A DNA stretch of 64,000 bases from Acuticoccus sp. MNP-M23. GTDB taxonomy: Bacteria; Pseudomonadota; Alphaproteobacteria; Rhizobiales; Amorphaceae. Under the pieces are notes generated by a model that saw nothing but the letters and a program-made list of their open reading frames with translations, searched no databases and had not been told where the DNA came from. The position numbers and the translations under genes were made by a program. The first letter of the stretch is position 1. Each line of letters opens with the position of its first letter. Positions 1-64,000 of this stretch are shown in pieces. The DNA is taken from contig NZ_CP133480.1 of NCBI RefSeq assembly GCF_031195445.1, positions 1,536,001-1,600,000 of the forward strand. The letters run 5' to 3'.

Positions 1-577
1 CCTTGGCGTTCAGCGTGTCGAAGATCGTCTCGATCAGGATGAGGTCGGCGCCACCGTCGATCAGGCCGCGGGCGGCCTCCGCATAGGCGGCGGCCATCTC
101 CTGGAATGAGACGGCGCGGTAGCCGGGGTCGTTCACGTCCGGCGAGATGGAGAGGGTGCGGTTGGTCGGGCCGATGGCGCCGGCGACGAAACGCGGCCGG
201 TCCGGCTCGTCCTTCGTGACGGCGTCCGCCGCCGCACGCGCCACGCGCGCGCCCGCCACGTTGAGGTCGTACACCTTGTGCTGCAGGCCATAGTCGGCCT
301 GGGCGATGGTGGTGGACGAGAACGTGTTGGTGCCCACGATATCAGCGCCGGCGCGCAGGTATTGCTCGTGGATCTTCTGCACGACGGCCGGCTGCGTCAG
401 CACCAGAAGGTCGTTGTTGCCGGCCTGGGGCAAATCGGTCCCCAGGTCGCAATCCTGCCCGCCGCCCTTGCCGCGATAGCCGTCCTCGTCCAGCCGTTCG
501 TTCTGGATCATCGTGCCCATGGCGCCGTCGATGATGAGAATGCGGCGGCGGGCTTCGTCGATCAGATACTGGGACAT
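1..577 (-). CDS. metH: Methionine synthase, cobalamin-dependent, N-terminal part (cut by window edge)
   Basis: Transfers a methyl group from methyltetrahydrofolate via cobalamin to homocysteine. Only the first 192 codons are in the window; the frame is open to base 1. The start is ATG at 577, reading [20 protein letters not shown]. The visible part is the homocysteine S-methyltransferase barrel: IDGAMGTM near residue 17, then [12 protein letters not shown] and later [11 protein letters not shown], all typical of MetH. It starts 11 bases after the metF stop, so it is very probably cotranscribed with metF, whose product supplies its methyl donor. The zinc-binding cysteines and the folate, B12 and reactivation domains lie outside the window. 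Identity is confident; completeness cannot be judged. Confidence 0.93.
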
Positions 578-588
578 GGGGACTCCGG

Positions 589-1461
589 TCAGGCCGCGGC
601 CGACACGTCGTCATCCGCGCGAAGGCCCAGAAGATGGCACAGCGCAAAGACGAGGTCGGCACGGTTCATGGTGTAGAAATGGAAGCGGTCGACGCCGCGG
701 TTCATCAGGTCGAACGCCTGATCGGCGGCAATGTGAGCGGCCACGAGGCGCCGCGTTTCGGCGTCGTCCTCCAGCCCCTCGAAGCGGTGGGCAAGGGTCG
801 CGGGGATCGACGCGCCGCACATGTCGGCAAAGCGCTTGACCTGCGCGAACGAGTGGATCGGAACGATGCCCGGCACCACGGGAATGGTGATGCCACGCGC
901 CGCGACCCGCTCGCGGAAGGCGTCGAACAGGTCGTTGTCGAAGAAGAATTGCGTGATGGCACGATCCGCCCCGGCATCGGCCTTGCGGGCAAGGTTGTCG
1001 ATGTCCTCTTCCCAGTTGGCCGAATCGGGATGGCGCTCCGGATAGGCCGACACCGACACCTCGAACGGCGCGATCTCCTTGATGCCGGCCACGAGGTCGG
1101 CGCTGGTGTCGTAGCCGCCCGGATGGGACTTGTAGGCGGTGCCGGGGCCATCGGGCATGTCGCCGCGCAAGGCCACGATGTGCTTGACGCCAGCGTCCCA
1201 GAAATCGCGGATCACCGCGTTCACCTCGTCACGGGTGGCGCCGACGCAGGTGAGGTGCGCCGCTGCCTTCAGCGGCGTTTCCTCCACAATACGCTTGACC
1301 GTGCGGATGGTGCGTTCACGGGTGGACCCGCCCGCGCCATAGGTGACGGACACGAACTCCGGAGACAACGGCGCCAGCTTCTGGACCGTGGCCCACAGCG
1401 TTTCTTCCATCTTCTCGGTCTTGGGAGGAAAAAATTCGAACGAGACCGTGGGGGCTGTCAT
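589..1461 (-). CDS. metF: Methylenetetrahydrofolate reductase
   Basis: Flavoenzyme reducing 5,10-methylene-THF to 5-methyl-THF, the methyl donor for MetH. The 290-aa protein has the usual MetF length and opens with [19 protein letters not shown], containing the conserved SFEFFPPK strand; [13 protein letters not shown] and HLTCVGATR follow as in the family. I chose the ATG at 1461 rather than a longer frame from 1524 because it overlaps the upstream regulator stop as ATGA (1458-1461), indicating translational coupling, and because the extra N-terminal residues do not resemble MetF. It lies in the order regulator-metF-metH, so the full remethylation branch is under one promoter. Confidence 0.96.
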
Positions 1462-2480
1462 GCCAAAGCACCTTCGTTGATACGCAGATCGTCGGAAATC
1501 ATGCGGCGGTCGCGCGCAAACCACAGGGTCACGGTCAGCTCATTGCCACGGCCGGGAAGGTCGATCACCTCCACCGCGTCCAGATTGGCAGCCTGAAGCC
1601 AGCCCTCCATTTCGCCGCGGCCGATGCCGAGGCGCCTGTGTTGCGCTTCCGCGCGCAGGATCTCCAGCGCATGGGGAGCGAAATCGACAATCAGCAGCGC
1701 ACCGCCGGGACTGACCATGCGGCCAGCCTCCGCCACGGCACGGGCCGGATCGTCGAGGTAGTGGAGGACCTGGTGGATGACCACCAGGTCAAACGCGTCG
1801 CGCGGCTGCGACAGCGTGTAGATATCGTCCTGCGCAAGGCGGACGTTGGCGATGCCTGCTGCGTCGAGGTTCGCCCTGGCAACGGCCAGCATGGCGGCGC
1901 TGGCATCGACGCCCACGGCCCGGTCGGCGCGTCCGGCGAGGAGTTCCAGAACGCGGCCCGTGCCGGTGCCCACATCCAGGAGCGTGCGGATGCGACTGGT
2001 GCCGGCGAGCCCGCAGATGGCGGCCTCCACCTCGGTGTCCGGCACGTGCAGGGTGCGCAGGTGGTCCCAGACGCGGGCGTTGGCAGCGAAGTAGCTGGCG
2101 GCGGCTTCCGCGTTGGCGCGGCGGGTGGCGGTGCGGCGCTCACGGTCGCGGGCGACGGCGGGGTCGTCCCTGTCCAGCATCGCCAGCACCTGCGCTGCGG
2201 GGCAGGGTCCGTCGTTCTCATCGGCCAGCCGATAGAATGCCCAGGCGCCCTCGGTGGATCGGGTGACGAGCCCGGCGTCGGCCAGAAGTTTGAGATGGCG
2301 CGAGATCCGCGGCTGGGACTGGCCGAGAATGGTGGTCAGATCCTTCACGGTCAGTTCGGAGTCCGCGAGAAGAGCGAGGATCCGCAGGCGCGTGGTTTCG
2401 CCCGCCGCCCTCAGGGCAGCCACGAGCGCATCATGACCAAGGTTTGGCCCGGCGCGGGACTGATTGTACCGGTCCACCAT
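1458..2480 (-). CDS. ArsR-family regulator fused to SAM-dependent methyltransferase (SahR-like)
   Basis: A 340-aa two-domain protein. Residues about 15-95 form an ArsR winged helix (ETTRLRILALL, then GQSQPRISRHLKLL as recognition helix). Residues about 140-310 form a class I methyltransferase with motif I LLDVGTGTGRVLEL and later VIHQVLHYLDDP. ArsR-type regulators of this architecture next to metF/metH are known or predicted to sense S-adenosylhomocysteine and repress methionine-cycle genes (SahR); assignment to that group is my inference from context. ATG at 2480 is preceded in frame by a GTG at 2483; I prefer the ATG. A perfect 18-bp palindrome lies 15 bases upstream, probably its own operator. 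It overlaps metF by 4 bases. Confidence 0.85.
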   Translation of the reverse strand: MVDRYNQSRAGPNLGHDALVAALRAAGETTRLRILALLADSELTVKDLTTILGQSQPRISRHLKLLADAGLVTRSTEGAWAFYRLADENDGPCPAAQVLAMLDRDDPAVARDRERRTATRRANAEAAASYFAANARVWDHLRTLHVPDTEVEAAICGLAGTSRIRTLLDVGTGTGRVLELLAGRADRAVGVDASAAMLAVARANLDAAGIANVRLAQDDIYTLSQPRDAFDLVVIHQVLHYLDDPARAVAEAGRMVSPGGALLIVDFAPHALEILRAEAQHRRLGIGRGEMEGWLQAANLDAVEVIDLPGRGNELTVTLWFARDRRMISDDLRINEGALA

Positions 2481-2495
2481 CACGCGAAATCGCCA

Positions 2496-2513
2496 TATAA
2501 AGATTTCTTTATA
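2496..2513. promoter_or_regulatory. Perfect palindromic operator upstream of the methionine operon
   Basis: TATAAAGA-TT-TCTTTATA: two perfect 8-base arms around a 2-base centre, in an AT-rich island of an otherwise GC-rich region. It sits 15 bases before the ATG of the ArsR-methyltransferase gene, where a bound repressor would block transcription or initiation. An 18-bp palindrome of this kind suits a homodimeric ArsR regulator. That the adjacent protein binds it is inferred. Confidence 0.75.
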
Positions 2514-2595
2514 GCTTTATCGTGATCCGCCGGTGTGATGTCAACCGCAGGCCCGCAGCCTCTCTCGCAGGATGTCAGGAAACCGAGCGCCGCCA

Positions 2596-2648
2596 CCCCG
2601 CATTGCGGGGGCCTACAGTTCATGCCCAGCCGGGGCACTGGCCCCGGC
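2596..2648 (-). terminator. Two hairpins downstream of the DUF882 gene
   Basis: Downstream of the minus-strand DUF882 stop there is an 8-bp perfect stem (2629-2636 with 2641-2648, GCCGGGGC/GCCCCGGC, loop ACTG) and, further on, a 6-bp stem (2596-2601 with 2605-2610, CCCCGC/GCGGGG). No T-run follows, so this is terminator-like only. The rest of the interval to the methionine operator shows nothing else I can name. Confidence 0.45.
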
Positions 2649-2659
2649 CACTTGCCGCG

Positions 2660-4369
2660 CTAGCTGCGCGGCGCGGCGTACACGGTGATGCGCAGGCCGG
2701 TGAAGCTGTTGGTGTTCGGCCAGGCGTTCACGGCGGCAAAGCCGGAGGGTGCGCCGAGAAAACCGTCAGCCAGCAGAAGCCCGCCCTTGGCCGCACCGTC
2801 TTCATCCGGCGCGGAGAGGGTCGCGAACGTGCTGTCCGCCATCCCTCGTGTGTTGCCGATCAGCACCGGGCTGGCGCCGCGCACCTTGGTGAACGAAGCC
2901 TTCAGGATCGGCGCACCGGCTGATGCCGGGGGCGCCAACGTCGCGGCGGCGGCCGGCGGCACGGCGTTGGTTGCGGGGCGCGAAATCAGGGCTGCAGCCG
3001 CGCTTTGGGGCGTGCCGCTCTGGCCGAGCGCGCCGGTGCTGTCAGCAAAGCCGAGCGCGGTGGCGGGCGCGTCGCGCAGCACTTCGGGGCGGTGAGGCGG
3101 CAGGGCTGCCAGCTGAATTTCCGCCGTGGCACTGTCCGCGTTGTCCTCGATCAGCTCGTTCAGCGCGTCGGCAGCCTTGGGATCGTCGGCATCGTCCGGC
3201 GCAGCGACCACGGCGAGACCTTCGCGTGGGGCGATCCGCGGGATCGGCGGCGGGCTGGCGTCAGCGGGCGCTTCGGTGAGCAGCGAGTTGATTTCGTCGT
3301 CCGCGCCGTTGCCCGCCGGTGCGGCAGCGGCCACGGCAACGGCCGTCAGCGGCTCGGACGGGAGGGCGACCGGGGTTACTTCAGCAGGTTCGTTGTTGCG
3401 GCGGAAGCGGCCTATCAGGCCACCCAGCGATACGCCCGGAAGCTGGCGGAAGCCCTTGTTGCCATCGCCGGTGCTGCTGCGCACGGTCGCGGCCGGCGCT
3501 GCCGCGGCAACCTGGACAGGCGCCGGTGCGGCCTTGCGCTCGGGCGCTTTCTGAACCTTGGGCCGGCGCGCGATGGCCTTTGGCTCGGGCGGCTTCACGT
3601 CTTTGCGGCCGCCGCCGAAATTGAACAGCGAGGCTAGCCCGCCGCCGCCACCACCATTGCCGCCGCGCGTGTCGAGCGACGCAAGCTTGCCCTGCTTCTC
3701 CAGCGCCTGCGCGGCGGAGTAACCGGACAGCGCCTTGCCGTTGGAAGGCAGGTGCAGGGTCTTCCCGTCGGGGAAAAGCTTCGACAGCTGGCCGCTGGAC
3801 ATGCGCGGCCAGGCGCGCACACTGCCGGTGTCGAAGTGTACGAACGGGCTGCCGCTGCGCGGATAATAGCCGACGCCGCCCACCTGCCGCTTCATGCCGG
3901 CAGCACGCAGCGTCGAAATCTTGACGCCCGGAATGTAAAAATCCATCGCCTTGCCGAGCATGTGCTGCGAGTTCTTCGCCACACCGCGCGAACGGCCGCG
4001 CAGCATGGAGTTGGTCGCCGGCGAACGGTAGGCAGAGACGACGCTGATCTTCTTTCCGCCGAACTGCTGCTGGACGTCCCAGATCAGGTCGAACAGCTCC
4101 GGGTCCATCTTGGTGGACTCGTTGCGGCGCCAGTCGCGCAGGAAGCGGTTGAGGTCACGCAGGCCCGCAGCGTCGTAACGGCCGTTGCGCTTGTAGACGA
4201 CCTTGATGCTTTCCTTGGTGTGCGTGAAGAAAAGCTCCAGCGTGCGGGTCTGCGCCGCGGCGGGCTTTGCCGCGACGACGCCAAGAAGAACGGCCAGCAC
4301 CACAAGCCCTGCGACGCGACGCAAAAAGGTCGCTGCCACAAAGGGCAAAGCAGGCGGACACCGGTCCAT
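2660..4369 (-). CDS. DUF882 / peptidase M15 family protein with long C-terminal tail (YcbK-like)
   Basis: The 569-aa protein starts with a basic, hydrophobic export signal (LVVLAVLLGVVAAKPAAAQ) after about 20 residues. A DUF882/M15A domain of about 170 residues follows: KISVVSAYRSPATNSMLRG, then QHMLGKAMDFYIPG and SPFVHFDTG, giving the His/Asp zinc-site pattern of D,D-carboxypeptidase-like M15 enzymes. The remaining 350 residues are low-complexity, rich in Ala, Pro and Gly. I take ATG 4369 because translation from 4441 would put 24 non-signal residues in front. It follows the L,D-transpeptidase gene on the same strand, as ycbK follows ycbB (ldtD) in enterobacteria, so a periplasmic peptidoglycan role is likely. 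The substrate is unknown. Confidence 0.85.
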   Translation of the reverse strand: MDRCPPALPFVAATFLRRVAGLVVLAVLLGVVAAKPAAAQTRTLELFFTHTKESIKVVYKRNGRYDAAGLRDLNRFLRDWRRNESTKMDPELFDLIWDVQQQFGGKKISVVSAYRSPATNSMLRGRSRGVAKNSQHMLGKAMDFYIPGVKISTLRAAGMKRQVGGVGYYPRSGSPFVHFDTGSVRAWPRMSSGQLSKLFPDGKTLHLPSNGKALSGYSAAQALEKQGKLASLDTRGGNGGGGGGLASLFNFGGGRKDVKPPEPKAIARRPKVQKAPERKAAPAPVQVAAAAPAATVRSSTGDGNKGFRQLPGVSLGGLIGRFRRNNEPAEVTPVALPSEPLTAVAVAAAAPAGNGADDEINSLLTEAPADASPPPIPRIAPREGLAVVAAPDDADDPKAADALNELIEDNADSATAEIQLAALPPHRPEVLRDAPATALGFADSTGALGQSGTPQSAAAALISRPATNAVPPAAAATLAPPASAGAPILKASFTKVRGASPVLIGNTRGMADSTFATLSAPDEDGAAKGGLLLADGFLGAPSGFAAVNAWPNTNSFTGLRITVYAAPRS

Positions 4370-4557
4370 CGACGTTTCAAGTTTCAGCAAGCCGCCCCCT
4401 GTCAGACACATGGCCAGGGCACGCCGCAAACATGGGCGCACAGGGTTCTCTACAACGAGACTCTTGCACGAGCCTTAACCGAATTGCTCAACCTTTGAAA
4501 AGAGCCCCACGCCGCTGGTGCCGGGCTGTTGCCCCCTCGCCACACGCTGAAATAGAG

Positions 4558-6153
4558 TTATAGCCCCAGCGCGCGCTGGGTTCTCGCGTCAAAACCGTAG
4601 ACGTCGCTGAACCGATGCAGCGCTCCACTGCTATCTGCTTCCAATGTAAAATAGCTGAGATGAACAGGAATTTTTTCGTCGAGGTTGAGCCATTTCTGCT
4701 TTCCGCCAACCATTCCCTCAACGCGTCTGCCCGACAATGAGGCGGTTTGCGACAACAGTGCCTCGGCAAACGCGAACGGCTGATCCACCCGAACGCAGCC
4801 ATGGCTGAGCGCGCGCACGTCACGGCCGAACAGGCTCTTGGACGGGGTGTCGTGCAGGTAGACCGCGTGCTTGTTGGGGAACAGGAACTTGACCGCACCC
4901 AGCGCATTGCCGCGGCCGGGCTTCTGGCGGATGCGGACCTTGTGCAGCATGCCGCGGTGCCAGGACAGCGAATTGGGGTTCACCACCCTGCCGTTCACCA
5001 CGGCCTCGTAGCCCTTGCGCGCAAAATAGCCGCCGGGGTTTGCACGGATGCCGCCCAGCATCTCGTTGGCGGCAATGGAGATCGGCACGTTCCAGTATGG
5101 ATTGACCACAATGTGCTCGATCCTGTCCGAGAACAGCGGCGTCGGATGGCCGGTGGCGCCGACAATCACCTTGCCGTCATAAATGGTCTTGCCATCGGTG
5201 TTCACGCGGACGCGGTACGCAGGAATGTTCACGGTCACATTGTGGCGGCCGAGGTCGCGCGGCATCCAGCGCCAGCGCTCCATGTTGGAAATCAGCGAAT
5301 CGGTGGGGTCGCCGACAATGCCCTCGTCGAGGTGGGTGATGGTGCGCGGGCCGACGATGCCATCCGCCGAAAGACCGCGCGAGCGCTGGTATTCGCGCAC
5401 GGCGTCTTCCAGTCCGGCGTCGAACGCCTCCGGATTTTCGCCGCGCATCACGGTGGCGCCCAACCGGCGGCGCAGCAGCGCGACACGCACCTCCTTCGTG
5501 CCGCGCTTGAGCGCCGGTCCCCTGCCCACCGGGATCGGGCCTTCGCTCCCGCTTTCCAGCGCAACGCGCAGACGGTCGCGCAGGGCGATGAATTGCGGAT
5601 GTTCGGGATGCAGCCTTTCCAGAAGGCGCGGTACGTCGCCGGTCCGGGCCAGGAGCCGCAGGAACCGCGCTTCGTTGAGCTTCGGCGGTTCGATGGTCAT
5701 GATTTGCGACACGGCCTGCGGGTCGAGCCGGCCGGAGAAGGAATCGTTGGCATAGCGCAGCGCTGCCTCGGTCAGCGATACGTCGACCGCAGCATCGGAC
5801 AGGCCGCTCGCCTCGGCGGTGGGAACGAAATAGTCCGCCGGGTCGAGACCGTCTCCCGCGGCCTCCGCCAGCCGGGCGCGCAGGTCCGCCGCCTTTTCGG
5901 CCGTCCACACCGGCGCAAAGCCGCGACGTTCGTAAAATTCGGAGACGGCAAAGCTGACATCCACCATCGCTTCGCGCGAAATCGCCTCCGCCAGCGTCAG
6001 CGGTACGGCGGCGGGCAGCGCAAAGCCATCGAGGCTTGCGACTGTCACCCCGTTCATGGGCGAAAGCCGTGGGATCGGCACTTCCGCCGCCACCGGAACC
6101 GCGCCGACACCCATTGCGGCGAAAAGCACGCCGGCCTTAATCCATTTCGTCAT
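4558..6153 (-). CDS. L,D-transpeptidase of the YcbB type
   Basis: Periplasmic peptidoglycan enzyme forming 3-3 crosslinks or attaching proteins to diaminopimelate. It has 531 aa from ATG 6153 (MTKWIKAGVLFAAMG, signal-like). A peptidoglycan-binding helix bundle lies in the middle (EYQRSRGLSADGIVGPRT). The YkuD catalytic domain follows with HDTPSKSLFG and RALSHGCVRVDQP, where Cys453 is the nucleophile. Length and domain order match the large YcbB/LdtD class rather than the short LdtA class. The longer ATG at 6168 would precede the signal peptide by five residues and is less likely. It lies upstream of the DUF882 peptidase on the same strand. Confidence 0.92.
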   Translation of the reverse strand: MTKWIKAGVLFAAMGVGAVPVAAEVPIPRLSPMNGVTVASLDGFALPAAVPLTLAEAISREAMVDVSFAVSEFYERRGFAPVWTAEKAADLRARLAEAAGDGLDPADYFVPTAEASGLSDAAVDVSLTEAALRYANDSFSGRLDPQAVSQIMTIEPPKLNEARFLRLLARTGDVPRLLERLHPEHPQFIALRDRLRVALESGSEGPIPVGRGPALKRGTKEVRVALLRRRLGATVMRGENPEAFDAGLEDAVREYQRSRGLSADGIVGPRTITHLDEGIVGDPTDSLISNMERWRWMPRDLGRHNVTVNIPAYRVRVNTDGKTIYDGKVIVGATGHPTPLFSDRIEHIVVNPYWNVPISIAANEMLGGIRANPGGYFARKGYEAVVNGRVVNPNSLSWHRGMLHKVRIRQKPGRGNALGAVKFLFPNKHAVYLHDTPSKSLFGRDVRALSHGCVRVDQPFAFAEALLSQTASLSGRRVEGMVGGKQKWLNLDEKIPVHLSYFTLEADSSGALHRFSDVYGFDARTQRALGL

Positions 6154-6275
6154 TGCGATACCCAACACCGACTCTCATCTTAGGGGGAGGCAATCCCCCG
6201 CGCCTTGCCATACCATCGCGTCGGCACCCCAAGATTAATGCCGCGCAATTTTGACCGCAGAGCCGAAAGAGATTC

Positions 6276-8126
6276 ATGCGCACGCCCGCAAATTTGCCAC
6301 ACGACACCGCCGAACGCGCCCACGCCGCAACCCGCCTCGGCAAGCTCCCCGAATGGGACCTGACCGACCTTTATGCCGGGCCCGACGATCCTGTGCTTAC
6401 CGGCGATCTCAAGGCGCTGGCCGACGACGCGCGCGCCTTCGAGGCCCAGTACAAGGGCAAGCTCGGTGATCTGCTGGCGGCGCCGGATGGCGGCAAGGCG
6501 CTCACCGCGGCGCTGAAGCACTACGAGGGACTGGAGGACCGCGCCGGCCGGATCGGCTCCTACGCCGGCCTGCTCTACGCGACCGACACCACCAACCCGG
6601 TCTACGCCAAGGCCTACGGCGACATTGCCGACAAGCTGACCACGCTCAGCGCCCACCTCCTCTTCTTCGGCCTGGAGCTGAACCGGGTCGACGACGGCGT
6701 GATGGACACGGCGCTGACGGACGCGGATGCGGCCCGCTACACCCCCTTCATCGACGATCTGCGCAAGGAACGGCCCTACCAGCTCTCCGATGACATCGAG
6801 CGCCTGTTCCTCGACAAGGCGGTCTCGTCCCGCAACGGCTGGTCTCGCCTGTTCGACGAGACCATCGCCGCCATCCGCGTCGACATGGGCGACAAAGAGA
6901 AGGTGACGCTGGAGGAGGCGCTGAACGCGCTGCTGGACAGCGACGAAGCCACCCGCAAGCGCGCCGCCGAGGGCATCGCTGCCGGGCTCAAGGGCAACGA
7001 GCGGACCTTCGCGCTGATCACCAACACCCTCGCCAAGGACAAGGAAGTGTCCGACCGCTGGCGCGGCTTCAAGGATGTGGCCGACTCCCGTCACCTCGCG
7101 AACCGCGTGGAGGCCGAGGTGGTGGACGCGCTCGTCACCGCCGTGCAGGACGCCTACCCGCGCCTGTCGCACCGCTACTACAAGCTCAAGGCCAAGTGGT
7201 TCGGCAAGGACCAGCTCGACACCTGGGACCGCAACGCACCCCTGCCCGATTCGGACGACCGAACGATCGCCTGGCCGGACGCGCAGGAGATGGTGCTCTC
7301 CGCATACGGCGATTTTTCGCCCGAGCTGTCGGATCTCGCCAAGCGCTTCTTCGACAATGCCTGGATCGACGCGCCGACCCGCCCCGGCAAGGCGCCCGGC
7401 GCGTTCGCGCACCCGACCGTCCCCTCCTCGCACCCCTACGTTCTCCTGAACTACCAGGGCCGGTCGCGCGATGTGATGACGCTCGCCCACGAGCTTGGCC
7501 ACGGCGTCCACCAGCTTCTCGCGGCCCCCAACGGCGCGCTGATGGCACCGACGCCCCTGACGCTGGCCGAAACCGCCTCCGTGTTCGGCGAGATGCTGAC
7601 CTTCCGCCGCCTGCTCGACGCGGCGCCCGATGCCGCCACCCGCCGCACCATGCTGGCGGCCAAGGTGGAGGACATGATCAACACCGTGGTTCGGCAGATC
7701 GCGTTCTACACCTTCGAGCGGCGGGTCCACACCGAGCGGCGCGAGGGTGAGCTGACCGTTGAGCGGCTCGGCGAGATCTGGCTCAAGGTGCAGGAGGAGA
7801 GCCTTGGCGATGCCGTGCGGATCAACGACGGCTACGAGATCTTCTGGTCCTACATCCCGCACTTCATCAACGCGCCGTTCTATGTCTACGCCTACGCGTT
7901 CGGCGACTGCCTGGTGAACTCGCTCTACGGCGTCTACGAAAAGAACCCCGAAGGCTTTGCGGACAAGTATTTCGCGCTGCTGGCCGCCGGTGGCACCAAG
8001 CACCACTCCGAGCTTCTGGCCCCGTTCGGCCTCGATGCGCGCGATCCGGCCTTCTGGCAGACCGGCCTTTCCGTCATCGAAGGGCTGATCGACGAGCTGG
8101 AAGCCGCCGACGCCGCCGCAGCCTGA
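6276..8126 (+). CDS. pepF: Oligoendopeptidase F family M3 metallopeptidase
   Basis: Cytoplasmic zinc endopeptidase that degrades oligopeptides. At 616 aa it has normal family length. The zinc site HELGH is at residues 405-409 (TLAHELGHGVHQLL), with the downstream glutamate in LAETASVFGEM. The N-terminal PepF helical domain is recognisable from PEWDLTDLYAG. Its last base is shared with the first base of the next start (TGATG), so the DUF3445 gene is probably translated by coupling. A long open frame on the opposite strand (6180-8006) is a GC-codon shadow. Confidence in family is high; PepF itself is a family-level label. Confidence 0.93.
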   Translation: MRTPANLPHDTAERAHAATRLGKLPEWDLTDLYAGPDDPVLTGDLKALADDARAFEAQYKGKLGDLLAAPDGGKALTAALKHYEGLEDRAGRIGSYAGLLYATDTTNPVYAKAYGDIADKLTTLSAHLLFFGLELNRVDDGVMDTALTDADAARYTPFIDDLRKERPYQLSDDIERLFLDKAVSSRNGWSRLFDETIAAIRVDMGDKEKVTLEEALNALLDSDEATRKRAAEGIAAGLKGNERTFALITNTLAKDKEVSDRWRGFKDVADSRHLANRVEAEVVDALVTAVQDAYPRLSHRYYKLKAKWFGKDQLDTWDRNAPLPDSDDRTIAWPDAQEMVLSAYGDFSPELSDLAKRFFDNAWIDAPTRPGKAPGAFAHPTVPSSHPYVLLNYQGRSRDVMTLAHELGHGVHQLLAAPNGALMAPTPLTLAETASVFGEMLTFRRLLDAAPDAATRRTMLAAKVEDMINTVVRQIAFYTFERRVHTERREGELTVERLGEIWLKVQEESLGDAVRINDGYEIFWSYIPHFINAPFYVYAYAFGDCLVNSLYGVYEKNPEGFADKYFALLAAGGTKHHSELLAPFGLDARDPAFWQTGLSVIEGLIDELEAADAAAA

Positions 8127-8998
8127 TGCCCGGCGCGGGCGCGGCGGATCGTCCGCGCCCGCGCCACACCCCCTACGCGGGGCGCCACCGGCCGTTCACC
8201 ATCGCCATGGCGCCGCTGGATCCAGCCAATTGGCTGGAAATCGACGAGAACCGCGAGGCGGAACTGGCCGAACGGGCCGCGATCTTCGCCGCAGAGCCGG
8301 ACGCCTTCATGGCGGCGCGGGGCACTCTGGCGGCGCAGGAGGAGGCGGCGGACCGGGTTGCCGCCTTTCTCGCCACTGGCGGCATTTTGCCGGGCCCCTC
8401 CACCTTGCCGCACACGCCGCCGCTTCTGGCCGCGGCCCATAGCGTGCAGGAAGACCTCGTGCTGATGCGGCGCGGGCCGGACGGCGAGTGGCGTCTGGCA
8501 GCGGCCGCACTCGCCTACCCTTCGGCCTGGATTCTGGCGGAAAAATTCGGCCAGCCGATGGACGCCATTCACACCGACGTGCCGGGCTGGGCGGGGCCGA
8601 TGGCAACGCGCGTCCACCGCATATTCGATGCGCTCAAGGTTGGCGCGCCGGTATGGCGGCTGAACTGGTCGATCCAGCGCGGGGGCGGTCTGCGCGATGC
8701 CCGCTCCAAGCACCGGCCTGCGCCGCCGCCCCCGCCGGATGCACCCGCCCTCATCCGCGTCGAGCGCCAGACCCTGACACGGCTGCCCGTCAGTCAGGAC
8801 CTGCTGTTCACCATCAAGGTCTGCCTCGACCCTCTGGCGGCCCTCTCCGCTCACCCGGACGGCCCGCATCTGGCCGGAGCGCTCGCCGCACGCCTGCGCG
8901 GCCTCTCCGCCGACGAACTCGCCTACAAGAACCTCGCGCCCGCCCGAGACGATCTGGCCGCCGAGCTGGAAAATCTGGCTGGCAGTGCGCCTGCGTGA
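8126..8998 (+). CDS. DUF3445 family protein (heme-dependent oxidative N-demethylase-like)
   Basis: A 290-aa protein with the family opening RHTPYAGRHRPFTIAMAPLD and the core LVLMRRGPDGEWRL, FPSAW-like ALAYPSAWILAEKFG and IHTDVPGW, then RLNWSIQ. DUF3445 proteins include the heme-binding subunit of a dimethylamine-type N-demethylase; most standalone bacterial members are uncharacterised, so the substrate is open. The start overlaps the pepF stop by one base (TGATG), and the conserved HTPY segment lies upstream of the internal ATG at 8207, which supports 8126. Cytoplasmic; no signal peptide. Confidence 0.8.
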   Translation: MPGAGAADRPRPRHTPYAGRHRPFTIAMAPLDPANWLEIDENREAELAERAAIFAAEPDAFMAARGTLAAQEEAADRVAAFLATGGILPGPSTLPHTPPLLAAAHSVQEDLVLMRRGPDGEWRLAAAALAYPSAWILAEKFGQPMDAIHTDVPGWAGPMATRVHRIFDALKVGAPVWRLNWSIQRGGGLRDARSKHRPAPPPPPDAPALIRVERQTLTRLPVSQDLLFTIKVCLDPLAALSAHPDGPHLAGALAARLRGLSADELAYKNLAPARDDLAAELENLAGSAPA

Positions 8999-9230
8999 GC
9001 GCGCGACAGCCGGGAAATTGCGGACCGCCAGAACGCAGACCACCCTGCGCACGACGCGCGGCATGCCCCGTGAGCCGTATGTCGCAGAAGCCCTCCGGTA
9101 GCTTGCCGGAATTGCGCAAACAGACCATTCGTGAATATCGCCGGGCACCACCTGGTGCGCTCAACCGGCGCTGAACGCGCGGCCGCAGACAATCCAGACG
9201 AGCCGCCCGTGCGGCAGGAAGGCATGGCCC

Positions 9231-9989
9231 ATGCACAAGACTGCGCTCATCACCGGCGCTGCCCACCGCATCGGCCGGGCCATTGCGACGGACCTTGCCG
9301 CGCACGGCTACGACATCGCGATCCACGCCAACCGCTCGGTGGATGCCGCCCGCGACCTGTCCGAAAGGCTGGCCCGCGACCACGGGGTCGCAACCACCGT
9401 CCTCACCGGCGACCTTGCGGACCCGGCGGACGTGGAAGCGCTGGTGCCGGCCGCCATTGACGCACTCGGCCCTTTGTCCCTTCTCGTCAACAACGCTTCA
9501 CAGTTCGCGCCGGACGATGCGCAGTCGCTGGCGAGCCCGCTGTGGCGCTCGCACATGGCCATCAACGCGGAAGCGCCGGCACGGCTGACATCCGCGCTGG
9601 CCGCACAGACGGACAGTCCCGGCCTGTCCCGCCTTGCGGTCAACATCATCGACCAGCGTGTCTGGAAACCGACGCCGCGCTATCTCAGCTACAGCGCCTC
9701 AAAGGCGGCGCTGTGGTGGCTGACACGCACCATGGCGCAAGCTCTGGCCCCGGATGTGCGCGTCAACGCCATTGCACCCGGACCGACGCTGAAGGCTGCC
9801 AGCCAGACCGACGCGGATTTCGGCGCCATCGTGGCCGCCGTCCCGCTCGGGAAAGCCCCGGACCTTGCCGATTTCGGCCGCACCGTCCGCTACCTGCACG
9901 GTGCGCAATCGATCACCGGGCAGATGCTCGCCCTCGATGGCGGCCAGCACCTGTCGTGGCAGACACCCGACGCTGTCATCAACGAGTAG
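9231..9989 (+). CDS. SDR oxidoreductase of the pteridine-reductase (FolM/PTR1) type
   Basis: A 252-aa NADPH-type short-chain dehydrogenase. The nucleotide loop TGAAHRIGRAIA (an Arg-rich variant of TGxxxGxG), the HANRS segment after beta-2, NNAS in the middle and the catalytic YSASK (in LSYSASKAALWW) match pteridine reductase-like SDRs, which reduce dihydropterins or dihydrofolate. Function is assigned by family only; no folB or other folate gene is adjacent. An A/G-rich stretch at 9215-9222 serves as the ribosome site. It is followed 21 bases later by the convergent stop of a small unknown gene. The 230 bases upstream hold no gene I can support. Confidence 0.82.
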   Translation: MHKTALITGAAHRIGRAIATDLAAHGYDIAIHANRSVDAARDLSERLARDHGVATTVLTGDLADPADVEALVPAAIDALGPLSLLVNNASQFAPDDAQSLASPLWRSHMAINAEAPARLTSALAAQTDSPGLSRLAVNIIDQRVWKPTPRYLSYSASKAALWWLTRTMAQALAPDVRVNAIAPGPTLKAASQTDADFGAIVAAVPLGKAPDLADFGRTVRYLHGAQSITGQMLALDGGQHLSWQTPDAVINE

Positions 9990-10010
9990 TTGAGGCAGCG
10001 CGAGACCCGT

Positions 10011-10241
10011 TCAGCGCAGCGAGAATTGCTGCTGCTCCCGCTGCAGCGCAAAGCTGTCCCGCGTGCGGTCGAGCACGGTCTGCAAGTGCTCGAAAATCAT
10101 CTCGATTTCGTCCGGCGTGTAGGCGTAGGACGATGGATTCGACAGATTTCTGACGCGGCGCAGAGTGGTCTCGACGTTGCGAACGCGCCGGACCGCTGCT
10201 TCACGAAACTTGTCCTGCTTTTCGTTTTGATTCATTTTCAT
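10011..10241 (-). CDS. Small basic protein of unknown function (76 aa)
   Basis: I do not recognise this protein. From ATG 10241 it reads MKMNQNEKQDKFREAAVRRV and continues as a charged, helical sequence with the second half DEIEMIFEHLQTVLDRTRDS. It has no signal peptide or membrane segment. The frame stays open upstream to 10508, but that part contains Trp/Cys-rich residues from an AT-rich intergenic stretch and is unlikely to be translated. A GGTGG at 10246-10250 could be the ribosome site; an alternative ATG is at 10235. The AT-rich leader with a possible promoter (TTGACA) supports a real gene. It converges on the pteridine-reductase-like gene. Confidence 0.6.
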   Translation of the reverse strand: MKMNQNEKQDKFREAAVRRVRNVETTLRRVRNLSNPSSYAYTPDEIEMIFEHLQTVLDRTRDSFALQREQQQFSLR

Positions 10242-10278
10242 TGCAATCCACCAGAGATCTAACAATCTGCAGTTCAAA

Positions 10279-10307
10279 TAAAAAACAATACGCCCCCAGG
10301 TTGTCAA
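10279..10307 (-). promoter_or_regulatory. Possible sigma-70 promoter for the 76-aa gene
   Basis: On the minus strand a perfect TTGACA -35 (10307 to 10302) is followed after 17 bases by TTTTTA, a weak -10, inside the AT-rich stretch 10240-10410. The distance to the ATG at 10241 is about 38 bases. The -35 is clear; the -10 is poor. Confidence 0.4.
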
Positions 10308-10419
10308 CCATACATTGCAGTTTTTGTATAATCGAAAGCCGGAGAACCTTCCCATCCCGCGCGACCGGCACGCAGACGGGAAGATTTGAAGAGCCAATAA
10401 TCCAAATTTTTTCAGCAGT

Positions 10420-11199
10420 TTAGAGGGATATTGTGCCGACCGCGCCGCCGTCGACACGCCAGTTGGCACCCACCACAAAACTCGCCCGCTCGGATGCCAG
10501 CAATGCAATCACAGGGGCGACTTCCTCAACCTCACCGCGACGTTTCAGCGCCAGATACGGACGTTCCTCGGCCAGAAACACCTCAACCGCCTCGTCCACG
10601 CTGATGCCGCGTTCCTTGGCGAGCTTTTCCATCATTCCATCCGTCATCGGCGTCTTGATGAATGCAGGGGCAACGCAGTTGGCAAGCAGCCCCTTGCCGG
10701 CATGCTGCATCGAGACCGACTTGGCAAAGCTGGCAATCCCCACCTTCGCCACGTTGTAGACCGACTCGTCCGGATAGGGCTGCGCGGCATTTTCGGAGGT
10801 GACGAACACCATCCGCCCCCAACCCTTCTCTATCATCGCAGGCCCGTAAAGCCGGGCCATCCGCACCGCTGACATGAAGTCGATCTGGTGCGCCTCGTCC
10901 CAGTCCTCGTCTTTCATTTCCAGCGGATCGCCCTTCGCGCCGGTCACGCCCGCGGCATGGATCAAGATGTCCACATCGCCGGTTTTCTTGTAAAGTTCCT
11001 CGGCGCCGGGCGTTGTCGAAAGGTCTGCTGCAATGCCGTCCACGCCGAGCTTCTTTGCAGCCTTCGTCACCGCATCCTCGTCGAGATCGGTGAGGATGAC
11101 AGTCGCGCCTTCGGCCACCAGAATGTCCGCCGTGGCAAGGCCGAGCCCGCCGCTGCCACCTGTGATGATGGCGCGCCGTCCGTTGAGCTTGAGGTCCAT
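10420..11199 (-). CDS. SDR family oxidoreductase, substrate unknown
   Basis: A 259-aa classical short-chain dehydrogenase. The cofactor motif TGGSGGLG is at residues about 14-21; Asp in LTDLDED after beta-2 points to NAD rather than NADP. Catalytic Ser lies in VTSENAA and Tyr/Lys in YNVAKVG; the C-terminal [10 protein letters not shown] is standard. ATG 11199 is chosen because upstream residues from 11277 overlap the uvrC promoter region and do not resemble the family. It is divergent from uvrC and separated by about 180 bp of AT-rich DNA from the 76-aa gene. No neighbour indicates the pathway. Confidence 0.85.
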
Positions 11200-11312
11200 G
11201 TGCTTGTTACTCCGAGAAATCCTGTGCGGAGAAGCACCAGTGCGGCAATGACGTTCCACCTTGCGGGGTGCGGTCAATTGCAGCCGGGCCGCTGGTGCGC
11301 CAGATAGAGGGC

Positions 11313-13280
11313 ATGGAAGAGATCACCCGCATCAAGGACGCGCCGCAGTCGGGATCGGACCGCGAGATCTTCGAGGAGGTGCGCTTTCGCCGCTCCGATA
11401 TCCGCGCCACCGGCTTCGAGCTGATCACGGAAACCGTGCGCCACCTGCCCAATGCCCCCGGCGTCTACCGGATGCTGGATGAGGCGGGCGACGTGCTTTA
11501 CGTGGGCAAGGCGCGCAACCTGAAAAAGCGGGTGGTGAACTACTCGCGTCCCATCGGCCTGTCAGCGCGGCTGATGAGCATGGTCAACCGCACGGTGGCG
11601 ATGGAGTTCGTCACCACCAGCACGGAATCCGAGGCGCTGCTGCTCGAAGCGAACCTCATCAAGCGCTTTCGCCCGCGCTACAATGTGCTGCTGCGGGACG
11701 ACAAGTCCTTCCCCTACATCCTGCTCACGGGCGAGCACGAGGCACCGCAGATCCTCAAGCACCGCGGCGCCCACTCGCGCAAGGGCACCTATTTCGGCCC
11801 GTTCGCCTCGGCCGGCGCGGTGGACCGCACCATCAACGCGCTGCAGAAATCATTCCTGATCCGCTCCTGCTCGGACAGCGTCTACGATTCGCGCACGCGC
11901 CCGTGCCTCCTGTGGCAGATCAAGCGCTGCTCGGCGCCGTGCACCCGCGAGGTGTCGCTGGAGGACTATGCGGCGCTGGTCGCCGAAACCAAGGCGTTCC
12001 TCTCCGGCAGATCCAAGGCGATCCGCACCAAACTTGCCGACGAAATGGAGGAAGCCTCCGAGAAGATGGAGTTCGAGCGGGCGGCCGTGATCCGCGACCG
12101 GCTGGCCTCCCTCTCCCACGTCGACAGCCACCAGGGCATCAACGCCCAGGGCATCGACGAGGCGGACGTGTTCGCCGTCTACCAGGATGGCGGGGAGACC
12201 TGCGTGCAGGTGTTCTTCTTCCGCACCGGGCAGAACTGGGGCAACCGCGCCTTCTTCCCGCGCGACGAGGGGCTTGATGCACCCGAGGTGCTGGAGACCT
12301 TTCTGGCGCAGTTCTATGACGACAAACCCGTCCCCCGCACGATCTTCCTGTCCCACGATCCGGCGGAGCGCGGCCTGCTGGCCGAGGCGTTCACCCAGAA
12401 GGCGGGGCGCAAGGTGGAGGTTTCGGTGCCCCAGCGCGGCACCAAGCGCGAGCTGGTGGACCATGCGCTGACCAATGCGCGCGAGGCGCTCGGCCGGCGG
12501 CTGGCGGACAAGCAGAGTCAGGGCAAGCTTCTGTCCGGCCTTGCCGAAACATTCGGCCTCGCGGCGCCGCCGATGCGCGTGGAGGTCTACGACAACTCTC
12601 ACATCATGGGCACCAACGCGGTCGGCGGAATGATTGTCGCGGGGCCGGAGGGTTTCTCCAAGCAGCACTACCGCAAGTTCAACATCAAGTCGCAGGAGAT
12701 CACGCCGGGAGATGATTTCGGCATGATGCACGAGGTGCTGACCCGCCGCTTTGCCCGGCTTTTGAAGGAAGCGCCGCGCGAGGGACAGTCCGCAGAACGC
12801 GACACCATGGGCCCGTGGCCGGACCTGGTGCTGATCGACGGCGGCGCCGGGCAGCTCGCCGCGGCACTCGGCGTTCTGGAAGAACTGGGCATCAAGGACG
12901 TGCCCATGGTCGGTGTCGCCAAAGGCGTCGACCGCGATGCGGGACGGGAGGAATTTCACGTTCCAGGAAAAAAACCCTTCCGTCTGCCACCGCGCGATCC
13001 GGTGCTCTATTTCATCCAGCGGCTGCGCGATGAGGCGCACCGCTTTGCCATCGGCACCCATCGCGCCAAACGGAAAAAAGCGTTTACGGCCAATCCATTG
13101 GATGAAATCCAAGGCGTTGGCGCGGCGCGCAAGCGGGCGCTCCTGAAGCATTTCGGCACGGCCAAGGCCGTGTCCAAAGCTGGCGTCGGCGACCTGATAG
13201 AGGTGGACGGCATCTCGGAAAGCGTCGCAAAAAGGGTATATGACCATTTTCACGCGGCAAACGCACCGGCATCCCGATGA
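11313..13280 (+). CDS. uvrC: Excinuclease ABC subunit C
   Basis: Makes both incisions in UvrABC nucleotide excision repair. The 655-aa protein has all expected parts: GIY-YIG nuclease ([20 protein letters not shown]), a cysteine cluster in [15 protein letters not shown], the UVR domain around residue 220, the RNase H-like 5' nuclease domain with VYDNSHIMG and [11 protein letters not shown], and C-terminal helix-hairpin-helix ([17 protein letters not shown]). I chose ATG 11313 because AGAGG lies just ahead of it and the 15 extra residues from 11268 are not conserved. Its stop overlaps the pgsA start as ATGA, heading an operon uvrC-pgsA-moaD-moaE. Confidence 0.96.
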
Positions 13281-14323
13281 CTGATGACACAAACGAAGGC
13301 GCCATGGCGCATCGCAAGGACCCAGTCTCCCAGGAGGGTTCGACACAGGTTCCACCCCCGCTGGACGGGCTCCCCGGCGGCAATTTACGCCCGGCCTCGG
13401 CCGATACTCCGGAACCGCCCGAGATGGCGGCCGACACCGAGCCTGGCCTGCCGGAGACCGCACTCGACAACCACCCGGCCGATGAGGCCGACACCTCGGA
13501 CGAAGCCGACCGGATTCCCGAACCCGCCGTCGTCGCAACGCCGCCGGCTGCAACGCCCGAAGTAGTGACCCCGGCGGAACCCGCGCAGCCCGCCCAAACC
13601 GCACCGCCCGCAGCAGCTGCACCGGCTCCCGCGGCCACCCCGCCTGCGGCCACCGCCCCGGCAGCGGCCACCGCCCCGGCGGCGGCACCCCCGGCGGCCA
13701 CCCCGCCCGCGCCAGCTGCGGCAAAGCGCCCCCATGGAGGCCCAACCTATCCGTCGCTGTTCTCCCACATGACGCTGCCGAACATTCTCACCGTGTTCCG
13801 CGGGCTCGCGATCTTCGTGCTGCTGGTCATTCTGCTCTGGCCGTGGGGCGTAAACCTCACGCTGGCACTGGTGGTGTTCGCGCTCGCCGCCATCACCGAC
13901 TGGCTGGACGGCCGCATCGCGCGCTCCTGGAACCTGACCAGCGATCTCGGCCGGATGATGGACTCCATCGCCGACAAGCTGCTGATCGCCGTCACGATGC
14001 TGGCGCTGTGCGCCATCGGCCTGATCGACGGGCTGAACGTGATTGCCGCCGCGCTCATTCTGGCGCGGGAAATTGCCATGTCCGGCTACCGGGAGCATCT
14101 GGCGGGCAAGGGCATCGTGGTGCCGCCCTCAATGGCGGGCAAATGGAAGACCACGTTCCAGATGGTGGCGCTGGCCGCGCTGATGGCCGCCCCGCTGGCG
14201 CCGTTCCCCACCGTTGCGCGGGTGGCGGCGCTCCTCATCCTGTGGGCGGCCATGCTGATGACCATCTCCAGCTTCGTGCAATACGTGATGGAGACGCCGA
14301 AGGAGGCGTTCGAGGAAGAATGA
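13277..14323 (+). CDS. pgsA: CDP-diacylglycerol-glycerol-3-phosphate 3-phosphatidyltransferase with Pro/Ala-rich N-terminal extension
   Basis: Makes phosphatidylglycerolphosphate in the inner membrane. Residues 165-348 are a normal Pgs[14 protein letters not shown], four or more membrane helices and the CDP-alcohol phosphotransferase motif, which I read as D208 WLDGRIAR with G, D and D at the expected spacing ([11 protein letters not shown]). The first 164 residues are an acidic then Pro/Ala-rich low-complexity segment that ordinary PgsA lacks. ATG 13277 overlaps the uvrC stop (ATGA), which argues that the long form is translated by coupling; an internal ATG at 13769 would give a standard 184-aa PgsA. 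Its stop overlaps moaD as ATGA. Confidence 0.9.
13646..13680 (+). repeat. Tandem 18-bp repeat inside the pgsA extension
   Basis: GCGGCCACCGCCCCGGC occurs at 13646-13662 and again at 13664-13680, an 18-base period encoding an AATAPA-type repeat. Looser copies continue to about 13720. This makes the extension prone to length variation by slippage. Confidence 0.75.
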
Positions 14324-14571
14324 AGGTCAAGTATTTCGCCTGGGTGCGCGAGCGGATCGGTCACGCGGAGGACGACATCGTCCTGCCGCCCGACGTCACC
14401 ACAGCGCACGAGCTGATCCTCCACCTGAAGGGCAAGGGCGAGGAATACGCCCATGCCCTGGAGCGTGACGCGTTCATCCGCGTCGCCGCAGACCACCGCC
14501 ACGTGGCACACGACACGCCCATCCGCGATGCCGGCGAGATTGCCCTTTTTCCGCCGATGACCGGTGGCTGA
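14320..14571 (+). CDS. moaD: Molybdopterin synthase sulfur carrier subunit
   Basis: Small subunit of molybdopterin synthase, carrying the thiocarboxylate sulfur. At 83 aa ([14 protein letters not shown] start) it has the ubiquitin-like fold pattern and ends in the essential Gly-Gly (FPPMTGG). ATG 14320 overlaps the pgsA stop as ATGA, and its TGA lies inside the moaE start (GTGGCTGA). This is the standard pairing with MoaE. The molybdenum cofactor made here could serve MsrP, encoded 12 kb away. Confidence 0.95.
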   Translation: MKVKYFAWVRERIGHAEDDIVLPPDVTTAHELILHLKGKGEEYAHALERDAFIRVAADHRHVAHDTPIRDAGEIALFPPMTGG

Positions 14572-15031
14572 CGCCCCGCCCCGCTTTCATGTCGGCGTGC
14601 TGGACGGCCCGCTCGACCCTGCGGCATGGCTGGCCGAAATATCGCCGCGCGATCACACCGGCGCGGTGGTCACGTTCAGCGGCTATTGCCGGGGCGAGGG
14701 CGGGCGGATCACTGCGCTGGAGCTGGAGCATTATCCTGGCATGGCGGAGGCCGAGATGCAGCGCATCGCGGAGGCTGCCATGGCGCGCTGGCCGCTCGAC
14801 GGCGTTCTCGCGGTTCACCGCACCGGCGTTGTCGCGGTGGGTGAACCCATCGTTCTGGTGGCGGCAGGCTCGGCCCACCGCGACGCCGCCTTCGAGGCCG
14901 CCCGCTTCGTGATGGATTTCCTGAAGACCGACGCGCCGTTCTGGAAGCGCGAACATCTGGCGGACGGCACAAAGGGCGAGTGGATCGAGGCAAAGAGCGC
15001 CGACGATGCCGCCCGCGCCCGCTGGGCCTGA
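14564..15031 (+). CDS. moaE: Molybdopterin synthase catalytic subunit
   Basis: Large subunit that converts cyclic pyranopterin monophosphate to molybdopterin with MoaD. The 155-aa protein shows VVTFSGYCRG, LELEHYPGMAE, AVHRTGVVAVGE and the catalytic basic region DAPFWKREH, all typical. The start is GTG at 14564, overlapping the moaD stop by 8 bases; no ATG is available in the right place. The end overlaps the start of the AhpD-like gene if that begins at 15006. Confidence 0.95.
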   Translation: MADAPPRFHVGVLDGPLDPAAWLAEISPRDHTGAVVTFSGYCRGEGGRITALELEHYPGMAEAEMQRIAEAAMARWPLDGVLAVHRTGVVAVGEPIVLVAAGSAHRDAAFEAARFVMDFLKTDAPFWKREHLADGTKGEWIEAKSADDAARARWA

Positions 15032-15533
15032 GCCAGCGCCTTCAAAGGTTGAACCCGAGTTGAGCACCAACGACAACGCCGCCCCGCCGGGCCTCACCTA
15101 CGAGACATTCCAGGCCATGATGCCGGAGGCTTCCGCGGCCCTCCTTGCCATGGGCAAGGCGGTGGACGACGCAGGCCTTTCCAGGGAACTGACCGAACTC
15201 GTCAAGCTGCGCATCTCGCAGATCAACGGCTGCGCCTTCTGCATTGCGCTGCATCTGGGCATTGCGCGCCGCATCGGCATCGACGATGCGAAGGTGGCCA
15301 GCATTGAAGGATGGCAGCACGGCGCGCTGTTTTCGCCGCGCGAGAAGGCGGCGCTCGCCTTTGCCGAGCACCTGACCGGAATGCGCGCGGGAACCGGCTC
15401 ACGCCAGGCATTTGCCGCATTGCTCGCGCATTTTTCGCAGGAGGAGGCGGTGCAGCTGACGGTGGCGATCGCCAACATCAATACCTGGAACCGGATTTCC
15501 GGCGGGCTCGGGTTCTTGCCGCCGAAGGGGTGA
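15006..15533 (+). CDS. AhpD-like carboxymuconolactone decarboxylase family protein
   Basis: Up to 175 aa with the CMD/AhpD core LTELVKLRISQINGCAFCIA; Cys76 and Cys79 form the CxxC redox pair of peroxidase-partner AhpD proteins, followed by the family His (ALHLG). Such proteins act as alkylhydroperoxidases or are uncharacterised. The start is uncertain: ATG 15006 overlaps moaE by 26 bases, and TTG 15060 gives a shorter protein with AAAGG upstream at a rather long spacing. It ends the uvrC-pgsA-moaDE transcription unit; a strong hairpin starts in its stop codon. Confidence 0.82.
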   Translation: MPPAPAGPEPAPSKVEPELSTNDNAAPPGLTYETFQAMMPEASAALLAMGKAVDDAGLSRELTELVKLRISQINGCAFCIALHLGIARRIGIDDAKVASIEGWQHGALFSPREKAALAFAEHLTGMRAGTGSRQAFAALLAHFSQEEAVQLTVAIANINTWNRISGGLGFLPPKG

Positions 15534-15557
15534 TGGCGCGGGGCGACCGCGCCATCA
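15531..15557. terminator. Bidirectional hairpin between convergent genes
   Basis: An 11-bp perfect stem, TGATGGCGCGG (15531-15541) with CCGCGCCATCA (15547-15557), loop GGCGA. It begins in the stop codon of the AhpD-like gene and ends five bases from the argF stop. There is no T-run, but position and strength fit a terminator serving both strands. Confidence 0.65.
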
Positions 15558-15561
15558 GGTG

Positions 15562-16506
15562 TCAGCGGTCCGAGGCAGGGGCCACCGCAATCAGCCCGAA
15601 CACATAGGCAAGCACGGCCTTTTGCGCGTGGATGCGATTTTCCGCCTCGTCGAACACGGCCGACTGGGGGCCGTCCATCACCGCATCCGTCACTTCCTCG
15701 TTGCGGTGCGCGGGGAGGCAGTGGAGGAACACGGCGCCGGGCGCTGCCGCCGCCATCAGGTCATCGTTCACCTGGTAGGGCATGAGCAACTTCAGCCGGC
15801 GAGCCTCGTCCTCGTCGCCCATGGAGGCGAAGCAGTCGGCCGCCACAACGTCGGCGCCGTCCACCGCCTCGCGCGGGTCGGTGGAAACGAAAACGTCGGC
15901 CCCGGCGGCACGCGCGGCCTCCACCACATCGTCCGGCACGGCAAGCTCCGGCGGCGTCGCGATGCGCATGCGGAAGCCCAGCGGGCCGGCAGCCTCCAGG
16001 AAGGTTGCCGTCATGTTGTTGCCGTCGCCGACCCAGGCCACCGTGCGCGCCTCGATGGGGCCGAGGCGTTCCTCGATGGTGATGAGGTCCGCGATGATCT
16101 GGCACGGGTGCGAGCGGCGGGTAAGGCCGTTGATCACCGGCATCTCGGCATGGCGGGCGAACTCGGCGAGCGCGTCGTGGTCGAGCATGCGGATCATCAC
16201 CGCGTCGACGTAGCGGGACAGGACGCGCGCCGTATCCGGCATCGATTCGCCGCGGCCGAGCTGCATCTCGCTGCCATTGGCGACGATCGTGTCGCCGCCC
16301 ATTTCGCGCATGGCAAGGTCGAACGAGAAGCGCGTGCGGGTGGACGGCTTCTCGAACACCATGGCGAGCGTGCGCCCGGCGAGAACGTCGGTCCGGGGAC
16401 GGGGCTTGCGCCCCTCCCCCTTGATCCGGTGTGCCTCGTCCAGAATGGCGCGAAGGGCGCCCTGCGGCTGGCTCGCAAGGTCCAGGAAGTGGATCGGCTC
16501 GCTCAT
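15562..16506 (-). CDS. argF: Ornithine carbamoyltransferase
   Basis: Arginine biosynthesis: ornithine plus carbamoyl phosphate to citrulline. The 314-aa protein shows the carbamoyl-phosphate site [12 protein letters not shown], then [22 protein letters not shown] (HPxQ), [21 protein letters not shown] (SMG ornithine loop) and [13 protein letters not shown]. All key residues are present. ATG 16506 overlaps the argD stop as ATGA, so the two are coupled; the order argD-argF is common in alphaproteobacteria. Confidence 0.97.
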
Positions 16507-17699
16507 TGCGGGGCCGCCGCACTCTTGGCTTCCACCGCGGTTGCCGCACGGTCGAGCATCGCCACCGCCTCGCGGATGTCCGCCTCCGTTGCCACCAGCG
16601 GCGGCAGAAGGCGGGCGGTGTTTTCGCCGGCCGGGATGACGAGCAGCCCTTCGGCGCGGGCAGCATTGGTGATGTCCGCCACCGGCGCACGGCATTTGAC
16701 GCCGATCATCAGCCCCTCGCCGCGCACAGTCTCGAAAATGTCCGGATGGCTGTCCACCAGACCGGCAAGCGCCTGCTTGGCGTAAAGCCCGGTCTGCCGG
16801 ACCTTTTCAAGAAAGCCGTCCTCCAGAAGCACGTCGAGCACGGCATTGCCCGCCACGCACGCAAGACGGTTGCCGCCATAGGTGGTGCCGTGGGTGCCGG
16901 GCACCATGCCCGCCGCGGCATCCGCCGTGGCAAGGCACGCGCCGAGCGGGAAGCCGCCGCCGATGCCCTTGGCCGCCGCCAGAATGTCGGGCGTGACGCC
17001 GAGCGACTGATAGGCGAACAGCGTGCCGGTGCGCCCTGCACCCGTTTGCACCTCGTCAAACACCAGGAGAAGGCCGTGCTCGTCGCACAGCGCCCGCATC
17101 TCGGCCAGCACTTCGCGCGAGACCGGGCGGATGCCGCCCTCGCCCTGGATCGGCTCGACCATGATCGCCGCCGTTTCGGGCCCGATCAGTGCCTTGACCG
17201 CTTCAATGTCATCATACGGCGCCTGGTCGAACCCGGCGAGCGGTTCGCCGAAGCCTTCCAGATATTTGGGCGAGCCGCCGGCCGCGATGGTGCCGAGCGT
17301 CCGCCCGTGGAAGGCGCCCGCCATGGTGATGATGCGGGTGCGCTCCGGGTGGCCGTTGATGAACTGGTAGCGCCGCGCGGTCTTGATCGCGGCCTCGTTG
17401 GCCTCGGCGCCCGAGTTGCAGAAGAACACGCGCTCGGCAAACGTCTCCGCCACCAAGCGCTCGCCAAGGCGGGCCTGCTCCGGAATTTCAAAGAGGTTGG
17501 ACGTGTGCCACACGCCGGCGACGGCCTTCTGCATCTCCGCAACAAGGTGCGGATGCTGGTGGCCAAGGGCGGACACGGCGATGCCGGCGCCCATGTCGAG
17601 GTATCGTCGCCCGTCGGACCCGTGCAGCCAGACGCCCTCACCCGAATCAAACGAGACGGGAATACGGTTGTAGGTGGCGAACAACGCGGGTTCGGTCAT
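16503..17699 (-). CDS. argD: Acetylornithine aminotransferase
   Basis: PLP enzyme converting N-acetylglutamate semialdehyde to N-acetylornithine; often also acts on succinyl-diaminopimelate. It has 398 aa with [35 protein letters not shown] and the PLP lysine in [17 protein letters not shown] 17699 ([12 protein letters not shown]) is the family start; the frame is open to 17855 but those residues run into the gcrA upstream region. A 7-bp hairpin (17750-17756 with 17761-17767, GAAGACG/CGTCTTC) lies about 50 bases before the start, in the leader. Confidence 0.95.
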
Positions 17700-17797
17700 A
17701 ATTGTGTCGCGCTTGACGCGCTTCTCCACAGAGTTGGGGTATCTCGCCCGAAGACGAACGCGTCTTCTTCCCGATGGTTGGGGAAAAAGCAACTCTT

Positions 17798-17944
17798 GAG
17801 TCCATCGCGACTCGCTGACTCTAGACGCTGATTCGTCAATTCCTTTACGATTCATGAGGAACAGGAGCGCAAATGACGCGCTCCACAGCCTTCAGCCAAC
17901 ACGGTGGATTCCCGTGCCGTTTTCGGCGCGCCGCCTTTGGATTC
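17798..17944. promoter_or_regulatory. Cluster of seven GANTC methylation sites upstream of gcrA
   Basis: GANTC occurs at 17798, 17809, 17817, 17830, 17849, 17907 and 17940: seven sites in 147 bp, where chance would give about one in 256 bp. The first five fall within 56 bp. GANTC is the CcrM adenine methylation site, and GcrA acts at promoters carrying methylated GANTC. The cluster lies between argD and gcrA, ending 36 bases before the gcrA ATG, so it may control gcrA, argD or both. Confidence 0.75.
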
Positions 17945-17979
17945 CCTGTGGGCTGTTTGTGGACAGCAAGGGGACTGCG

Positions 17980-18516
17980 ATGAGCTGGACCGACGAGCGG
18001 ATCGAACAACTGCGCAAGCTCTGGGCAGAGGGGCACTCCGCGTCCCAGATCGCCGGGACGATGGGCGGTGTCACGCGCAATGCGGTGATCGGCAAGATCC
18101 ACCGGCTGGGTCTGTCGGGCCGCGTGAAGACGGCGCGCCCCGCAGCCCGTCGCGCCGCACCGGCGCCCGCCACCGTCTCGCCCGCCGCCGCAGCCGCTGC
18201 GGTCCGAACGCCAAAGCCCGCTGCACAACCGCGCGTGATGGCGGCCGGCGCTGCTGCGGTGAAGGTGGTCGAGCGGGAGGTTTTCGAGCCGGCCCCCGTA
18301 CCTCAGCATGTTGCCGAGGTGGTGCCCTTGCGCGGCGGAATCACGCTGACGGACCTCAGCGCCAGCACATGCCGCTGGCCCATCGGCGATCCGTCCGGCG
18401 ACAATTTCAGCTTCTGCGGTGCGCGGTCCGAACCTGGCGACACCTACTGCACCGCCCACGCCGACGTGGCATTCCCCGGCCGCACCAACAAGCCGCGCAA
18501 GCCCACCGGGCGCTGA
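17980..18516 (+). CDS. gcrA: Cell cycle regulator GcrA
   Basis: Alphaproteobacterial transcription factor that binds sigma-70 RNA polymerase and activates promoters with methylated GANTC sites, driving S-phase and division genes. The 178-aa protein opens with the diagnostic MSWTDERIEQLRKLWAEGHS, then SQIAGTMGGVTRNAVIGKIHRLG (DNA-binding helices). An Ala/Pro-rich linker of about 75 residues leads to the conserved C-terminal domain (LSASTCRWPIGDP, FCGA, YCTAHADVAF). ATG 17980 is preceded by AAGGGGA. Seven GANTC sites lie in its upstream region. It converges on phoB with 60 bases between stops. Confidence 0.96.
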   Translation: MSWTDERIEQLRKLWAEGHSASQIAGTMGGVTRNAVIGKIHRLGLSGRVKTARPAARRAAPAPATVSPAAAAAAVRTPKPAAQPRVMAAGAAAVKVVEREVFEPAPVPQHVAEVVPLRGGITLTDLSASTCRWPIGDPSGDNFSFCGARSEPGDTYCTAHADVAFPGRTNKPRKPTGR

Positions 18517-18576
18517 CGCGGCAACCAATGAGGCGGCGGCGGCGATTGCCGGCGCCGAGCCTGAAAAGCGCCGCTC

Positions 18577-19272
18577 TCAGTCGGCGCCGAACCTGTCGTC
18601 GAAGGCGTAGCCGGCGCCGCGCACTGTGCGGATCGGGTCCGCCTCCTTGCCGCGCTTGAGCTGCTTGCGCAGGCGGCCGATGTGCACGTCCACCGTGCGT
18701 TCGTCCACGTAAACGTCCCGCCCCCACACGCCGTCCAGAAGCTGCTCGCGGCTGAACACGCGGCCGGGTGACTGCATCAGAAATTCAAGCAGGCGGAATT
18801 CGGTCGGCCCCAGCTTCACCTCGCGGCCGCCCCGCTGCACGCGGTGCATCGTGCGATCCAGCTCCAGGCTGCCAGCGCGCAGCATCGCCGAAACCTTTTC
18901 GGGCTTGGAGCGGCGCAGAAGGCCGCGGATGCGGGCCATCAGCTCGGGCGTCGAGAAGGGCTTGGTCACGTAGTCGTCGGCGCCGGTGGCAAGGCCGCGC
19001 ACCCGCTCGGTCTCCTCGCCGCGCGCCGTCAGCATCACGATGGGCAGATGCTCGGTCTGCGGGCGGGACCGGATCCGGCGGCACAGCTCGATCCCGGACA
19101 GGCCCGGCAGCATCCAGTCGAGCACCAGAAGATCGGGCGGCTGTTCCAGAAGGCGCATCTCGGCCTCGTCGCCGCGACTGCACGAATCGACCGCATAGCC
19201 TTCCGCTTCGAGGTTGTAGCGCAGGAGAAGCACTAGCGGCTCCTCGTCTTCGACAATCATGATGCGGGGCAT
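18577..19272 (-). CDS. phoB: Phosphate regulon response regulator PhoB
   Basis: OmpR-class response regulator that binds Pho boxes when phosphorylated by PhoR. It has 231 aa: a receiver domain with acidic pocket (VEDEEP), phospho-acceptor Asp52 in LDWMLPG, Lys104 in TKPFSTPE, then a winged helix (GPTEFRLLEFLMQSPGRVFS, DERTVDVHIGRLRKQL, IRTVRGAGYAF). ATG 19272 is the family start (MPRIMIVEDE). It is last in phoR-pstSCAB-phoU-phoB, 109 bases after phoU. Its probable target is the Pho box cluster before pstS. Confidence 0.96.
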   Translation of the reverse strand: MPRIMIVEDEEPLVLLLRYNLEAEGYAVDSCSRGDEAEMRLLEQPPDLLVLDWMLPGLSGIELCRRIRSRPQTEHLPIVMLTARGEETERVRGLATGADDYVTKPFSTPELMARIRGLLRRSKPEKVSAMLRAGSLELDRTMHRVQRGGREVKLGPTEFRLLEFLMQSPGRVFSREQLLDGVWGRDVYVDERTVDVHIGRLRKQLKRGKEADPIRTVRGAGYAFDDRFGAD

Positions 19273-19381
19273 TATCGCGCCCCTGGACCGCACCGCATGC
19301 GCATCGCTGCCACACGGTTCAACCGCGTCGGGTCCATGCATGAACTAACCTTTGACAAAGTGTCAGCGGCCCCGGTCACCG

Positions 19382-20107
19382 TCAGCGCAAGCCGACGTTG
19401 CCTGTGAAATCCGCAGACAGGTAAGACGACGCGTCGGACTTTTCGCGAGCTTCCGCGGGCTGCTCGCCGGTCACGACGTAGTGGATGGCCTCGGCAATAT
19501 TTGTCGCGTGATCGCCGATGCGCTCGATGTTCTTTGCGCAGAACAGGAGATGCGTGCAGAACGTGATGTTCCGCGGATTCTCCATCATGTACGTCAGCAG
19601 CTCGCGGAAGATGGAGGTGTGGATCGCGTCCACCTCGTCGTCGCGCAGGCGCACGTCCAGCGCAGCCGGCACGTCCTGGCTGGTGAACGCGTCGAGCACC
19701 GTTTTCAGCTGCTCCAGCGCAATTTCCGACATGTGCTCGATGCCGAGCGCCACGCGGGGCGGATGCGCGCTGTTCTCGATGGCCAGCAACCGCTTCGCGT
19801 TGTTCTTTGCCAGATCGCCGACCCGTTCGAGGTCGGACGAGATGCGCAGGCCCGCCACCAGCTCGCGCAGCGCCTTGCCCTCGGGCCGGTGCGCCACGAT
19901 CATCTCCACCGTGTGGTTCTCCACGCTGCGCTGCATGGCGTCGAGCTTGCGGTCGGCCGCGATCACCCGGCGTGCGAGGTGCGTGTCGAGCCGCGTCAGC
20001 GCGGTCACGCTCTCCATCACCAGCTGCTCGGCCAGCCCGCCCATCTCGGCGATTTCTCCTGCCAGTCGCTGCATCTCGGTAAACTGGTCTCTTACAACAA
20101 TACCCAC
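19382..20107 (-). CDS. phoU: Phosphate transport and signalling protein PhoU
   Basis: Helical metal-binding protein linking the Pst transporter to PhoR and keeping the Pho regulon off at high phosphate. The two PhoU repeats show RISSDLERVGDLAKN and, in the second, CAKNIERIGDHATNIAE, the E-R-x-x-D metal motifs. I chose GTG 20107, which has GGAG upstream and gives 241 aa; the ATG at 20173 would overlap pstB by 14 bases and add 22 residues unlike any PhoU. It follows pstB by 52 bases. Confidence 0.93.
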   Translation of the reverse strand: MGIVVRDQFTEMQRLAGEIAEMGGLAEQLVMESVTALTRLDTHLARRVIAADRKLDAMQRSVENHTVEMIVAHRPEGKALRELVAGLRISSDLERVGDLAKNNAKRLLAIENSAHPPRVALGIEHMSEIALEQLKTVLDAFTSQDVPAALDVRLRDDEVDAIHTSIFRELLTYMMENPRNITFCTHLLFCAKNIERIGDHATNIAEAIHYVVTGEQPAEAREKSDASSYLSADFTGNVGLR

Positions 20108-20159
20108 GTCATGACTCCGTCCGCCGGACACCACGCAATGACGTGCCACGGCTGCATTC

Positions 20160-21080
20160 CTACCCAAACACACCAGTTATATACTGGCGTGTGCGCTCCT
20201 CTTGAGGATCATTGAAGATCTCTTCAGTTGGTCCTTCCTCGACGAGATAGCCGAGGTGGAAATAGCACGTCTTCTGGCTCACGCGCTCGGCTTGTGCCAT
20301 CGAGTGCGTCACAATGACGATCGTGTAGTTCTCGCGCAGTTCGTGGATCAGCGTTTCCACGGTGCCGGTTGCGATGGGATCGAGCGCCGAACAAGGCTCG
20401 TCCATCAGGATGACTTCGGGGTTCACGGCAATGGCGCGCGCGATGCACAGGCGCTGCTGCTGGCCGCCGGACAGGCCGGTGCCCGCCTCGTTCAGCCTGT
20501 CCTTCACCTCGTTCCAAAGGCCCGCACGGCGCAGGCTCCGCTCGACGATGATGTCGAGGTCGGCCTTCTTGGTGGCTGTGCCGTGGATCTTTGGACCGTA
20601 GACGATGTTGTCGTAGATCGACTTGGGGAACGGGTTCGGCTTCTGGAACACCATGCCGACGCGGGCGCGCAGCAGCACCACGTCGAGGTCGTGGTTGTTG
20701 AGGTCCTCGTCGTCCATCTCGATCCGGCCGGTCACGCGGCACCCGTCGATGGTGTCGTTCATCCGGTTGAAGCAGCGCAGATACGTGGACTTGCCGCAGC
20801 CCGACGGGCCGATGAAGGCCGTCACCGACTTTTCGGGGATCGCCATCGAGATGTGATGGATCGCCCGCTTCTGTCCGTAGTCGACGCAGACGTCGCGCGC
20901 GTCGATCTTGGCGCGCTGCGGCTGTGCGAAGGGGCGGCGGATCGTGTCGAACACCAGATCGTGGTCGCGGGTGAACTCACCCCCCGTCTCGGCCTGTCTT
21001 TCCAGCGACGCGGCGTCATGCGCGGTGCCGTGGTCGCCGGTGCCGGTTTCGTCCGCTGTCTGGTTCATCGCAGTTTTCAT
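20160..21080 (-). CDS. pstB: Phosphate ABC transporter ATP-binding protein
   Basis: ATPase of the PstSCAB high-affinity phosphate importer. Walker [10 protein letters not shown] is at residues 91-99, Q-loop [14 protein letters not shown], signature LSGGQQQRL, Walker [14 protein letters not shown] and H-loop VTHSMAQA; all are intact. The 306-aa protein has about 55 extra hydrophilic N-terminal residues compared with E. coli PstB (257 aa), as often seen in this group. An ATG four codons in (21068) is an alternative start. It sits 42 bases after pstA. Confidence 0.97.
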
Positions 21081-21122
21081 GATGGTCCTCGAAGGGGTTC
21101 GTCAGGTCGGGCGCGCGCCGGA

Positions 21123-22508
21123 TTACCAGCGGCGTTCGAAGCGATGACGCAGAAGGATCGCAAGAGTGTTCAGTGAGATCATCACGCCCAGAAGGACCAT
21201 GATGGCGGCCGCCGTGCGCGGCTCGAAGAAATTGCGCAGCTCGTTGCCCTGCCACAGATAGATCTGCACCGGCAGCGCGCTCGCCTGATCCAGCGGGGTC
21301 GACGGGACGGACGCGACGAAGGCGTTCATGCCGATCAGCAGGAGCGGCGCGGTCTCGCCGAGCGCCTGCGCCACGCCGATGATGGCGCCGGTCAGCATCC
21401 CCGGCACCGCCAGCGGCAGCGTGTGGTGGAACATGGCCTGGGTGGGTGATGCGCCGACGCCGAGCGCCGCCTGCCGGATCGACGGCGGCACCGCGCGCAG
21501 CGCCGCACGCGAGGCGATGATGACAGTGGGCAGCGTCATCAGCGACAGGACCAGGCCGCCGACCAGAGGCGCCGACAGCGGCAGACCGAAGAGGTTGATG
21601 AAGACCGCAGCGCCCAGAAGGCCGAAGACGATGGAAGGCACCGCGGCAAGGTTGTTGATGTTCACCTCGATGAGGTCGGTGAACCAGTTCCGCGGCGCGA
21701 ATTCTTCCAGGTACACCGCGGCCATCACGCCGACGGGGACGGCGAACAGCATCACCACCAGCATCATCATCACCGAGCCGACGATGGCGCCCAGCAGGCC
21801 GGCCGTGGCCGGCGAGGAGCGCGAATCCACGTTGGTGAACAGCGTGCTGGAGAAGTTCATCTCGATCACGCCGCGATCGTAGAGCGCGTCGGCCCATTGC
21901 TGCTGCCTGGCGGACAGCTGCTGCATGGACTGGGGGAGGTCCCGGTCGATGTTGCCCTTCAGCCAGACATCGATGTTGGCTGCGGCGACCAGCGCGACGT
22001 CCTGCGTGGTGCCGATGAGCGACGGATCGTCGGCCACCATGTCGCGCAGGCGCACCTTTTCGGCGCTGGCCACCATGCCGCCAACGTCGCGCGCATTGTC
22101 CGCGGCGTCCGGCAACACCGTGGCGAAGGCGTTCTGGACGATCTTGTTCCAGTTCACGAACACCAGCTTGCGCTGCCAGGCGTACAGCTCCTGCTGGTAG
22201 TCCGCATCGGACACGCCGGGCATCTGCTGCGGGCGGTCGGGAACCTTGATGATGGCGGCGTCGAACGTGACCGGAAGGTGCAGCGTCGCCTGGGTGAAGG
22301 CCGGGATGCCCTTGTAGAAGATCGACCCGAACAGGACCGCCACGAAGGTGAGGCCGATGAGCACCGCGCCAAGGCCGATCCCCTTGAAGATCGCCTCGTT
22401 GCGCCGGCGGCGGCCGATGGACGCCTCGACCTGCGCGCGCGTGTTGTTGCGCTCGATCTCGCCGGCCGATTGCGCTGCCATCGTGGTCGCCATGTCGGAC
22501 CTATTCAT
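21123..22508 (-). CDS. pstA: Phosphate ABC transporter permease PstA
   Basis: Inner-membrane permease. A first membrane helix is at about residues 46-68 (FKGIGLGAVLIGLTFVAV), followed by a large non-membrane segment of about 170 residues, then the permease core with the EAA-type loop (ALGVGASPTQAMFHHTLPLAVPGML). At 461 aa it is much longer than E. coli PstA (296 aa) because of the soluble insertion; the long form is usual in alphaproteobacteria. ATG 22508 overlaps the pstC stop by 8 bases. Confidence 0.94.
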   Translation of the reverse strand: MNRSDMATTMAAQSAGEIERNNTRAQVEASIGRRRRNEAIFKGIGLGAVLIGLTFVAVLFGSIFYKGIPAFTQATLHLPVTFDAAIIKVPDRPQQMPGVSDADYQQELYAWQRKLVFVNWNKIVQNAFATVLPDAADNARDVGGMVASAEKVRLRDMVADDPSLIGTTQDVALVAAANIDVWLKGNIDRDLPQSMQQLSARQQQWADALYDRGVIEMNFSSTLFTNVDSRSSPATAGLLGAIVGSVMMMLVVMLFAVPVGVMAAVYLEEFAPRNWFTDLIEVNINNLAAVPSIVFGLLGAAVFINLFGLPLSAPLVGGLVLSLMTLPTVIIASRAALRAVPPSIRQAALGVGASPTQAMFHHTLPLAVPGMLTGAIIGVAQALGETAPLLLIGMNAFVASVPSTPLDQASALPVQIYLWQGNELRNFFEPRTAAAIMVLLGVMISLNTLAILLRHRFERRW

Positions 22509-23874
22509 ATTGTTCGCGGTATTTCCGCACGATGTAGATCGCCATCACGTTGAGGATCAGCGTGATGATGAAGAGGGTGAGGCCGAGCGCGAAGGCCACC
22601 AGCGACTGGGGGCTCGCAAAGTCGGTGTCGCCGGTGAGCTGGTTGACGATGGTGACGGTCACCGTGGAGACCGCCTCGAACGGGTTGCCCGTCAGCACCG
22701 GCGAGTTGCCGGCGGCGAGCACCACAATCATCGTTTCGCCGATGGCCCGGCTGATTGCCAGCAGGAACGCACCGACAATGCCGGGCAGCGCCGCTGGCAG
22801 GAGCACCTTGCGAATGGTCTCCGACTGTGTGGCGCCGAGGCCGTAGGAGCCGTCGCGCATCGCCTTGGGCACCTGGCTGATGATGTCGTCCGACAGCGAG
22901 GACACGAACGGGATGATCATGATCCCCATCACCACACCGGCGGTGAACGCGCTGGTTGCCATGATGTTGATGCCGATGGCGTCGCCCACAGAGGCGAAGA
23001 GCGGCCCCACCGTGAAGATGGCAAAGATGCCGTAGACGATGGTGGGGATGCCGGCGAGAATTTCGAGTGCGGGCTTGGCGAAGAAGCGGAACTTCGGGCC
23101 GGCATATTCGGAGAGGTAGATGGCCGACATCAGGCCCACGGGCACCGCCACCATCATCGCGATGATGGTGATCATGATGGTGCCCCACAGGAGGGGCAGA
23201 AGGCCGAAGTCGCCCTGTCCGCCGGTGCCGGTGGAGGAGAAGCGCGGGTTCCAGGTGGTGCCGAACAGGAAGTCCATCGGGTTGACGTAGGAGAAGAAGC
23301 GCAGCGCTTCGGACAGGACCGACAGGACGATGCCGACCGTGGTCAGCACGGCAATGGCGGAGCAGGTGATGAGCACCACGCGGATGGCAAGCTCCACCCG
23401 GTTGCGGGCCCTCAGACCCGGCGAGATCTTCTTGCGGGCCACCGCGGCACCCGCCGCGCCAAGGGCAGCGGCAATGGTGATTGCGGCGAACCATGCAATC
23501 GCGTGGAAACGCTCCAGCGCGGCAGCACCCGCCTTTTCGTAACCGGTCAGCTCACCCACTGCCCCGAAACCGGAGGCGATGTTTGCCATCCGCGACAGGG
23601 CGTTGGCACTCTCGCCGGTGTCGGCGGCAATCTCGGGCGGGAGGTAGGACTGGAGGATGGCGTCGGAGATGATCGGCTCGAACACCAGATAGATGATGAA
23701 GGTGACGGCGGCGGGGATGAGGCACCACAGCGCCACCAGGAGCCCGTGATAGCCGAACCGCGAATGCATCGGTCCGCTTGATGCGGTGGCAACCTTGCGG
23801 CTCGTCGAAACGCCCCATTGGTAGGCGATCCCGAGGAGGATCAGCACCACGGCGACGGGGATGAAGCTGGACAT
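22501..23874 (-). CDS. pstC: Phosphate ABC transporter permease PstC
   Basis: Partner permease of PstA, 457 aa. It begins MSSFIPVAVVLILLGIAYQW, a first helix absent from short PstC proteins. The core has NPRFSSTGTGGQGDFGLLPL (a periplasmic PstC hallmark), EYAGPKFRFFAKPALEILAG, GIPTIVYG and the cytoplasmic EAA loop ALGATQSETIRKVLLPAAL-like sequence. Its end overlaps pstA by 8 bases. It follows pstS after 132 bases containing two hairpins. Confidence 0.95.
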   Translation of the reverse strand: MSSFIPVAVVLILLGIAYQWGVSTSRKVATASSGPMHSRFGYHGLLVALWCLIPAAVTFIIYLVFEPIISDAILQSYLPPEIAADTGESANALSRMANIASGFGAVGELTGYEKAGAAALERFHAIAWFAAITIAAALGAAGAAVARKKISPGLRARNRVELAIRVVLITCSAIAVLTTVGIVLSVLSEALRFFSYVNPMDFLFGTTWNPRFSSTGTGGQGDFGLLPLLWGTIMITIIAMMVAVPVGLMSAIYLSEYAGPKFRFFAKPALEILAGIPTIVYGIFAIFTVGPLFASVGDAIGINIMATSAFTAGVVMGIMIIPFVSSLSDDIISQVPKAMRDGSYGLGATQSETIRKVLLPAALPGIVGAFLLAISRAIGETMIVVLAAGNSPVLTGNPFEAVSTVTVTIVNQLTGDTDFASPQSLVAFALGLTLFIITLILNVMAIYIVRKYREQYE

Positions 23875-23947
23875 CGTGAGGTGAGCACCTTGCTCTTCGG
23901 ACGGCGAGTGCCATGACGATGGCGCAGGACCGCGCCAAAGAGACGGA

Positions 23948-23999
23948 CCCGCTGCAATTAGCGGGCCCGAATGCGTTGCGCCGGCGAGAGGGCCGGCGC
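23948..23999 (-). promoter_or_regulatory. Two hairpins between pstS and pstC
   Basis: On the minus strand, just after the pstS stop, an 8-bp perfect stem (GCGCCGGC at 23978-23985 with GCCGGCGC at 23992-23999) is followed by a 6-bp stem (CCCGCT 23948-23953 with AGCGGG 23960-23965). No T-run follows. Such stems between a binding-protein gene and its permease genes commonly stabilise the upstream message or partly terminate, giving more PstS than PstCAB. Confidence 0.6.
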
Positions 24000-24006
24000 T
24001 TTGCGA

Positions 24007-25065
24007 TCAGTCGGCCGCGGAGACCGGGGTCTTGTTGGCGATCTTGTCCATCTGCGCCTGACGCTCGTCAGCCGAAAGCGGGATCAGGCCGGCAGCTTCG
24101 AGCTGCGAACCGGCGCCGGAAACCTGCTCGGACACGAAGTACATGGCGTAATCTTCGAGACCGGGGATGACGCCGAGGTGCTCGCCCTTCACGTAGAAGA
24201 ACAGCGGGCGGGAGACCGGATATTCACCGGTGGCGATGCTTTCCATGGTCGGCTCGACGCCGCTCACGGTGGCAACCTGAAGCCGGTCGCGGTTCTGGTC
24301 GTAGAAGGACAGGCCGAACACGCCGATGGCAGCCGGCTGCGCGTCGAGGCGGCCGAGGGTCTCGGTGTAGTCGCCGGCGACTTCGATCACGCGGCCATCC
24401 TGGCGGAAGCCGAGGCAAGCGGCTTCACCAGCGTCTTTTTCCATGGACTCGATGACGTCGAAGGACTCGCAGCCCGGCAGGACGACGTTTTCTTCGAAGA
24501 CTTCACGAGTGCCGTGGTTGGTACCCGGGATCACCATGGTGATTTCCTGGTCCGGCAGCTTGGAGTCGATTTCCGACCAGTTGGCGTAGGGGTTGTCGAC
24601 CAGCTCGCCGTCGACCGGGACCTTGGCGGCCAGCGCCTGGTAGATCTGTGCGGGCTCGAGGGCGAAGTGGTTGGTGGACGCATCGGAGGCGAACACGATG
24701 CCGTCGTAGCCGACGCGCACTTCGATGATGGTCTTCACGCCGGCGTCGTTGCAGGCCTGGATTTCGCTGTCGCGAATGGCGCGGCTGGCGTTGGCGATGT
24801 CGATGGTGTTCTCACCGACGCCCTGGCAGAACTGGCGCAGGCCGCCCGAAGAACCGCCGGAGCCGACCACGGGGGTGTTGTATTCGGGGAAGGCGTTGCC
24901 GAATTCTTCGGCAACAACGGAGGCGAACGGCAGGACCGTCGAAGAGCCGGCGATCTGGATGGTGTCACGCGACTGCGCGGAGGCGGCGGACGCGGCGAGA
25001 ACGCCAGCGGCGGCGAGAGCTGCAACGCTCGCAAAGTTCGTGAATTTCACAAAGGCTCCTGTCAT
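24007..25065 (-). CDS. pstS: Phosphate ABC transporter substrate-binding protein
   Basis: Periplasmic phosphate receptor, 352 aa from ATG 25065 (MTGAFVKFTNFASVAALAAA), with a signal peptide ending ASAASAQS. The phosphate-binding signatures IAGSSTVLPF near the N-terminus and GSGGSSGGLRQFCQG are typical, and NASRAIRD follows. The frame opens at 25092, but the ATG at 25065 starts a standard signal peptide. It is the first gene after the Pho boxes and probably the most strongly induced in the operon. Confidence 0.95.
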   Translation of the reverse strand: MTGAFVKFTNFASVAALAAAGVLAASAASAQSRDTIQIAGSSTVLPFASVVAEEFGNAFPEYNTPVVGSGGSSGGLRQFCQGVGENTIDIANASRAIRDSEIQACNDAGVKTIIEVRVGYDGIVFASDASTNHFALEPAQIYQALAAKVPVDGELVDNPYANWSEIDSKLPDQEITMVIPGTNHGTREVFEENVVLPGCESFDVIESMEKDAGEAACLGFRQDGRVIEVAGDYTETLGRLDAQPAAIGVFGLSFYDQNRDRLQVATVSGVEPTMESIATGEYPVSRPLFFYVKGEHLGVIPGLEDYAMYFVSEQVSGAGSQLEAAGLIPLSADERQAQMDKIANKTPVSAAD

Positions 25066-25123
25066 AAGCGGCGGCCGGGTTTGTTTAACCACCGCCCTCT
25101 GCCGGTCTGCCTATTGTGCCCAC

Positions 25124-25163
25124 TTGACGTTACCGTGACAGTTCGATGAACCTTCCATGACAA
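25124..25163 (-). promoter_or_regulatory. Tandem Pho boxes before pstS
   Basis: Reading the minus strand, four 7-mers separated by 4-base spacers fit the PhoB direct-repeat pattern: TTGTCAT (25163-25157), GGTTCAT (25152-25146), CTGTCAC (25141-25135) and ACGTCAA (25130-25124). The 11-bp period is exact throughout, giving room for two PhoB dimers. A -10-like CACAAT lies at 25118-25113. The array is 59 bases upstream of the pstS ATG and downstream of phoR. Confidence 0.85.
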
Positions 25164-25189
25164 CATAAATGTCTGTTCCGGAAGCGATT

Positions 25190-26617
25190 TCAGCGCTCGG
25201 TAAAAATCGGGATCTTGACCGCAAATGTCGAACCCGCGCCAAGCTCGCTGCGGACCGTCAACCGGCCGCGGTGCCGCGCCACAATGTGCTTGACGATGGC
25301 AAGCCCCAGCCCGGTTCCCCGCCGCGCGCGGGACGCTTCCACATCCACCCGGTAGAAGCGCTCCGTCAGCCGCGGCACGTGCTCTGGCGCGATGCCGATG
25401 CCGAAATCCTCGACCGAAACGCAGGCCGCCTCGCCGCGGCCGGCAGGCTCACGCGCGACCGAAATCAGAACGCGCTTGCCCTTGCCGCCATATTTGATGG
25501 CGTTCTCGATGAGGTTGCCGATGAGCTGGACCAGCTCGTCACCATCACCGCGGACGAACAGGGGCGCCTCCTCGATGGAAAGCTCCAGCGTCACGCTGTC
25601 CTCGCGCGCCATGGTGCGGGTGAATTCCACGGCGCTGCGGACGCTGGCGGCAAGGTCCACCTTGTCGGACGGGCGAACGTGCGCGCGCATCTCGATGCGG
25701 GAGAGGGAGAGCAGCGCATCGGTCAGCCGCTTCATCCGCTCGGCCTGCTGGCGCATGATGTCGAGAAATTGTTCGCGCGCGGCGGGATCGTCCCTGGCAG
25801 GGCCCTGCAGGGTCTCGATGAAGCCGGTGAGGGCCGCAAGGGGCGTGCGCAGCTCGTGGCTGGCGTTGGCCACAAAGTCTTCGCGCATCCGGTCGAGCCG
25901 CTCCTGCTCGGTGAGGTCGCGCACGAAGATGGCGATGGCATCCTTCGGCGCGCTCGCAAACGGGAACGGGGTGACGAACGCTTCGTACCACCGGCCCGTC
26001 GGCACGCGAACCGACCAGCGCGCCCGCTCCGAAAGCCCGTGCCGGCTGGCCTTTTCGAGCGCCCGCAAAAGCTCCGGCACACGCATCGTGAAGGAAAATG
26101 GCGTGCCCGGCTCGAAATCGCCGAACTGCTCGCGCGCGGCGGCATTCGCCCACACCACCGTGCGTTCGCCGGTGAGGACGATGCAGGCGTCGGGCATCGC
26201 ATCGAGAATGGCCTGGGCGTCGGCCGAAAGGGTCGCGGCGCCTGCGCGCCGGGTCAGCGCCTCGTCGGCCGGGGGCAGGGCCGGGTCCGAGGCAGCTTCG
26301 GCGCCAATGTCAGCCGCGCGCGCCGGGCCGGCCACCAGCAACAGCGCCGCACAAACGCTCGCCGCCAGCACGAACGCCACCGGAGCCAGCAGCAGGGAAA
26401 GCGCCGACATTGCCGCAAACGCGAGCACTGGTATCACTGGCCCCTTCAACGCATCCCCCAAAAATTCCGCCCGTCCCGCCTGCGCATCGGCGCGGGACAG
26501 AATTACCACGCGCTGCCTTCGCCATCCGAACAGATCATCGGCAGGATCCGCCACCACGCGCAAACGGCTTGCCTGCAGCCACGTTGCGCAAAATTTGCGA
26601 AAATCGGATGAAGGCAT
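25190..26617 (-). CDS. phoR: Phosphate regulon sensor histidine kinase PhoR
   Basis: Membrane kinase that phosphorylates PhoB when PstSCAB-PhoU signals low phosphate. It has 475 aa: membrane hairpin at about 58-98 with no sizeable periplasmic domain, PAS domain about 133-235, HisKA with His254 in NASHELRTPLAAL, and HATPase with N box LIGNLIENAIKYG, GIGIAPEH and GTGLGLAIVKH. It precedes pstS on the same strand; the Pho boxes between them mean pstS has its own promoter. It is divergent from msrP. Confidence 0.94.
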   Translation of the reverse strand: MPSSDFRKFCATWLQASRLRVVADPADDLFGWRRQRVVILSRADAQAGRAEFLGDALKGPVIPVLAFAAMSALSLLLAPVAFVLAASVCAALLLVAGPARAADIGAEAASDPALPPADEALTRRAGAATLSADAQAILDAMPDACIVLTGERTVVWANAAAREQFGDFEPGTPFSFTMRVPELLRALEKASRHGLSERARWSVRVPTGRWYEAFVTPFPFASAPKDAIAIFVRDLTEQERLDRMREDFVANASHELRTPLAALTGFIETLQGPARDDPAAREQFLDIMRQQAERMKRLTDALLSLSRIEMRAHVRPSDKVDLAASVRSAVEFTRTMAREDSVTLELSIEEAPLFVRGDGDELVQLIGNLIENAIKYGGKGKRVLISVAREPAGRGEAACVSVEDFGIGIAPEHVPRLTERFYRVDVEASRARRGTGLGLAIVKHIVARHRGRLTVRSELGAGSTFAVKIPIFTER

Positions 26618-26770
26618 CCCCCCTTCATAGAAGAAAGCGACGCCGAAGTCCCGCCGATTGCCGCCATTGCGGTCTCTTAAGGTTTGTCACGCGGAAGTGT
26701 GCGCGAAAACCGCATCGCGTTGCACTACGTATTAGTGACAGATTGTCGGATCAGATTGCGAGGCCACAAC

Positions 26771-27772
26771 ATGCCCGTCCATTTCAAACCGCGCTGGGCT
26801 TTGCCGGAACGGACTGCCACGCCGGAGGGGGTGTTTCGCAACCGCCGCGCCTTTTTGAAGACGGCGGGCATTGCTGCAGGCGCCATAGCCGCAGGCCCCG
26901 CCCACGCCAACATCTTCGACCGGCTGCTCGGCGGCGACAACGTGCCGACGCCGGACGTGGAAAACGACCCGTCCGCCGGCCTCTACCCCGCGCCGCGCAA
27001 CGAGGCCTATCAGGTGATGCGTCCCATATCGGACGAGAACCTGGTCACCACGTACAACAATTTTTACGAGTTCGGCTCGCACAAGCGCATCTTCAAGGCC
27101 GCGCAGAAGCTTCAGATCCGGCCGTGGACCGTCACCATCGACGGCATGGTGGAAAAGGAGCAGACCCTCGATATCGACACGCTCCTGCGCAAGATGTCGC
27201 TGGAGGAGCGGGTCTACCGCCATCGCTGCGTGGAGGCATGGTCCATGGTCGTGCCGTGGACGGGCTTCCCGATGGCCGATCTCGTCGCCCTGGCAAAGCC
27301 GCTGTCCGGTGCAAAATACATCCGCACCGAGACGTTCATGGAACCGGACATTGCGTCCGGCCAGCGCCAGTCCTGGTACCCATGGCCCTACGTGGAAGGC
27401 CTCACCATGGAGGAGGCCACCAACCCGCTCGCCTTCCTGGTGACAGGGGCCTACGGCGCGCCGATCGAGGAGCAGAACGGGGCACCGCTGCGCATGGCAC
27501 TGCCGTGGAAATACGGCTTCAAGTCCGCCAAGTCGCTGGTGCGTTTCACCTTTACCGATGAGCGGCCAAGCTCGTTCTGGATGGACATTGCCGGCGCTGA
27601 ATACGGCTTCTGGGCCAACGTGAACCCCGAAGTTGCGCACGCCCGCTGGAGCCAGGCCACCGAACAGCCCCTGGGCAGCGACGAGCGGATCCCGACGCTC
27701 CTTTACAACGGCTACGCCGACGAGGTTGCCGGCCTCTACGCGGACAAGGAAGGCGAGCGCCTTTATTATTGA
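26771..27772 (+). CDS. msrP: Protein-methionine-sulfoxide reductase catalytic subunit MsrP
   Basis: Periplasmic molybdopterin enzyme that repairs oxidised methionines in envelope proteins. The 333-aa protein has a twin-arginine signal (RNRRAFLKTAGIAAG) with MPVHFKPRW opening, and the molybdenum-ligating Cys153 in RHRCVEAWSMVVPW; NPLAFLVTGAYG-like and YGFKSAKSLVRF segments are typical of YedY/MsrP. ATG 26771 is chosen over 26684 because the extra residues precede the Tat signal and lie in the intergenic region. The usual heme-b partner gene msrQ is not next to it; a DivL-type kinase follows instead. Confidence 0.93.
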   Translation: MPVHFKPRWALPERTATPEGVFRNRRAFLKTAGIAAGAIAAGPAHANIFDRLLGGDNVPTPDVENDPSAGLYPAPRNEAYQVMRPISDENLVTTYNNFYEFGSHKRIFKAAQKLQIRPWTVTIDGMVEKEQTLDIDTLLRKMSLEERVYRHRCVEAWSMVVPWTGFPMADLVALAKPLSGAKYIRTETFMEPDIASGQRQSWYPWPYVEGLTMEEATNPLAFLVTGAYGAPIEEQNGAPLRMALPWKYGFKSAKSLVRFTFTDERPSSFWMDIAGAEYGFWANVNPEVAHARWSQATEQPLGSDERIPTLLYNGYADEVAGLYADKEGERLYY

Positions 27773-27783
27773 GACATACCCCG

Positions 27784-27801
27784 CAACCGGATCTCCGGTT
27801 G
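27784..27801 (+). terminator. Hairpin after msrP
   Basis: CAACCGGA-TC-TCCGGTTG, an 8-bp perfect stem beginning 12 bases after the msrP stop, followed by further self-complementary sequence to about 27840 (CTTCGCGAAG). There is no T-run; terminator-like. Confidence 0.5.
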
Positions 27802-27988
27802 ATCGGGCGAGAACGGGTCTTCGCGAAGCCCGCCTGCGGGATTAGGATCGGCACCGCGCGCAGACCGCCCGGACGGGGCCTGCGCGGCAAATCCCGAGCC
27901 GCGGGCCGCAATGGCGGCATCCGGCGCAACCCGGCGCCCTGCGCCGGACGGAGTGGCCGATGACCCCTGCCGGAACGTTGCCGTCTTT

Positions 27989-30211
27989 ATGGTGACCGGC
28001 TGGCTCCTCGCATCGGCGGCCTTCATTCTGGCCGCCGCGGCGCTTCTTTATGCCGCCCGCACCACCCGCACCGCCCTTGCGGCGACCGACGAGGCGCGGG
28101 CGCACCGTATCGCCCGCACCCTGGCCGACGAGACGCTGGCCCGCGGTGCCCTTGCCGCGGTCCGGCTCACCCCCGCCGGCACACCCATTGTCGCAGGCCC
28201 CGTACCTGCCAGCGTGAACGACGCCGTGGCCGGAGACGGCCCGCTTGCTGCCGCGGTTGCGGCGCTGGCCGAAGGCACCCCCTTCCGCCAGCTTCTGGGC
28301 GAAGACGGCCTTGCCGCCGTGGGCAGCATGGATGGCGGCGCACCGACCATCTTCATCGAGGCCCAGAATGGCGGCGGCGGCGCGGGCGCCGTGCCAGAGC
28401 GGATCGCAAGCCTCGTCGCCAGTCTCTGCCACGCCGCCTGGGTGGAGAACGAAATGGGCGAACGCCTCTGGGTCAACGCTGCCTATGCGGACGCGGTGGG
28501 CGCCCGGACGCCGGACCTTGCCGCAGCGGGCGCGGAAACGCTGCTGGACGCCAACGCTGCCGGCAAGCTGCGCGCCGGCGATGGACCCCTTGCCGAACGT
28601 GTGTCCACCATCGTGAAGGGCGAACGCCGGATCCTCGATGTTGCCGCAGAGCGGCGCGAGGGGGCGCTGGCAGCGCTGGCGATGGACGTCACCGAGATCA
28701 CCCAGTCGCTCACCGCGCAATCGCGCGCGCTGCAAAGCCATGCCGCCACGCTGGACCGTCTTGCCACCGCCATCGCCATCTTCGGGCCGGACCAGCGGCT
28801 GGCCTTCCACAATGCCGCCTTCGAAACCCTGTTTGCGCTGCCCCCCGCCTTTCTGGAGCAGGCCCCGCCGGAAGAGCGCGTTCTCGATCATCTGCGCAGC
28901 GAGCGCCGCTTGCCCGAAACCGCGGACTTCAAGGCCTGGAAGCGCGACCAGCTGAAGGGCTACGAAACGCGCGAGAGCTTCGAGCGCTGGTGGCACCTGC
29001 CCGACGGGCAGACGCTGCGCGTGATTGCAAACCCCGGCTCCGACGGCGGCGTGACATACATCTACGAAAACGTCACCGAGCAGCTGGCGCTGGAACGCCG
29101 GTACAACACGCTTTCGCGCGCACAAGGCGAGACCATCGACAATCTGGGCGAGGGCGTCGCGAGCTTCGGCCCGGATGGTTTGCTCCGCCTCGCCAACCCC
29201 GCATTCTGGCACCTTTCCGGCGCCAGCGCGGCCGAGGTGGGCGACCATGTGCGCGACATTGCCGGCAGCGCACCTCCCGAAATGCTGGCGGTGTGGGAAA
29301 CCCTCATCGGCCAGGTCACTGGCCTCACCGAGTACCGCGTGACCGAAAAGGGCCGGCTGGAGTGCGCCGACAGCCGCGTTCTCGACTATGCGTTCAACCC
29401 GCTGCCCGACGGGTCGACACTGGCCACATTCGCAGACGTGACCGACACCGTGAACGTCGCCCGTGCCCTCCTCGACCGCAACAACGCACTGGAGGCGGCC
29501 GACAAGCTCAAGAACGCATTCATCGAGCACGTATCCTACGAGCTGCGCTCGCCGCTCAATACCATCATCGGCTTCACCCAGCTGCTCAACCGCCCGGAAA
29601 CCGGGCCGCTCACACCAAGACAGTCCGAGTATGCGAGCTACGTCTCCACCTCGTCCGAGGCGCTGCTGGTTATCATCGACGGCATTCTGGACCTTGCCAC
29701 CATCGACGCCGGCATCATGGAGCTGGCCACCGCGCCGGTGGACGTGAACGCAGCCCTTGCGCAAGTGACCGAGGGATTGCAGGACCGGATTGCCGAACAG
29801 TCCATCGCGCTGGAAATCGACATTGCGCCGGATGCGGCCGAATTTGAAGGAGATGCGCAGCGCGTGCGCCAGGTTCTGTTCAACCTCCTGTCCAATGCCG
29901 TCGCCCACGCGCCGGAGGGCAGCGCCATCACCGTGGACGGCCGCAGCGAGGGCGGGTTCGTCGCCATTTCCGTGCGTGATCGCGGCCTCGGCATTGCGAA
30001 GGACAAGGCAGAGGCCGTGTTCGAGCGGTTCATGACCTCCGGGGCGCAGGGGCGCCGCGGTGGCGTCGGCCTCGGGCTGGCGCTGGTGAAGAGCTTTGTC
30101 GAACTCCACGGCGGCACGGTTGCGGTCGACCCGGTGGACGGGCCGGGCGCGGCGGTGGTGGTGCGCTTCCCGCGCCACCAGCACAAGGCAACCGTGCAGG
30201 ACGCAGCGTGA
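27989..30211 (+). CDS. divL: DivL-type PAS histidine pseudokinase (Tyr in place of His)
   Basis: A 740-aa protein with an N-terminal membrane helix (WLLASAAFILAAAALLY), PAS-like segments near residues 250-370 and 380-490, a HisKA domain and an HATPase domain. The H box reads HVSYELRSPLNTIIGF: the phospho-acceptor His is Tyr517, the hallmark of Caulobacter DivL (Tyr550), which controls CckA and hence CtrA. The ATPase lobe looks intact (LFNLLSNAVAHAP, RDRGLGIAKD, GVGLGLALVKSF). ATG 27989 puts the helix at the very N-terminus; 27911 would add 26 residues. Its stop overlaps the next start (ATG-like GTGA). It is in the order divL-tsaE-murU-addB-addA. Confidence 0.85.
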   Translation: MVTGWLLASAAFILAAAALLYAARTTRTALAATDEARAHRIARTLADETLARGALAAVRLTPAGTPIVAGPVPASVNDAVAGDGPLAAAVAALAEGTPFRQLLGEDGLAAVGSMDGGAPTIFIEAQNGGGGAGAVPERIASLVASLCHAAWVENEMGERLWVNAAYADAVGARTPDLAAAGAETLLDANAAGKLRAGDGPLAERVSTIVKGERRILDVAAERREGALAALAMDVTEITQSLTAQSRALQSHAATLDRLATAIAIFGPDQRLAFHNAAFETLFALPPAFLEQAPPEERVLDHLRSERRLPETADFKAWKRDQLKGYETRESFERWWHLPDGQTLRVIANPGSDGGVTYIYENVTEQLALERRYNTLSRAQGETIDNLGEGVASFGPDGLLRLANPAFWHLSGASAAEVGDHVRDIAGSAPPEMLAVWETLIGQVTGLTEYRVTEKGRLECADSRVLDYAFNPLPDGSTLATFADVTDTVNVARALLDRNNALEAADKLKNAFIEHVSYELRSPLNTIIGFTQLLNRPETGPLTPRQSEYASYVSTSSEALLVIIDGILDLATIDAGIMELATAPVDVNAALAQVTEGLQDRIAEQSIALEIDIAPDAAEFEGDAQRVRQVLFNLLSNAVAHAPEGSAITVDGRSEGGFVAISVRDRGLGIAKDKAEAVFERFMTSGAQGRRGGVGLGLALVKSFVELHGGTVAVDPVDGPGAAVVVRFPRHQHKATVQDAA

Positions 30212-31623
30212 CACTCACTCTCGCCATTGAAGACGAGGCCGCCATGGCCCGCCTCGGCGCCGACATCGCGTCCGTCCTTGCCACCGGCGACCGTGTGGCC
30301 CTCATCGGCGACCTTGGCGCCGGCAAGACCACGCTGGCCCGCGCCATCCTGCGCGCTCTGGCCGAAGATCCGGCGATGGAGGTGCCAAGCCCCACCTTCA
30401 CCATCGTGCAGGCCTATGACGGGCGCATCCCCGTGCGCCACGTGGACCTATACCGCGTTACCGATCCGGCCGAGATGGACGAGCTGGGCCTTGGCGAACC
30501 GGACGCTGCCGAGTTGATCGAGTGGCCGCGCGAGCCGCTCCCCATCACCCTCACCATCCAGTTTGCCGAAGGCGACGAGGCGCGCACCGTCACGCTCGAT
30601 GCGCCGGCGCCCTGGGCCGCAAGGTTTGCACGAAGGCAGGCGATGCACGGGTTCATCGCAGCGGCGGGCTGGGGCGATGCCGCGGTGCTGCCGCTCAAGC
30701 AGGATGCCTCCACCCGCTCCTATGTTCGCCTCGTGCGGCCGGACGAAAGCGCCGTTCTGATGAACGCGCCGAGCTTTGTGCCGGCACCGGACTCCTACCC
30801 CGCCAGAGCCCGGCTGGCGGACGGCAACAACAACGCATTCCTGGCTGTCGGCGCACTTCTGCGCGGCTGCGGGCTGTCCGCCCCCGCCGTCCACGCCGCC
30901 GATGCGCAGGAAGGCTTCATCCTTCTGGAAGACCTCGGCGACGGCAAGATTGCCGAGGACGGCGCCCCGGTGGAAGAGCGCTACCTTGCGGCCGCCGATG
31001 CGCTTGCCGCCTTCCACGAAACGGGCACCACCGCGCCGCCCGCCTATACGCCGCCCCGCTTCGACGCCGACCTTGCGGCACTGGAAGTGACGCTGTTCAT
31101 GGAATGGCTGCTGAAATCTCCGGTAACGCCGGAGTATGACGGGCTGTGGCGGGCCGCCATCGGCACGATGTGGCGCGGCGACGACAGGCTGGCGCTGCGC
31201 GATTACCACTCGCCCAATTGTCTGTGGCTTCCGGCGCGCGAAGGCATCGCGCGCATCGGCATCATCGATTATCAGGACGCCATGATCGCCCCTTCCGCCT
31301 ACGATGTGGTTTCGCTCGCGCAGGACGCCCGCGTCGCCATCCCGCGCGCGCTGGAGGGCGAGATCATCGCGCGCTATCTGGCCGGCCGCACCGGGCTCGA
31401 CATGGCGCTGTGGCACGAAACCTACGCCCTTCTCGGCGCCCAGCGGGCAACCCGGATTGCCGGCGTCTTCCGCCGCCTCAACGACCGGGACGGCAAGCCG
31501 CAATATCTTCAACATATCCCGCGGATGAAGGCGACAATCGCGCAGAACCTAGCCGCGGCGCCGGCCCTTGCCCCGCTGGCCGCCTGGTTTGCGGAAAATA
31601 CCGATGTGATGGACACGCAATGA
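30208..31623 (+). CDS. TsaE / aminoglycoside-phosphotransferase-type sugar kinase fusion
   Basis: Two enzymes in one 471-aa chain. Residues 1-140 are TsaE, the ATPase of the tRNA t6A37 complex, with Walker A GDLGAGKTT at 34-42 and VPSPTFTIVQAY, HVDLYR. Residues about 145-471 are an APH-fold kinase like AmgK (N-acetylmuramate/GlcNAc anomeric kinase in cell-wall recycling): catalytic Asp332 in LRDYHSPN and metal Asp in GIIDYQDA. The fusion is known in rhizobial genomes. The following gene is MurU-like, AmgK's pathway partner, supporting the kinase role. The start is GTG 30208 overlapping the divL stop, and the end overlaps murU as ATGA. Confidence 0.9.
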   Translation: MTLTLAIEDEAAMARLGADIASVLATGDRVALIGDLGAGKTTLARAILRALAEDPAMEVPSPTFTIVQAYDGRIPVRHVDLYRVTDPAEMDELGLGEPDAAELIEWPREPLPITLTIQFAEGDEARTVTLDAPAPWAARFARRQAMHGFIAAAGWGDAAVLPLKQDASTRSYVRLVRPDESAVLMNAPSFVPAPDSYPARARLADGNNNAFLAVGALLRGCGLSAPAVHAADAQEGFILLEDLGDGKIAEDGAPVEERYLAAADALAAFHETGTTAPPAYTPPRFDADLAALEVTLFMEWLLKSPVTPEYDGLWRAAIGTMWRGDDRLALRDYHSPNCLWLPAREGIARIGIIDYQDAMIAPSAYDVVSLAQDARVAIPRALEGEIIARYLAGRTGLDMALWHETYALLGAQRATRIAGVFRRLNDRDGKPQYLQHIPRMKATIAQNLAAAPALAPLAAWFAENTDVMDTQ

Positions 31624-32336
31624 GCGAACTTGCCGCCATGGTGCTGGCAGCCGGCCGCGGCGCGCGGATGCGCCCGCTTTCGGCAATGACGCCAAAACCG
31701 CTGATCGAGGTGGCCGGCCAGTCCCTGATCGACCATGTGTTCGACCGGCTGGACAGCGCGGGCGTCGACCGGATCGTCGTCAACGTCCACTATCTCGCCG
31801 ATCTCATCGAGGTGCATGTGCGCCGACGCAAGGGCGACCGCGTCGCCATTTCGGACGAGCGGGACGTGATGCTCGAAACCGGCGGCGGTGTGGTGAAGGC
31901 GCTCCCGCTGCTCGGCGACGCGCCCTTTCTGGTGGCCAACGCCGACACCTTCTTCATCGAGGGCGCCTCCAATACGCTCAAGCGCATGGTCGCCGCATTC
32001 GACCCCGACCGGATGGACGGCCTCCTCCTTCTCGCGCCCACCGTGGGCGCGATCGGCTACGACGGACGGGGCGACTTCTCGCTGTCGCCGGACGGACGGC
32101 TGGAGCGGCGGGCGGAGCGGCGGCTCGCGCCGTTCATCTATGCCGGGTGCGCCGTGTTCAGCCCCCGCGCCTTCGAGGGGGCGCCGGAGGGTCGGTTCTC
32201 CCTCAACGTCACCTTCGACAGGCTGATCGAGCAGGGCCGGCTGTTCGGCCTCCGGCTCGACGGGATCTTCCTCCATGTCGGCACCCCCCAATCGATCCGG
32301 GTTGCCGAAAAAGCCTACCTCGCCAGCCACACATGA
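31620..32336 (+). CDS. murU: MurU-like nucleotidyltransferase
   Basis: A 238-aa sugar-1-phosphate nucleotidyltransferase. The signature LAAGRGARMRPLSAMTPKPL is the nucleotide-binding motif, with VANADTFF carrying the metal Asp. In cell-wall recycling MurU makes UDP-MurNAc from MurNAc-1-phosphate supplied by AmgK; the overlap with an AmgK-type kinase supports this reading. ATG 31620 overlaps the previous stop (ATGA) and its own stop overlaps addB (ATGA). Substrate assignment is by context. Confidence 0.85.
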   Translation: MSELAAMVLAAGRGARMRPLSAMTPKPLIEVAGQSLIDHVFDRLDSAGVDRIVVNVHYLADLIEVHVRRRKGDRVAISDERDVMLETGGGVVKALPLLGDAPFLVANADTFFIEGASNTLKRMVAAFDPDRMDGLLLLAPTVGAIGYDGRGDFSLSPDGRLERRAERRLAPFIYAGCAVFSPRAFEGAPEGRFSLNVTFDRLIEQGRLFGLRLDGIFLHVGTPQSIRVAEKAYLASHT

Positions 32337-35212
32337 GGGTCTTTTCGGTCGACGCCGGCGATCCGTTCCTCGAAACGCTGGCCGCCCGTCTCACCGATGG
32401 CACCCTGTGGCCGGACGGCAAGGCGCCGGACAACCCCTTCGCCATGGCGAGCGCCACGGTCTACCTCCCCACCCGCCGCGCCGCCCGCGCGCTGGCCGAA
32501 GCCTTTCTGGATGTGGCCGGCAAGCCCAGCGTGCTGCCCCGGATCGAGGCGCTTGGCGAGACCGACGACGAGACCCTCGATACGCCCGCCACCGTCGGCA
32601 CGCTGGAGGGACGCGTTGCGCTCGCCTCGCTGGTCCGCGTGTTCGCACGGCGGCTGACGGTGGACGGCGAACCGGATTCGCGCACGCTGCTCCCCTCCTC
32701 CGGCGCCGACGCCGTTCGCCTTGCCGACGATCTGATGGCGCTGATGGATCAGGTGGAGACCCAGGAAGCGGACTGGGCGGACCTGCCGGGCCTCGTCGAG
32801 CGGGCCGACCTTGCCAGCCACTGGAAGCTCACCACCGACTTTCTGTCCATCGCCACCGAGGCCTGGCCCGCGCATCTTGCCGCCAACGGCAAGATCACCG
32901 AAGGCGCCGCCCGCCGCCTCGAGGCCGAAGCCGCCGCCACCGCCGTCGGGAACGCCGCCGGGCCGATGATTGTGGCTGGCTCCACCGGCTCCATTCCCGC
33001 AACCCGCCGCCTCATCCGGGCCATTGCGAGAAGCCCCTTCGGCGCGGTGGTCCTCCCCGCGTTCGACCGCAATGCCACCGCAGAAGACTGGGCCGCGCTG
33101 GAGGATGCGCCGGATGCTTCCGGCCACCCCCAATATGGTCTCGGCCAGCTTCTGGAAGCCCTCGGCTGCGCGCCCGGCGATGTGGCGCGCCTCACCCCCA
33201 CCAGAGCGACGGCAACACCTTCGCGCATCGCCCTCGTCAACGCATCGCTGCGTCCGGCTCCCGCCACCGGCCGCTGGACCGCCGACCGCACCGCCATCGA
33301 CATTCCGGCAGCACTCGAAAATGTTGCGATGGTGGAGGCGGAGGACGAACGCACCGAGGCCGCCGCCGTGGCGCTTGCCATGCGCGAAGCGGTGGAACGC
33401 GGCGAAACGGTGGCGCTGGTCACCCCGCACCGGCCCCTGGCCCGCCGCGTCTGCCACGCCCTCCGCCGCTGGAGCATCGCGGTGGACGACTCCGCCGGCG
33501 AACCGCTCACCGCCACCCCGGCAGGCGTGTTTGCCCGGCTTGTCGCCGCCGTTACCGCTGGCGGCTCCGCTGCCGAATGGCTGGCCCTCCTCAAGCACCC
33601 GCTGGCCTTCGCCGGGGCCGACCGCCCGGGCATCGAAGGCATCGAGGCGCTGCTGCGCGGCCCACGGATCGGCCCCGGCCGCATGGCCGCCGCCCTCGCC
33701 GCGCGCGGCAATGCCGATGCGCAACGCCTGGGCACCGCCGTGCTGAGCGCTCTTGCCCCGCTGGCCCAGCTCGGCCGCGGCGTCACCGTTGGCGCGCTGG
33801 CCGCCGCCCATGCCGAGGCGGTGATCGCAGCCGCCGGAGAGCCGCCCAATGGCGCCGACTGGCAAGCCGTCATTGATACGCTCGCCACCCTTGCCGAGCG
33901 AACCGAGCTTGCCATCGACAGTGGCGACTGGCCGTCGACCTTCGAGGCGCTGGTCTCCGGCATTGTGGTGCGCGGGCCGGAGGACGACGCCGCCGTGCGC
34001 ATTCTCGGGCCGCTCGAAGCGCGGTTGCAGGCGTTCGACCACGCCATCCTCGGCGGCCTCAACGAAGGCACCTGGCCGGCCGTGCCGGAAACCGGGCCAT
34101 GGATGTCCCGCGGGATGATGACCGCCTTCGGGATCGACCTGCCTGAGCGCAAGATCGGGCTTTCCGCCCATGACTACATGGTCGCCGCGGGCGCACGGCG
34201 GCTGACCCTTACCCGCGCGCGCAAGGCAGGCGGCGCCCCTACCATCGCGTCGCGCTGGTGGCAGCGGCTCACCGCCGTTGCCGGCGCCCCCGCCGCCAAA
34301 GCGCTTGCCCGCGGCGCCCGCCTCGTCCACCTTGCGGCCCTTGCCGACACCCACGCGGACCGACCGCCCGCACCCCGCCCCGCGCCCGTCCCGCCGCTCG
34401 GAGCGCGCCCGACGGCCATCGCCGTGACGGACGTTGCCCGGCTGGTGCGCGACCCCTACGCCTTTTACGCCAAGCGCATCCTCAAGCTGCGCCCGCTGGA
34501 CCCCATGGAGGCCGACCCCAGCTTCGGCGAACGCGGCGAGCTGATCCACACCGTGCTGGCCGAGTTCATGCGCACCGGCGCCTACCGTGAAGCGGACGCC
34601 GAAGCCCGCTTCCGCGCACTGGTGGAAACGGCGCTGGCCCCGCTCGCCTACGCTCCCGACGCGCAGGCACTCTGGGGCGCCCGCCTTGCCTACATCGCAC
34701 CGCATGTGGTCGCCGCCGAAGAGGCCCGCATCGGCGCATGGACGCCAAGGCTCATCGAAGACAGCGCCGGCGCGAATATTGACGGCATCCGCCTGCACGG
34801 CCGGATCGACCGGATTGACGAGGGCGAAGACGGCCAGCTCGAAATCATCGACTACAAGAGCGGCCGCGCGCCGACCGCCGCGCAGGTGGCAAGCCTCCTC
34901 GAACCGCAACTGCCGCTGGAAGCGGTGCTGGTGCGCGAGGGCGCGATGGATTTTTCGCCGGATTCCCCCATCGACGGGCTGACCTACGTTGCCATCGGCC
35001 AGGGCCGCACCCCGGTGGCGTGGCAGCGCATGGAACCCAAAGGAAAAACCACCGAAACCATGGTGGAGGATGCAATGGCCGCCTTCCGTGCGCTGGTCGC
35101 CCACTACGGCGACCCCGCAACCGGCTACCTCAGCCGCGCCCGCATCCCCTTCGAAGCCGACAGTGACGGCGACTACGACCATCTGGCGAGGGTGAGCGAA
35201 TGGCAGGGCTGA
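32333..35212 (+). CDS. addB: Double-strand break repair protein AddB
   Basis: Subunit of the AddAB helicase-nuclease that resects DNA ends for RecA. It has 959 aa with an inactivated helicase-like N-terminal half, ILGGLNEGTWP in the middle (a UvrD-family motif remnant), and a RecB-type nuclease at the C-terminus with RIDRIDEGEDGQLEIIDYKS. I count only two cysteines, both in the N-terminal half, so the Fe-S cluster of Bacillus AddB is absent. ATG 32333 overlaps the murU stop. Its end overlaps addA by 13 bases. Confidence 0.93.
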   Translation: MRVFSVDAGDPFLETLAARLTDGTLWPDGKAPDNPFAMASATVYLPTRRAARALAEAFLDVAGKPSVLPRIEALGETDDETLDTPATVGTLEGRVALASLVRVFARRLTVDGEPDSRTLLPSSGADAVRLADDLMALMDQVETQEADWADLPGLVERADLASHWKLTTDFLSIATEAWPAHLAANGKITEGAARRLEAEAAATAVGNAAGPMIVAGSTGSIPATRRLIRAIARSPFGAVVLPAFDRNATAEDWAALEDAPDASGHPQYGLGQLLEALGCAPGDVARLTPTRATATPSRIALVNASLRPAPATGRWTADRTAIDIPAALENVAMVEAEDERTEAAAVALAMREAVERGETVALVTPHRPLARRVCHALRRWSIAVDDSAGEPLTATPAGVFARLVAAVTAGGSAAEWLALLKHPLAFAGADRPGIEGIEALLRGPRIGPGRMAAALAARGNADAQRLGTAVLSALAPLAQLGRGVTVGALAAAHAEAVIAAAGEPPNGADWQAVIDTLATLAERTELAIDSGDWPSTFEALVSGIVVRGPEDDAAVRILGPLEARLQAFDHAILGGLNEGTWPAVPETGPWMSRGMMTAFGIDLPERKIGLSAHDYMVAAGARRLTLTRARKAGGAPTIASRWWQRLTAVAGAPAAKALARGARLVHLAALADTHADRPPAPRPAPVPPLGARPTAIAVTDVARLVRDPYAFYAKRILKLRPLDPMEADPSFGERGELIHTVLAEFMRTGAYREADAEARFRALVETALAPLAYAPDAQALWGARLAYIAPHVVAAEEARIGAWTPRLIEDSAGANIDGIRLHGRIDRIDEGEDGQLEIIDYKSGRAPTAAQVASLLEPQLPLEAVLVREGAMDFSPDSPIDGLTYVAIGQGRTPVAWQRMEPKGKTTETMVEDAMAAFRALVAHYGDPATGYLSRARIPFEADSDGDYDHLARVSEWQG

Positions 35213-38200
35213 ACGTTCCCCCCGAGGCGAACGACGCGCAGCGCCGGTCCAGCAACCCCGCAGCCTCGGTGTGGGTCTCCGCCAACGCAGGCGCGGGCAA
35301 GACCTATGTGCTGGCGCAGCGCGTGGTGCGGCTTCTCCTCTCCGGCGTTGCGCCGGGTGCCATCCTTTGCCTCACCTACACCAACGCGGCGGCGGCCGAG
35401 ATGGCCGGGCGCGTCTACAAGGAGCTGGCGGCGCTCGCCGCCCTTCCGGATGATGAATTGCGCGAAAATGTGCAGGCGCTCGCCCCCGGTGTCGACCCGG
35501 ACAAGGCCGCCGAGCGCGCCCGCACCCTCTTCGCGCTCAGCCTCGAAACACCGGGCGGGCTGAAGGTTTCGACCCTCCATGCCTTCGCCGCCGCACTGCT
35601 GCGCCGTTTTCCGCTGGAGGCCAATATTTCCGGCGCCTTCAACGTGCTCGACGACGCGACCGCAGGCGAGCTGAACGACCGCGCCATCGCCGCCGTCCTC
35701 GCCGAAGCCACCACCCGGCCGGACGGTCCGGTGGCCGCCGCCATCCGCGCCGCAATCCCCTTCGTGTCCGACGCGGGGCTGCCTTCGATGCTGCTCGCCT
35801 TCGTGCGGGAGCGCACCCGCCTTGCCGCCTGGCTGCGCGATGGCGACGACACCGCCACGCTCACCGCCAGCCTGGCGGACGCGCTCGGCCTCGATCTTGA
35901 TGCGCCGCCCCCCTTCTCCACCAGCCTGACCGATGCGGACTGCGCGGCAATCGTCGCCAAGGTGCGCGAGATCGGCACCAAGACCGACAACGCATTCGCC
36001 GACGCGCTGACCCCGGCCATCGGCTGCGACGACCCCGCCATCCGCGACATTCACTGGCGCGCCGCTTTCCTCACCGACAAGGGCACCCCCCGCAAGAACG
36101 CCGTCACCAAGAAGGTGCGTGAGGCGCTGCCGGACCTTGCCGAAAAGCTGGACCACGAGCTTGCCCGCCTCGCGGCGCTCGCCGCCTTCGAGGCCGCGCG
36201 CAACGTCATCCACGCCACCGTGCCGCTGGTGCAGATCGCCCACCGGGTGCATCTGGTGGTCGATGCCGAGAAGCGCCGCCGCGGCCTGATCGACTATGAC
36301 GACCAGATTGCCACGGCCATGAACCTCGTGCGCAGCAGCATTGCCGCCGAGTGGGTCCGCTACAAGCTGGACGACGGCATCGACCATGTGATGCTGGACG
36401 AGGCGCAGGACACCGCCCCCGCCCAGTGGGATCTGGTCGACGCCCTCACAGGCGAGTTCTTTGCCGGCGCCTCCAGCCGGCAGGCGCACCGCACGCTGTT
36501 CGTGGTGGGTGACGAGAAACAGTCGATCTACTCGTTCCAGGGCGCAGCGCCGCATCTCTTCAACGAAAAGCGCGCGCATTATGCGGGCCTCGCCGAAGGC
36601 GCGTCCCTCCCGTTTGCGCCGGTGGACCTTGCCCACTCCTTCCGCTCCGCGCCGCAGGTGCTGGCGGCAGTGGACCGCGTCTTCGCCGCAGCGGACCTCA
36701 GCACCGCCGCCAACGCCAGCGCCGTGCGCCACGTCGCCATCCGCGATCTTGCCGGCGGCGTGGACGTGTGGCCGCTGGTGGGCAGCGAAAAGGGCGAAGT
36801 CGACCCCGCCTGGGACGCCCCGCTCGACACCAGCGCAGACGCTGCCGGCGATGTGCGCCTGGTGCGTGCCATTGCCGACCAGATCGAGGCATGGGCCACC
36901 GTCGGGCCGGACGGCGGCGCGCCGGTGGACTACGGCAACGTCCTCATCCTGTCGCGCAGCCGGGGCAAGTTTGCGCCGCTGATGAATGGCGAGCTGAAGG
37001 CGAGAGGCATTCCCGCCGCCGGGTCCGACCGGCTGGACGTCACCCGCCACATTGCCGTCAAGGACATGCTGGCGCTGGCCCGTGCGCTGATCTCCACCGA
37101 CGATCTGTCGCTGGCCGCGGTCCTGCGCAGTCCGCTGTTCGACGTGGTCGAGGACACCCTCTTCCGCCTCTGCCACGGCCGGGACGGCAGCCTCTGGTCA
37201 GCGCTTGCCGAAGACCCCGCCAGCGCCGGAATTCACGCCACCCTCAGGCGCTGGCGGCACGCGGCCCGGCGCGCCCGCCCGTTCGATTTCTTCGCCGGAA
37301 TTCTCATTGGCGAGGGCCGGCGCGGCGACTTTGCGGCCCGCATGGGCTCGGAGGCCGAAGACGCGCTGGACGCCTTCCTCGACATTGCACTCGATTTCGA
37401 GGGCAAGGGCATTCCTGCGCTGGAACCCTTCCTCCTGCGCCTCGAAACGCTGACCGAGGAAATCCGCCGCTCTGCCGAAGGTGGCGCCGGCAAGGTCCGG
37501 GTGATGACCGTCCACGGTGCCAAGGGGCTGGAAGCCGAAGTGGTGTTCCTGGCCGATGTGGGCGCCTCCATCCCGCTCCCCAAGGGCGGCGCCGTCGTTC
37601 CCCTCGCAGGTCCCGCAGATACCGAGGTTCTGGCGCTGGCACCCGCCAAGGCAGACCGCCCGCGCGCCATCGCCGCGGTGCTGGACGCTGCGGAAATTGC
37701 CGCCCGCGCCGAGCACAACCGGCTCCTTTATGTGGGGATGACCAGAGCCGAACGGCATCTTGTGGTGTGCGGCGCCTACCGCACCCGCAAGCCCGCGCCG
37801 GGCATGTGGCACGAGATCGTCAGCGCCGCGCTGGAGGAAGGCAGCGAGCCGCGCGACATGGCGCTCGGCACCATGCTCGCCTGGCGCAACCCTGCCGGCG
37901 AGGCCGCGCCCGCCACCACCCACGACCCGAAACCGACGCCCGCCGCGGAACCGGCGCCCGCGTGGCTCACCATGCTGGCACCTCCGCTGCCGCAACGCCC
38001 CCCGGCCATCACCCCGTCGGACGGGGACCACACGCCGGTCACGCTTGGTCCCGACGACCGCGCACTCCCCGCCGCGGCCTACGGCGCACTGATCCACGAC
38101 CTCATCGAGCGCGGCGGCGATCTTGCTGCCATGACGCTGCGGATCGCCACCCGCCATCCGGCACTGGATGCCGATACCGCCGCGACGATTGCCGGCGAGG

Positions 38201-38553
38201 CCCTTGCTGCTCTGGCGCTCCCGGCGCTGGCCGGCACCACCCACGCCGAAGTGGATGTGATCGGCGATGTGGTGATGCCGGACGGCAGCGTCCGCCGCGC
38301 GCTCGGCCGGATCGACCGGATCATTCTCGGCGACACCGCAACTATTGTCGATTTCAAGACGGACCGCGCCGTGCCGGCAGCCGCCACCGGGGCACCGCGC
38401 GCCTATGCGCAGCAGCTGGCCATCTACAAGGCGCTGGTGGCGCCGATGCTGGGCGTTCCGGTCCGCACGGCCATCGTGTGGACCGCCACGCAGGAGGTGA
38501 TGGCGATGGACGCAGTGCTGCCACCCATCCGCGCTGCATCCGGGTCCGCTTGA
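35200..38553 (+). CDS. addA: Double-strand break repair helicase-nuclease AddA
   Basis: Helicase and nuclease subunit of AddAB, 1117 aa. Walker A SANAGAGKTYVLAQR is at about 27-41, motif Ia CLTYTNAAAAEM, motif II VMLDEAQDT, motif III VGDEKQSIYSFQGA, motif V VMTVHGAKGLEAEVVFL and motif VI NRLLYVGMTRAERHLVV. The C-terminal RecB-type nuclease carries LGRIDRIILG and TIVDFKTDR. It overlaps addB by 13 bases, so both subunits are made together. trxA follows after 57 bases. Confidence 0.97.
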   Translation: MAGLNVPPEANDAQRRSSNPAASVWVSANAGAGKTYVLAQRVVRLLLSGVAPGAILCLTYTNAAAAEMAGRVYKELAALAALPDDELRENVQALAPGVDPDKAAERARTLFALSLETPGGLKVSTLHAFAAALLRRFPLEANISGAFNVLDDATAGELNDRAIAAVLAEATTRPDGPVAAAIRAAIPFVSDAGLPSMLLAFVRERTRLAAWLRDGDDTATLTASLADALGLDLDAPPPFSTSLTDADCAAIVAKVREIGTKTDNAFADALTPAIGCDDPAIRDIHWRAAFLTDKGTPRKNAVTKKVREALPDLAEKLDHELARLAALAAFEAARNVIHATVPLVQIAHRVHLVVDAEKRRRGLIDYDDQIATAMNLVRSSIAAEWVRYKLDDGIDHVMLDEAQDTAPAQWDLVDALTGEFFAGASSRQAHRTLFVVGDEKQSIYSFQGAAPHLFNEKRAHYAGLAEGASLPFAPVDLAHSFRSAPQVLAAVDRVFAAADLSTAANASAVRHVAIRDLAGGVDVWPLVGSEKGEVDPAWDAPLDTSADAAGDVRLVRAIADQIEAWATVGPDGGAPVDYGNVLILSRSRGKFAPLMNGELKARGIPAAGSDRLDVTRHIAVKDMLALARALISTDDLSLAAVLRSPLFDVVEDTLFRLCHGRDGSLWSALAEDPASAGIHATLRRWRHAARRARPFDFFAGILIGEGRRGDFAARMGSEAEDALDAFLDIALDFEGKGIPALEPFLLRLETLTEEIRRSAEGGAGKVRVMTVHGAKGLEAEVVFLADVGASIPLPKGGAVVPLAGPADTEVLALAPAKADRPRAIAAVLDAAEIAARAEHNRLLYVGMTRAERHLVVCGAYRTRKPAPGMWHEIVSAALEEGSEPRDMALGTMLAWRNPAGEAAPATTHDPKPTPAAEPAPAWLTMLAPPLPQRPPAITPSDGDHTPVTLGPDDRALPAAAYGALIHDLIERGGDLAAMTLRIATRHPALDADTAATIAGEALAALALPALAGTTHAEVDVIGDVVMPDGSVRRALGRIDRIILGDTATIVDFKTDRAVPAAATGAPRAYAQQLAIYKALVAPMLGVPVRTAIVWTATQEVMAMDAVLPPIRAASGSA

Positions 38554-38610
38554 CGGTCCCCCAACGGACCCATACCTAACTGGGAACCAGAGATAAAACA
38601 AAGGTGCGGC

Positions 38611-38931
38611 ATGGCCCCTTCTGACGTTACGGACGCATCGTTCGACAACGATGTCATCCAATCCAGCGAACCCGTGGTCGTCGACTTCTGGGCGGAGTGG
38701 TGCGGCCCCTGCAAGATGATCGCGCCGTCGCTCGAGGAGATTGCGACCGAGATGGGCGGCAAGGTGAAGATCGCCAAGCTGAACATCGACGAGAACCAGG
38801 CCACCGCCATGAAATATGGCGTCCGCTCGATCCCGACGCTGATCATGTTCAAGAACGGCGAGCCGATGGCCACCCAGGTCGGTGCAGCCCCCAAGGGCAA
38901 GCTGTCCGACTGGATCAAGTCTTCCATCTGA
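38611..38931 (+). CDS. trxA: Thioredoxin
   Basis: Cytoplasmic thiol-disulfide reductant, 106 aa, with the WCGPC active site (Cys31, Cys34), the cis-Pro in RSIPTL and the partner stretch VVVDFWAEW. The length and residues are those of classical thioredoxin 1. AAAGGTGC precedes the ATG as ribosome site. It follows addA, a common alphaproteobacterial neighbour, and is followed by grpE after 18 bases. Confidence 0.97.
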
Positions 38932-38949
38932 AAGCGAAACGAGGCGGCA

Positions 38950-39606
38950 ATGTCCGGCGAAAACAAGGAGGGCGCGCCGCAGGAAGCGCGCCCTGACGAC
39001 GAGGCCCGCGAAGACGGCCCCATGAATGCAGAGGACGAGCATATCATCGCTGAGACCGAGGACGGCCCTGCCGGCGACTTCGATGAAGACGTCGACGAGA
39101 CCGCAGCACTGCGCGCCGAAGCCGAAGAGATGCGCGGCAACATGCTGCGCGCCCTCGCCGAGGCCGAGAACGTGCGCCGCCGCGCGACCCGCGACGTTGC
39201 GGACGCGCGCCAGTATGCCGTCACCGCCTTCGCCCGCGACATCCTCAACGTGGCGGACAATTTCCGCCGTGCGCTTTCCCTGATCGAGGATCGGGAGTCC
39301 CTGCCCGAAGAGGTCAAGGGTCTGGTCGAAGGCATCGACATGACCGGCCGCGAGCTGGCCAGCGTCCTCGAGCGCCACGGCGTGAAGATCATCGAGCCGG
39401 TGGGCGAACGGTTCGACCCGAACCGCCACCAGGCGATGTTCGAGGTCGAGAACCCCGACGTTGCGTCCGGCACCGTCATGCAGGTGGTGCAGGCCGGGGC
39501 GATGATCGGCGATCGCACCTTGCGCCCGGCGATGGTCGGCGTGTCGAAGGGCGGCCCCAAGCCCGAGCCGAAGGCCGAAACGGGCAGCACCGGAGATGCC
39601 GCCTGA
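38950..39606 (+). CDS. grpE: Nucleotide exchange factor GrpE
   Basis: Releases ADP from DnaK. The 218-aa protein has an acidic N-terminal arm (residues 1-50), a long coiled-coil helix (LRAEAEEMRGNMLRALAEAE, NVRRR) and the beta-wing end (GERFDPNRHQAMFEV, VMQVVQAGAMIGDRTLRPAMV). No dnaK or dnaJ lies nearby. ATG 38950 follows CGAGGCGGCA. The stop codon overlaps the CTG start proposed for the next gene. Confidence 0.95.
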   Translation: MSGENKEGAPQEARPDDEAREDGPMNAEDEHIIAETEDGPAGDFDEDVDETAALRAEAEEMRGNMLRALAEAENVRRRATRDVADARQYAVTAFARDILNVADNFRRALSLIEDRESLPEEVKGLVEGIDMTGRELASVLERHGVKIIEPVGERFDPNRHQAMFEVENPDVASGTVMQVVQAGAMIGDRTLRPAMVGVSKGGPKPEPKAETGSTGDAA

Positions 39607-40871
39607 CAGGCGCATCCTCGGTCCTCCTTCTGGAGGGCCCGCTGTCGCCGCTCTTCCGCCTGATCGGACGGCGGCTTGAGGCCGGCGGCGCATCCGTCCA
39701 CCGCATCAACCTTTGCCCCGGCGACGCTGTCGCCTGGGGTTTCGGCCGTGCGATCAACTACCGCGGCCGCCGGGCGGATTTCGGCGCCATCGTCGGCGCC
39801 TTGTGCGAACGGCACGGCATCGACACCGTGCTGATGCACTCCGAACGCCGCCCCTATCATCTTGAGGCGGCCGCCGAAGCGCGGGCGCGGGGCATTACCG
39901 TTTGCGTGACCGAGCTCGGCTACCTCCGGCCGGACTGGATGACCATCGAGCTGAACGGCAACTCCGTCGACAGCCTGTTTCCGACCGATCCGGACGAGAT
40001 CCGCGCCATCGCGGCCAACGCGCCGCCGGTGGACACGTCGGTGGTGTACCCGCGCGAGCCGCTGCTGGAGACGCGGGACGACCTGATGAACGCGCTGCCC
40101 AACGTGTTCGCGGGCTTCCTCTACCCGCGCTATCGGCAGCACGGCCTTTACCACCCGTTCGTGGCCTATGCCCGCTTCCTCTGGCGCGAGGGCCACAAGG
40201 GCTCGCGCGACAAGGCCGCCGCCGCCGTTCGCAAACGGCTGAAGCCGCCCTTCTATCTGTTCGCCATGCAGACCGACACGGACTTCCAGATCCGCGCCAA
40301 CTCCCAGCTCGAAGACACCACCGAGGCGCTGGGCCTCACCTTCCGCTCCTTCGCCGCCCACGCCCCCAAGGACGCACGGCTTGTCGCAAAAAAGCATCCC
40401 GGCGACCTTGGCCCGGTGGACTGGACCGTTCGCGTCCCGAAACTCGCCGCGGAGGCCGGCATTGCGGACCGCGTGGATTTCGTCGACGGCCTCGGCATGG
40501 GCGTCTGGTGCGCCGATGCCGCCGGCATGGTGACGATCAACTCCAGCGCCGGGCTGGACGGGCTGGCCGCGGGGCTGCCGACCCACACACTCTCGCCGTC
40601 GATCTACGATGTGCCGGGCCTCGTCCACCAGGGCACGCTTGACGCGTTCTGGACCGAGGCCGTGGCGCCGGACCCGGCCCTGTTCGAGGCGTTCCGCAAG
40701 GCGCTGGCGGCGTCCATCCAGGTGCGCGGCACCATCTACAACCGCGAGGGAACCACGGTGTCCGCCAATGCCATTGCGGACCGGGTGCTGGCCGGCACCG
40801 TCGGTGCGCCCGGCGCCACGAATGGCCCGCCGCCGCGTCACGCACGGGCAAAAGCCCTCGGCATCCGCTGA
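39603..40871 (+). CDS. KpsS-like capsule polysaccharide (Kdo transferase) family protein, CTG start
   Basis: Resembles KpsS/capsule-synthesis proteins that add the Kdo linker to capsule lipid. Conserved pieces are SVLLLEGPLSPLFR, AINYRGRRADF, RPYHLEAAAEARARG, ELGYLRPDWMTIE and the C-terminal INSSAGLDGLAAGLP. The first of these lies upstream of any ATG, GTG or TTG: the first such codon in frame is TTG 39801, which would cut off 66 residues of the family domain. CTG at 39603, overlapping the grpE stop (CTGA) with GGAG seven bases ahead, is the best start, giving 422 aa. No other capsule genes are nearby, so the polysaccharide is unknown. Confidence 0.75.
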   Translation: MTGASSVLLLEGPLSPLFRLIGRRLEAGGASVHRINLCPGDAVAWGFGRAINYRGRRADFGAIVGALCERHGIDTVLMHSERRPYHLEAAAEARARGITVCVTELGYLRPDWMTIELNGNSVDSLFPTDPDEIRAIAANAPPVDTSVVYPREPLLETRDDLMNALPNVFAGFLYPRYRQHGLYHPFVAYARFLWREGHKGSRDKAAAAVRKRLKPPFYLFAMQTDTDFQIRANSQLEDTTEALGLTFRSFAAHAPKDARLVAKKHPGDLGPVDWTVRVPKLAAEAGIADRVDFVDGLGMGVWCADAAGMVTINSSAGLDGLAAGLPTHTLSPSIYDVPGLVHQGTLDAFWTEAVAPDPALFEAFRKALAASIQVRGTIYNREGTTVSANAIADRVLAGTVGAPGATNGPPPRHARAKALGIR

Positions 40872-40989
40872 TAGGCCGCCGGGTGAATTTGCCCGGCCCC
40901 ATCCCTATATTGATTGCAACGACCAGACGGCCCGGCGCCGAGATGCGGCGCACCGGCCTTAACCACAAGAACAATCCGGAGCCATTCCG

Positions 40990-41976
40990 TTGAGCACTGC
41001 CGAAACCACCGGTAGCGACGATCTCGTCCTGCCCTTCTCCGTCGATGATCTTGACGTGCGCGGCCGGATCGCCCGGCTCGGCCCTGCGTTGGACGACATC
41101 CTGCGCAAGCACGACTATCCGCCCGAGGTCTCCCGCTTTCTGGGCGAAGCGATTCTCCTCAACGTCCTCTTCGCCACCGCGCTGAAGATCGACGGCCGCG
41201 TCATCCTGCAGATCCAGTCCGACGGCCCCGTGTCGATGGTGGTGACCGACTTCACCACCCCCGATGCCCTGCGCGGCTACGCCCGCTTCGACGCGGAGGC
41301 CGTCGCGGCGCTCGGCGAGAACCCCTCGCTTGGCGAAATTGCCGGGACGGGGACGCTTGCCCTCACCATCGACCCGCGGATGACCAACCGCCGCTATCAG
41401 GGCGTGGTGGAGCTTGCCGGCGACAGCCTGGAGGACGTGGCGCACGCCTATTTCGCCCAGTCCGAGCAGATCCCGACGCTGTTCCGCCTGGCGGTGGCCG
41501 AAACCATCGAGCGCCGCGAGGGCGAGGCACCGCAGCGCAGCTGGCGCGGCGGCGGCGTGACCGTCCAGTTCCTGCCCGAAGCCTCGGACCGGATTGTGGT
41601 GCGCGACCTCGACCCTGGCGATGCGCCGGACAACGCCGCCGCCAACGACGACCGCGAGGACGACGACGCCTGGGTGGAAGCTGCCGCCCGCGCCAAAAGC
41701 GCACAGGATCACGAGCTGGTGGACCCGGCAATGACCGCTGAGCGGCTTCTTCTTCGTCTCTTCAACGAACGGGACGTGCGGGTGTTCGACGCATTCACCT
41801 TGAGTGCAGACTGCCACTGCTCAACTGATCGCATTAAGGTCATGCTCGACCAGTTCAGCGAGGAAGACCGCGCTTCCATGGTCGAGGACGGGGTCATCAA
41901 GGTCACATGCGAGTTCTGCAACACGCGCTACCGATTCGAGCCGGACAGTCTGGAGCCGCTCCCCGCGCCGCACTGA
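40990..41976 (+). CDS. hslO: Redox-regulated chaperone Hsp33
   Basis: Holdase activated when oxidation releases zinc from four cysteines. At 328 aa it carries the C-terminal switch CxC (Cys275, Cys277) and CxxC (Cys307, Cys310), with VQIQSDGPV-like LQIQSDGPVSMVV in the N-terminal domain. The start is TTG at 40990: GGAG lies eight bases ahead and no in-frame ATG fits. The 118 bases before it contain no gene. An RND adaptor gene starts eight bases after the stop. Confidence 0.95.
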   Translation: MSTAETTGSDDLVLPFSVDDLDVRGRIARLGPALDDILRKHDYPPEVSRFLGEAILLNVLFATALKIDGRVILQIQSDGPVSMVVTDFTTPDALRGYARFDAEAVAALGENPSLGEIAGTGTLALTIDPRMTNRRYQGVVELAGDSLEDVAHAYFAQSEQIPTLFRLAVAETIERREGEAPQRSWRGGGVTVQFLPEASDRIVVRDLDPGDAPDNAAANDDREDDDAWVEAAARAKSAQDHELVDPAMTAERLLLRLFNERDVRVFDAFTLSADCHCSTDRIKVMLDQFSEEDRASMVEDGVIKVTCEFCNTRYRFEPDSLEPLPAPH

Positions 41977-41983
41977 GGGGCCG

Positions 41984-43372
41984 ATGCTGAGGCGCGCGCT
42001 CCGGCTCGGGGCGCAGGCCGTGCTGCCGGCCCTCGTCCTGTTCGGCGCGTTTCTCGTCACCGAGGCGCTGTTGTCCGGCCCGCCGCGCACCATGCCCGGC
42101 GGCGCGCGGCCGGAAGTGGTCTACTCGGTCACCGCAGCCGACGTCGCGCTGGGCGCAAACCGCGCCACGCTGCGGGCGTTCGGCGAGCTTGTGGCCGCGG
42201 ACGCTGCGGAACTGCGCGTTGCCTCGCCGGGCGAGGTGGTGGCCGTCCACCCCAACCTCCAGATCGGCCGGACCGTGGAGGCCGGCGCCCCGCTGGTCAC
42301 CATCGACCCGTTTGCCTACGAGGGCGCCCTGCGCGAAGCACGCGCCCAGCTCGCCGAGGCCCGCGCAGGCGCTGCCGAGGCCGACGCCCGCATCGGCATG
42401 GAAACCGCCCTCAAGAGCCGCGCCGAAGAACAACTGATCTTTGCGCAGACCGATCTGGAACGGGCCGAGCGCCTGTCCCGCTCCGGCAACATCACCGACA
42501 AGGCGATGGATGACCGCCGCCTTCTGGTCAGCCAGCGCCAGCAATCGCTCGATCAGGTGCGCTATACGCTGGAGGCCGAGGTTGCGCGGCGCGACCAGCA
42601 GGCCGCCGCCGTGGAGCGGCTGCAATGGATGGTCGAAAAGGCAGAGCGCGCGCTGGAGGACACCGTGCTCGCCGCCCCCTTCACCGGCATCGTGCGTGAG
42701 GAGAACGCCTCCGTCGGCCGCCAGCTTGCCGCCAACGACCTCGCCGTCTCGCTCATCCGCGCCGATGCGCTGGACGTCCGCTTCGTCCTCAGCGACCAGC
42801 GCTATGGCCGCCTCCTCGACGAAGAGGCGCTGTTCGGCACCGAGGTGGAGGTGATCTGGCGGATCGGCGACACGCCGCTCACCTACAACGCCACGGTGAC
42901 GCGTGCCGGCGCCGACATCGACAGTGGGCGCGGCGGCGTCGACGTGTTTGCAAGGGTCGACCTTGGCAACCGTGCCGCCCCCCGGCCAGGCGCCTTTGTG
43001 GAGGTGCGCATTCCGGGCGTGGTGCGCCAGAACACCGCCCGCGTTCCCACCGCTGCCCTTTACGGGCGCTCGGTGTTCGTGATCGGGCCGGACGACCGCC
43101 TCGTCTCGCGCAAGATCATCATCCACGCGCTGGACGATGGCGACGCCATCGTGAGCGGGCCGCTGAACGACGGAGACCAGGTGGTCACCACGCGCCTTGC
43201 CGAAGCCGGCGACGGCATCAAGGTCAACCGCGTGGACGGCCCGGCGAAGAAGAGCGCGGCGCCGGACACCGCCAGCGTCGCCACCAAGGTGCCCGACCCG
43301 AACGGCGAGCCCCCGGCAACTCCCGCCCGCCCCCGCAAGCAGGGCGCTCCCGACGCGGCGGAGCGCTCGTGA
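41984..43372 (+). CDS. RND efflux periplasmic adaptor (membrane fusion protein)
   Basis: HlyD/AcrA-family adaptor, 462 aa. An N-terminal helix (AVLPALVLFGAFLVTEALL) anchors or exports it. Then come the lipoyl half-motifs (SPGEVVAVHPNLQIG and DTVLAAPFTGIV), a coiled-coil hairpin about residues 115-225 and beta-barrel domains. The last 45 residues are low-complexity. GAGGGG precedes ATG 41984; I reject the longer frame from 41804 because it overlaps hslO. It is followed 31 bases later by the RND permease. Substrate unknown. Confidence 0.9.
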   Translation: MLRRALRLGAQAVLPALVLFGAFLVTEALLSGPPRTMPGGARPEVVYSVTAADVALGANRATLRAFGELVAADAAELRVASPGEVVAVHPNLQIGRTVEAGAPLVTIDPFAYEGALREARAQLAEARAGAAEADARIGMETALKSRAEEQLIFAQTDLERAERLSRSGNITDKAMDDRRLLVSQRQQSLDQVRYTLEAEVARRDQQAAAVERLQWMVEKAERALEDTVLAAPFTGIVREENASVGRQLAANDLAVSLIRADALDVRFVLSDQRYGRLLDEEALFGTEVEVIWRIGDTPLTYNATVTRAGADIDSGRGGVDVFARVDLGNRAAPRPGAFVEVRIPGVVRQNTARVPTAALYGRSVFVIGPDDRLVSRKIIIHALDDGDAIVSGPLNDGDQVVTTRLAEAGDGIKVNRVDGPAKKSAAPDTASVATKVPDPNGEPPATPARPRKQGAPDAAERS

Positions 43373-43403
43373 AGAGCGCCCGCCACAAAAGGGCCGCGCC
43401 GCG

Positions 43404-46400
43404 ATGAAGGCGTTCATCTCCCTCTTCACTCGGCACCCCAACGCAGCCAACCTCCTGATGGCGCTGATGCTGGTGCTGGGCGCCTTTTCGCTGGCCAACC
43501 TCACCACGCGCTTCTGGCCGCCCACGGATCTGGCGCAGGTTGAGATTTCCATCGCCTGGCCCGGCGCCAGCGCGGAGGACGTGTCCACCAACATTCTCGA
43601 CGCGGTCGAGCCCGCCGTGCGCTTCCTCACCGGGGTCGATTCCATCCGCTCGGTCGCCCGCGAAGGCTCGGCCTTCACCTCGCTGAACTTTGCGCCGGGT
43701 ACGGACATGCAAAAGGCGCTTGGCGATGTGGAGCAGGCCGTTGCCGGGCTGACGACATTGCCCGAAGACGCCGAAAGCCCCGTGATCCAGACCGATCAGC
43801 TGCGCGATCCGGTCGCCAAGATCGGCGTGGCCGGCCCCTTCCCCGAAAGTGCGCTGCAGGTTTTTGCCCGCCGCATCCGCGACGACCTCCTGGACCGCGG
43901 GCTCGACCGGATCACCATCGGCGGCATGCGCAACCGCGAGATTCTGGTGGATGCGCGCGAGCACGATCTCCTGCGCCACAGCCTGACCACGGCGGACATC
44001 GCCGACGCCATCCGCGCCAACACGCTGGACCGGCCGGCCGGCGTCCTCACCGGCGTGGTCGACCGCCAGGTGCGCGTCGCGGCCGGGGCCGAAACGCCCG
44101 CGGCCATTGCAGCCATGATCGTCAAGGCGCTGCCGTCGGGCGAAGCGCTCACCGTTGGCGATGTGGCCAACGTGTCCGAAGGTTTTGCGCGCGGCACGGT
44201 GGCCGGTCTGCGCGGCGGCAACCCCGCAATCGAGCTCAGCGTGGAACGGGCCCAGTCCGCCGATGCGCTGGCCTCCGACGCGGTGGTTCGCGCCTACCTC
44301 GACGACGTGCGCCCGACGCTCCCCCAGAGCCTGACCGTCCAGCTTTACGACGTCCAGACCGACAAGCTGTGGGATCGCATTTCCATCCTGATCCGCAACG
44401 GCTGGCAGGGCCTCGCCATCGTGCTGATCGTCCTGTTCCTGTTCCTGCGCGCGAACATCGCATTCTGGGTGGCGCTGGGCATCCCGGTTGCGTTTGCCGG
44501 CACCCTCGCGGTGATGCTGGCCACCGGGCAGTCGATCAACATGATCTCGCTGTTTGCGCTCATCATGATGCTGGGCGTCATCGTCGATGATGCCATTGTG
44601 GTGGGCGAACACACCGACACGCTGGCCAGCCGCGGCCTGCCGCCGGCGGAAGCGGCCGAACGCGGTGCGATGGAAATGCTGGTCCCGGTGCTGGCCTCGT
44701 CGGTCACCACCATCGCCGCCTTCGCCCCCATCTTCATGATGCGCGACATCATCGGGCAGATGATGGATGCCATGCCGCTGGTGGGGATCTCGATCATCAT
44801 CGCCTCGCTGGTGGAGTGCTTTCTGATCCTGCCCGGCCATCTAGCGCATGCCGGCCGAACGGGCTCCGGGCTCAACGTCGGCCGCTTTTTCCGCCTCACG
44901 GTTTTTGCAGGCATCGGTGCGGTGCTGATTGGCGGGGCGGTGACCGCGGCACGCTGGCTTGCCACCGCGGAGCCGGCGGCGCGCGAGGCGCTCCTGTCGC
45001 TGCCGCCGCTCTTCGTGGCAACGGTTGCCATCATCGCCGGCCTGGCGCTGGCCGGGCTGGTGGAGCGCCGCCTTGCCCGTCGCAGCGGCGTCTCCGCCCA
45101 CGGCACCACCCATCGGCTGCGCAGCGGTTTCGACCGCCGCTTCAATGCGCTGCGGGACGGCCCGTTCACGCGCGCGGTCCGCCTCACCTACGCCTACCGC
45201 TACACCACGCTGGCCGTGGCCGTGGGCTCGGTGATGGTGGTGGTCTACGGGCTCTATCTGGGCGGCGGGCATGTGCGCTTCGTGTTCTTCCCCTCGCCCG
45301 AGGCGGAATTCGTCCAGGCGCGGGTGGAGTTTCACGCCGGCACGCCGCGCGAGCGGGTGCTTGAAGGCGTCTATGCCGTGGAAGCTGCGCTGAAAGAATC
45401 GGAAACCGCCCTCGCGCCGGATGGCGAGACCGTGGTGTCCGACACCTACGCGCTGATCGGCAGGGCAGGCCGGGACCGGGGCGACAACCTTGCCACCCTC
45501 CGCGTGCAGCTTGCCCCGTCCGAAGACAGGACGGTGCGCACGCCCGCGCTGGTCCGCGCCTGGAAAAAGGCCGTGCCCGACATTGCCGGCATCAAGCGGG
45601 TTTCCATTGCCGAGCGGCGTGGCGGCCCGCCCGGCCGCGATGTGGACATGCGCCTCACCGGCGCCGACCCGTCGGTGATGAAGGCGGCCGCCACCGAAGC
45701 CATGGCCGCCATGGCCGCGCTCCCCGGCGTGACCGCTGTGACCGACAATCTGCCGCTGGGCAAGCCCGAGGTTGCGCTGTCGCTCACGGCCCGCGGCAAG
45801 GCGCTTGGCTTTACCGCGGAGAGCATCGGCGCGCAGGTGCGCGGCGCCTTCGAGGGCGACATTGCCCGCCGCCTTGCGATCGGCGACGACGAGGTGCCGA
45901 TCCGCGTGCGCCAGCGCACCGGCAACGCACCGGTTCCGCTGGAGGATCTGTTTCTGCGCGCGCCCGGCGGCGAATTCGTGCCGCTCACCGAGGTGGCTTC
46001 CCTTGCGGAGCGGAACACCTTCTCCGTCATCGTGCGGCGCGACGGGCTCACCACCATCGCCATCTTTGCCGACGTGGACACCGCCATCGCCACGCCGCAG
46101 GAGGTCACCGCGCTGATTGCAGAGACCATCGTGCCCGGCATGGAGGCCCGTTACGGGGTCCGCGCCAGCTTCGACGGGCGGGACAGGGAGCGCCGCCGCT
46201 CGTTCGAGGACCTGCGCCAGGGCGCCTATCTCGCCCTCATCATGATCTATCTGACGCTGGCCTTCGTGTTCGGCTCCTACTGGCGGCCGGTGGTGATCAT
46301 GCTCATCATCCCGTTCGGTGCGGTGGGCGCCATCCTCGGGCATGTGGTGCTCGGCATGAACCTCACCATCGTCAGCTTCGTCGGCCTGCTCGGGCTGGCG

Positions 46401-46754
46401 GGGATTCTCGTCAACGACTCGATCATTCTGGTAAAGCGGTTCGACGAGCGGCTTGGCGCCGGCGAGACCTTTGCCGACGCCGCAACGGGCGCCAGTGCGG
46501 ACAGGCTTCGCGCCGTGCTCCTCACCTCGCTCACCACCATCGGCGGCCTGATACCGCTGATCTTCGAGCGCTCCATGTCCGCGCAGTTCCTGTTGCCGAT
46601 GGCGATTACCATCGTCTTCGGGCTGGCGCTGGCGACGGTTCTCGTGCTGATTCTCGTTCCCACGCTCCTCGGGATCGGCTTCGATATCGGCCGCGTGTTC
46701 AGCGCACTGATCGGCCGCCGCCGCGCTTCTGCCACACCGGCAAATCCGCGCTAG
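43404..46754 (+). CDS. RND efflux permease with extra mid-protein membrane segment
   Basis: Inner-membrane proton antiporter of the RND superfamily, 1116 aa. Hallmarks are RHPNAANLLMALM at TM1, the AcrB-like porter domains, LFALIMMLGVIVDDAIVVGEH at TM4 with the Asp pair, VTTIAAFAPIF, and in the second half VGLLGLAGILVNDSIIL and TSLTTIGGLIPLI. Between TM6 (ECFLILPGHL, residue about 478) and the next amphipathic helix (residue about 575) there are about 90 residues with two additional hydrophobic stretches (TVFAGIGAVLIGGAVTAA and LFVATVAIIAGLALAGL), longer than usual. Paired with the adaptor upstream; no outer-membrane factor is adjacent. Confidence 0.92.
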   Translation: MKAFISLFTRHPNAANLLMALMLVLGAFSLANLTTRFWPPTDLAQVEISIAWPGASAEDVSTNILDAVEPAVRFLTGVDSIRSVAREGSAFTSLNFAPGTDMQKALGDVEQAVAGLTTLPEDAESPVIQTDQLRDPVAKIGVAGPFPESALQVFARRIRDDLLDRGLDRITIGGMRNREILVDAREHDLLRHSLTTADIADAIRANTLDRPAGVLTGVVDRQVRVAAGAETPAAIAAMIVKALPSGEALTVGDVANVSEGFARGTVAGLRGGNPAIELSVERAQSADALASDAVVRAYLDDVRPTLPQSLTVQLYDVQTDKLWDRISILIRNGWQGLAIVLIVLFLFLRANIAFWVALGIPVAFAGTLAVMLATGQSINMISLFALIMMLGVIVDDAIVVGEHTDTLASRGLPPAEAAERGAMEMLVPVLASSVTTIAAFAPIFMMRDIIGQMMDAMPLVGISIIIASLVECFLILPGHLAHAGRTGSGLNVGRFFRLTVFAGIGAVLIGGAVTAARWLATAEPAAREALLSLPPLFVATVAIIAGLALAGLVERRLARRSGVSAHGTTHRLRSGFDRRFNALRDGPFTRAVRLTYAYRYTTLAVAVGSVMVVVYGLYLGGGHVRFVFFPSPEAEFVQARVEFHAGTPRERVLEGVYAVEAALKESETALAPDGETVVSDTYALIGRAGRDRGDNLATLRVQLAPSEDRTVRTPALVRAWKKAVPDIAGIKRVSIAERRGGPPGRDVDMRLTGADPSVMKAAATEAMAAMAALPGVTAVTDNLPLGKPEVALSLTARGKALGFTAESIGAQVRGAFEGDIARRLAIGDDEVPIRVRQRTGNAPVPLEDLFLRAPGGEFVPLTEVASLAERNTFSVIVRRDGLTTIAIFADVDTAIATPQEVTALIAETIVPGMEARYGVRASFDGRDRERRRSFEDLRQGAYLALIMIYLTLAFVFGSYWRPVVIMLIIPFGAVGAILGHVVLGMNLTIVSFVGLLGLAGILVNDSIILVKRFDERLGAGETFADAATGASADRLRAVLLTSLTTIGGLIPLIFERSMSAQFLLPMAITIVFGLALATVLVLILVPTLLGIGFDIGRVFSALIGRRRASATPANPR

Positions 46755-46997
46755 AGCGGCCTGCCGCGGCAGGGAGCAACGCCCGCGCGCCCTTCCGGCG
46801 ACCGCGCGCCTCGTACAACCGAAGACAAAACCTCTTTGATGTTCTGCCGAAAACGTATTCTCTGAGAAAAACGAACGCCCCCACCGCAAGCCCGGTAGGT
46901 CGACAATGACGATGGGAAGAAACTCCGGCGCCCTCCCGTGCAGGGGCCGCCAGCGCAACTCGGGCCCGATCCGGCGCAAGGTCGAGGGGCGCCGTCC

Positions 46998-47690
46998 ATG
47001 AGCGTTCAGAACGTGGCGCCGGACCCCCACCATGATGCGGCGGTGCTCTCTGCAGGCGCCGGGCCGGCGCAGGCGCGCCGCGTCGCGATCCTCATTCATG
47101 GTCCCGGCGGATCAGCCGAACAGGCCCTTGCACTCGGCCAGCAGCTGGCACTGGCCGATGTGGCGCTGCTCGCGCCCAGCGCACCGGAAGGCTGGTGGCC
47201 ACGCTCCTTCCTCGCCTCCATCGAGACCAACGAGCCTTATTTCGGCTCGGCCATGCGAGCGGTCGAGTCGCTGGTGGCGGATATTCTGGGGCAAGGCGTT
47301 CCGACGCAGCGGATCATTTTCGCCGGGTTCTGTCAGGGGGGCTGTCTGGCGCTCGAACATGTCGCGCGGGCGGGGCGCCGCTATGGCGGGGTGGTCGGCA
47401 TGTCGGCGGGGTTGATCGGCACGGGTGAGGCACCCGCCGCCTTCCCCCTTTGCGAACTCTACGGCCACCGCGACAAGGTTTTCGACTACCCGCAAGGGCT
47501 GGACGGGATGCCGGTGTCCCTCAGCTGCCGCATCCACGATCCGCTGATGCCGCTGAAACGGGTGGAGGATACGGCGCGCATCATGGCCGGCCTCGGCGCC
47601 GAAATTTACACCTACTTCGAGCCGGGCGCGGGGCACGCGATCCTGCAAAATGATGTCCGCGCGCTCCGGGCGCTGCTCAGCGCGCGGTAG
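46998..47690 (+). CDS. Alpha/beta hydrolase of the phospholipase/carboxylesterase family with Cys nucleophile
   Basis: A 230-aa YpfH/carboxylesterase-type protein: AILIHGPGGSAEQ oxyanion loop, nucleophile elbow AGFCQGGCLALEH, Asp181 in RIHDPLMP and His213 in GAGHAIL. In the family the elbow is GFSQGG; here TGT codes Cys112 where Ser is expected, as in dienelactone hydrolase. Asp and His are in place, so it may be an active Cys hydrolase. ATG 46998 has GAGGGG upstream. The 243 bases before it hold a 14-bp palindrome right after the RND stop (46760-46773) and an AT-richer stretch at 46820-46880, nothing I can name. Confidence 0.82.
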   Translation: MSVQNVAPDPHHDAAVLSAGAGPAQARRVAILIHGPGGSAEQALALGQQLALADVALLAPSAPEGWWPRSFLASIETNEPYFGSAMRAVESLVADILGQGVPTQRIIFAGFCQGGCLALEHVARAGRRYGGVVGMSAGLIGTGEAPAAFPLCELYGHRDKVFDYPQGLDGMPVSLSCRIHDPLMPLKRVEDTARIMAGLGAEIYTYFEPGAGHAILQNDVRALRALLSAR

Positions 47691-47795
47691 GCTTTCGCGC
47701 GCCAGTGCGCGCCATTGGCTCGCAGAAGGGCGGTCCGGATTGAGCCCCGGGTTTTAAGGTCTGCCTACGCCGCAAGGGTGCCGTGCAGCCCCTGA

Positions 47796-48494
47796 TCAGA
47801 TCTCGGCGCCGCTGAGTTCCAGAGCGATGCGGTCGCGGCGCTTCTTCATGTCTTCGAGGTGTGGGTGGATTTCGAGGGCGCGGTCCATCACGGCCACGGC
47901 GTCTTCCTCACGGTCAAGCGCGAGGAGGATCATGGACATGCCCGCCAGCGCACCCCAGTGACGCGGCTCGCGGCGCAGAACCTGCTCGATGTCGGCAAGG
48001 GACTCGCCGTATTTTTCTGCGAGGAAATAGACGGTGGCGCGGCGGTTCCAGCCTTCCACGTAGTCGGGATGGAGGCGGATCACACCGTCCAGAATGTCCA
48101 GCGCCTTGGCATAGTCCTTGGCCTTCATGCTGACGGCGGCCTGGCGCATCAGCAGGTCGACGGTGTCGGACCCGGACTGGGCCATCCGGCGCATGATGTG
48201 GCGGGCAATGCGCTTGGCCTGCCGGTCGTTGCGGGCATTGGCAAGGCGGCCGAACAGGGCGTCGATCCGTTCGGCTTTGCGCGCGGCGGCAGAGGCGGTC
48301 TCCCGGTCCTTCCGGTCGCCTTTCTCCATGGCGTCCGCGGCGGGCTTGTCCGGCGCGCCGACATTGCGCTGCGGCATATCGGTGCTGTCGGCACCGGCGT
48401 CGGGACGCGGCACCACAACGGTCTCGGCCGCAGCCGGAAAACCGGGTGCGGCCAGAGCGAGTGACAAGATGAGCAGGCTTGCGAGCTTTTTCAT
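47796..48494 (-). CDS. Exported tetratricopeptide-repeat protein
   Basis: A 232-aa protein with a signal peptide (MKKLASLLILSLALAAPGFP, cleavage after AAA), a charged linker rich in Asp/Lys/Arg, and two to three TPR units (KDYAKALDILDGVIRLHPDY, EKYGESLADIEQVLRREPRH, EDAVAVMDRALEIHPHLEDM). TPR domains mediate protein contacts, here in the periplasm. No partner is identifiable from the neighbours. It converges on the hydrolase gene with 105 bases between. Confidence 0.88.
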   Translation of the reverse strand: MKKLASLLILSLALAAPGFPAAAETVVVPRPDAGADSTDMPQRNVGAPDKPAADAMEKGDRKDRETASAAARKAERIDALFGRLANARNDRQAKRIARHIMRRMAQSGSDTVDLLMRQAAVSMKAKDYAKALDILDGVIRLHPDYVEGWNRRATVYFLAEKYGESLADIEQVLRREPRHWGALAGMSMILLALDREEDAVAVMDRALEIHPHLEDMKKRRDRIALELSGAEI

Positions 48495-48603
48495 GGTCTC
48501 GACTATGAGACCAAGCGGCCCGTCCGGTCAAAAGGACCGACGGTCGCATAGTGGCAGTTGCCCAGCCTCGGGCAAGCCACCCGCGCGGCAGGAAGGCCGG
48601 GCG

Positions 48604-48729
48604 TCAGCCCTGGCGTGCCTTGAAGCGCGGTGCCTTCTTGTTGATGATGTAGACACGGCCCCGGCGGCGAACCAGCTTGTTGTTGCGGTCGCGGCGCATC
48701 AGGGCCTTCAGCGAATTCTTGATCTTCAT
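48604..48729 (-). CDS. rpmJ: 50S ribosomal protein L36
   Basis: A 41-aa basic protein, [20 protein letters not shown] then [20 protein letters not shown]. This is the YkgO type of L36, which lacks the CxxC zinc motif of the classical form; it is the normal form in many alphaproteobacteria. ATG 48729 and TGA 48604-48606 are clear. It has its own promoter at 48785-48813 and a strong hairpin in the leader. The TPR gene follows after about 110 bases. Confidence 0.95.
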
Positions 48730-48752
48730 GATTGGACCCCGTGAACAAACAA

Positions 48753-48774
48753 ACGGCGCGGGAACCCGCGCCGT
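48753..48774 (-). promoter_or_regulatory. Hairpin with T-rich tail in the rpmJ leader
   Basis: On the minus strand a 10-base perfect inverted repeat, ACGGCGCGGG/CCCGCGCCGT with a 2-base centre (about 8 bp plus a small loop when folded), is followed by TTGTTTGTT and then the rpmJ ATG 23 bases on. It has the form of an intrinsic terminator, but no minus-strand gene lies upstream for it to serve. It begins about 10 bases after the predicted -10 box, so it would form the extreme 5' end of the rpmJ message. Confidence 0.6.
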
Positions 48775-48784
48775 CTCTGCCCCT

Positions 48785-48813
48785 TAATAGGTGTACCGTG
48801 CTACAAAGGTCAA
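48785..48813 (-). promoter_or_regulatory. Sigma-70 promoter for rpmJ
   Basis: Minus strand TTGACC (48813-48808), a 17-base spacer, then CTATTA (48790-48785; TATTAA with an 18-base spacer). Good match for an alphaproteobacterial housekeeping promoter. Transcription would start near 48777, immediately upstream of the leader hairpin. Confidence 0.6.
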
Positions 48814-48898
48814 GCGATTGATTGCGTGCGCTTTCAGCGGTACCAAAATCCAACGTCGTCTCCAACCGAGAAACGACCGAATACCCAAGGAGTTAATT

Positions 48899-49144
48899 AT
48901 GATGAAAATTACGAAACGCGACACCGCCATCGCCGCTGCGGCATTTCTGGTGGCCGGTGGCATCGTCGGCACCGCCATGGCCAACCAGCCGCGGATGGAT
49001 CGCGCCATCGGTCTGCTTCAGCAGGCGCGCGGCGAGCTGCAGGACGCTCCGGCCAACAAGGGCGGACACCGCGTGAAGGCGCTGAACCTCATCGATCAAG
49101 CCATCAAGGAAGTCCGCCTCGGCAAACAGGCCGCCAATAGATAG
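48899..49144 (+). CDS. Small exported helical protein of unknown function (81 aa)
   Basis: From ATG 48899 it reads MMKITKRDTAIAAAAFLVAG, a signal peptide that would be cleaved after TAMA. The mature part of about 55 residues is one helical domain: RMDRAIGLLQQARGELQDAP, NKGGHRVKALNLIDQAI, KEVRLGKQ. I recall KGGHR-xxA-xxLI-xxAI-xEV as a pattern in small uncharacterised proteobacterial proteins, but I know no function. AAGGAG six bases before the start is an excellent ribosome site, and a 13-bp terminator-like stem follows, so this is a well-delimited single gene. It is divergent from rpmJ. Confidence 0.82.
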   Translation: MMKITKRDTAIAAAAFLVAGGIVGTAMANQPRMDRAIGLLQQARGELQDAPANKGGHRVKALNLIDQAIKEVRLGKQAANR

Positions 49145-49159
49145 GCACTTCAGACAAAC

Positions 49160-49189
49160 TGAGCCGAGCGGCTGAGGCCGCTCGGCTCA
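49160..49189. terminator. 13-bp hairpin after the small exported protein
   Basis: TGAGCCGAGCGGC (49160-49172) pairs perfectly with GCCGCTCGGCTCA (49177-49189), loop TGAG. It begins 15 bases after the stop of the 81-aa gene and also lies downstream of minE on the other strand, so it may serve both. There is no T-run. Confidence 0.7.
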
Positions 49190-49245
49190 TCAATCAGCGC
49201 CCTTGCGGGCAATCCGGCGTCCGGCGCGCAAGGCGCGCCATCCGG

Positions 49246-49533
49246 TCAGCCGTTGGCGGCCAGCCGGAGCGGCTCCCCGGACTCATCACGCAGCGGCAAT
49301 TCCACATCCACTTCCAGCAGCGACATGTCGCTGCCACGATCCATCTTCACGTGCACCTTGTCGCGCTCGATGGTCATGTGCTTGGCGATCACGGCGAGGA
49401 TCTCCTCACGCAGCGTCACCAGAAGGTCCGATGTGCCCGACGCCGCACGCTCGTGCGCCAGGATGATCTGCAGACGCTCGCGCGCCACAGGCGCGGAATT
49501 CTGCTTTCGGCGGAACAGGTCAATCAGATTCAT
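49246..49533 (-). CDS. minE: Cell division topological specificity factor MinE
   Basis: Stimulates MinD ATPase and drives Min oscillation so that division occurs at midcell. The 95-aa protein begins with the membrane-targeting helix [10 protein letters not shown], then the MinD-contact segment AHERAASG (usually AHERA) and the dimer domain ([19 protein letters not shown]). ATG 49533 overlaps the minD stop by 4 bases (ATGA). Order minC-minD-minE. Confidence 0.96.
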
Positions 49534-50345
49534 GCTGCCCTCTTCGCGAAAATTTTGCCGAACAGGCTCCGGCGATCGGCCGGGATCTCGACGGTGACGT
49601 TCTCGCCCATGATGCGCTTGGCGGCGTTCTGATACGCCTTTGCGGCGGTGGAGTGGGGCGAGCCCAGCGTCACCGGCATGCCGAGGTTGGAGGCCTTCAA
49701 CACGTCCTGGCTTTCCGGCACCACCGCAATCAGCGGGATGGAGAGGATTTCCAGAACGTCATCGACCTTCAGCATCTCGCCGCGTTCGGCGCGGACCGGG
49801 TCGTAGCGGGTGACGAGGAGATATTTCTCCATCCGCTCATCGCGCTCGGCCTTCAGCGTCTTGGAATCCAGCATCCCGATGATGCGGTCGGAGTCGCGCA
49901 CGGAGGAGACTTCGGGGTTGGACACCACAATCGCAACGTCGGCGTGGCGCATGGCGAGCGTCGCGCCGCGCTCGATGCCGGCCGGGCTGTCGCACAGGAT
50001 GTAGTCGAACTTCTCGCGCAGCTCGTCCATCACCTTGTCGATGCCCTCTTCCGTCAGCGCATCCTTGTCGCGCGTCTGGCTGGCGGGCAGGAGGTGCAGG
50101 GTGTCCACGCGCTTGTCGCGGATCAGCGCCTGGGAGAGCTTGGCATCGCCCTGGATGACGTTGATGAGGTCGAACACCACGCGGCGTTCGGCGCCCATCA
50201 CCAGGTCGAGGTTCCGAAGACCGACGTCAAAGTCGACGATGGCGACGTTTGCGCCGGTCTGTGCCAGCGCTGCCCCGAGCGCCGCCGTCGAAGTCGTTTT
50301 GCCGACCCCGCCTTTGCCGGACGTGACTACCAGGACTTTCGCCAT
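49530..50345 (-). CDS. minD: Septum site-determining ATPase MinD
   Basis: Membrane-cycling ATPase that recruits MinC. The deviant Walker [11 protein letters not shown] is at residues 9-18 with the signature Lys11; [16 protein letters not shown] and [11 protein letters not shown] follow. The C-terminus ends KIFAKRA, the amphipathic membrane helix. At 271 aa it is standard. It starts directly after the minC stop with no gap and overlaps minE by 4 bases. Confidence 0.97.
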
Positions 50346-51176
50346 TTACGATCCCTTTCCGTTGAAGGCGGCCATCTTGAGGGCGTCGCCGTCGAGCCAT
50401 GCCTGTACCGAGCGGCCGACACAGGCCGGGTCCAGGTCTTCGTTGGTCTTGTAGAGCCCGTTGATCGCGACGAGCTCGGCGTGGAGCGCGTTGCAGAAGA
50501 TCCGGGCCTTGCGGTCGCCGTTGGAGCCGGCAATTGCCCGCCCCCGCAGCGCCCCGTAGATATGAATCGAGCCGGCCGCGACGATTTCGGAGCCGGAGGC
50601 CACCGAACCGATCACCACAACGTCGCCCTTGAGGTGCACGACCGACATGCCGGAGCGGACGGGTTCATCGAGTATCAGCGTCTCGTTGTCCGGCTGCTCC
50701 ATCGCCTCTTCCACCGCGGCGAGCGCGGCTTCGGCGAGCTCGCGCTTGGCGTCGGCGGTGAGCGGCTGCTCTTCCGCAGGCGCTGCCACCGGCGCCTCTT
50801 CTGCCGGTGTCGCGAACGCGTCGGCCTTGGCACCGAGTTCGGCCAGCGCCGCAACTTCCTTGCCGCCGGTCAGGATCGGCGGCAAGCCTCTCGCGTCTGC
50901 CCCCAGTTCACCGGGGGTGCGCCCGTCGAGGCCCATGATGGTGATGTGCCGGCGTTTCAGCTCGGTCACCATATGAACCAGGTCGGGCCGGGTGGCCGGC
51001 ATGTGCGAAATGTCCACCACCACGGGCCGTCCGGCAAAGAAGCCGGGGCTGCGCTTGGCGAAGGAGTCGAACTCTTCCAGCCAGTCCGAAATCGGCGGCA
51101 TGGGGGTGAGAACGAAAGCCATGAACGACCGGCCGGTAAACCGAATCGATCGCTGTGTTGGAGTCGTTTGTTGCAC
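50346..51176 (-). CDS. minC: Septum site-determining protein MinC
   Basis: FtsZ inhibitor positioned by MinD. It has an N-terminal MinC domain (SIRFTGRSFMAFVLTP, PVVVDISHMPATRPD), a long acidic Ala/Glu-rich linker and the C-terminal beta-helix (GDVVVIGSVASGSEIVAAGS, IHIYGALRGRAIAG). I chose GTG 51176 because residues VQQTTPTQRSIRF align with the usual MinC opening; an ATG at 51218 adds 14 unlike residues, and ATG at 51080 would delete conserved sequence. Three GANTC sites lie around its start. Confidence 0.92.
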   Translation of the reverse strand: MQQTTPTQRSIRFTGRSFMAFVLTPMPPISDWLEEFDSFAKRSPGFFAGRPVVVDISHMPATRPDLVHMVTELKRRHITIMGLDGRTPGELGADARGLPPILTGGKEVAALAELGAKADAFATPAEEAPVAAPAEEQPLTADAKRELAEAALAAVEEAMEQPDNETLILDEPVRSGMSVVHLKGDVVVIGSVASGSEIVAAGSIHIYGALRGRAIAGSNGDRKARIFCNALHAELVAINGLYKTNEDLDPACVGRSVQAWLDGDALKMAAFNGKGS

Positions 51177-51248
51177 GAGCGTTAATCCGGTTCCGGGTCT
51201 GGCCCATATGAATGCCAACGCGGTAAATTTTGGGTTAACGTCTGATTC
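51143..51248. promoter_or_regulatory. Three GANTC sites around the minC start
   Basis: GAATC at 51143-51147, GAGTC at 51161-51165 and GATTC at 51244-51248. Two are in the first codons of minC and one about 70 bases upstream. With gcrA in the same window, methylation-linked control of the min operon is possible. Three in 106 bp is above chance but far weaker than the gcrA cluster. Confidence 0.4.
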
Positions 51249-51353
51249 GCGTCACGCGCGTATCCTGGCGATCCACAGGTAGGATTGCGCCAATCCGCAT
51301 TTTTGCGGCCTCGGACCTTCGGCAGACCCGCCATGCGGTGCCAAGGTCACGCC

Positions 51354-51566
51354 CTAGTCTTCGTCGCTGTCCATGCCGGTGCCGCTGTCCTCTTCCACCA
51401 CCGGAATCGCGTAGTGGCCGCCAAGCCAGCGGTGCAGGTCGAGGTCGGCGCACCGCTTGGAGCAGAACGGGCGCGCGTCCTCTGACGCAGGCTTGTTGCA
51501 GATGGGGCATCGCTTGGTGGGCGGGATGGTTCCGCCCGGCCGGGGCGGACGCGCGCTGGCACTCAC
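51354..51566 (-). CDS. yacG: DNA gyrase inhibitor YacG
   Basis: A 70-aa zinc protein; the E. coli homologue binds GyrB. The four ligands are Cys20, Cys23 (CPICNKPA), Cys35 and Cys39 (CSKRC), followed by [13 protein letters not shown]. The C-terminal tail is acidic. The start is GTG at 51566, which overlaps the maf stop (GTGA); the usual short N-terminus supports it. Last gene of the infA-maf-yacG unit. Confidence 0.9.
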
Positions 51567-52195
51567 GGCGCAGCGTCGCCTGCGGCCGGGTCGCGCTTGA
51601 AGCCGCTGCCCACCAGAAGCTGCTCGGTCTCGTAGAGGGGCAAGCCCACAACCGCAGCATAGGAGCCGACGAGCTGGGTGACGAAGGCCCCGGCCCGGCC
51701 CTGGATGGCGTAGCCGCCCGCCTTGCCTTCCCACTCGCCCGACGCGAGGTAGTCGGCAATCTCGCGCTCGGACAGGCGCTTCATCTTGACCCGCGTCTCC
51801 ACCAGCCGCTCGCGTGCCTTGCCGCCGGAGATGACCACCACCGCCGTCATCACCCGGTGGCTGCGGCCGGAAAGCTGGCGCAGGCACTTGTCCGCCGCCT
51901 CGAAGGATTCCGCCTTGGGCAGGATCCGGCGACCGACGGCCACAACGGTATCCGCCGCAAGAACGAACGTGTTGTCGAGGCCCATCAACTCGCGCACGCG
52001 CGACTGCCCCACGGCCGCTTTCTCGCGGGCCATGCGGGCGGCGTAGGCGTCAGGCCGCTCCTTGTCCTGCGGCGTCTCGTCGATGTCTGCCGGGGAGAGG
52101 TGGTCGGGTGCGTAGCCGATCTGCTCCAGGAGCTGGAGCCTGCGCGGCGAGCCGGAGGCCAGAATCAGGACGGAGTTTTTGCGCCGGCGCGCCAT
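51563..52195 (-). CDS. maf: Maf-like nucleotide pyrophosphatase
   Basis: House-cleaning NTP pyrophosphatase that hydrolyses noncanonical nucleotides such as dTTP/UTP-type or modified forms. It has 210 aa with the Maf signature [37 protein letters not shown] and [13 protein letters not shown] 52195 lies one base after the infA stop. The product is cytoplasmic. The exact subclass (dTTP/UTP or m7GTP) I leave open. Confidence 0.93.
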
Positions 52196-52196
52196 C

Positions 52197-52415
52197 TTAT
52201 TTGTAGCGATACGTGATGCGACCCTTGGTCAGGTCGTAAGGAGTCATCTCCACCAGCACCTTGTCGCCGGCAAGAACGCGGATGCGGTTCTTGCGCATGC
52301 GGCCTGCGGTGTGTGCGATGATCTCGTGCTCGTTTTCCAGCTTGACCCGGAAGGTTGCGTTGGGGAGGAGTTCAGTCACCTGCCCCGGAAATTCCAGTAC
52401 TTCTTCTTTCGCCAT
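52197..52415 (-). CDS. infA: Translation initiation factor IF-1
   Basis: Essential OB-fold factor that binds the ribosomal A site. The 72-aa sequence [20 protein letters not shown], with [19 protein letters not shown] and [12 protein letters not shown], is unmistakable. It precedes maf by one base and follows the LMW phosphatase gene by about 140 bases that contain one GACTC (52428-52432) and likely its own promoter. Confidence 0.98.
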
Positions 52416-52558
52416 GTGGCCCTTGTCGACTCGCTCTGTTGTTTGGACACGCCAACCCTACAAGTGGTGACGTGCACGCGTTGGTTCCAGCCTCGGTGAA
52501 ATGGGGCGGGACCAGACGCATTGGGATTGCGGACGCCGCGTTGCCGCGGCACGGGGCT

Positions 52559-52978
52559 TCAGCCGGCGAGCCTCTTGCGGATCGCGACGTCGAGGGCGTC
52601 ACGGCACGCGCGATAACTCTCCAGAATTTGCGCTCTGGAGCCTTGAGTAGACGATGGATCGAGGGTTGGCCAGTATTCGACGTCGAAGGACTGCGTTCGC
52701 GCCAGATCCAGCACGTGGTGGTGGGCTTCCGGTGCCAGCGTCACGACAAGGTCGAACCCGGTATCGGCAAGCTCCGCCATCAGGCGCGGCCGGCGCTGCG
52801 AGATGTCGAGCCCCTTCTCCGACATCACCTCGGCGGCAAACGGGTCGGGTTGGCCGCCATCCACCCCCGCCGAGCGGGAATAGATCTTCGGAAAGGCGGC
52901 GCGGGCCAGCGCGGCTGCCATCGGTGAGCGGATCGCATTGTGGCGACACACAAAGAGAACCGCTCCCGGTGCCCCCAC
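52559..52978 (-). CDS. Low-molecular-weight phosphatase family protein (ArsC-like)
   Basis: A 139-aa protein with the LMW-PTP P-loop CX5R as C11 RHNAIR17 followed by SPMAAALAR, and the general-acid region DPSS near the C-terminus (usually DP). The family includes tyrosine phosphatases and thioredoxin-type arsenate reductases; HNAIRS variants are common in this gene neighbourhood and their substrate is unknown. The start is GTG 52978, two bases after the UPF0262 stop. Conserved neighbours: UPF0262 upstream, infA-maf-yacG downstream. Confidence 0.85.
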   Translation of the reverse strand: MGAPGAVLFVCRHNAIRSPMAAALARAAFPKIYSRSAGVDGGQPDPFAAEVMSEKGLDISQRRPRLMAELADTGFDLVVTLAPEAHHHVLDLARTQSFDVEYWPTLDPSSTQGSRAQILESYRACRDALDVAIRKRLAG

Positions 52979-52980
52979 TG

Positions 52981-53466
52981 TCAGCCCTTGAAATGCAGGG
53001 CGCAGATGAGCGTGAACAGCCGCCGCGCCGTGTCGTGGTCCACGCCGATCTTGCCCTCCAGCCGCTCGGCCAGAATGCGCGAGCCCTCGTCATGAACGCC
53101 CCTGCGGCCCATGTCGATGGCTTCGATCTGCGCGGGAGCCGACTGCCGGATTGCAGAGAAATAGCTTTCGCAGATGAGGAAGTAGTCTTTCACCACCTTG
53201 CGCAGCGGCGACAGCGACAGGATGTGCGTGATGAGCTGCCCGTCCCCCTCGTCGGCCACATGGAACACAAGCCGATTCTCGACGATGGACAAGGTGAGCT
53301 TGTACGGCCCGTCCGGCGCGCCCGCGGGGTCGAACACGTTTTCCTCGAGCAGGTCGTAGATCGCGATGGCGCGTTCGTGCTCGACCTCGGGCGTGCCGCG
53401 CTCGATCGACGCTTCGTCAAACAGGACCGCAACGAGGCGGCGGGCGGGAGGCTGTGGTTCGGCCAT
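52981..53466 (-). CDS. UPF0262 family protein
   Basis: A 161-aa conserved alphaproteobacterial protein of unknown function, recognised from [40 protein letters not shown] and [15 protein letters not shown] 53466 ([10 protein letters not shown]) gives the usual length; the frame is open to 53535 without conserved residues. In related genomes this gene usually follows hisD in a murA-DUF2948-hisD-UPF0262 cluster; here it follows DUF2948 after 13 bases, and hisD is absent. Confidence 0.9.
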
Positions 53467-53479
53467 GGCCGGGCTCAAC

Positions 53480-53941
53480 TCAGACCGAGCCGGCGCGGTG
53501 CTTGGGCCGCATCGACGCGCTCCAGGCCGCGCCAAGGTCGGTCAGCCGCACCTCGATGCACTCCACCTCCAGTTTCAAGGCGGCATCGCCCGCACACACC
53601 AGTGTGACCGTGCCGCCCGGCGCCTCGGGCTCGGTCTGCGCGAACGTGATGGCCAGAACCGACAGCACCGCCTCCTTGTCGGTTGGTGCGACGCCGATGG
53701 AGCGCACGCGCTTCACCCGGTCGAAGTGGAGGACCGCGCGGCGACGCTGGTCGGCGGCGCGGCGGCGCAGCGCCTGCGTGGTTTCCCAGGCAAAACGGTT
53801 CATCGGCATCAAAAAGGTGCCCGTGGCGGGCGACCAGCGAATGTCCGCCGCCTTCACCACCGCGTCCTGCACGTGCGCAGACACGACGCTGAGGTCTTCA
53901 GTATCGAGTGCGGCCAGTTTCAGGGGAGTGGTCGAGGACAT
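53480..53941 (-). CDS. DUF2948 family protein
   Basis: A 153-aa protein of unknown function conserved in alphaproteobacteria. It opens [20 protein letters not shown] and contains [21 protein letters not shown] and [15 protein letters not shown], which I recognise as DUF2948. It is cytoplasmic with no membrane segment. It follows murA on the same strand after about 120 bases holding two hairpins. The conserved linkage to murA gives no firm clue to function. Confidence 0.85.
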
Positions 53942-53995
53942 GGCGTGGATCCGACTATTGGCGTCTCAGCGACACATAGCAGACGAAACGCCTTT

Positions 53996-54057
53996 GGCGA
54001 TGGCAGAACGCATTGCCATCGCCGCGCAAGCAGACATGGCGCGGCAAACGCCGCGCC
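53996..54057 (-). terminator. Two perfect hairpins after murA
   Basis: GGCGCGGC (54038-54045) pairs with GCCGCGCC (54050-54057), and GGCGATGGCA (53996-54005) pairs with TGCCATCGCC (54014-54023). They lie just downstream of the minus-strand murA stop and before DUF2948. There is no T-run. They may terminate or process the murA message. Confidence 0.55.
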
Positions 54058-54060
54058 CGG

Positions 54061-55350
54061 TCAGCCCGTGATGCGGGAGATCTGCGCGCCGCAGCGCGAC
54101 AGCTTCTGCTCCAGGTGCTCGAAGCCACGGTCGAGATGGTAGATGCGGGAAACTTCGGTGTCGCCCTCGGCCGCAAGGCCGGCAATCACGAGACTGACGG
54201 AGGCCCGCAGATCGGTGGCCATCACCGGCGCACCGCGCAGATGCTTGACGCCCTCGACCGTCGCAGTCTGCCCGTTGAGCGAGATTCTGGCACCGAGGCG
54301 CGCCAGCTCCTGCACATGCATGAACCGGTTTTCGAAAATCGTCTCGGTGATGTGGCTCGTGCCCTTGCCGGACGTCATCAGTGCCATGAACTGGGCCTGC
54401 AGGTCCGTGGGGAAGCCCGGATAGGGCGCGGTGTCCGCGTCCACTGCTTCGATGCCATGGCCGTTGCGGCGGATGCGAATGCCGCGGTTGGTCACGTCGA
54501 TTTCCGCGCCGGCTGCGCGCAGGAGCTCGATCGGCCGCTCGAGGTGAAGGGCGCTCGCCCCTTCCAGGGTCACGTCGCCCCCGGCCATGGCCGCAGCAAA
54601 GGCGTAGGTTCCCGCCTCGATCCGGTCCGGCAGGACGGTGTGGCGTGCACCATGAAGCCGCGGCACACCCTGAATGTGGATGGTGGGGGTGCCCTGCCCC
54701 TCGATCTTCGCGCCCATCGCAATCAGGCAATCGGCCAGATCGACGATTTCCGGCTCGCAGGCGGCGTTCTCGATCACCGTTTCACCCTGGGCCAGCGTAG
54801 CCGCCATCATCACGGTGTGGGTGGCACCGACGGAGATGCGCGGGAAGCGGACACGGTTGCCGACAAGGCCATTTTTGGCGCGGGCGATCACGTAACCTGC
54901 GTCGATGTCGATCTCGGCGCCCAGCGCGCGCAGACCGTCGATGAAAAAGTCCACCGGGCGTGTGCCGATGGCACAGCCGCCGGGGAGCGACACCACCGCT
55001 TCGCCCATGCGCGCCAGAAGCGGGCCGATCACCCAGAAGCTCGCGCGCATCTTGGACACAAGCTCATAGGGCGCGCGGGTGTCGACAATGGCGCTGGCCG
55101 TCATGGCGACGGTCTGGCCCGCAAGGGAATCCTGCCCGTTGCGCTTGCCCTGGAAGGACGTGTCAACGCCGTGGTTGGCCAGAATGTCGAACAGGCGCTG
55201 CACGTCGGCAAGGCGCGGGACGTTCTGAAGCGTCAGCGTCTCGTCGGTGAGGAGCGAGGCGATCATCAGCGGGAGGGCGGCATTCTTCGCGCCGGAGATC
55301 GGGATGGCACCTTCCAGAGGTACGCCGCCGGTGATCTTGATGCGATCCAT
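54061..55350 (-). CDS. murA: UDP-N-acetylglucosamine 1-carboxyvinyltransferase
   Basis: First committed step of peptidoglycan synthesis: PEP plus UDP-GlcNAc. The 429-aa protein starts [20 protein letters not shown] with KNAALPLM (the substrate Lys-Asn), and has the fosfomycin-target Cys126 in [13 protein letters not shown], so fosfomycin binding is expected. [13 protein letters not shown] and SDLRASVSL-like [13 protein letters not shown] follow. ATG 55350 is the family start; the frame runs to 55401 without similarity. Confidence 0.97.
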
Positions 55351-55571
55351 GAAGCCCTCACTACACACAAAAACGACGCTTGAACGAAGCCTGATCGACA
55401 AGGCGCAGGCAAGCGACGAACGGAGTATGCGCTAAGCGAGTTTATGGAACGTATCAAACGGTCCGGCGGCCGGGACCGGGGTTGCCGCACGGGTCGCCGG
55501 GAAGTTGCGACATCTCCGCCACACCGGCCGCGCCGCGCAACCGTGCGGTGTCGCCGCGGGGCGATCCCCCG

Positions 55572-57608
55572 CTACACTTCGCCTTTGATGACGGGATGGA
55601 TCGGATGCGTCGTCACCGCCTGCAGAAGGTCGTCGCCGACACGCCGGGTGGCGCCGGCGATGTAGGCGCCGAGAGCGTCGGCAGACATCGGGCGACTGTA
55701 GAAGAAGCCCTGAATCTCGTCATATCCGGCGCGCACGGCAAATTCGCGCAACGCTTCGGTTTCCACGCCCTCTGCCGTGACGCGCAGGTTCATGGCGGCG
55801 CCCAGAGCGCTGATCGAACGCAGAACGTGAGCCACGTTCTGGTTGTTCTCGAGCGAAAGGAAGCACGAGCGGTCGACCTTGATCTTGTCGAACGGAAACA
55901 TCCAGAGGTAGTTCAGGCTGGAGTTGCCGGTGCCGAAATCGTCCATCACGATGCGTGTGCCAAGGGCTTTCAGCGCATGGAGTTTTTCCAGAAAGGGCTC
56001 GGGCTCGCGGATGAACATGCTCTCGGTGATCTCAAGCTCCAGACGCGAGGGGCTGAGCCCGCTGCCGTCCAGAGCAGTCCGCACGTCTCCGACAATGTCC
56101 GCGTCGAACTGCTGCGCCGACAGGTTGACGGACACGATGATGTCGTCCGGCCATTCCATCGCCTTGGTGCAGGCTTCCTGCAGCACCCAGGCCCCGATGC
56201 GCGGGGTAAGCCCCATCTCCTCGGCAACGGGAATGAAGACGCTCGGCGAAACCGGCGTGTCTCCGGTGGCCGGCAGGCGCAGGAGCGCCTCGAATGCAGC
56301 CAGTGCGCCAGTGCGGGTGTCGTGCATCGGCTGGTAATGCAACTCGAAGGTTTCCGCATCGGCAGAGCGCCGCAGGAGCATGCGCAGCATGTTGCGCACA
56401 CGCATGTCCTCATCCATGCCCACTTCATACATGACCGCCGTGTCGCGCCCGGAATCCTTGGCGCGGTAGAGCGCAAGGTCGGCGCATTTCTGCAGGTCGA
56501 CCTCGTCGGACGCATGCTCCGGCACGATCGCGACGCCGATGCTGGCACTGACGCCCATGGGCACTTCGTCGACCCGGCGGATCTCGTTGACCGCTTCGCG
56601 CAGCCGCTGTGCCATGGCATTCGCCTGCGCCACGGTGGCGACGCCCTGCTGAATGACGGCGAATTCGTCACCACCGAGCCGGGCAAGAAGGTCGTCACCA
56701 CCGATCTCGCGCTCGATCCGGCTGCAAACGTCGCGCAGGAGAGCGTCGCCGGCGTCGTGGCCCAGCGTGTCGTTGATGGCCTTGAACTTGTCGAGATCGA
56801 TGAGGTGGAGGGCCATCATCCGGTCGGTTTTTGTGGCCTCGCCCACCGTCTCCCTCATCTTCTCAGAAAAGAGGTTCCGGTTGGCCGCGCCCGTCAGCGG
56901 GTCATGATGCGCCATGAAGCGGATCGTCTTTTCGCTGCGGCGCTGCGCCAGCAGCAGATAGCCTGTTGCCGCAGACGTCATCAGCGCAAGCCCGGCCAGG
57001 AGAGCACTGAACAGGATCGCGTTGCGCGCTTCGTCCGCAAAGATCCTGGCCGTGCGCGTCTGGTCGAGCAGGACACCGGCAACGCCCACCACCGCGCCGT
57101 CGTCCATGACGGGTGCAAAGACCCGTGCCAGCGTACCCGTCGTCCCGTCCGGCAGCGTTCCTTTGCTCACGCGCACGAAAGGCTCCCCCGCAAACGCCTC
57201 GGACGGCACCTCCCAATCGGGGACGAGCGGGTGGAACCTGCGATCGGCCGCAAGGCTGGATTCGGTATCGGCGACCGTGGCGTTCAGCCGCACGGTGCCG
57301 TCCAGTGCATGCAGGCTGAAATAGATGATCTCGCTGCCCAGCGCCGCTGTGCGCAGATAGGTCAGGTCCGCCTCGTGAACGTCATGGCCGGCCATGACCT
57401 CGGTCATTTCCAACTGGTTCGACAGGGTCGCGAGCACCCAGATCTGCGCCGTCTGCAACGCCGTTTTCGCCACGTCCTCCTTTGCAGAAATAATCGCGGA
57501 TATGGCGACGATCATGAAAACGATCGCGACCAGAATTGCGCCGACAATGTTGAGAACGAAAGCCTGCTGGATCCGAAATCCGGGACGATTCGACGATTGC
57601 ATTTTCAA
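55572..57608 (-). CDS. Membrane GGDEF-EAL protein (cyclic di-GMP turnover)
   Basis: A 678-aa protein with two membrane helices (about 17-40 and 197-221) flanking a periplasmic sensor of about 155 residues, then GGDEF and EAL domains. The cyclase site LGGDEF (312-316) is intact; the inhibitory RxxD site is not (GGDD at 303-306). The phosphodiesterase shows EALLRL (441), NLSAQQF, LEITES, DDFGTG and TAEGVET, so it also looks competent. Net direction cannot be told from sequence. It stands alone on the minus strand; its ligand is unknown. About 200 bases on each side hold no gene or clear site. Confidence 0.93.
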   Translation of the reverse strand: MKMQSSNRPGFRIQQAFVLNIVGAILVAIVFMIVAISAIISAKEDVAKTALQTAQIWVLATLSNQLEMTEVMAGHDVHEADLTYLRTAALGSEIIYFSLHALDGTVRLNATVADTESSLAADRRFHPLVPDWEVPSEAFAGEPFVRVSKGTLPDGTTGTLARVFAPVMDDGAVVGVAGVLLDQTRTARIFADEARNAILFSALLAGLALMTSAATGYLLLAQRRSEKTIRFMAHHDPLTGAANRNLFSEKMRETVGEATKTDRMMALHLIDLDKFKAINDTLGHDAGDALLRDVCSRIEREIGGDDLLARLGGDEFAVIQQGVATVAQANAMAQRLREAVNEIRRVDEVPMGVSASIGVAIVPEHASDEVDLQKCADLALYRAKDSGRDTAVMYEVGMDEDMRVRNMLRMLLRRSADAETFELHYQPMHDTRTGALAAFEALLRLPATGDTPVSPSVFIPVAEEMGLTPRIGAWVLQEACTKAMEWPDDIIVSVNLSAQQFDADIVGDVRTALDGSGLSPSRLELEITESMFIREPEPFLEKLHALKALGTRIVMDDFGTGNSSLNYLWMFPFDKIKVDRSCFLSLENNQNVAHVLRSISALGAAMNLRVTAEGVETEALREFAVRAGYDEIQGFFYSRPMSADALGAYIAGATRRVGDDLLQAVTTHPIHPVIKGEV

Positions 57609-57813
57609 GATCAGCGGCCTGTTCCAGCACGATTACCGACACCGCGGGATGCTTCGCGCATGCCAGAATGCAGCGCGTCGGAAGGCAAGTCAGATAGGAT
57701 TGTAAGCGTAAGTTGCAACCACGCATCCGACAATCCCGGAACGGTCCGGAAATCTGGCCTGGCCCCGCTCTCGTCAAACCTTGCGGAACGACAGTGCGTT
57801 GAACGGAGCCTTG

Positions 57814-60138
57814 CTAGACTGACGTGACGAAGGAATCGAGGACACGCTTTCGTCCCGCCTTGTCGAAGTCGACGGTGAGCTTGTTGCCTTCCACCGCAGC
57901 AACATTGCCGTTGCCGAATTTCTGGTGGAACACCCGCGCGCCCGGTGCGTAAGCGCTCGGCCGGTCCGCCACCGACTTTGCGACAAGCTCACCCTCGATG
58001 GTGCTTGGCAAATTGCGCTGGCGCCGCGGCACATCCTCGCGCCGCTTCGCCCGCTCCCAGCCCGGCGTATGGTAGCTGGACGAAAAGGTCTCCACCTGGT
58101 CGAAACGTGAGCCGCCATAGCCGCCGATCCCGCCGTACCCCGCTTCCTCGCGCACAGCCACATGGTCTTCCGGCAGCTCGTCGATGAAACGCGAGGGGGC
58201 GCTCGACTGCCACATGCCGTGGATCCGCCGGTTGAGGGCGAACCACACGAATGCCCGCTTGCGCGCCCGCGTCAGGCCCACATAGGCAAGGCGGCGTTCT
58301 TCCTCGAGGCCCGACTGGCCGCTCTCGTCCAGCGCGCGGACGGAGGGAAACAGCCCCTCCTCCCAGCCCGGCAGGAACACCACGTCGAATTCCAGCCCCT
58401 TGGCGCCGTGGAGCGTCATCAGGGTGACGGCTTCGTCGCCGGCATCGCTCTGCGCCTCGGTCACGAGGCTGACGTGCTCCAGGAACGCGGGCAGCGAGTC
58501 GAACTCGTCCATGGAGCGGATGAGCTCTTTCAGGTTTTCAAGCCGCCCCGGCGCATCGGCGGATCGGTCCGCTTTCAGCATGTCGGTGTAGCCGGATTCT
58601 TCCAGGATAATCTCGGCGAGCTCCGTGTGCGGCAGGGTCGCCATCTGCGTGCGCCAGCGGTCGAACTGCGCAACCAGCGTGCCGAGCCCGGTCCGGGCCT
58701 TGCCCTTGATCTCGTCGGTGGCAAGGAGGTCTGCCGCTGCCGTCAGCAAGGGCACCTCGCGGTCGCGCGCGGCTTCGGTGATGGTGCGGATGGTGACCTG
58801 GCCCATCCCGCGCGCCGGCACGTTGACGATGCGCTCGAACGCAAGGTCGTAGGCCGGCTGGGTCACGCAGCGGAAATAGGCCAGCGCATCGCGGATCTCT
58901 TTGCGTTCATAAAAGCGCGGGCCGCCGATCACGCGGTAGGGCGTGCCTGCGGTGACGAAGCGGTCCTCGAACGCACGCATCTGCGCGGTGGTGCGCATCA
59001 GGATGGCGATCTCGTCGAGGCTGCCGCCGGCCTTGTGCAGCCGCTCGATCTCGTCGTTGATCGAGCGCGCCTCCTCCTCCGAATCCCAGGAGGACGCGAC
59101 GCTGACGGGCACCTCGTCGGGGTCGACGATGTCGGTGAACAGCGTCTTGCCGAGCCGGCCCTCGTTGTGGCTGATGAGGTGGCTGGCAGCTGCCAGAATG
59201 TGGCTGGTGGAACGGTAGTTGCGCTCGAGGCGGACGACCACGGCGCCCGGAAAGTCGGTCTCGAAGCGCAGGATGTTGTCCACCTCCGCGCCGCGCCAGC
59301 CGTAGATGGACTGGTCGTCGTCACCCACCACGCACAGGTTGCGGTTGCCCTGCGCGAGGAGCCGCAGCCAGAGATACTGGGCGATGTTGGTGTCCTGATA
59401 CTCGTCCACCAGCATGTAGCGGAACCGGCTCTGGTAGATCTCCAGAACGTCCGGATTCTTGCGGAAGAGGCGGATCGGCTCCAGCAGCAGGTCGCCGAAA
59501 TCGGCGGCATTCAGGGTCTTCAGCCGGTCGCGGTAGAGGTTGTAGAGCTTGAGGCCCTTGCCGTGGGCGAACCAGTCGCCCTCGCTCTTGGGCACCTCTT
59601 CGGGCGTCAGCCCGCGGTTTTTCCACGCGTCGATCTGGCCCAGAAGCTGACGGGCGGGCCAGCGCTTCTCGTCGATGTTCTCGGCTGACAGGATCTGCTT
59701 GGCGAGGCGGATCTGGTCGTCGGTGTCGAGGATGGTGAAATCGGGCTTGAGGTCGACCAGCTCGGCGTGGCGGCGAAGGATGCGCGTGCCGATGGCGTGG
59801 AAGGTGCCGAGCCAGGGCATCCCCTCGCTCTGGCCGGGGACGACGCGGCCGATGCGCTCCTTCATCTCGCGCGAGGCCTTGTTGGTGAACGTCACCGCCA
59901 GGATCTCGGACGGGCGCGCCTTGCCGAGCGCCAGGATGTGCGCGATCCGCGTCGTCAGCACCCGCGTCTTGCCGGTGCCGGCGCCGGCCAGCACCAGAAC
60001 GGGGCCGTCGATGGCCTCCACCGCGCGCCGCTGCTCGGGGTTGAGGCTTTCCAGATACGCCGGTGCCGGGCGCGATGCACGGGCCGCACGCTCGGCAATG
60101 GATACAGTCGGCGCCGTCTGACGCATTGGGTTCGTCAT
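57814..60138 (-). CDS. uvrD: ATP-dependent DNA helicase UvrD/PcrA
   Basis: SF1A 3'-5' helicase in excision and mismatch repair. It has 774 aa with Walker A LAGAGTGKTRVL, FTNKASREMKERI, motif II VDEYQDTNIAQY, motif III VVGDDDQSIYGWRGA, VTLMTLHGAKGLEF and EERRLAYVGLTRAR. The C-terminal Tudor-like region ends GNGNVAAVEGNKLTVDF, which binds RNA polymerase in PcrA/UvrD. ATG 60138 (MTNPMRQTAPTV) is chosen; the frame from 60258 would cover the divergent promoter region. Divergent from the channel gene. Confidence 0.96.
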   Translation of the reverse strand: MTNPMRQTAPTVSIAERAARASRPAPAYLESLNPEQRRAVEAIDGPVLVLAGAGTGKTRVLTTRIAHILALGKARPSEILAVTFTNKASREMKERIGRVVPGQSEGMPWLGTFHAIGTRILRRHAELVDLKPDFTILDTDDQIRLAKQILSAENIDEKRWPARQLLGQIDAWKNRGLTPEEVPKSEGDWFAHGKGLKLYNLYRDRLKTLNAADFGDLLLEPIRLFRKNPDVLEIYQSRFRYMLVDEYQDTNIAQYLWLRLLAQGNRNLCVVGDDDQSIYGWRGAEVDNILRFETDFPGAVVVRLERNYRSTSHILAAASHLISHNEGRLGKTLFTDIVDPDEVPVSVASSWDSEEEARSINDEIERLHKAGGSLDEIAILMRTTAQMRAFEDRFVTAGTPYRVIGGPRFYERKEIRDALAYFRCVTQPAYDLAFERIVNVPARGMGQVTIRTITEAARDREVPLLTAAADLLATDEIKGKARTGLGTLVAQFDRWRTQMATLPHTELAEIILEESGYTDMLKADRSADAPGRLENLKELIRSMDEFDSLPAFLEHVSLVTEAQSDAGDEAVTLMTLHGAKGLEFDVVFLPGWEEGLFPSVRALDESGQSGLEEERRLAYVGLTRARKRAFVWFALNRRIHGMWQSSAPSRFIDELPEDHVAVREEAGYGGIGGYGGSRFDQVETFSSSYHTPGWERAKRREDVPRRQRNLPSTIEGELVAKSVADRPSAYAPGARVFHQKFGNGNVAAVEGNKLTVDFDKAGRKRVLDSFVTSV

Positions 60139-60353
60139 CGCCCCACCTGATTCGCTAGCGCGCCATCTTAGAACAGATGTGCAACTGTTGATGCAAATTC
60201 GAGTGCTTTTTCGGCAAATGTGGATGAACTCGGGGACAACATCCGCAGTCCCGCGCAAGCCAACGCCGAACCCTGCGTCAATCTATGCGTTGTTTTGTCA
60301 ACGACCGATCCAAAGACCACCGACCGGCCCCTGCCGACGACCCGAGGACCGAC

Positions 60354-61517
60354 ATGCGCCCCACCCCTATCGACTCCATCTCCCGCCTCGCGTGCCTGCT
60401 GGTCGCGGCCATTCTGCTTGCGCTGCCAGCGCACGCGCAAAGCCCCGCGCCAGCGGCAGAGCCACAGGCACAGGCACAGGCGCCGGCGAACGCGAACGCG
60501 AGCGCGGACAACGTCACCGTGCGCACCGGGCCGCTCAAGGTCGGCGCGGCCCAGCGGCCACCGTTCGCGGCACAGGGCGCGGACGGCAGCTGGCAGGGCA
60601 TCGGCATCGACCTGTGGCGCATGGTCGCCGAGGACACCGGCCTTCCTTATGAGATCACCCCCATCACGCGCGACGGGCTCCACGAGGCGCTGCGCTCCGG
60701 CGAGATCGATGTCGCCATCGCCCTCGACGCCACGCCCGAAAATGCCGAGGGCGTCTCTTTCACCATGCCGTTCTACACCGCCACCCTCGGCGTGGTGAGC
60801 GAGGTGGAGCTGTCGTTCTTTCGGGTTTTGAAGAACCTTGCGACCCGCGAGCTCCTCAACATCGTTATCTCGCTGAGTGCGCTTCTCCTCGTGGTCGGCG
60901 GTATCATCTGGCTGGTGGAGCGCCGCCACAATGAGGATCAGTTCGCCCATGGCGCGGCGCGCGGGCTTGGCGATGGCTTCTGGTGGGCCGGCGTCACACT
61001 CACCACCATCGGCTATGGCGACAAGGCGCCCCAGAGCTTCATCGGCCGCGCGGTGGCGATGCTTTGGATGCTGGTGGGGCTTGCCGTGTCCGCAGCACTC
61101 ACCGCCTCGGTGGTTTCGGCCACCAACATCGGCAGCGCGCAGACGCTGAACGTGCCGTCGGACCTCACCGACCACCGCGTCGCGGTGCAGGAAGGTGGCT
61201 CCGCCGAGGCTTATCTGAAGAACCTCGGCATCACGCTCGTGCCCGAGGCGACGCTGGACGATGCGCTCGCCGCGATCGCGGCGGACAAAGCCGACGCAGC
61301 CGCCGCTGCCGCGCCGACGTTGCGCGTCGCGATGGACAAGGTGCCGAGCGACCTGATCCTCTCGACCACCACGCAGGACCCGCAATATGTCACCATCGCC
61401 ACGCGCGCGGACCTTGCCCCGGCCGAGCAGGATGCCATCGACCGCGCCGTTTTGAAGGCCGTGACGTCCGACGGATGGTGGAGCCTCGTCGACCGCTACC
61501 TGCCGGGCAGCAACTAG
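60354..61517 (+). CDS. GluR0-like ligand-gated potassium channel (substrate-binding domain plus pore)
   Basis: A 387-aa prokaryotic ionotropic-glutamate-receptor-like protein. Signal peptide (SRLACLLVAAILLALPAHA), Ala/Pro/Gln linker, lobe S1 about 57-160, TM1 about 167-189 (NIVISLSALLLVVGGIIWLV), pore helix and filter LTTIGYGDK (Gly220-Asp223), TM2 about 231-257, lobe S2 to the C-terminus (VAVQEGGSAEAYLKNLG). The GYGD filter predicts K+ selectivity as in cyanobacterial GluR0. The usual ligand Arg (TxxR) is Asn in ATPENAEG, and the usual Asp before AP in S2 is Ala (AAAAAAPTLR), so an amino-acid ligand is doubtful. GAGGA precedes ATG 60354. Its stop overlaps that of the next, convergent gene. 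Confidence 0.88.
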   Translation: MRPTPIDSISRLACLLVAAILLALPAHAQSPAPAAEPQAQAQAPANANASADNVTVRTGPLKVGAAQRPPFAAQGADGSWQGIGIDLWRMVAEDTGLPYEITPITRDGLHEALRSGEIDVAIALDATPENAEGVSFTMPFYTATLGVVSEVELSFFRVLKNLATRELLNIVISLSALLLVVGGIIWLVERRHNEDQFAHGAARGLGDGFWWAGVTLTTIGYGDKAPQSFIGRAVAMLWMLVGLAVSAALTASVVSATNIGSAQTLNVPSDLTDHRVAVQEGGSAEAYLKNLGITLVPEATLDDALAAIAADKADAAAAAAPTLRVAMDKVPSDLILSTTTQDPQYVTIATRADLAPAEQDAIDRAVLKAVTSDGWWSLVDRYLPGSN

Positions 61518-62410
61518 GATCTGGCGAGACTGTCCCGCGCGGCCTGATGGAGCAGCGCATGGCGAGCGGCCAGCGCCTCCACGTCGTCCGAGTAGCCGCC
61601 GCCGAGCACGCCCACCAGCGGCAGGCCGCGGGCCCGTACCGCATCAATCACCCGGCGGTCGCGCGCGGCAATCCCGTCATCGGTGAGGGCAAGTCGGCCC
61701 AGCCTGTCGTCCCGGTGGGGGTCGACGCCGGCGTTGTAGAACACAATGTCCGCCGGAAAGGCGAGCGCCTGCTCCAGCGTCTCGTCCAGAACCGCCATGT
61801 AGCGGGCGTCCTCCACCCCATCGGGCAGCCCGACGTCTATTGTGGAGCGCGCCTTGCGGACGGGGTAGTTGGCCTCGGCGTGGATCGAGACCGTGGCAAC
61901 GCCGGGGTCGTCGGCGAAGATGTGGGCGGTGCCGTCCCCCTGATGCACATCGCAGTCGAACACCAGCGCGCGGCCGATGGCGCCGTCGGCCTGCAACACG
62001 CGGATCGCCACCGCCACATCGTTGAAGACGCAGAACCCCGCCCCTTGCTCGTAGCGGGCATGGTGGCTGCCGCCGGCGGTGTTGCAGGCAATGCCATGCT
62101 CCAGCGCCAGACGGGCGGTCAGCGCGGTGCCGGCGCAGGCCGTGCGGGCACGCAGCGCCACCGAATCGGTCATCGGAAAACCGATCTCCCGCGCGATCCT
62201 TGCCGGAACGTCGGCGGAAAAGACCTGGTCCACATAGGCCCGCGCGTGGGCCAGCGTAATCCATGACGCGGGCGCCGGCGCCGGAACGTGAAACGGACCG
62301 AAGCCGAGCGCGGTCAGCCGCCGGGCCACCGCCCCGAACTTGCCCATGGGGAAGCGATGGCCGGGCGGAAACACCGCCTGATACTTGGGATTATGAACAA
62401 CGGGGAGCAT
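61514..62410 (-). CDS. Histone deacetylase family protein (class IV-like)
   Basis: Zinc amidohydrolase, 298 aa, of the HDAC/acetoin-utilisation superfamily. Active-site pieces are GGSHHARYEQGAGFCVFND (the two charge-relay His), DCDVHQGDG and AGVDPHRDD (zinc ligands) and LGGGYSDD (catalytic Tyr); all are present. The pattern is nearest to HDAC11-like bacterial proteins. Possible substrates are acetyl-lysine or acetylated polyamines; nothing here decides. ATG 62410 starts MLPVVHNPKY. Its TAG stop shares the CTAG at 61514-61517 with the convergent channel gene. Confidence 0.88.
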   Translation of the reverse strand: MLPVVHNPKYQAVFPPGHRFPMGKFGAVARRLTALGFGPFHVPAPAPASWITLAHARAYVDQVFSADVPARIAREIGFPMTDSVALRARTACAGTALTARLALEHGIACNTAGGSHHARYEQGAGFCVFNDVAVAIRVLQADGAIGRALVFDCDVHQGDGTAHIFADDPGVATVSIHAEANYPVRKARSTIDVGLPDGVEDARYMAVLDETLEQALAFPADIVFYNAGVDPHRDDRLGRLALTDDGIAARDRRVIDAVRARGLPLVGVLGGGYSDDVEALAARHALLHQAARDSLARS

Positions 62411-62512
62411 TGGCACGGGGCCGAACGTGGCGCGCCGCGCGTATCGGTGCAAGCCTTCGGGCGGTGTGGCGGGGCGCCGCGCGGCCGCGACCGTCACCAG
62501 CGCTGCGGACAC

Positions 62513-62545
62513 AAAAAAGGGACGGCGAGCAAGGCCCGCCGTCCC
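62513..62545 (-). terminator. Intrinsic terminator after the DUF1328 gene
   Basis: Minus strand: GGGACGGCG (62545-62537), a 9-base loop, CGCCGTCCC (62527-62519), then six T (62518-62513). A textbook rho-independent terminator, the best in the window. It separates the DUF1328 gene from the histone-deacetylase-like gene. Confidence 0.88.
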
Positions 62546-62574
62546 CTTTTGTCAGCATTCAGGCTGATGCCTGG

Positions 62575-62814
62575 TCAGGCAACCATCAACAGGGCCGGCA
62601 CTGCAGCCACTGTTGCGGGCACCGCCGTCAAGGTAGCGGACACCGCAGCGCCGCCGACCAGCAGCATGATCAGGAAGATCACCGCCAGCACCACGAAGAC
62701 GAAGAACAGGATACGCGCGATTGTCGCGGCGCCTGCCGCAATCCCGGTAAATCCGAACACACCCGCAATTACCGCGACCACCGCAAAGATGATCGCCCAA
62801 GTCAGAAAGTCCAT
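62575..62814 (-). CDS. DUF1328 family small membrane protein with extended C-terminus
   Basis: A 79-aa hydrophobic protein: [20 protein letters not shown] then [18 protein letters not shown] and [16 protein letters not shown], i.e. the two membrane helices of DUF1328 with the conserved [10 protein letters not shown]. Family members are usually near 54 aa; here about 25 Ala/Val-rich residues are added at the end ([20 protein letters not shown]). Function unknown; relatives are often stress-induced. ATG 62814; the frame to 62895 is not similar. A strong terminator follows 30 bases after the stop. Confidence 0.87.
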
Positions 62815-62981
62815 CGTCTCACCCACTCGTTTGTTTCCGGGACAACCTGTCGCGGCACCAACAAGTTCCACGCAAGCCACGCCTTTTTCCGGCAAGCCGC
62901 TCCGTCGCCGCCTCGCGCGGCGCGATGCCGTGGGCTACAAGGCCGGCGCGGCCCCCCCCTGCCGCGCAGACAGGACTGACC

Positions 62982-64000
62982 ATGGCCGCCCCCCTCAACC
63001 CGCCCGCCCGCACAGCGCCGGTGACGCTGCGCATGGTGCTTGCCATCGCGCTGCCGATGACCATCGCCCACGCCACCACGCCCCTCATCGGCATCACGGA
63101 CATGGCGGTGATCGGCCAGCTGGGCTCGGCGGCGCTCATCGGGGCGGTGGCGCTGGGTGCCCTGCTGTTCGACTTTGTGGGCGCCTCGTTCAATTTCCTG
63201 CGCCACGGCACGACGGGGCTGATTGCGCAGGCCGTGGGCGCGGGAGACCGGGAGGGCGAGGCGGTCGCCCTGTGGCGGGCGCTCGCCATTGCCGCCGTGC
63301 TGGGTCTGGCCATCGCACTTTTGCAATGGCCGATGATTGCGGCGTTCATCGCCATCATGGACCCCAGCGAAGAGGTGGCAGAGGCCACCCGCACCTATTT
63401 TGCGTGGCGGGTGTGGGGCAGCCCGTTCATGCTCGCCAACTACGCAATTTTAGGCTGGCTGCTCGGGCTTGCCCGCGCGGGCACCGGCCTTGCGCTTCAG
63501 GTGCTGCTGGCCGGCGTCAACATTGCGCTGTCTCTGGCGCTGGTGCTTGGCGCGGGGCTGGGGGTCGCCGGCGTTGCCATCGCCTCGGTCGCGGCGGAGG
63601 CCGTCACGTTTGCGGCGGGGGTGGTGCTGATTGCACGTAGCCTGCGCACGGCGCCGCGCCCGCCCTGGTCGGCCGTGTTCGAGCGGCTGGGCTTCACGCG
63701 CACCCTTGTGGTCAACCGCGATATCCTCATCCGGTCCTGGCTGCTGGTCTCCGCGTTTGCGCTGTTCACCGCGGCGGGGGCGCGCGCCGGCGACGTGACG
63801 CTTGCCGCCAATGCCATCCTCCTCAACATCTTCCTGCTGACGGCCCATGTGCTGGATGCGCTGGCCACCGCGGCCGAACAGCTCGGCGGCAAGGCCGTCG
63901 GCGCTCGCGACCGCGGCGCTTTCCGCGCCACGTTGCGGCTGACGCTGGTTGCCGGCGTCGTGGTCTCGGTCGCGCTCGCGGGCCTCTGGATGCTGGCCGG
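62982..64000 (+). CDS. MATE family efflux transporter, N-terminal part (cut by window edge)
   Basis: The first 339 codons of a DinF-type multidrug and toxin extrusion transporter. It reads MAAPLNPPARTAPVTLRMVL, then IALPMTIAHATTPLIGITDM and AVIGQLGSAALIGAVALG, typical of the first two helices; FNFLRHGTTGLIAQAVGAGD and WLLGLARAGTGLALQV follow. About nine or ten hydrophobic helices are visible. AGGA precedes the ATG. Exchange ion and substrate are unknown. It is divergent from the DUF1328 gene with 167 bases between. Confidence 0.9.
   Translation, partial: MAAPLNPPARTAPVTLRMVLAIALPMTIAHATTPLIGITDMAVIGQLGSAALIGAVALGALLFDFVGASFNFLRHGTTGLIAQAVGAGDREGEAVALWRALAIAAVLGLAIALLQWPMIAAFIAIMDPSEEVAEATRTYFAWRVWGSPFMLANYAILGWLLGLARAGTGLALQVLLAGVNIALSLALVLGAGLGVAGVAIASVAAEAVTFAAGVVLIARSLRTAPRPPWSAVFERLGFTRTLVVNRDILIRSWLLVSAFALFTAAGARAGDVTLAANAILLNIFLLTAHVLDALATAAEQLGGKAVGARDRGAFRATLRLTLVAGVVVSVALAGLWMLA

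Follow-up and report, generated by a model that had tools for sequence, protein, structure and literature searches.

The window (the whole stretch of 64,000 nucleotides analysed here, positions 1,536,001 to 1,600,000 of contig NZ_CP133480.1 of Acuticoccus sp. MNP-M23) carries gcrA and, divergent from it, argD. The region between the two genes contains seven GANTC sites, which are listed here with the genes and the other elements discussed; offsets are counted from a predicted transcription start.

16503..17699, minus strand: argD (PF00202), divergent from gcrA
17778..17788, no strand: TTGGGGAAAAA block, a conserved upstream element that contains a GGGGAAA-type word
17798..17802, no strand: GANTC site 1, GAGTC, at about -60; upstream array; in 7/7 genus orthologues
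17809..17813, no strand: GANTC site 2, GACTC, at about -49; upstream array; its other strand fits YGAKTCG
17817..17821, no strand: GANTC site 3, GACTC, at about -41; abuts the putative -35; first of the order-wide 13-bp pair
17822..17827, plus strand: putative -35, TAGACG, from alignment on the GANTC pair (order consensus TTGNNN); 18 bp to the -10
17830..17834, no strand: GANTC site 4, GATTC, at about -28; between the putative -35 and -10; second of the pair
17846..17851, plus strand: putative -10, TACGAT (order pattern TANNNT)
17849..17853, no strand: GANTC site 5, GATTC, at about -9; overlaps the putative -10; in 7/7 genus loci
17907..17911, no strand: GANTC site 6, GATTC, at about +50, in the predicted 5' untranslated region
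17940..17944, no strand: GANTC site 7, GATTC, at about +83; 40 bp upstream of the gcrA start codon
17958..17966, minus strand: the sole site matching the DnaA motif of Caulobacter (CTGTCCACA), located 14-22 bp upstream of the gcrA start codon
17980..18516, plus strand: gcrA, 178 aa (PF07750, E 1.2e-46; scores under the NF050816 curated cut-off)

The GcrA protein shows 60-62% identity, in the best segment, to those of A. kalidii, A. mangrovi and A. yangtzensis. Residues 1-172 align to GcrA chain 7ye1_G, from a solved structure, and residues 1-45 to another GcrA chain, 5yiu_A, which is 49 residues long and which we take to be the methyl-DNA binding domain of GcrA. The GcrA-family protein with a methyl-DNA binding domain that belongs to a GcrA-sigma70 promoter is present on this basis (PF07750 and the 5yiu_A alignment). 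The genome also encodes CcrM, the methyltransferase that belongs to a promoter of the Agrobacterium tumefaciens type, as shown by a RAMA domain above cut-off and a 370-aa ORF whose best NCBIfam model is NF050803 CcrM (E 2.9e-170; 565.8 bits, below the curated cut-off of 830). Since 287 of 297 genomes of the order Hyphomicrobiales have a RAMA match above cut-off, there was little to correlate between loss of the array and loss of CcrM, and this correlation was set aside. A divergent argD lies beside gcrA at 126 of 151 loci (redundant loci and paralogues counted), and the argD-proximal stretch in the window, 17700-17797, contains no GANTC.

An earlier sequence-only reading of this DNA placed GANTC sites at 17798, 17809, 17817, 17830, 17849, 17907 and 17940, and all of these positions are exact. 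It also held that this number far exceeds expectation in 147 bp, which is borne out by the counts. The 64-kb window is poor in GANTC (81 sites found, 259.6 expected from dinucleotide shuffles), and 1208 sites (0.956/kb) were counted in a 1.264-Mb sample of the same genome that includes the window. At this rate, which ignores that GANTC is commoner between genes, at least seven sites in 147 bp have a Poisson probability of about 2e-10. In a 1.664-Mb sample, about one third of the genome, the gcrA upstream region was the densest stretch of 147 bp, with seven sites, followed by an independent cluster of five; GANTC is over-represented upstream of gcrA, as for the A. tumefaciens type of promoter. 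The further remark that the array is denser than known ones is true to a slight degree, as two of 30 Sinorhizobium-family loci (best 30 of 81 genomes) also have seven sites, in 250 bp. The spacings are irregular, as had been noted, yet conserved. A simple repeat was rejected as the origin of the array, as a repeat scan gave only short inexact repeats.

Conservation was examined among eight genomes of the Acuticoccus-like genus, that of MNP-M23 included, which yielded seven orthologous loci (L001-L007, with L001 being the window); genome G006 yielded only the paralogue-like L008 and is therefore outside the seven. The spacings of 11, 8, 13 and 19 that separate sites 1-5 (17798-17853) are kept in four of the six other orthologues, and the remaining two are without one site. 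Sites 1, 2, 4 and 5 occupy identical relative positions in all seven loci and site 3 is found in five, having been lost in L003 and L005; the spacings are identical wherever the sites exist. Conservation in close relatives, on which the sequence-only reading had made its proposal depend, was therefore found for sites 1-5. Site 6 has no fixed position among these loci and possibly originated by drift, and site 7 lies at -40 or -41 from the gcrA start codon in four of the seven (L001, L002, L003 and L005). An extension of the argD coding sequence across the array was rejected as a candidate. While the argD frame is open across the array in the window and in L003, L005 and L007, a stop codon ends it ahead of the array in L002 and within the array in L004 and L006, and because the frame is closed in these three of seven loci the array is not conserved coding sequence.

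For the order as a whole, 162 loci were assembled (32 from the first searches, the best 80 of 416, and 50 representing about one per genus). Seven were dropped, namely the paralogue-like L008 and L009 and five that were too short, and the 155 left were collapsed to 125 non-redundant loci. The retained loci L042, L044 and L047 look paralogue-like; these gcrA-like extra copies (Sinorhizobium, Roseibium), as well as L009 from genus member G003, do not have the array. Because 291 of 297 genomes of the order gave a gcrA match, while the loci set consists of picks, distant gcrA copies are under-sampled.

A count of GANTC in gcrA upstream regions across Hyphomicrobiales, as the sequence-only reading had proposed, showed that GANTC-GANTC distances around the -35 peak sharply at 13 bp, with such a pair in 58 of the 125 sampled loci (5000 random placements, which leave shared descent outside the model, gave 4.9 on average and never more than 14). 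When the loci are aligned on this pair, their consensus is GACTC-TTGNNN-NN-GAGTC-N11-TANNNT, which corresponds to a -35 and a -10 with an 18-bp spacer; TANNNT is found at the consensus -10 position in 46 of 59 pair loci. The arrangement GANTC-N11-TANNNT occurs in 72/125 sampled loci, and most other offsets have single-digit counts. The exceptions are offsets 6, 24 and 19 (56, 51 and 39 loci), which we attribute to the same sites, measured either from the other GANTC or to an overlapping TATTGT, and offsets 29 and 37 (10 and 11 loci). A GANTC over the -10 was found in only three of the 59 pair loci, all of them representatives of the Acuticoccus-like genus. Further downstream, a GANTC 30-65 bp before a conserved Trp codon is present in 83/125 loci (10 and 21 in control zones), indicating that site 7 has order-wide counterparts. 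At the spacer site and at both upstream positions GA-TC is constant and only the central N of GANTC varies, as expected where the CcrM mark is what matters; site 2, for example, reads GACTC or GAGTC across the seven genus loci. The first site of the pair is GACTC in 81 of 86 loci, so N is constrained there too, which counts against the methylation reading.

The arrangement is not universal. None of the three core arrangements counted is present in 35 of the 125 loci, and the Methylobacterium loci L075, L089 and L090 are free of GANTC over 300 bp even though a CcrM-type RAMA domain is encoded in their genomes, which suggests that a methylation input is not required everywhere. The genome of the fourth GANTC-free locus, L101, has no RAMA match. 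The family of G294 was taken as that of Sinorhizobium because its GcrA proteins reach 88% identity to the one of S. psoraleae; of its 81 genomes the best 30 were used, with redundant loci kept. Among these 30 loci, 27 have the 13-bp pair, the sites thus having the same core-promoter placement in relatives of A. tumefaciens; 24 of these 27 also carry a site at offset -19 or -18 relative to the pair, and 17/30 have both the -19 and the -9 site. Outside the order the promoter arrangement is rare. In a class-level set (142 genomes searched, 83 matched, best 30 taken as loci, redundancy kept) 29 loci were new and 27 were examined, L225 and L239 being left out; 26 of the 27 lie outside the order, L226 belonging to the same order, and the pair was found in 2/27 (L226 and L248) and the spacer arrangement in 1/27 (L228). 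L228, one of those outside the order, retains the GANTC of the spacer and the -10 about 150 bp before gcrA, without the site before the -35, and perhaps represents an older state.

A plain sigma70 scan of the gcrA upstream region gave no promoter match, and the promoter was instead derived from the order alignment. The position of its -10 implies a start at about 17858, 122 nt before the gcrA ATG. In S. meliloti, the mapped gcrA start is at -122 from the AUG (PMC4414408), and the gcrA locus of S. psoraleae, which carries the array (L260), has a -10 at -133 to -128, as counted manually on the sequence. The geometry in the window agrees with both, and the array appears, from alignment, to sit on the core promoter of gcrA. 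In S. meliloti a CtrA motif lies over the gcrA start (PMC3616915). TTAA is absent from 17690-17990 in the window and CtrA control of its gcrA promoter was therefore rejected.

A gcrA promoter rich in GANTC is already in print for A. tumefaciens, where six sites lie in the 250 bp upstream of the gene (PMC11514494, 2024). According to that report, methylation makes the promoter less active, in A. tumefaciens itself as well as in E. coli provided with active CcrM, overexpression of ccrM lowers gcrA mRNA, the methylation effect needs no alphaproteobacterial regulator, and passage of the replication fork is proposed to activate gcrA (PMC11514494). The same gene thus has a similar number of GANTC upstream of its start codon in Acuticoccus. 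A. tumefaciens itself is known here by description of its site number, and the frame of the array was compared with Sinorhizobium-family genomes and S. psoraleae. These relatives have an array of -19, -9, 0 and +13 on the gcrA promoter, as against -19, -8, 0, +13 and +32 in the window, so that the upstream spacing is 11, 8, 13 in Acuticoccus and 10, 9, 13 in the Sinorhizobium family; in contrast to these relatives, Acuticoccus has a further GANTC overlapping the -10. A survey from 2010 counted GANTC per promoter and held that methylation control could not be derived from such counts (PMC2877005). In the openly available full-text articles searched, as far as their excerpts go, no account was found of the 13-bp pair, its register with the -35 and -10 or its order-wide spread.

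Taking into consideration that the array is real, conserved and placed on the predicted promoter, and that its counterpart in A. tumefaciens is methylation-sensitive, the gcrA promoter is likely a methylation-timed switch. The explanation that we favour, and consider somewhat probable, is that the core promoter of gcrA receives its methylation input through the array, and that fork passage relieves repression by CcrM and gives an early burst of gcrA. Building on the observed sites, phasing, conservation and CcrM and GcrA genes, and on deduced promoter geometry and origin position, the mechanism could proceed as follows. CcrM would methylate the array sites late in the cycle, and the housekeeping polymerase would use the promoter less when methyl groups are present next to the -35, within the spacer and, in the Acuticoccus genus, within the -10. 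All sites would then become hemimethylated as the fork passes, which would relieve the repression and lead to a burst of gcrA in early S phase. That the effect has the same sign and cause in Acuticoccus as in A. tumefaciens, and what role each site plays, are presumed by analogy; Caulobacter promoters with a GANTC in the spacer are activated, ctrA P1 via GcrA, and sign and cause might therefore differ in Acuticoccus. The absence of site 3, which adjoins the -35, from two of the seven genus loci counts against this explanation.

The position of gcrA could add to such a switch. The cumulative GC-skew minimum of contig C1, from sampled stretches, is at about 1.66 Mb, and hemE, which we take to be an origin marker in this group, is at 1.645 Mb, while gcrA is at 1.554 Mb. 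We infer a replication origin near hemE and the skew minimum, about 90-105 kb from gcrA. This placement is slightly weakened by the location of dnaA elsewhere, at 2.35 Mb, and by the lack of a match to the single DnaA-box pattern tried in the 20 kb holding hemE. Compared with A. tumefaciens, in which the distance is 0.43 Mb, gcrA would be closer to the origin, so that hemimethylation would begin almost at initiation and the promoter would switch almost immediately after it.

A wider proposal, which we put forward more tentatively and with something short of even confidence, is that in many Hyphomicrobiales the gcrA promoter is a dedicated fork sensor with its own grammar, of which Acuticoccus has the steepest form, and that CcrM and GcrA make up a delayed negative loop. 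The grammar would comprise a GANTC against the -35, a second one 13 bp on in the spacer, upstream sites added in helical steps, and the TGGGGAAAA element in either of two positions separated by one turn. In Acuticoccus the extra mark inside the -10, and several methyl marks acting together, would make the switch steeper, and every replication round would reset the loop. The cell cycle of Alphaproteobacteria is driven by GcrA and CcrM. An order-wide geometry, combined with a start mapped in one member and a methylation effect found in another, extends the report on one species to a rule that can be tested, namely which site, at what distance from the -35 and -10, carries the methylation effect, and the Acuticoccus-like genus, with its GANTC inside the -10, is a natural extreme for it.

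The sequence-only reading had gone further and proposed a methylation-timed autoregulatory switch. Its timing part is supported by the A. tumefaciens analogy and by conservation. Its suggestion that argD might be timed by the array as well gained no support from the analysis. Autoregulation, by which GcrA with sigma70 would recognise the methylated -28 site and raise or lower transcription of its own gene in a methylation-timed feedback, seems rather unlikely to us as the explanation of the array. In Caulobacter crescentus ctrA P1 a GANTC is likewise placed at -28/-29, between the -35 and -10 of a promoter of a cell-cycle regulator, and this promoter is activated when hemimethylated, by GcrA; Caulobacter promoters that carry a GANTC in the -35/-10 spacer are switched on at 40-60 min (PMC4287350). 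GcrA protects fully methylated ctrA P1 from -35 to -10 (PMC3667746). ctrA P1, however, belongs to another gene, has one reported site and is GcrA-bound, whereas the gcrA promoter of Acuticoccus is known from its sequence and has five sites on or just above the core promoter. The extended GcrA activation motif, YGAKTCG or YGAKTCK, is credited to Haakonsen et al. 2015 (PMC7987155, PMC8725594). It is fitted by the -28 site of the window (TGATTCG, at 17830) and by 17809, two of the seven window sites, and the -28 site fits YGAKTCG on either strand in six of the seven genus loci. By contrast, the spacer site conserved across the order shows no preference for the motif, fitting YGAKTCK in 22/72 order loci, much like the background of 320/1127 GANTC in a sample of the MNP-M23 genome. 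Moreover, the methylation effect seen for A. tumefaciens appears in E. coli, and in the main texts of the GcrA papers searched no passage was found that names the gcrA promoter as a GcrA target. GcrA autoregulation is therefore possible in Acuticoccus but does not seem to be what the order conserves.

Less probable still is that another protein binds the repeated GA-TC words as an array, at roughly helical intervals (about -19, -9 and 0), methylation being incidental. This would account for a GANTC 7-12 bp upstream of the pair in 13/59 pair loci and 16-24 bp upstream in 7/59, both spread over several families, for the joint -19 and -9 sites among the best 30 of 81 Sinorhizobium-family genomes, and for a GGGGAAA block that falls into two position classes about one helical turn apart. 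However, five 6-bp control windows gave 3, 8, 3, 0 and 0 of 59 loci, the one at -50 to -45 thus reaching 8/59, and the variable central base and four constant flanking bases of the upstream sites fit a methylation target better, as does the CcrM effect demonstrated in A. tumefaciens (PMC11514494). Finally, a by-product of GANTC being excluded from coding sequence, tolerated between genes and clustered by drift is a highly improbable explanation which, although the window is depleted in GANTC and GANTC is commoner between genes in Alphaproteobacteria (PMC3973325), leaves unexplained the densest stretch in the 1.664-Mb sample and, strongly so for sites 1-5, the exact, promoter-aligned spacing conserved in the genus and across families.

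Among other upstream elements, GGGGAAA is present upstream of gcrA in 67 of 125 sampled loci of the order (a Markov model gives 4.5 on average and 8 at most). Of the 59 pair loci, 29 have it no more than 60 bp ahead of the pair, without exception at either 26-28 or 37-38 bp. The TTGGGGAAAAA block of the window could serve argD or gcrA, and TGGGGAAAA occurs four times in 1.264 Mb of the same genome. The Caulobacter DnaA motif, in the form given in PMC2877005, is found in 18/125 order loci (Markov mean 3.1, maximum 9), and a palindrome, ACGA[CG]ATnTCGT, lies upstream of gcrA in 49/125 (Markov 0). In the window, GGAGCGC-N7-GCGCTCC at 17864-17884, directly after the predicted start, was seen by eye and is absent from the repeat-scan list. 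A second 13-bp GANTC pair in the window, at 46403-46420, has no -10 at the distance found for gcrA. The second densest GANTC cluster in the genome sample has five sites in 126 bp (C1:4460201-4460326, L165:201-326), and other clusters, of four sites each, are at C1:4295908, 2561552 and 1817967.
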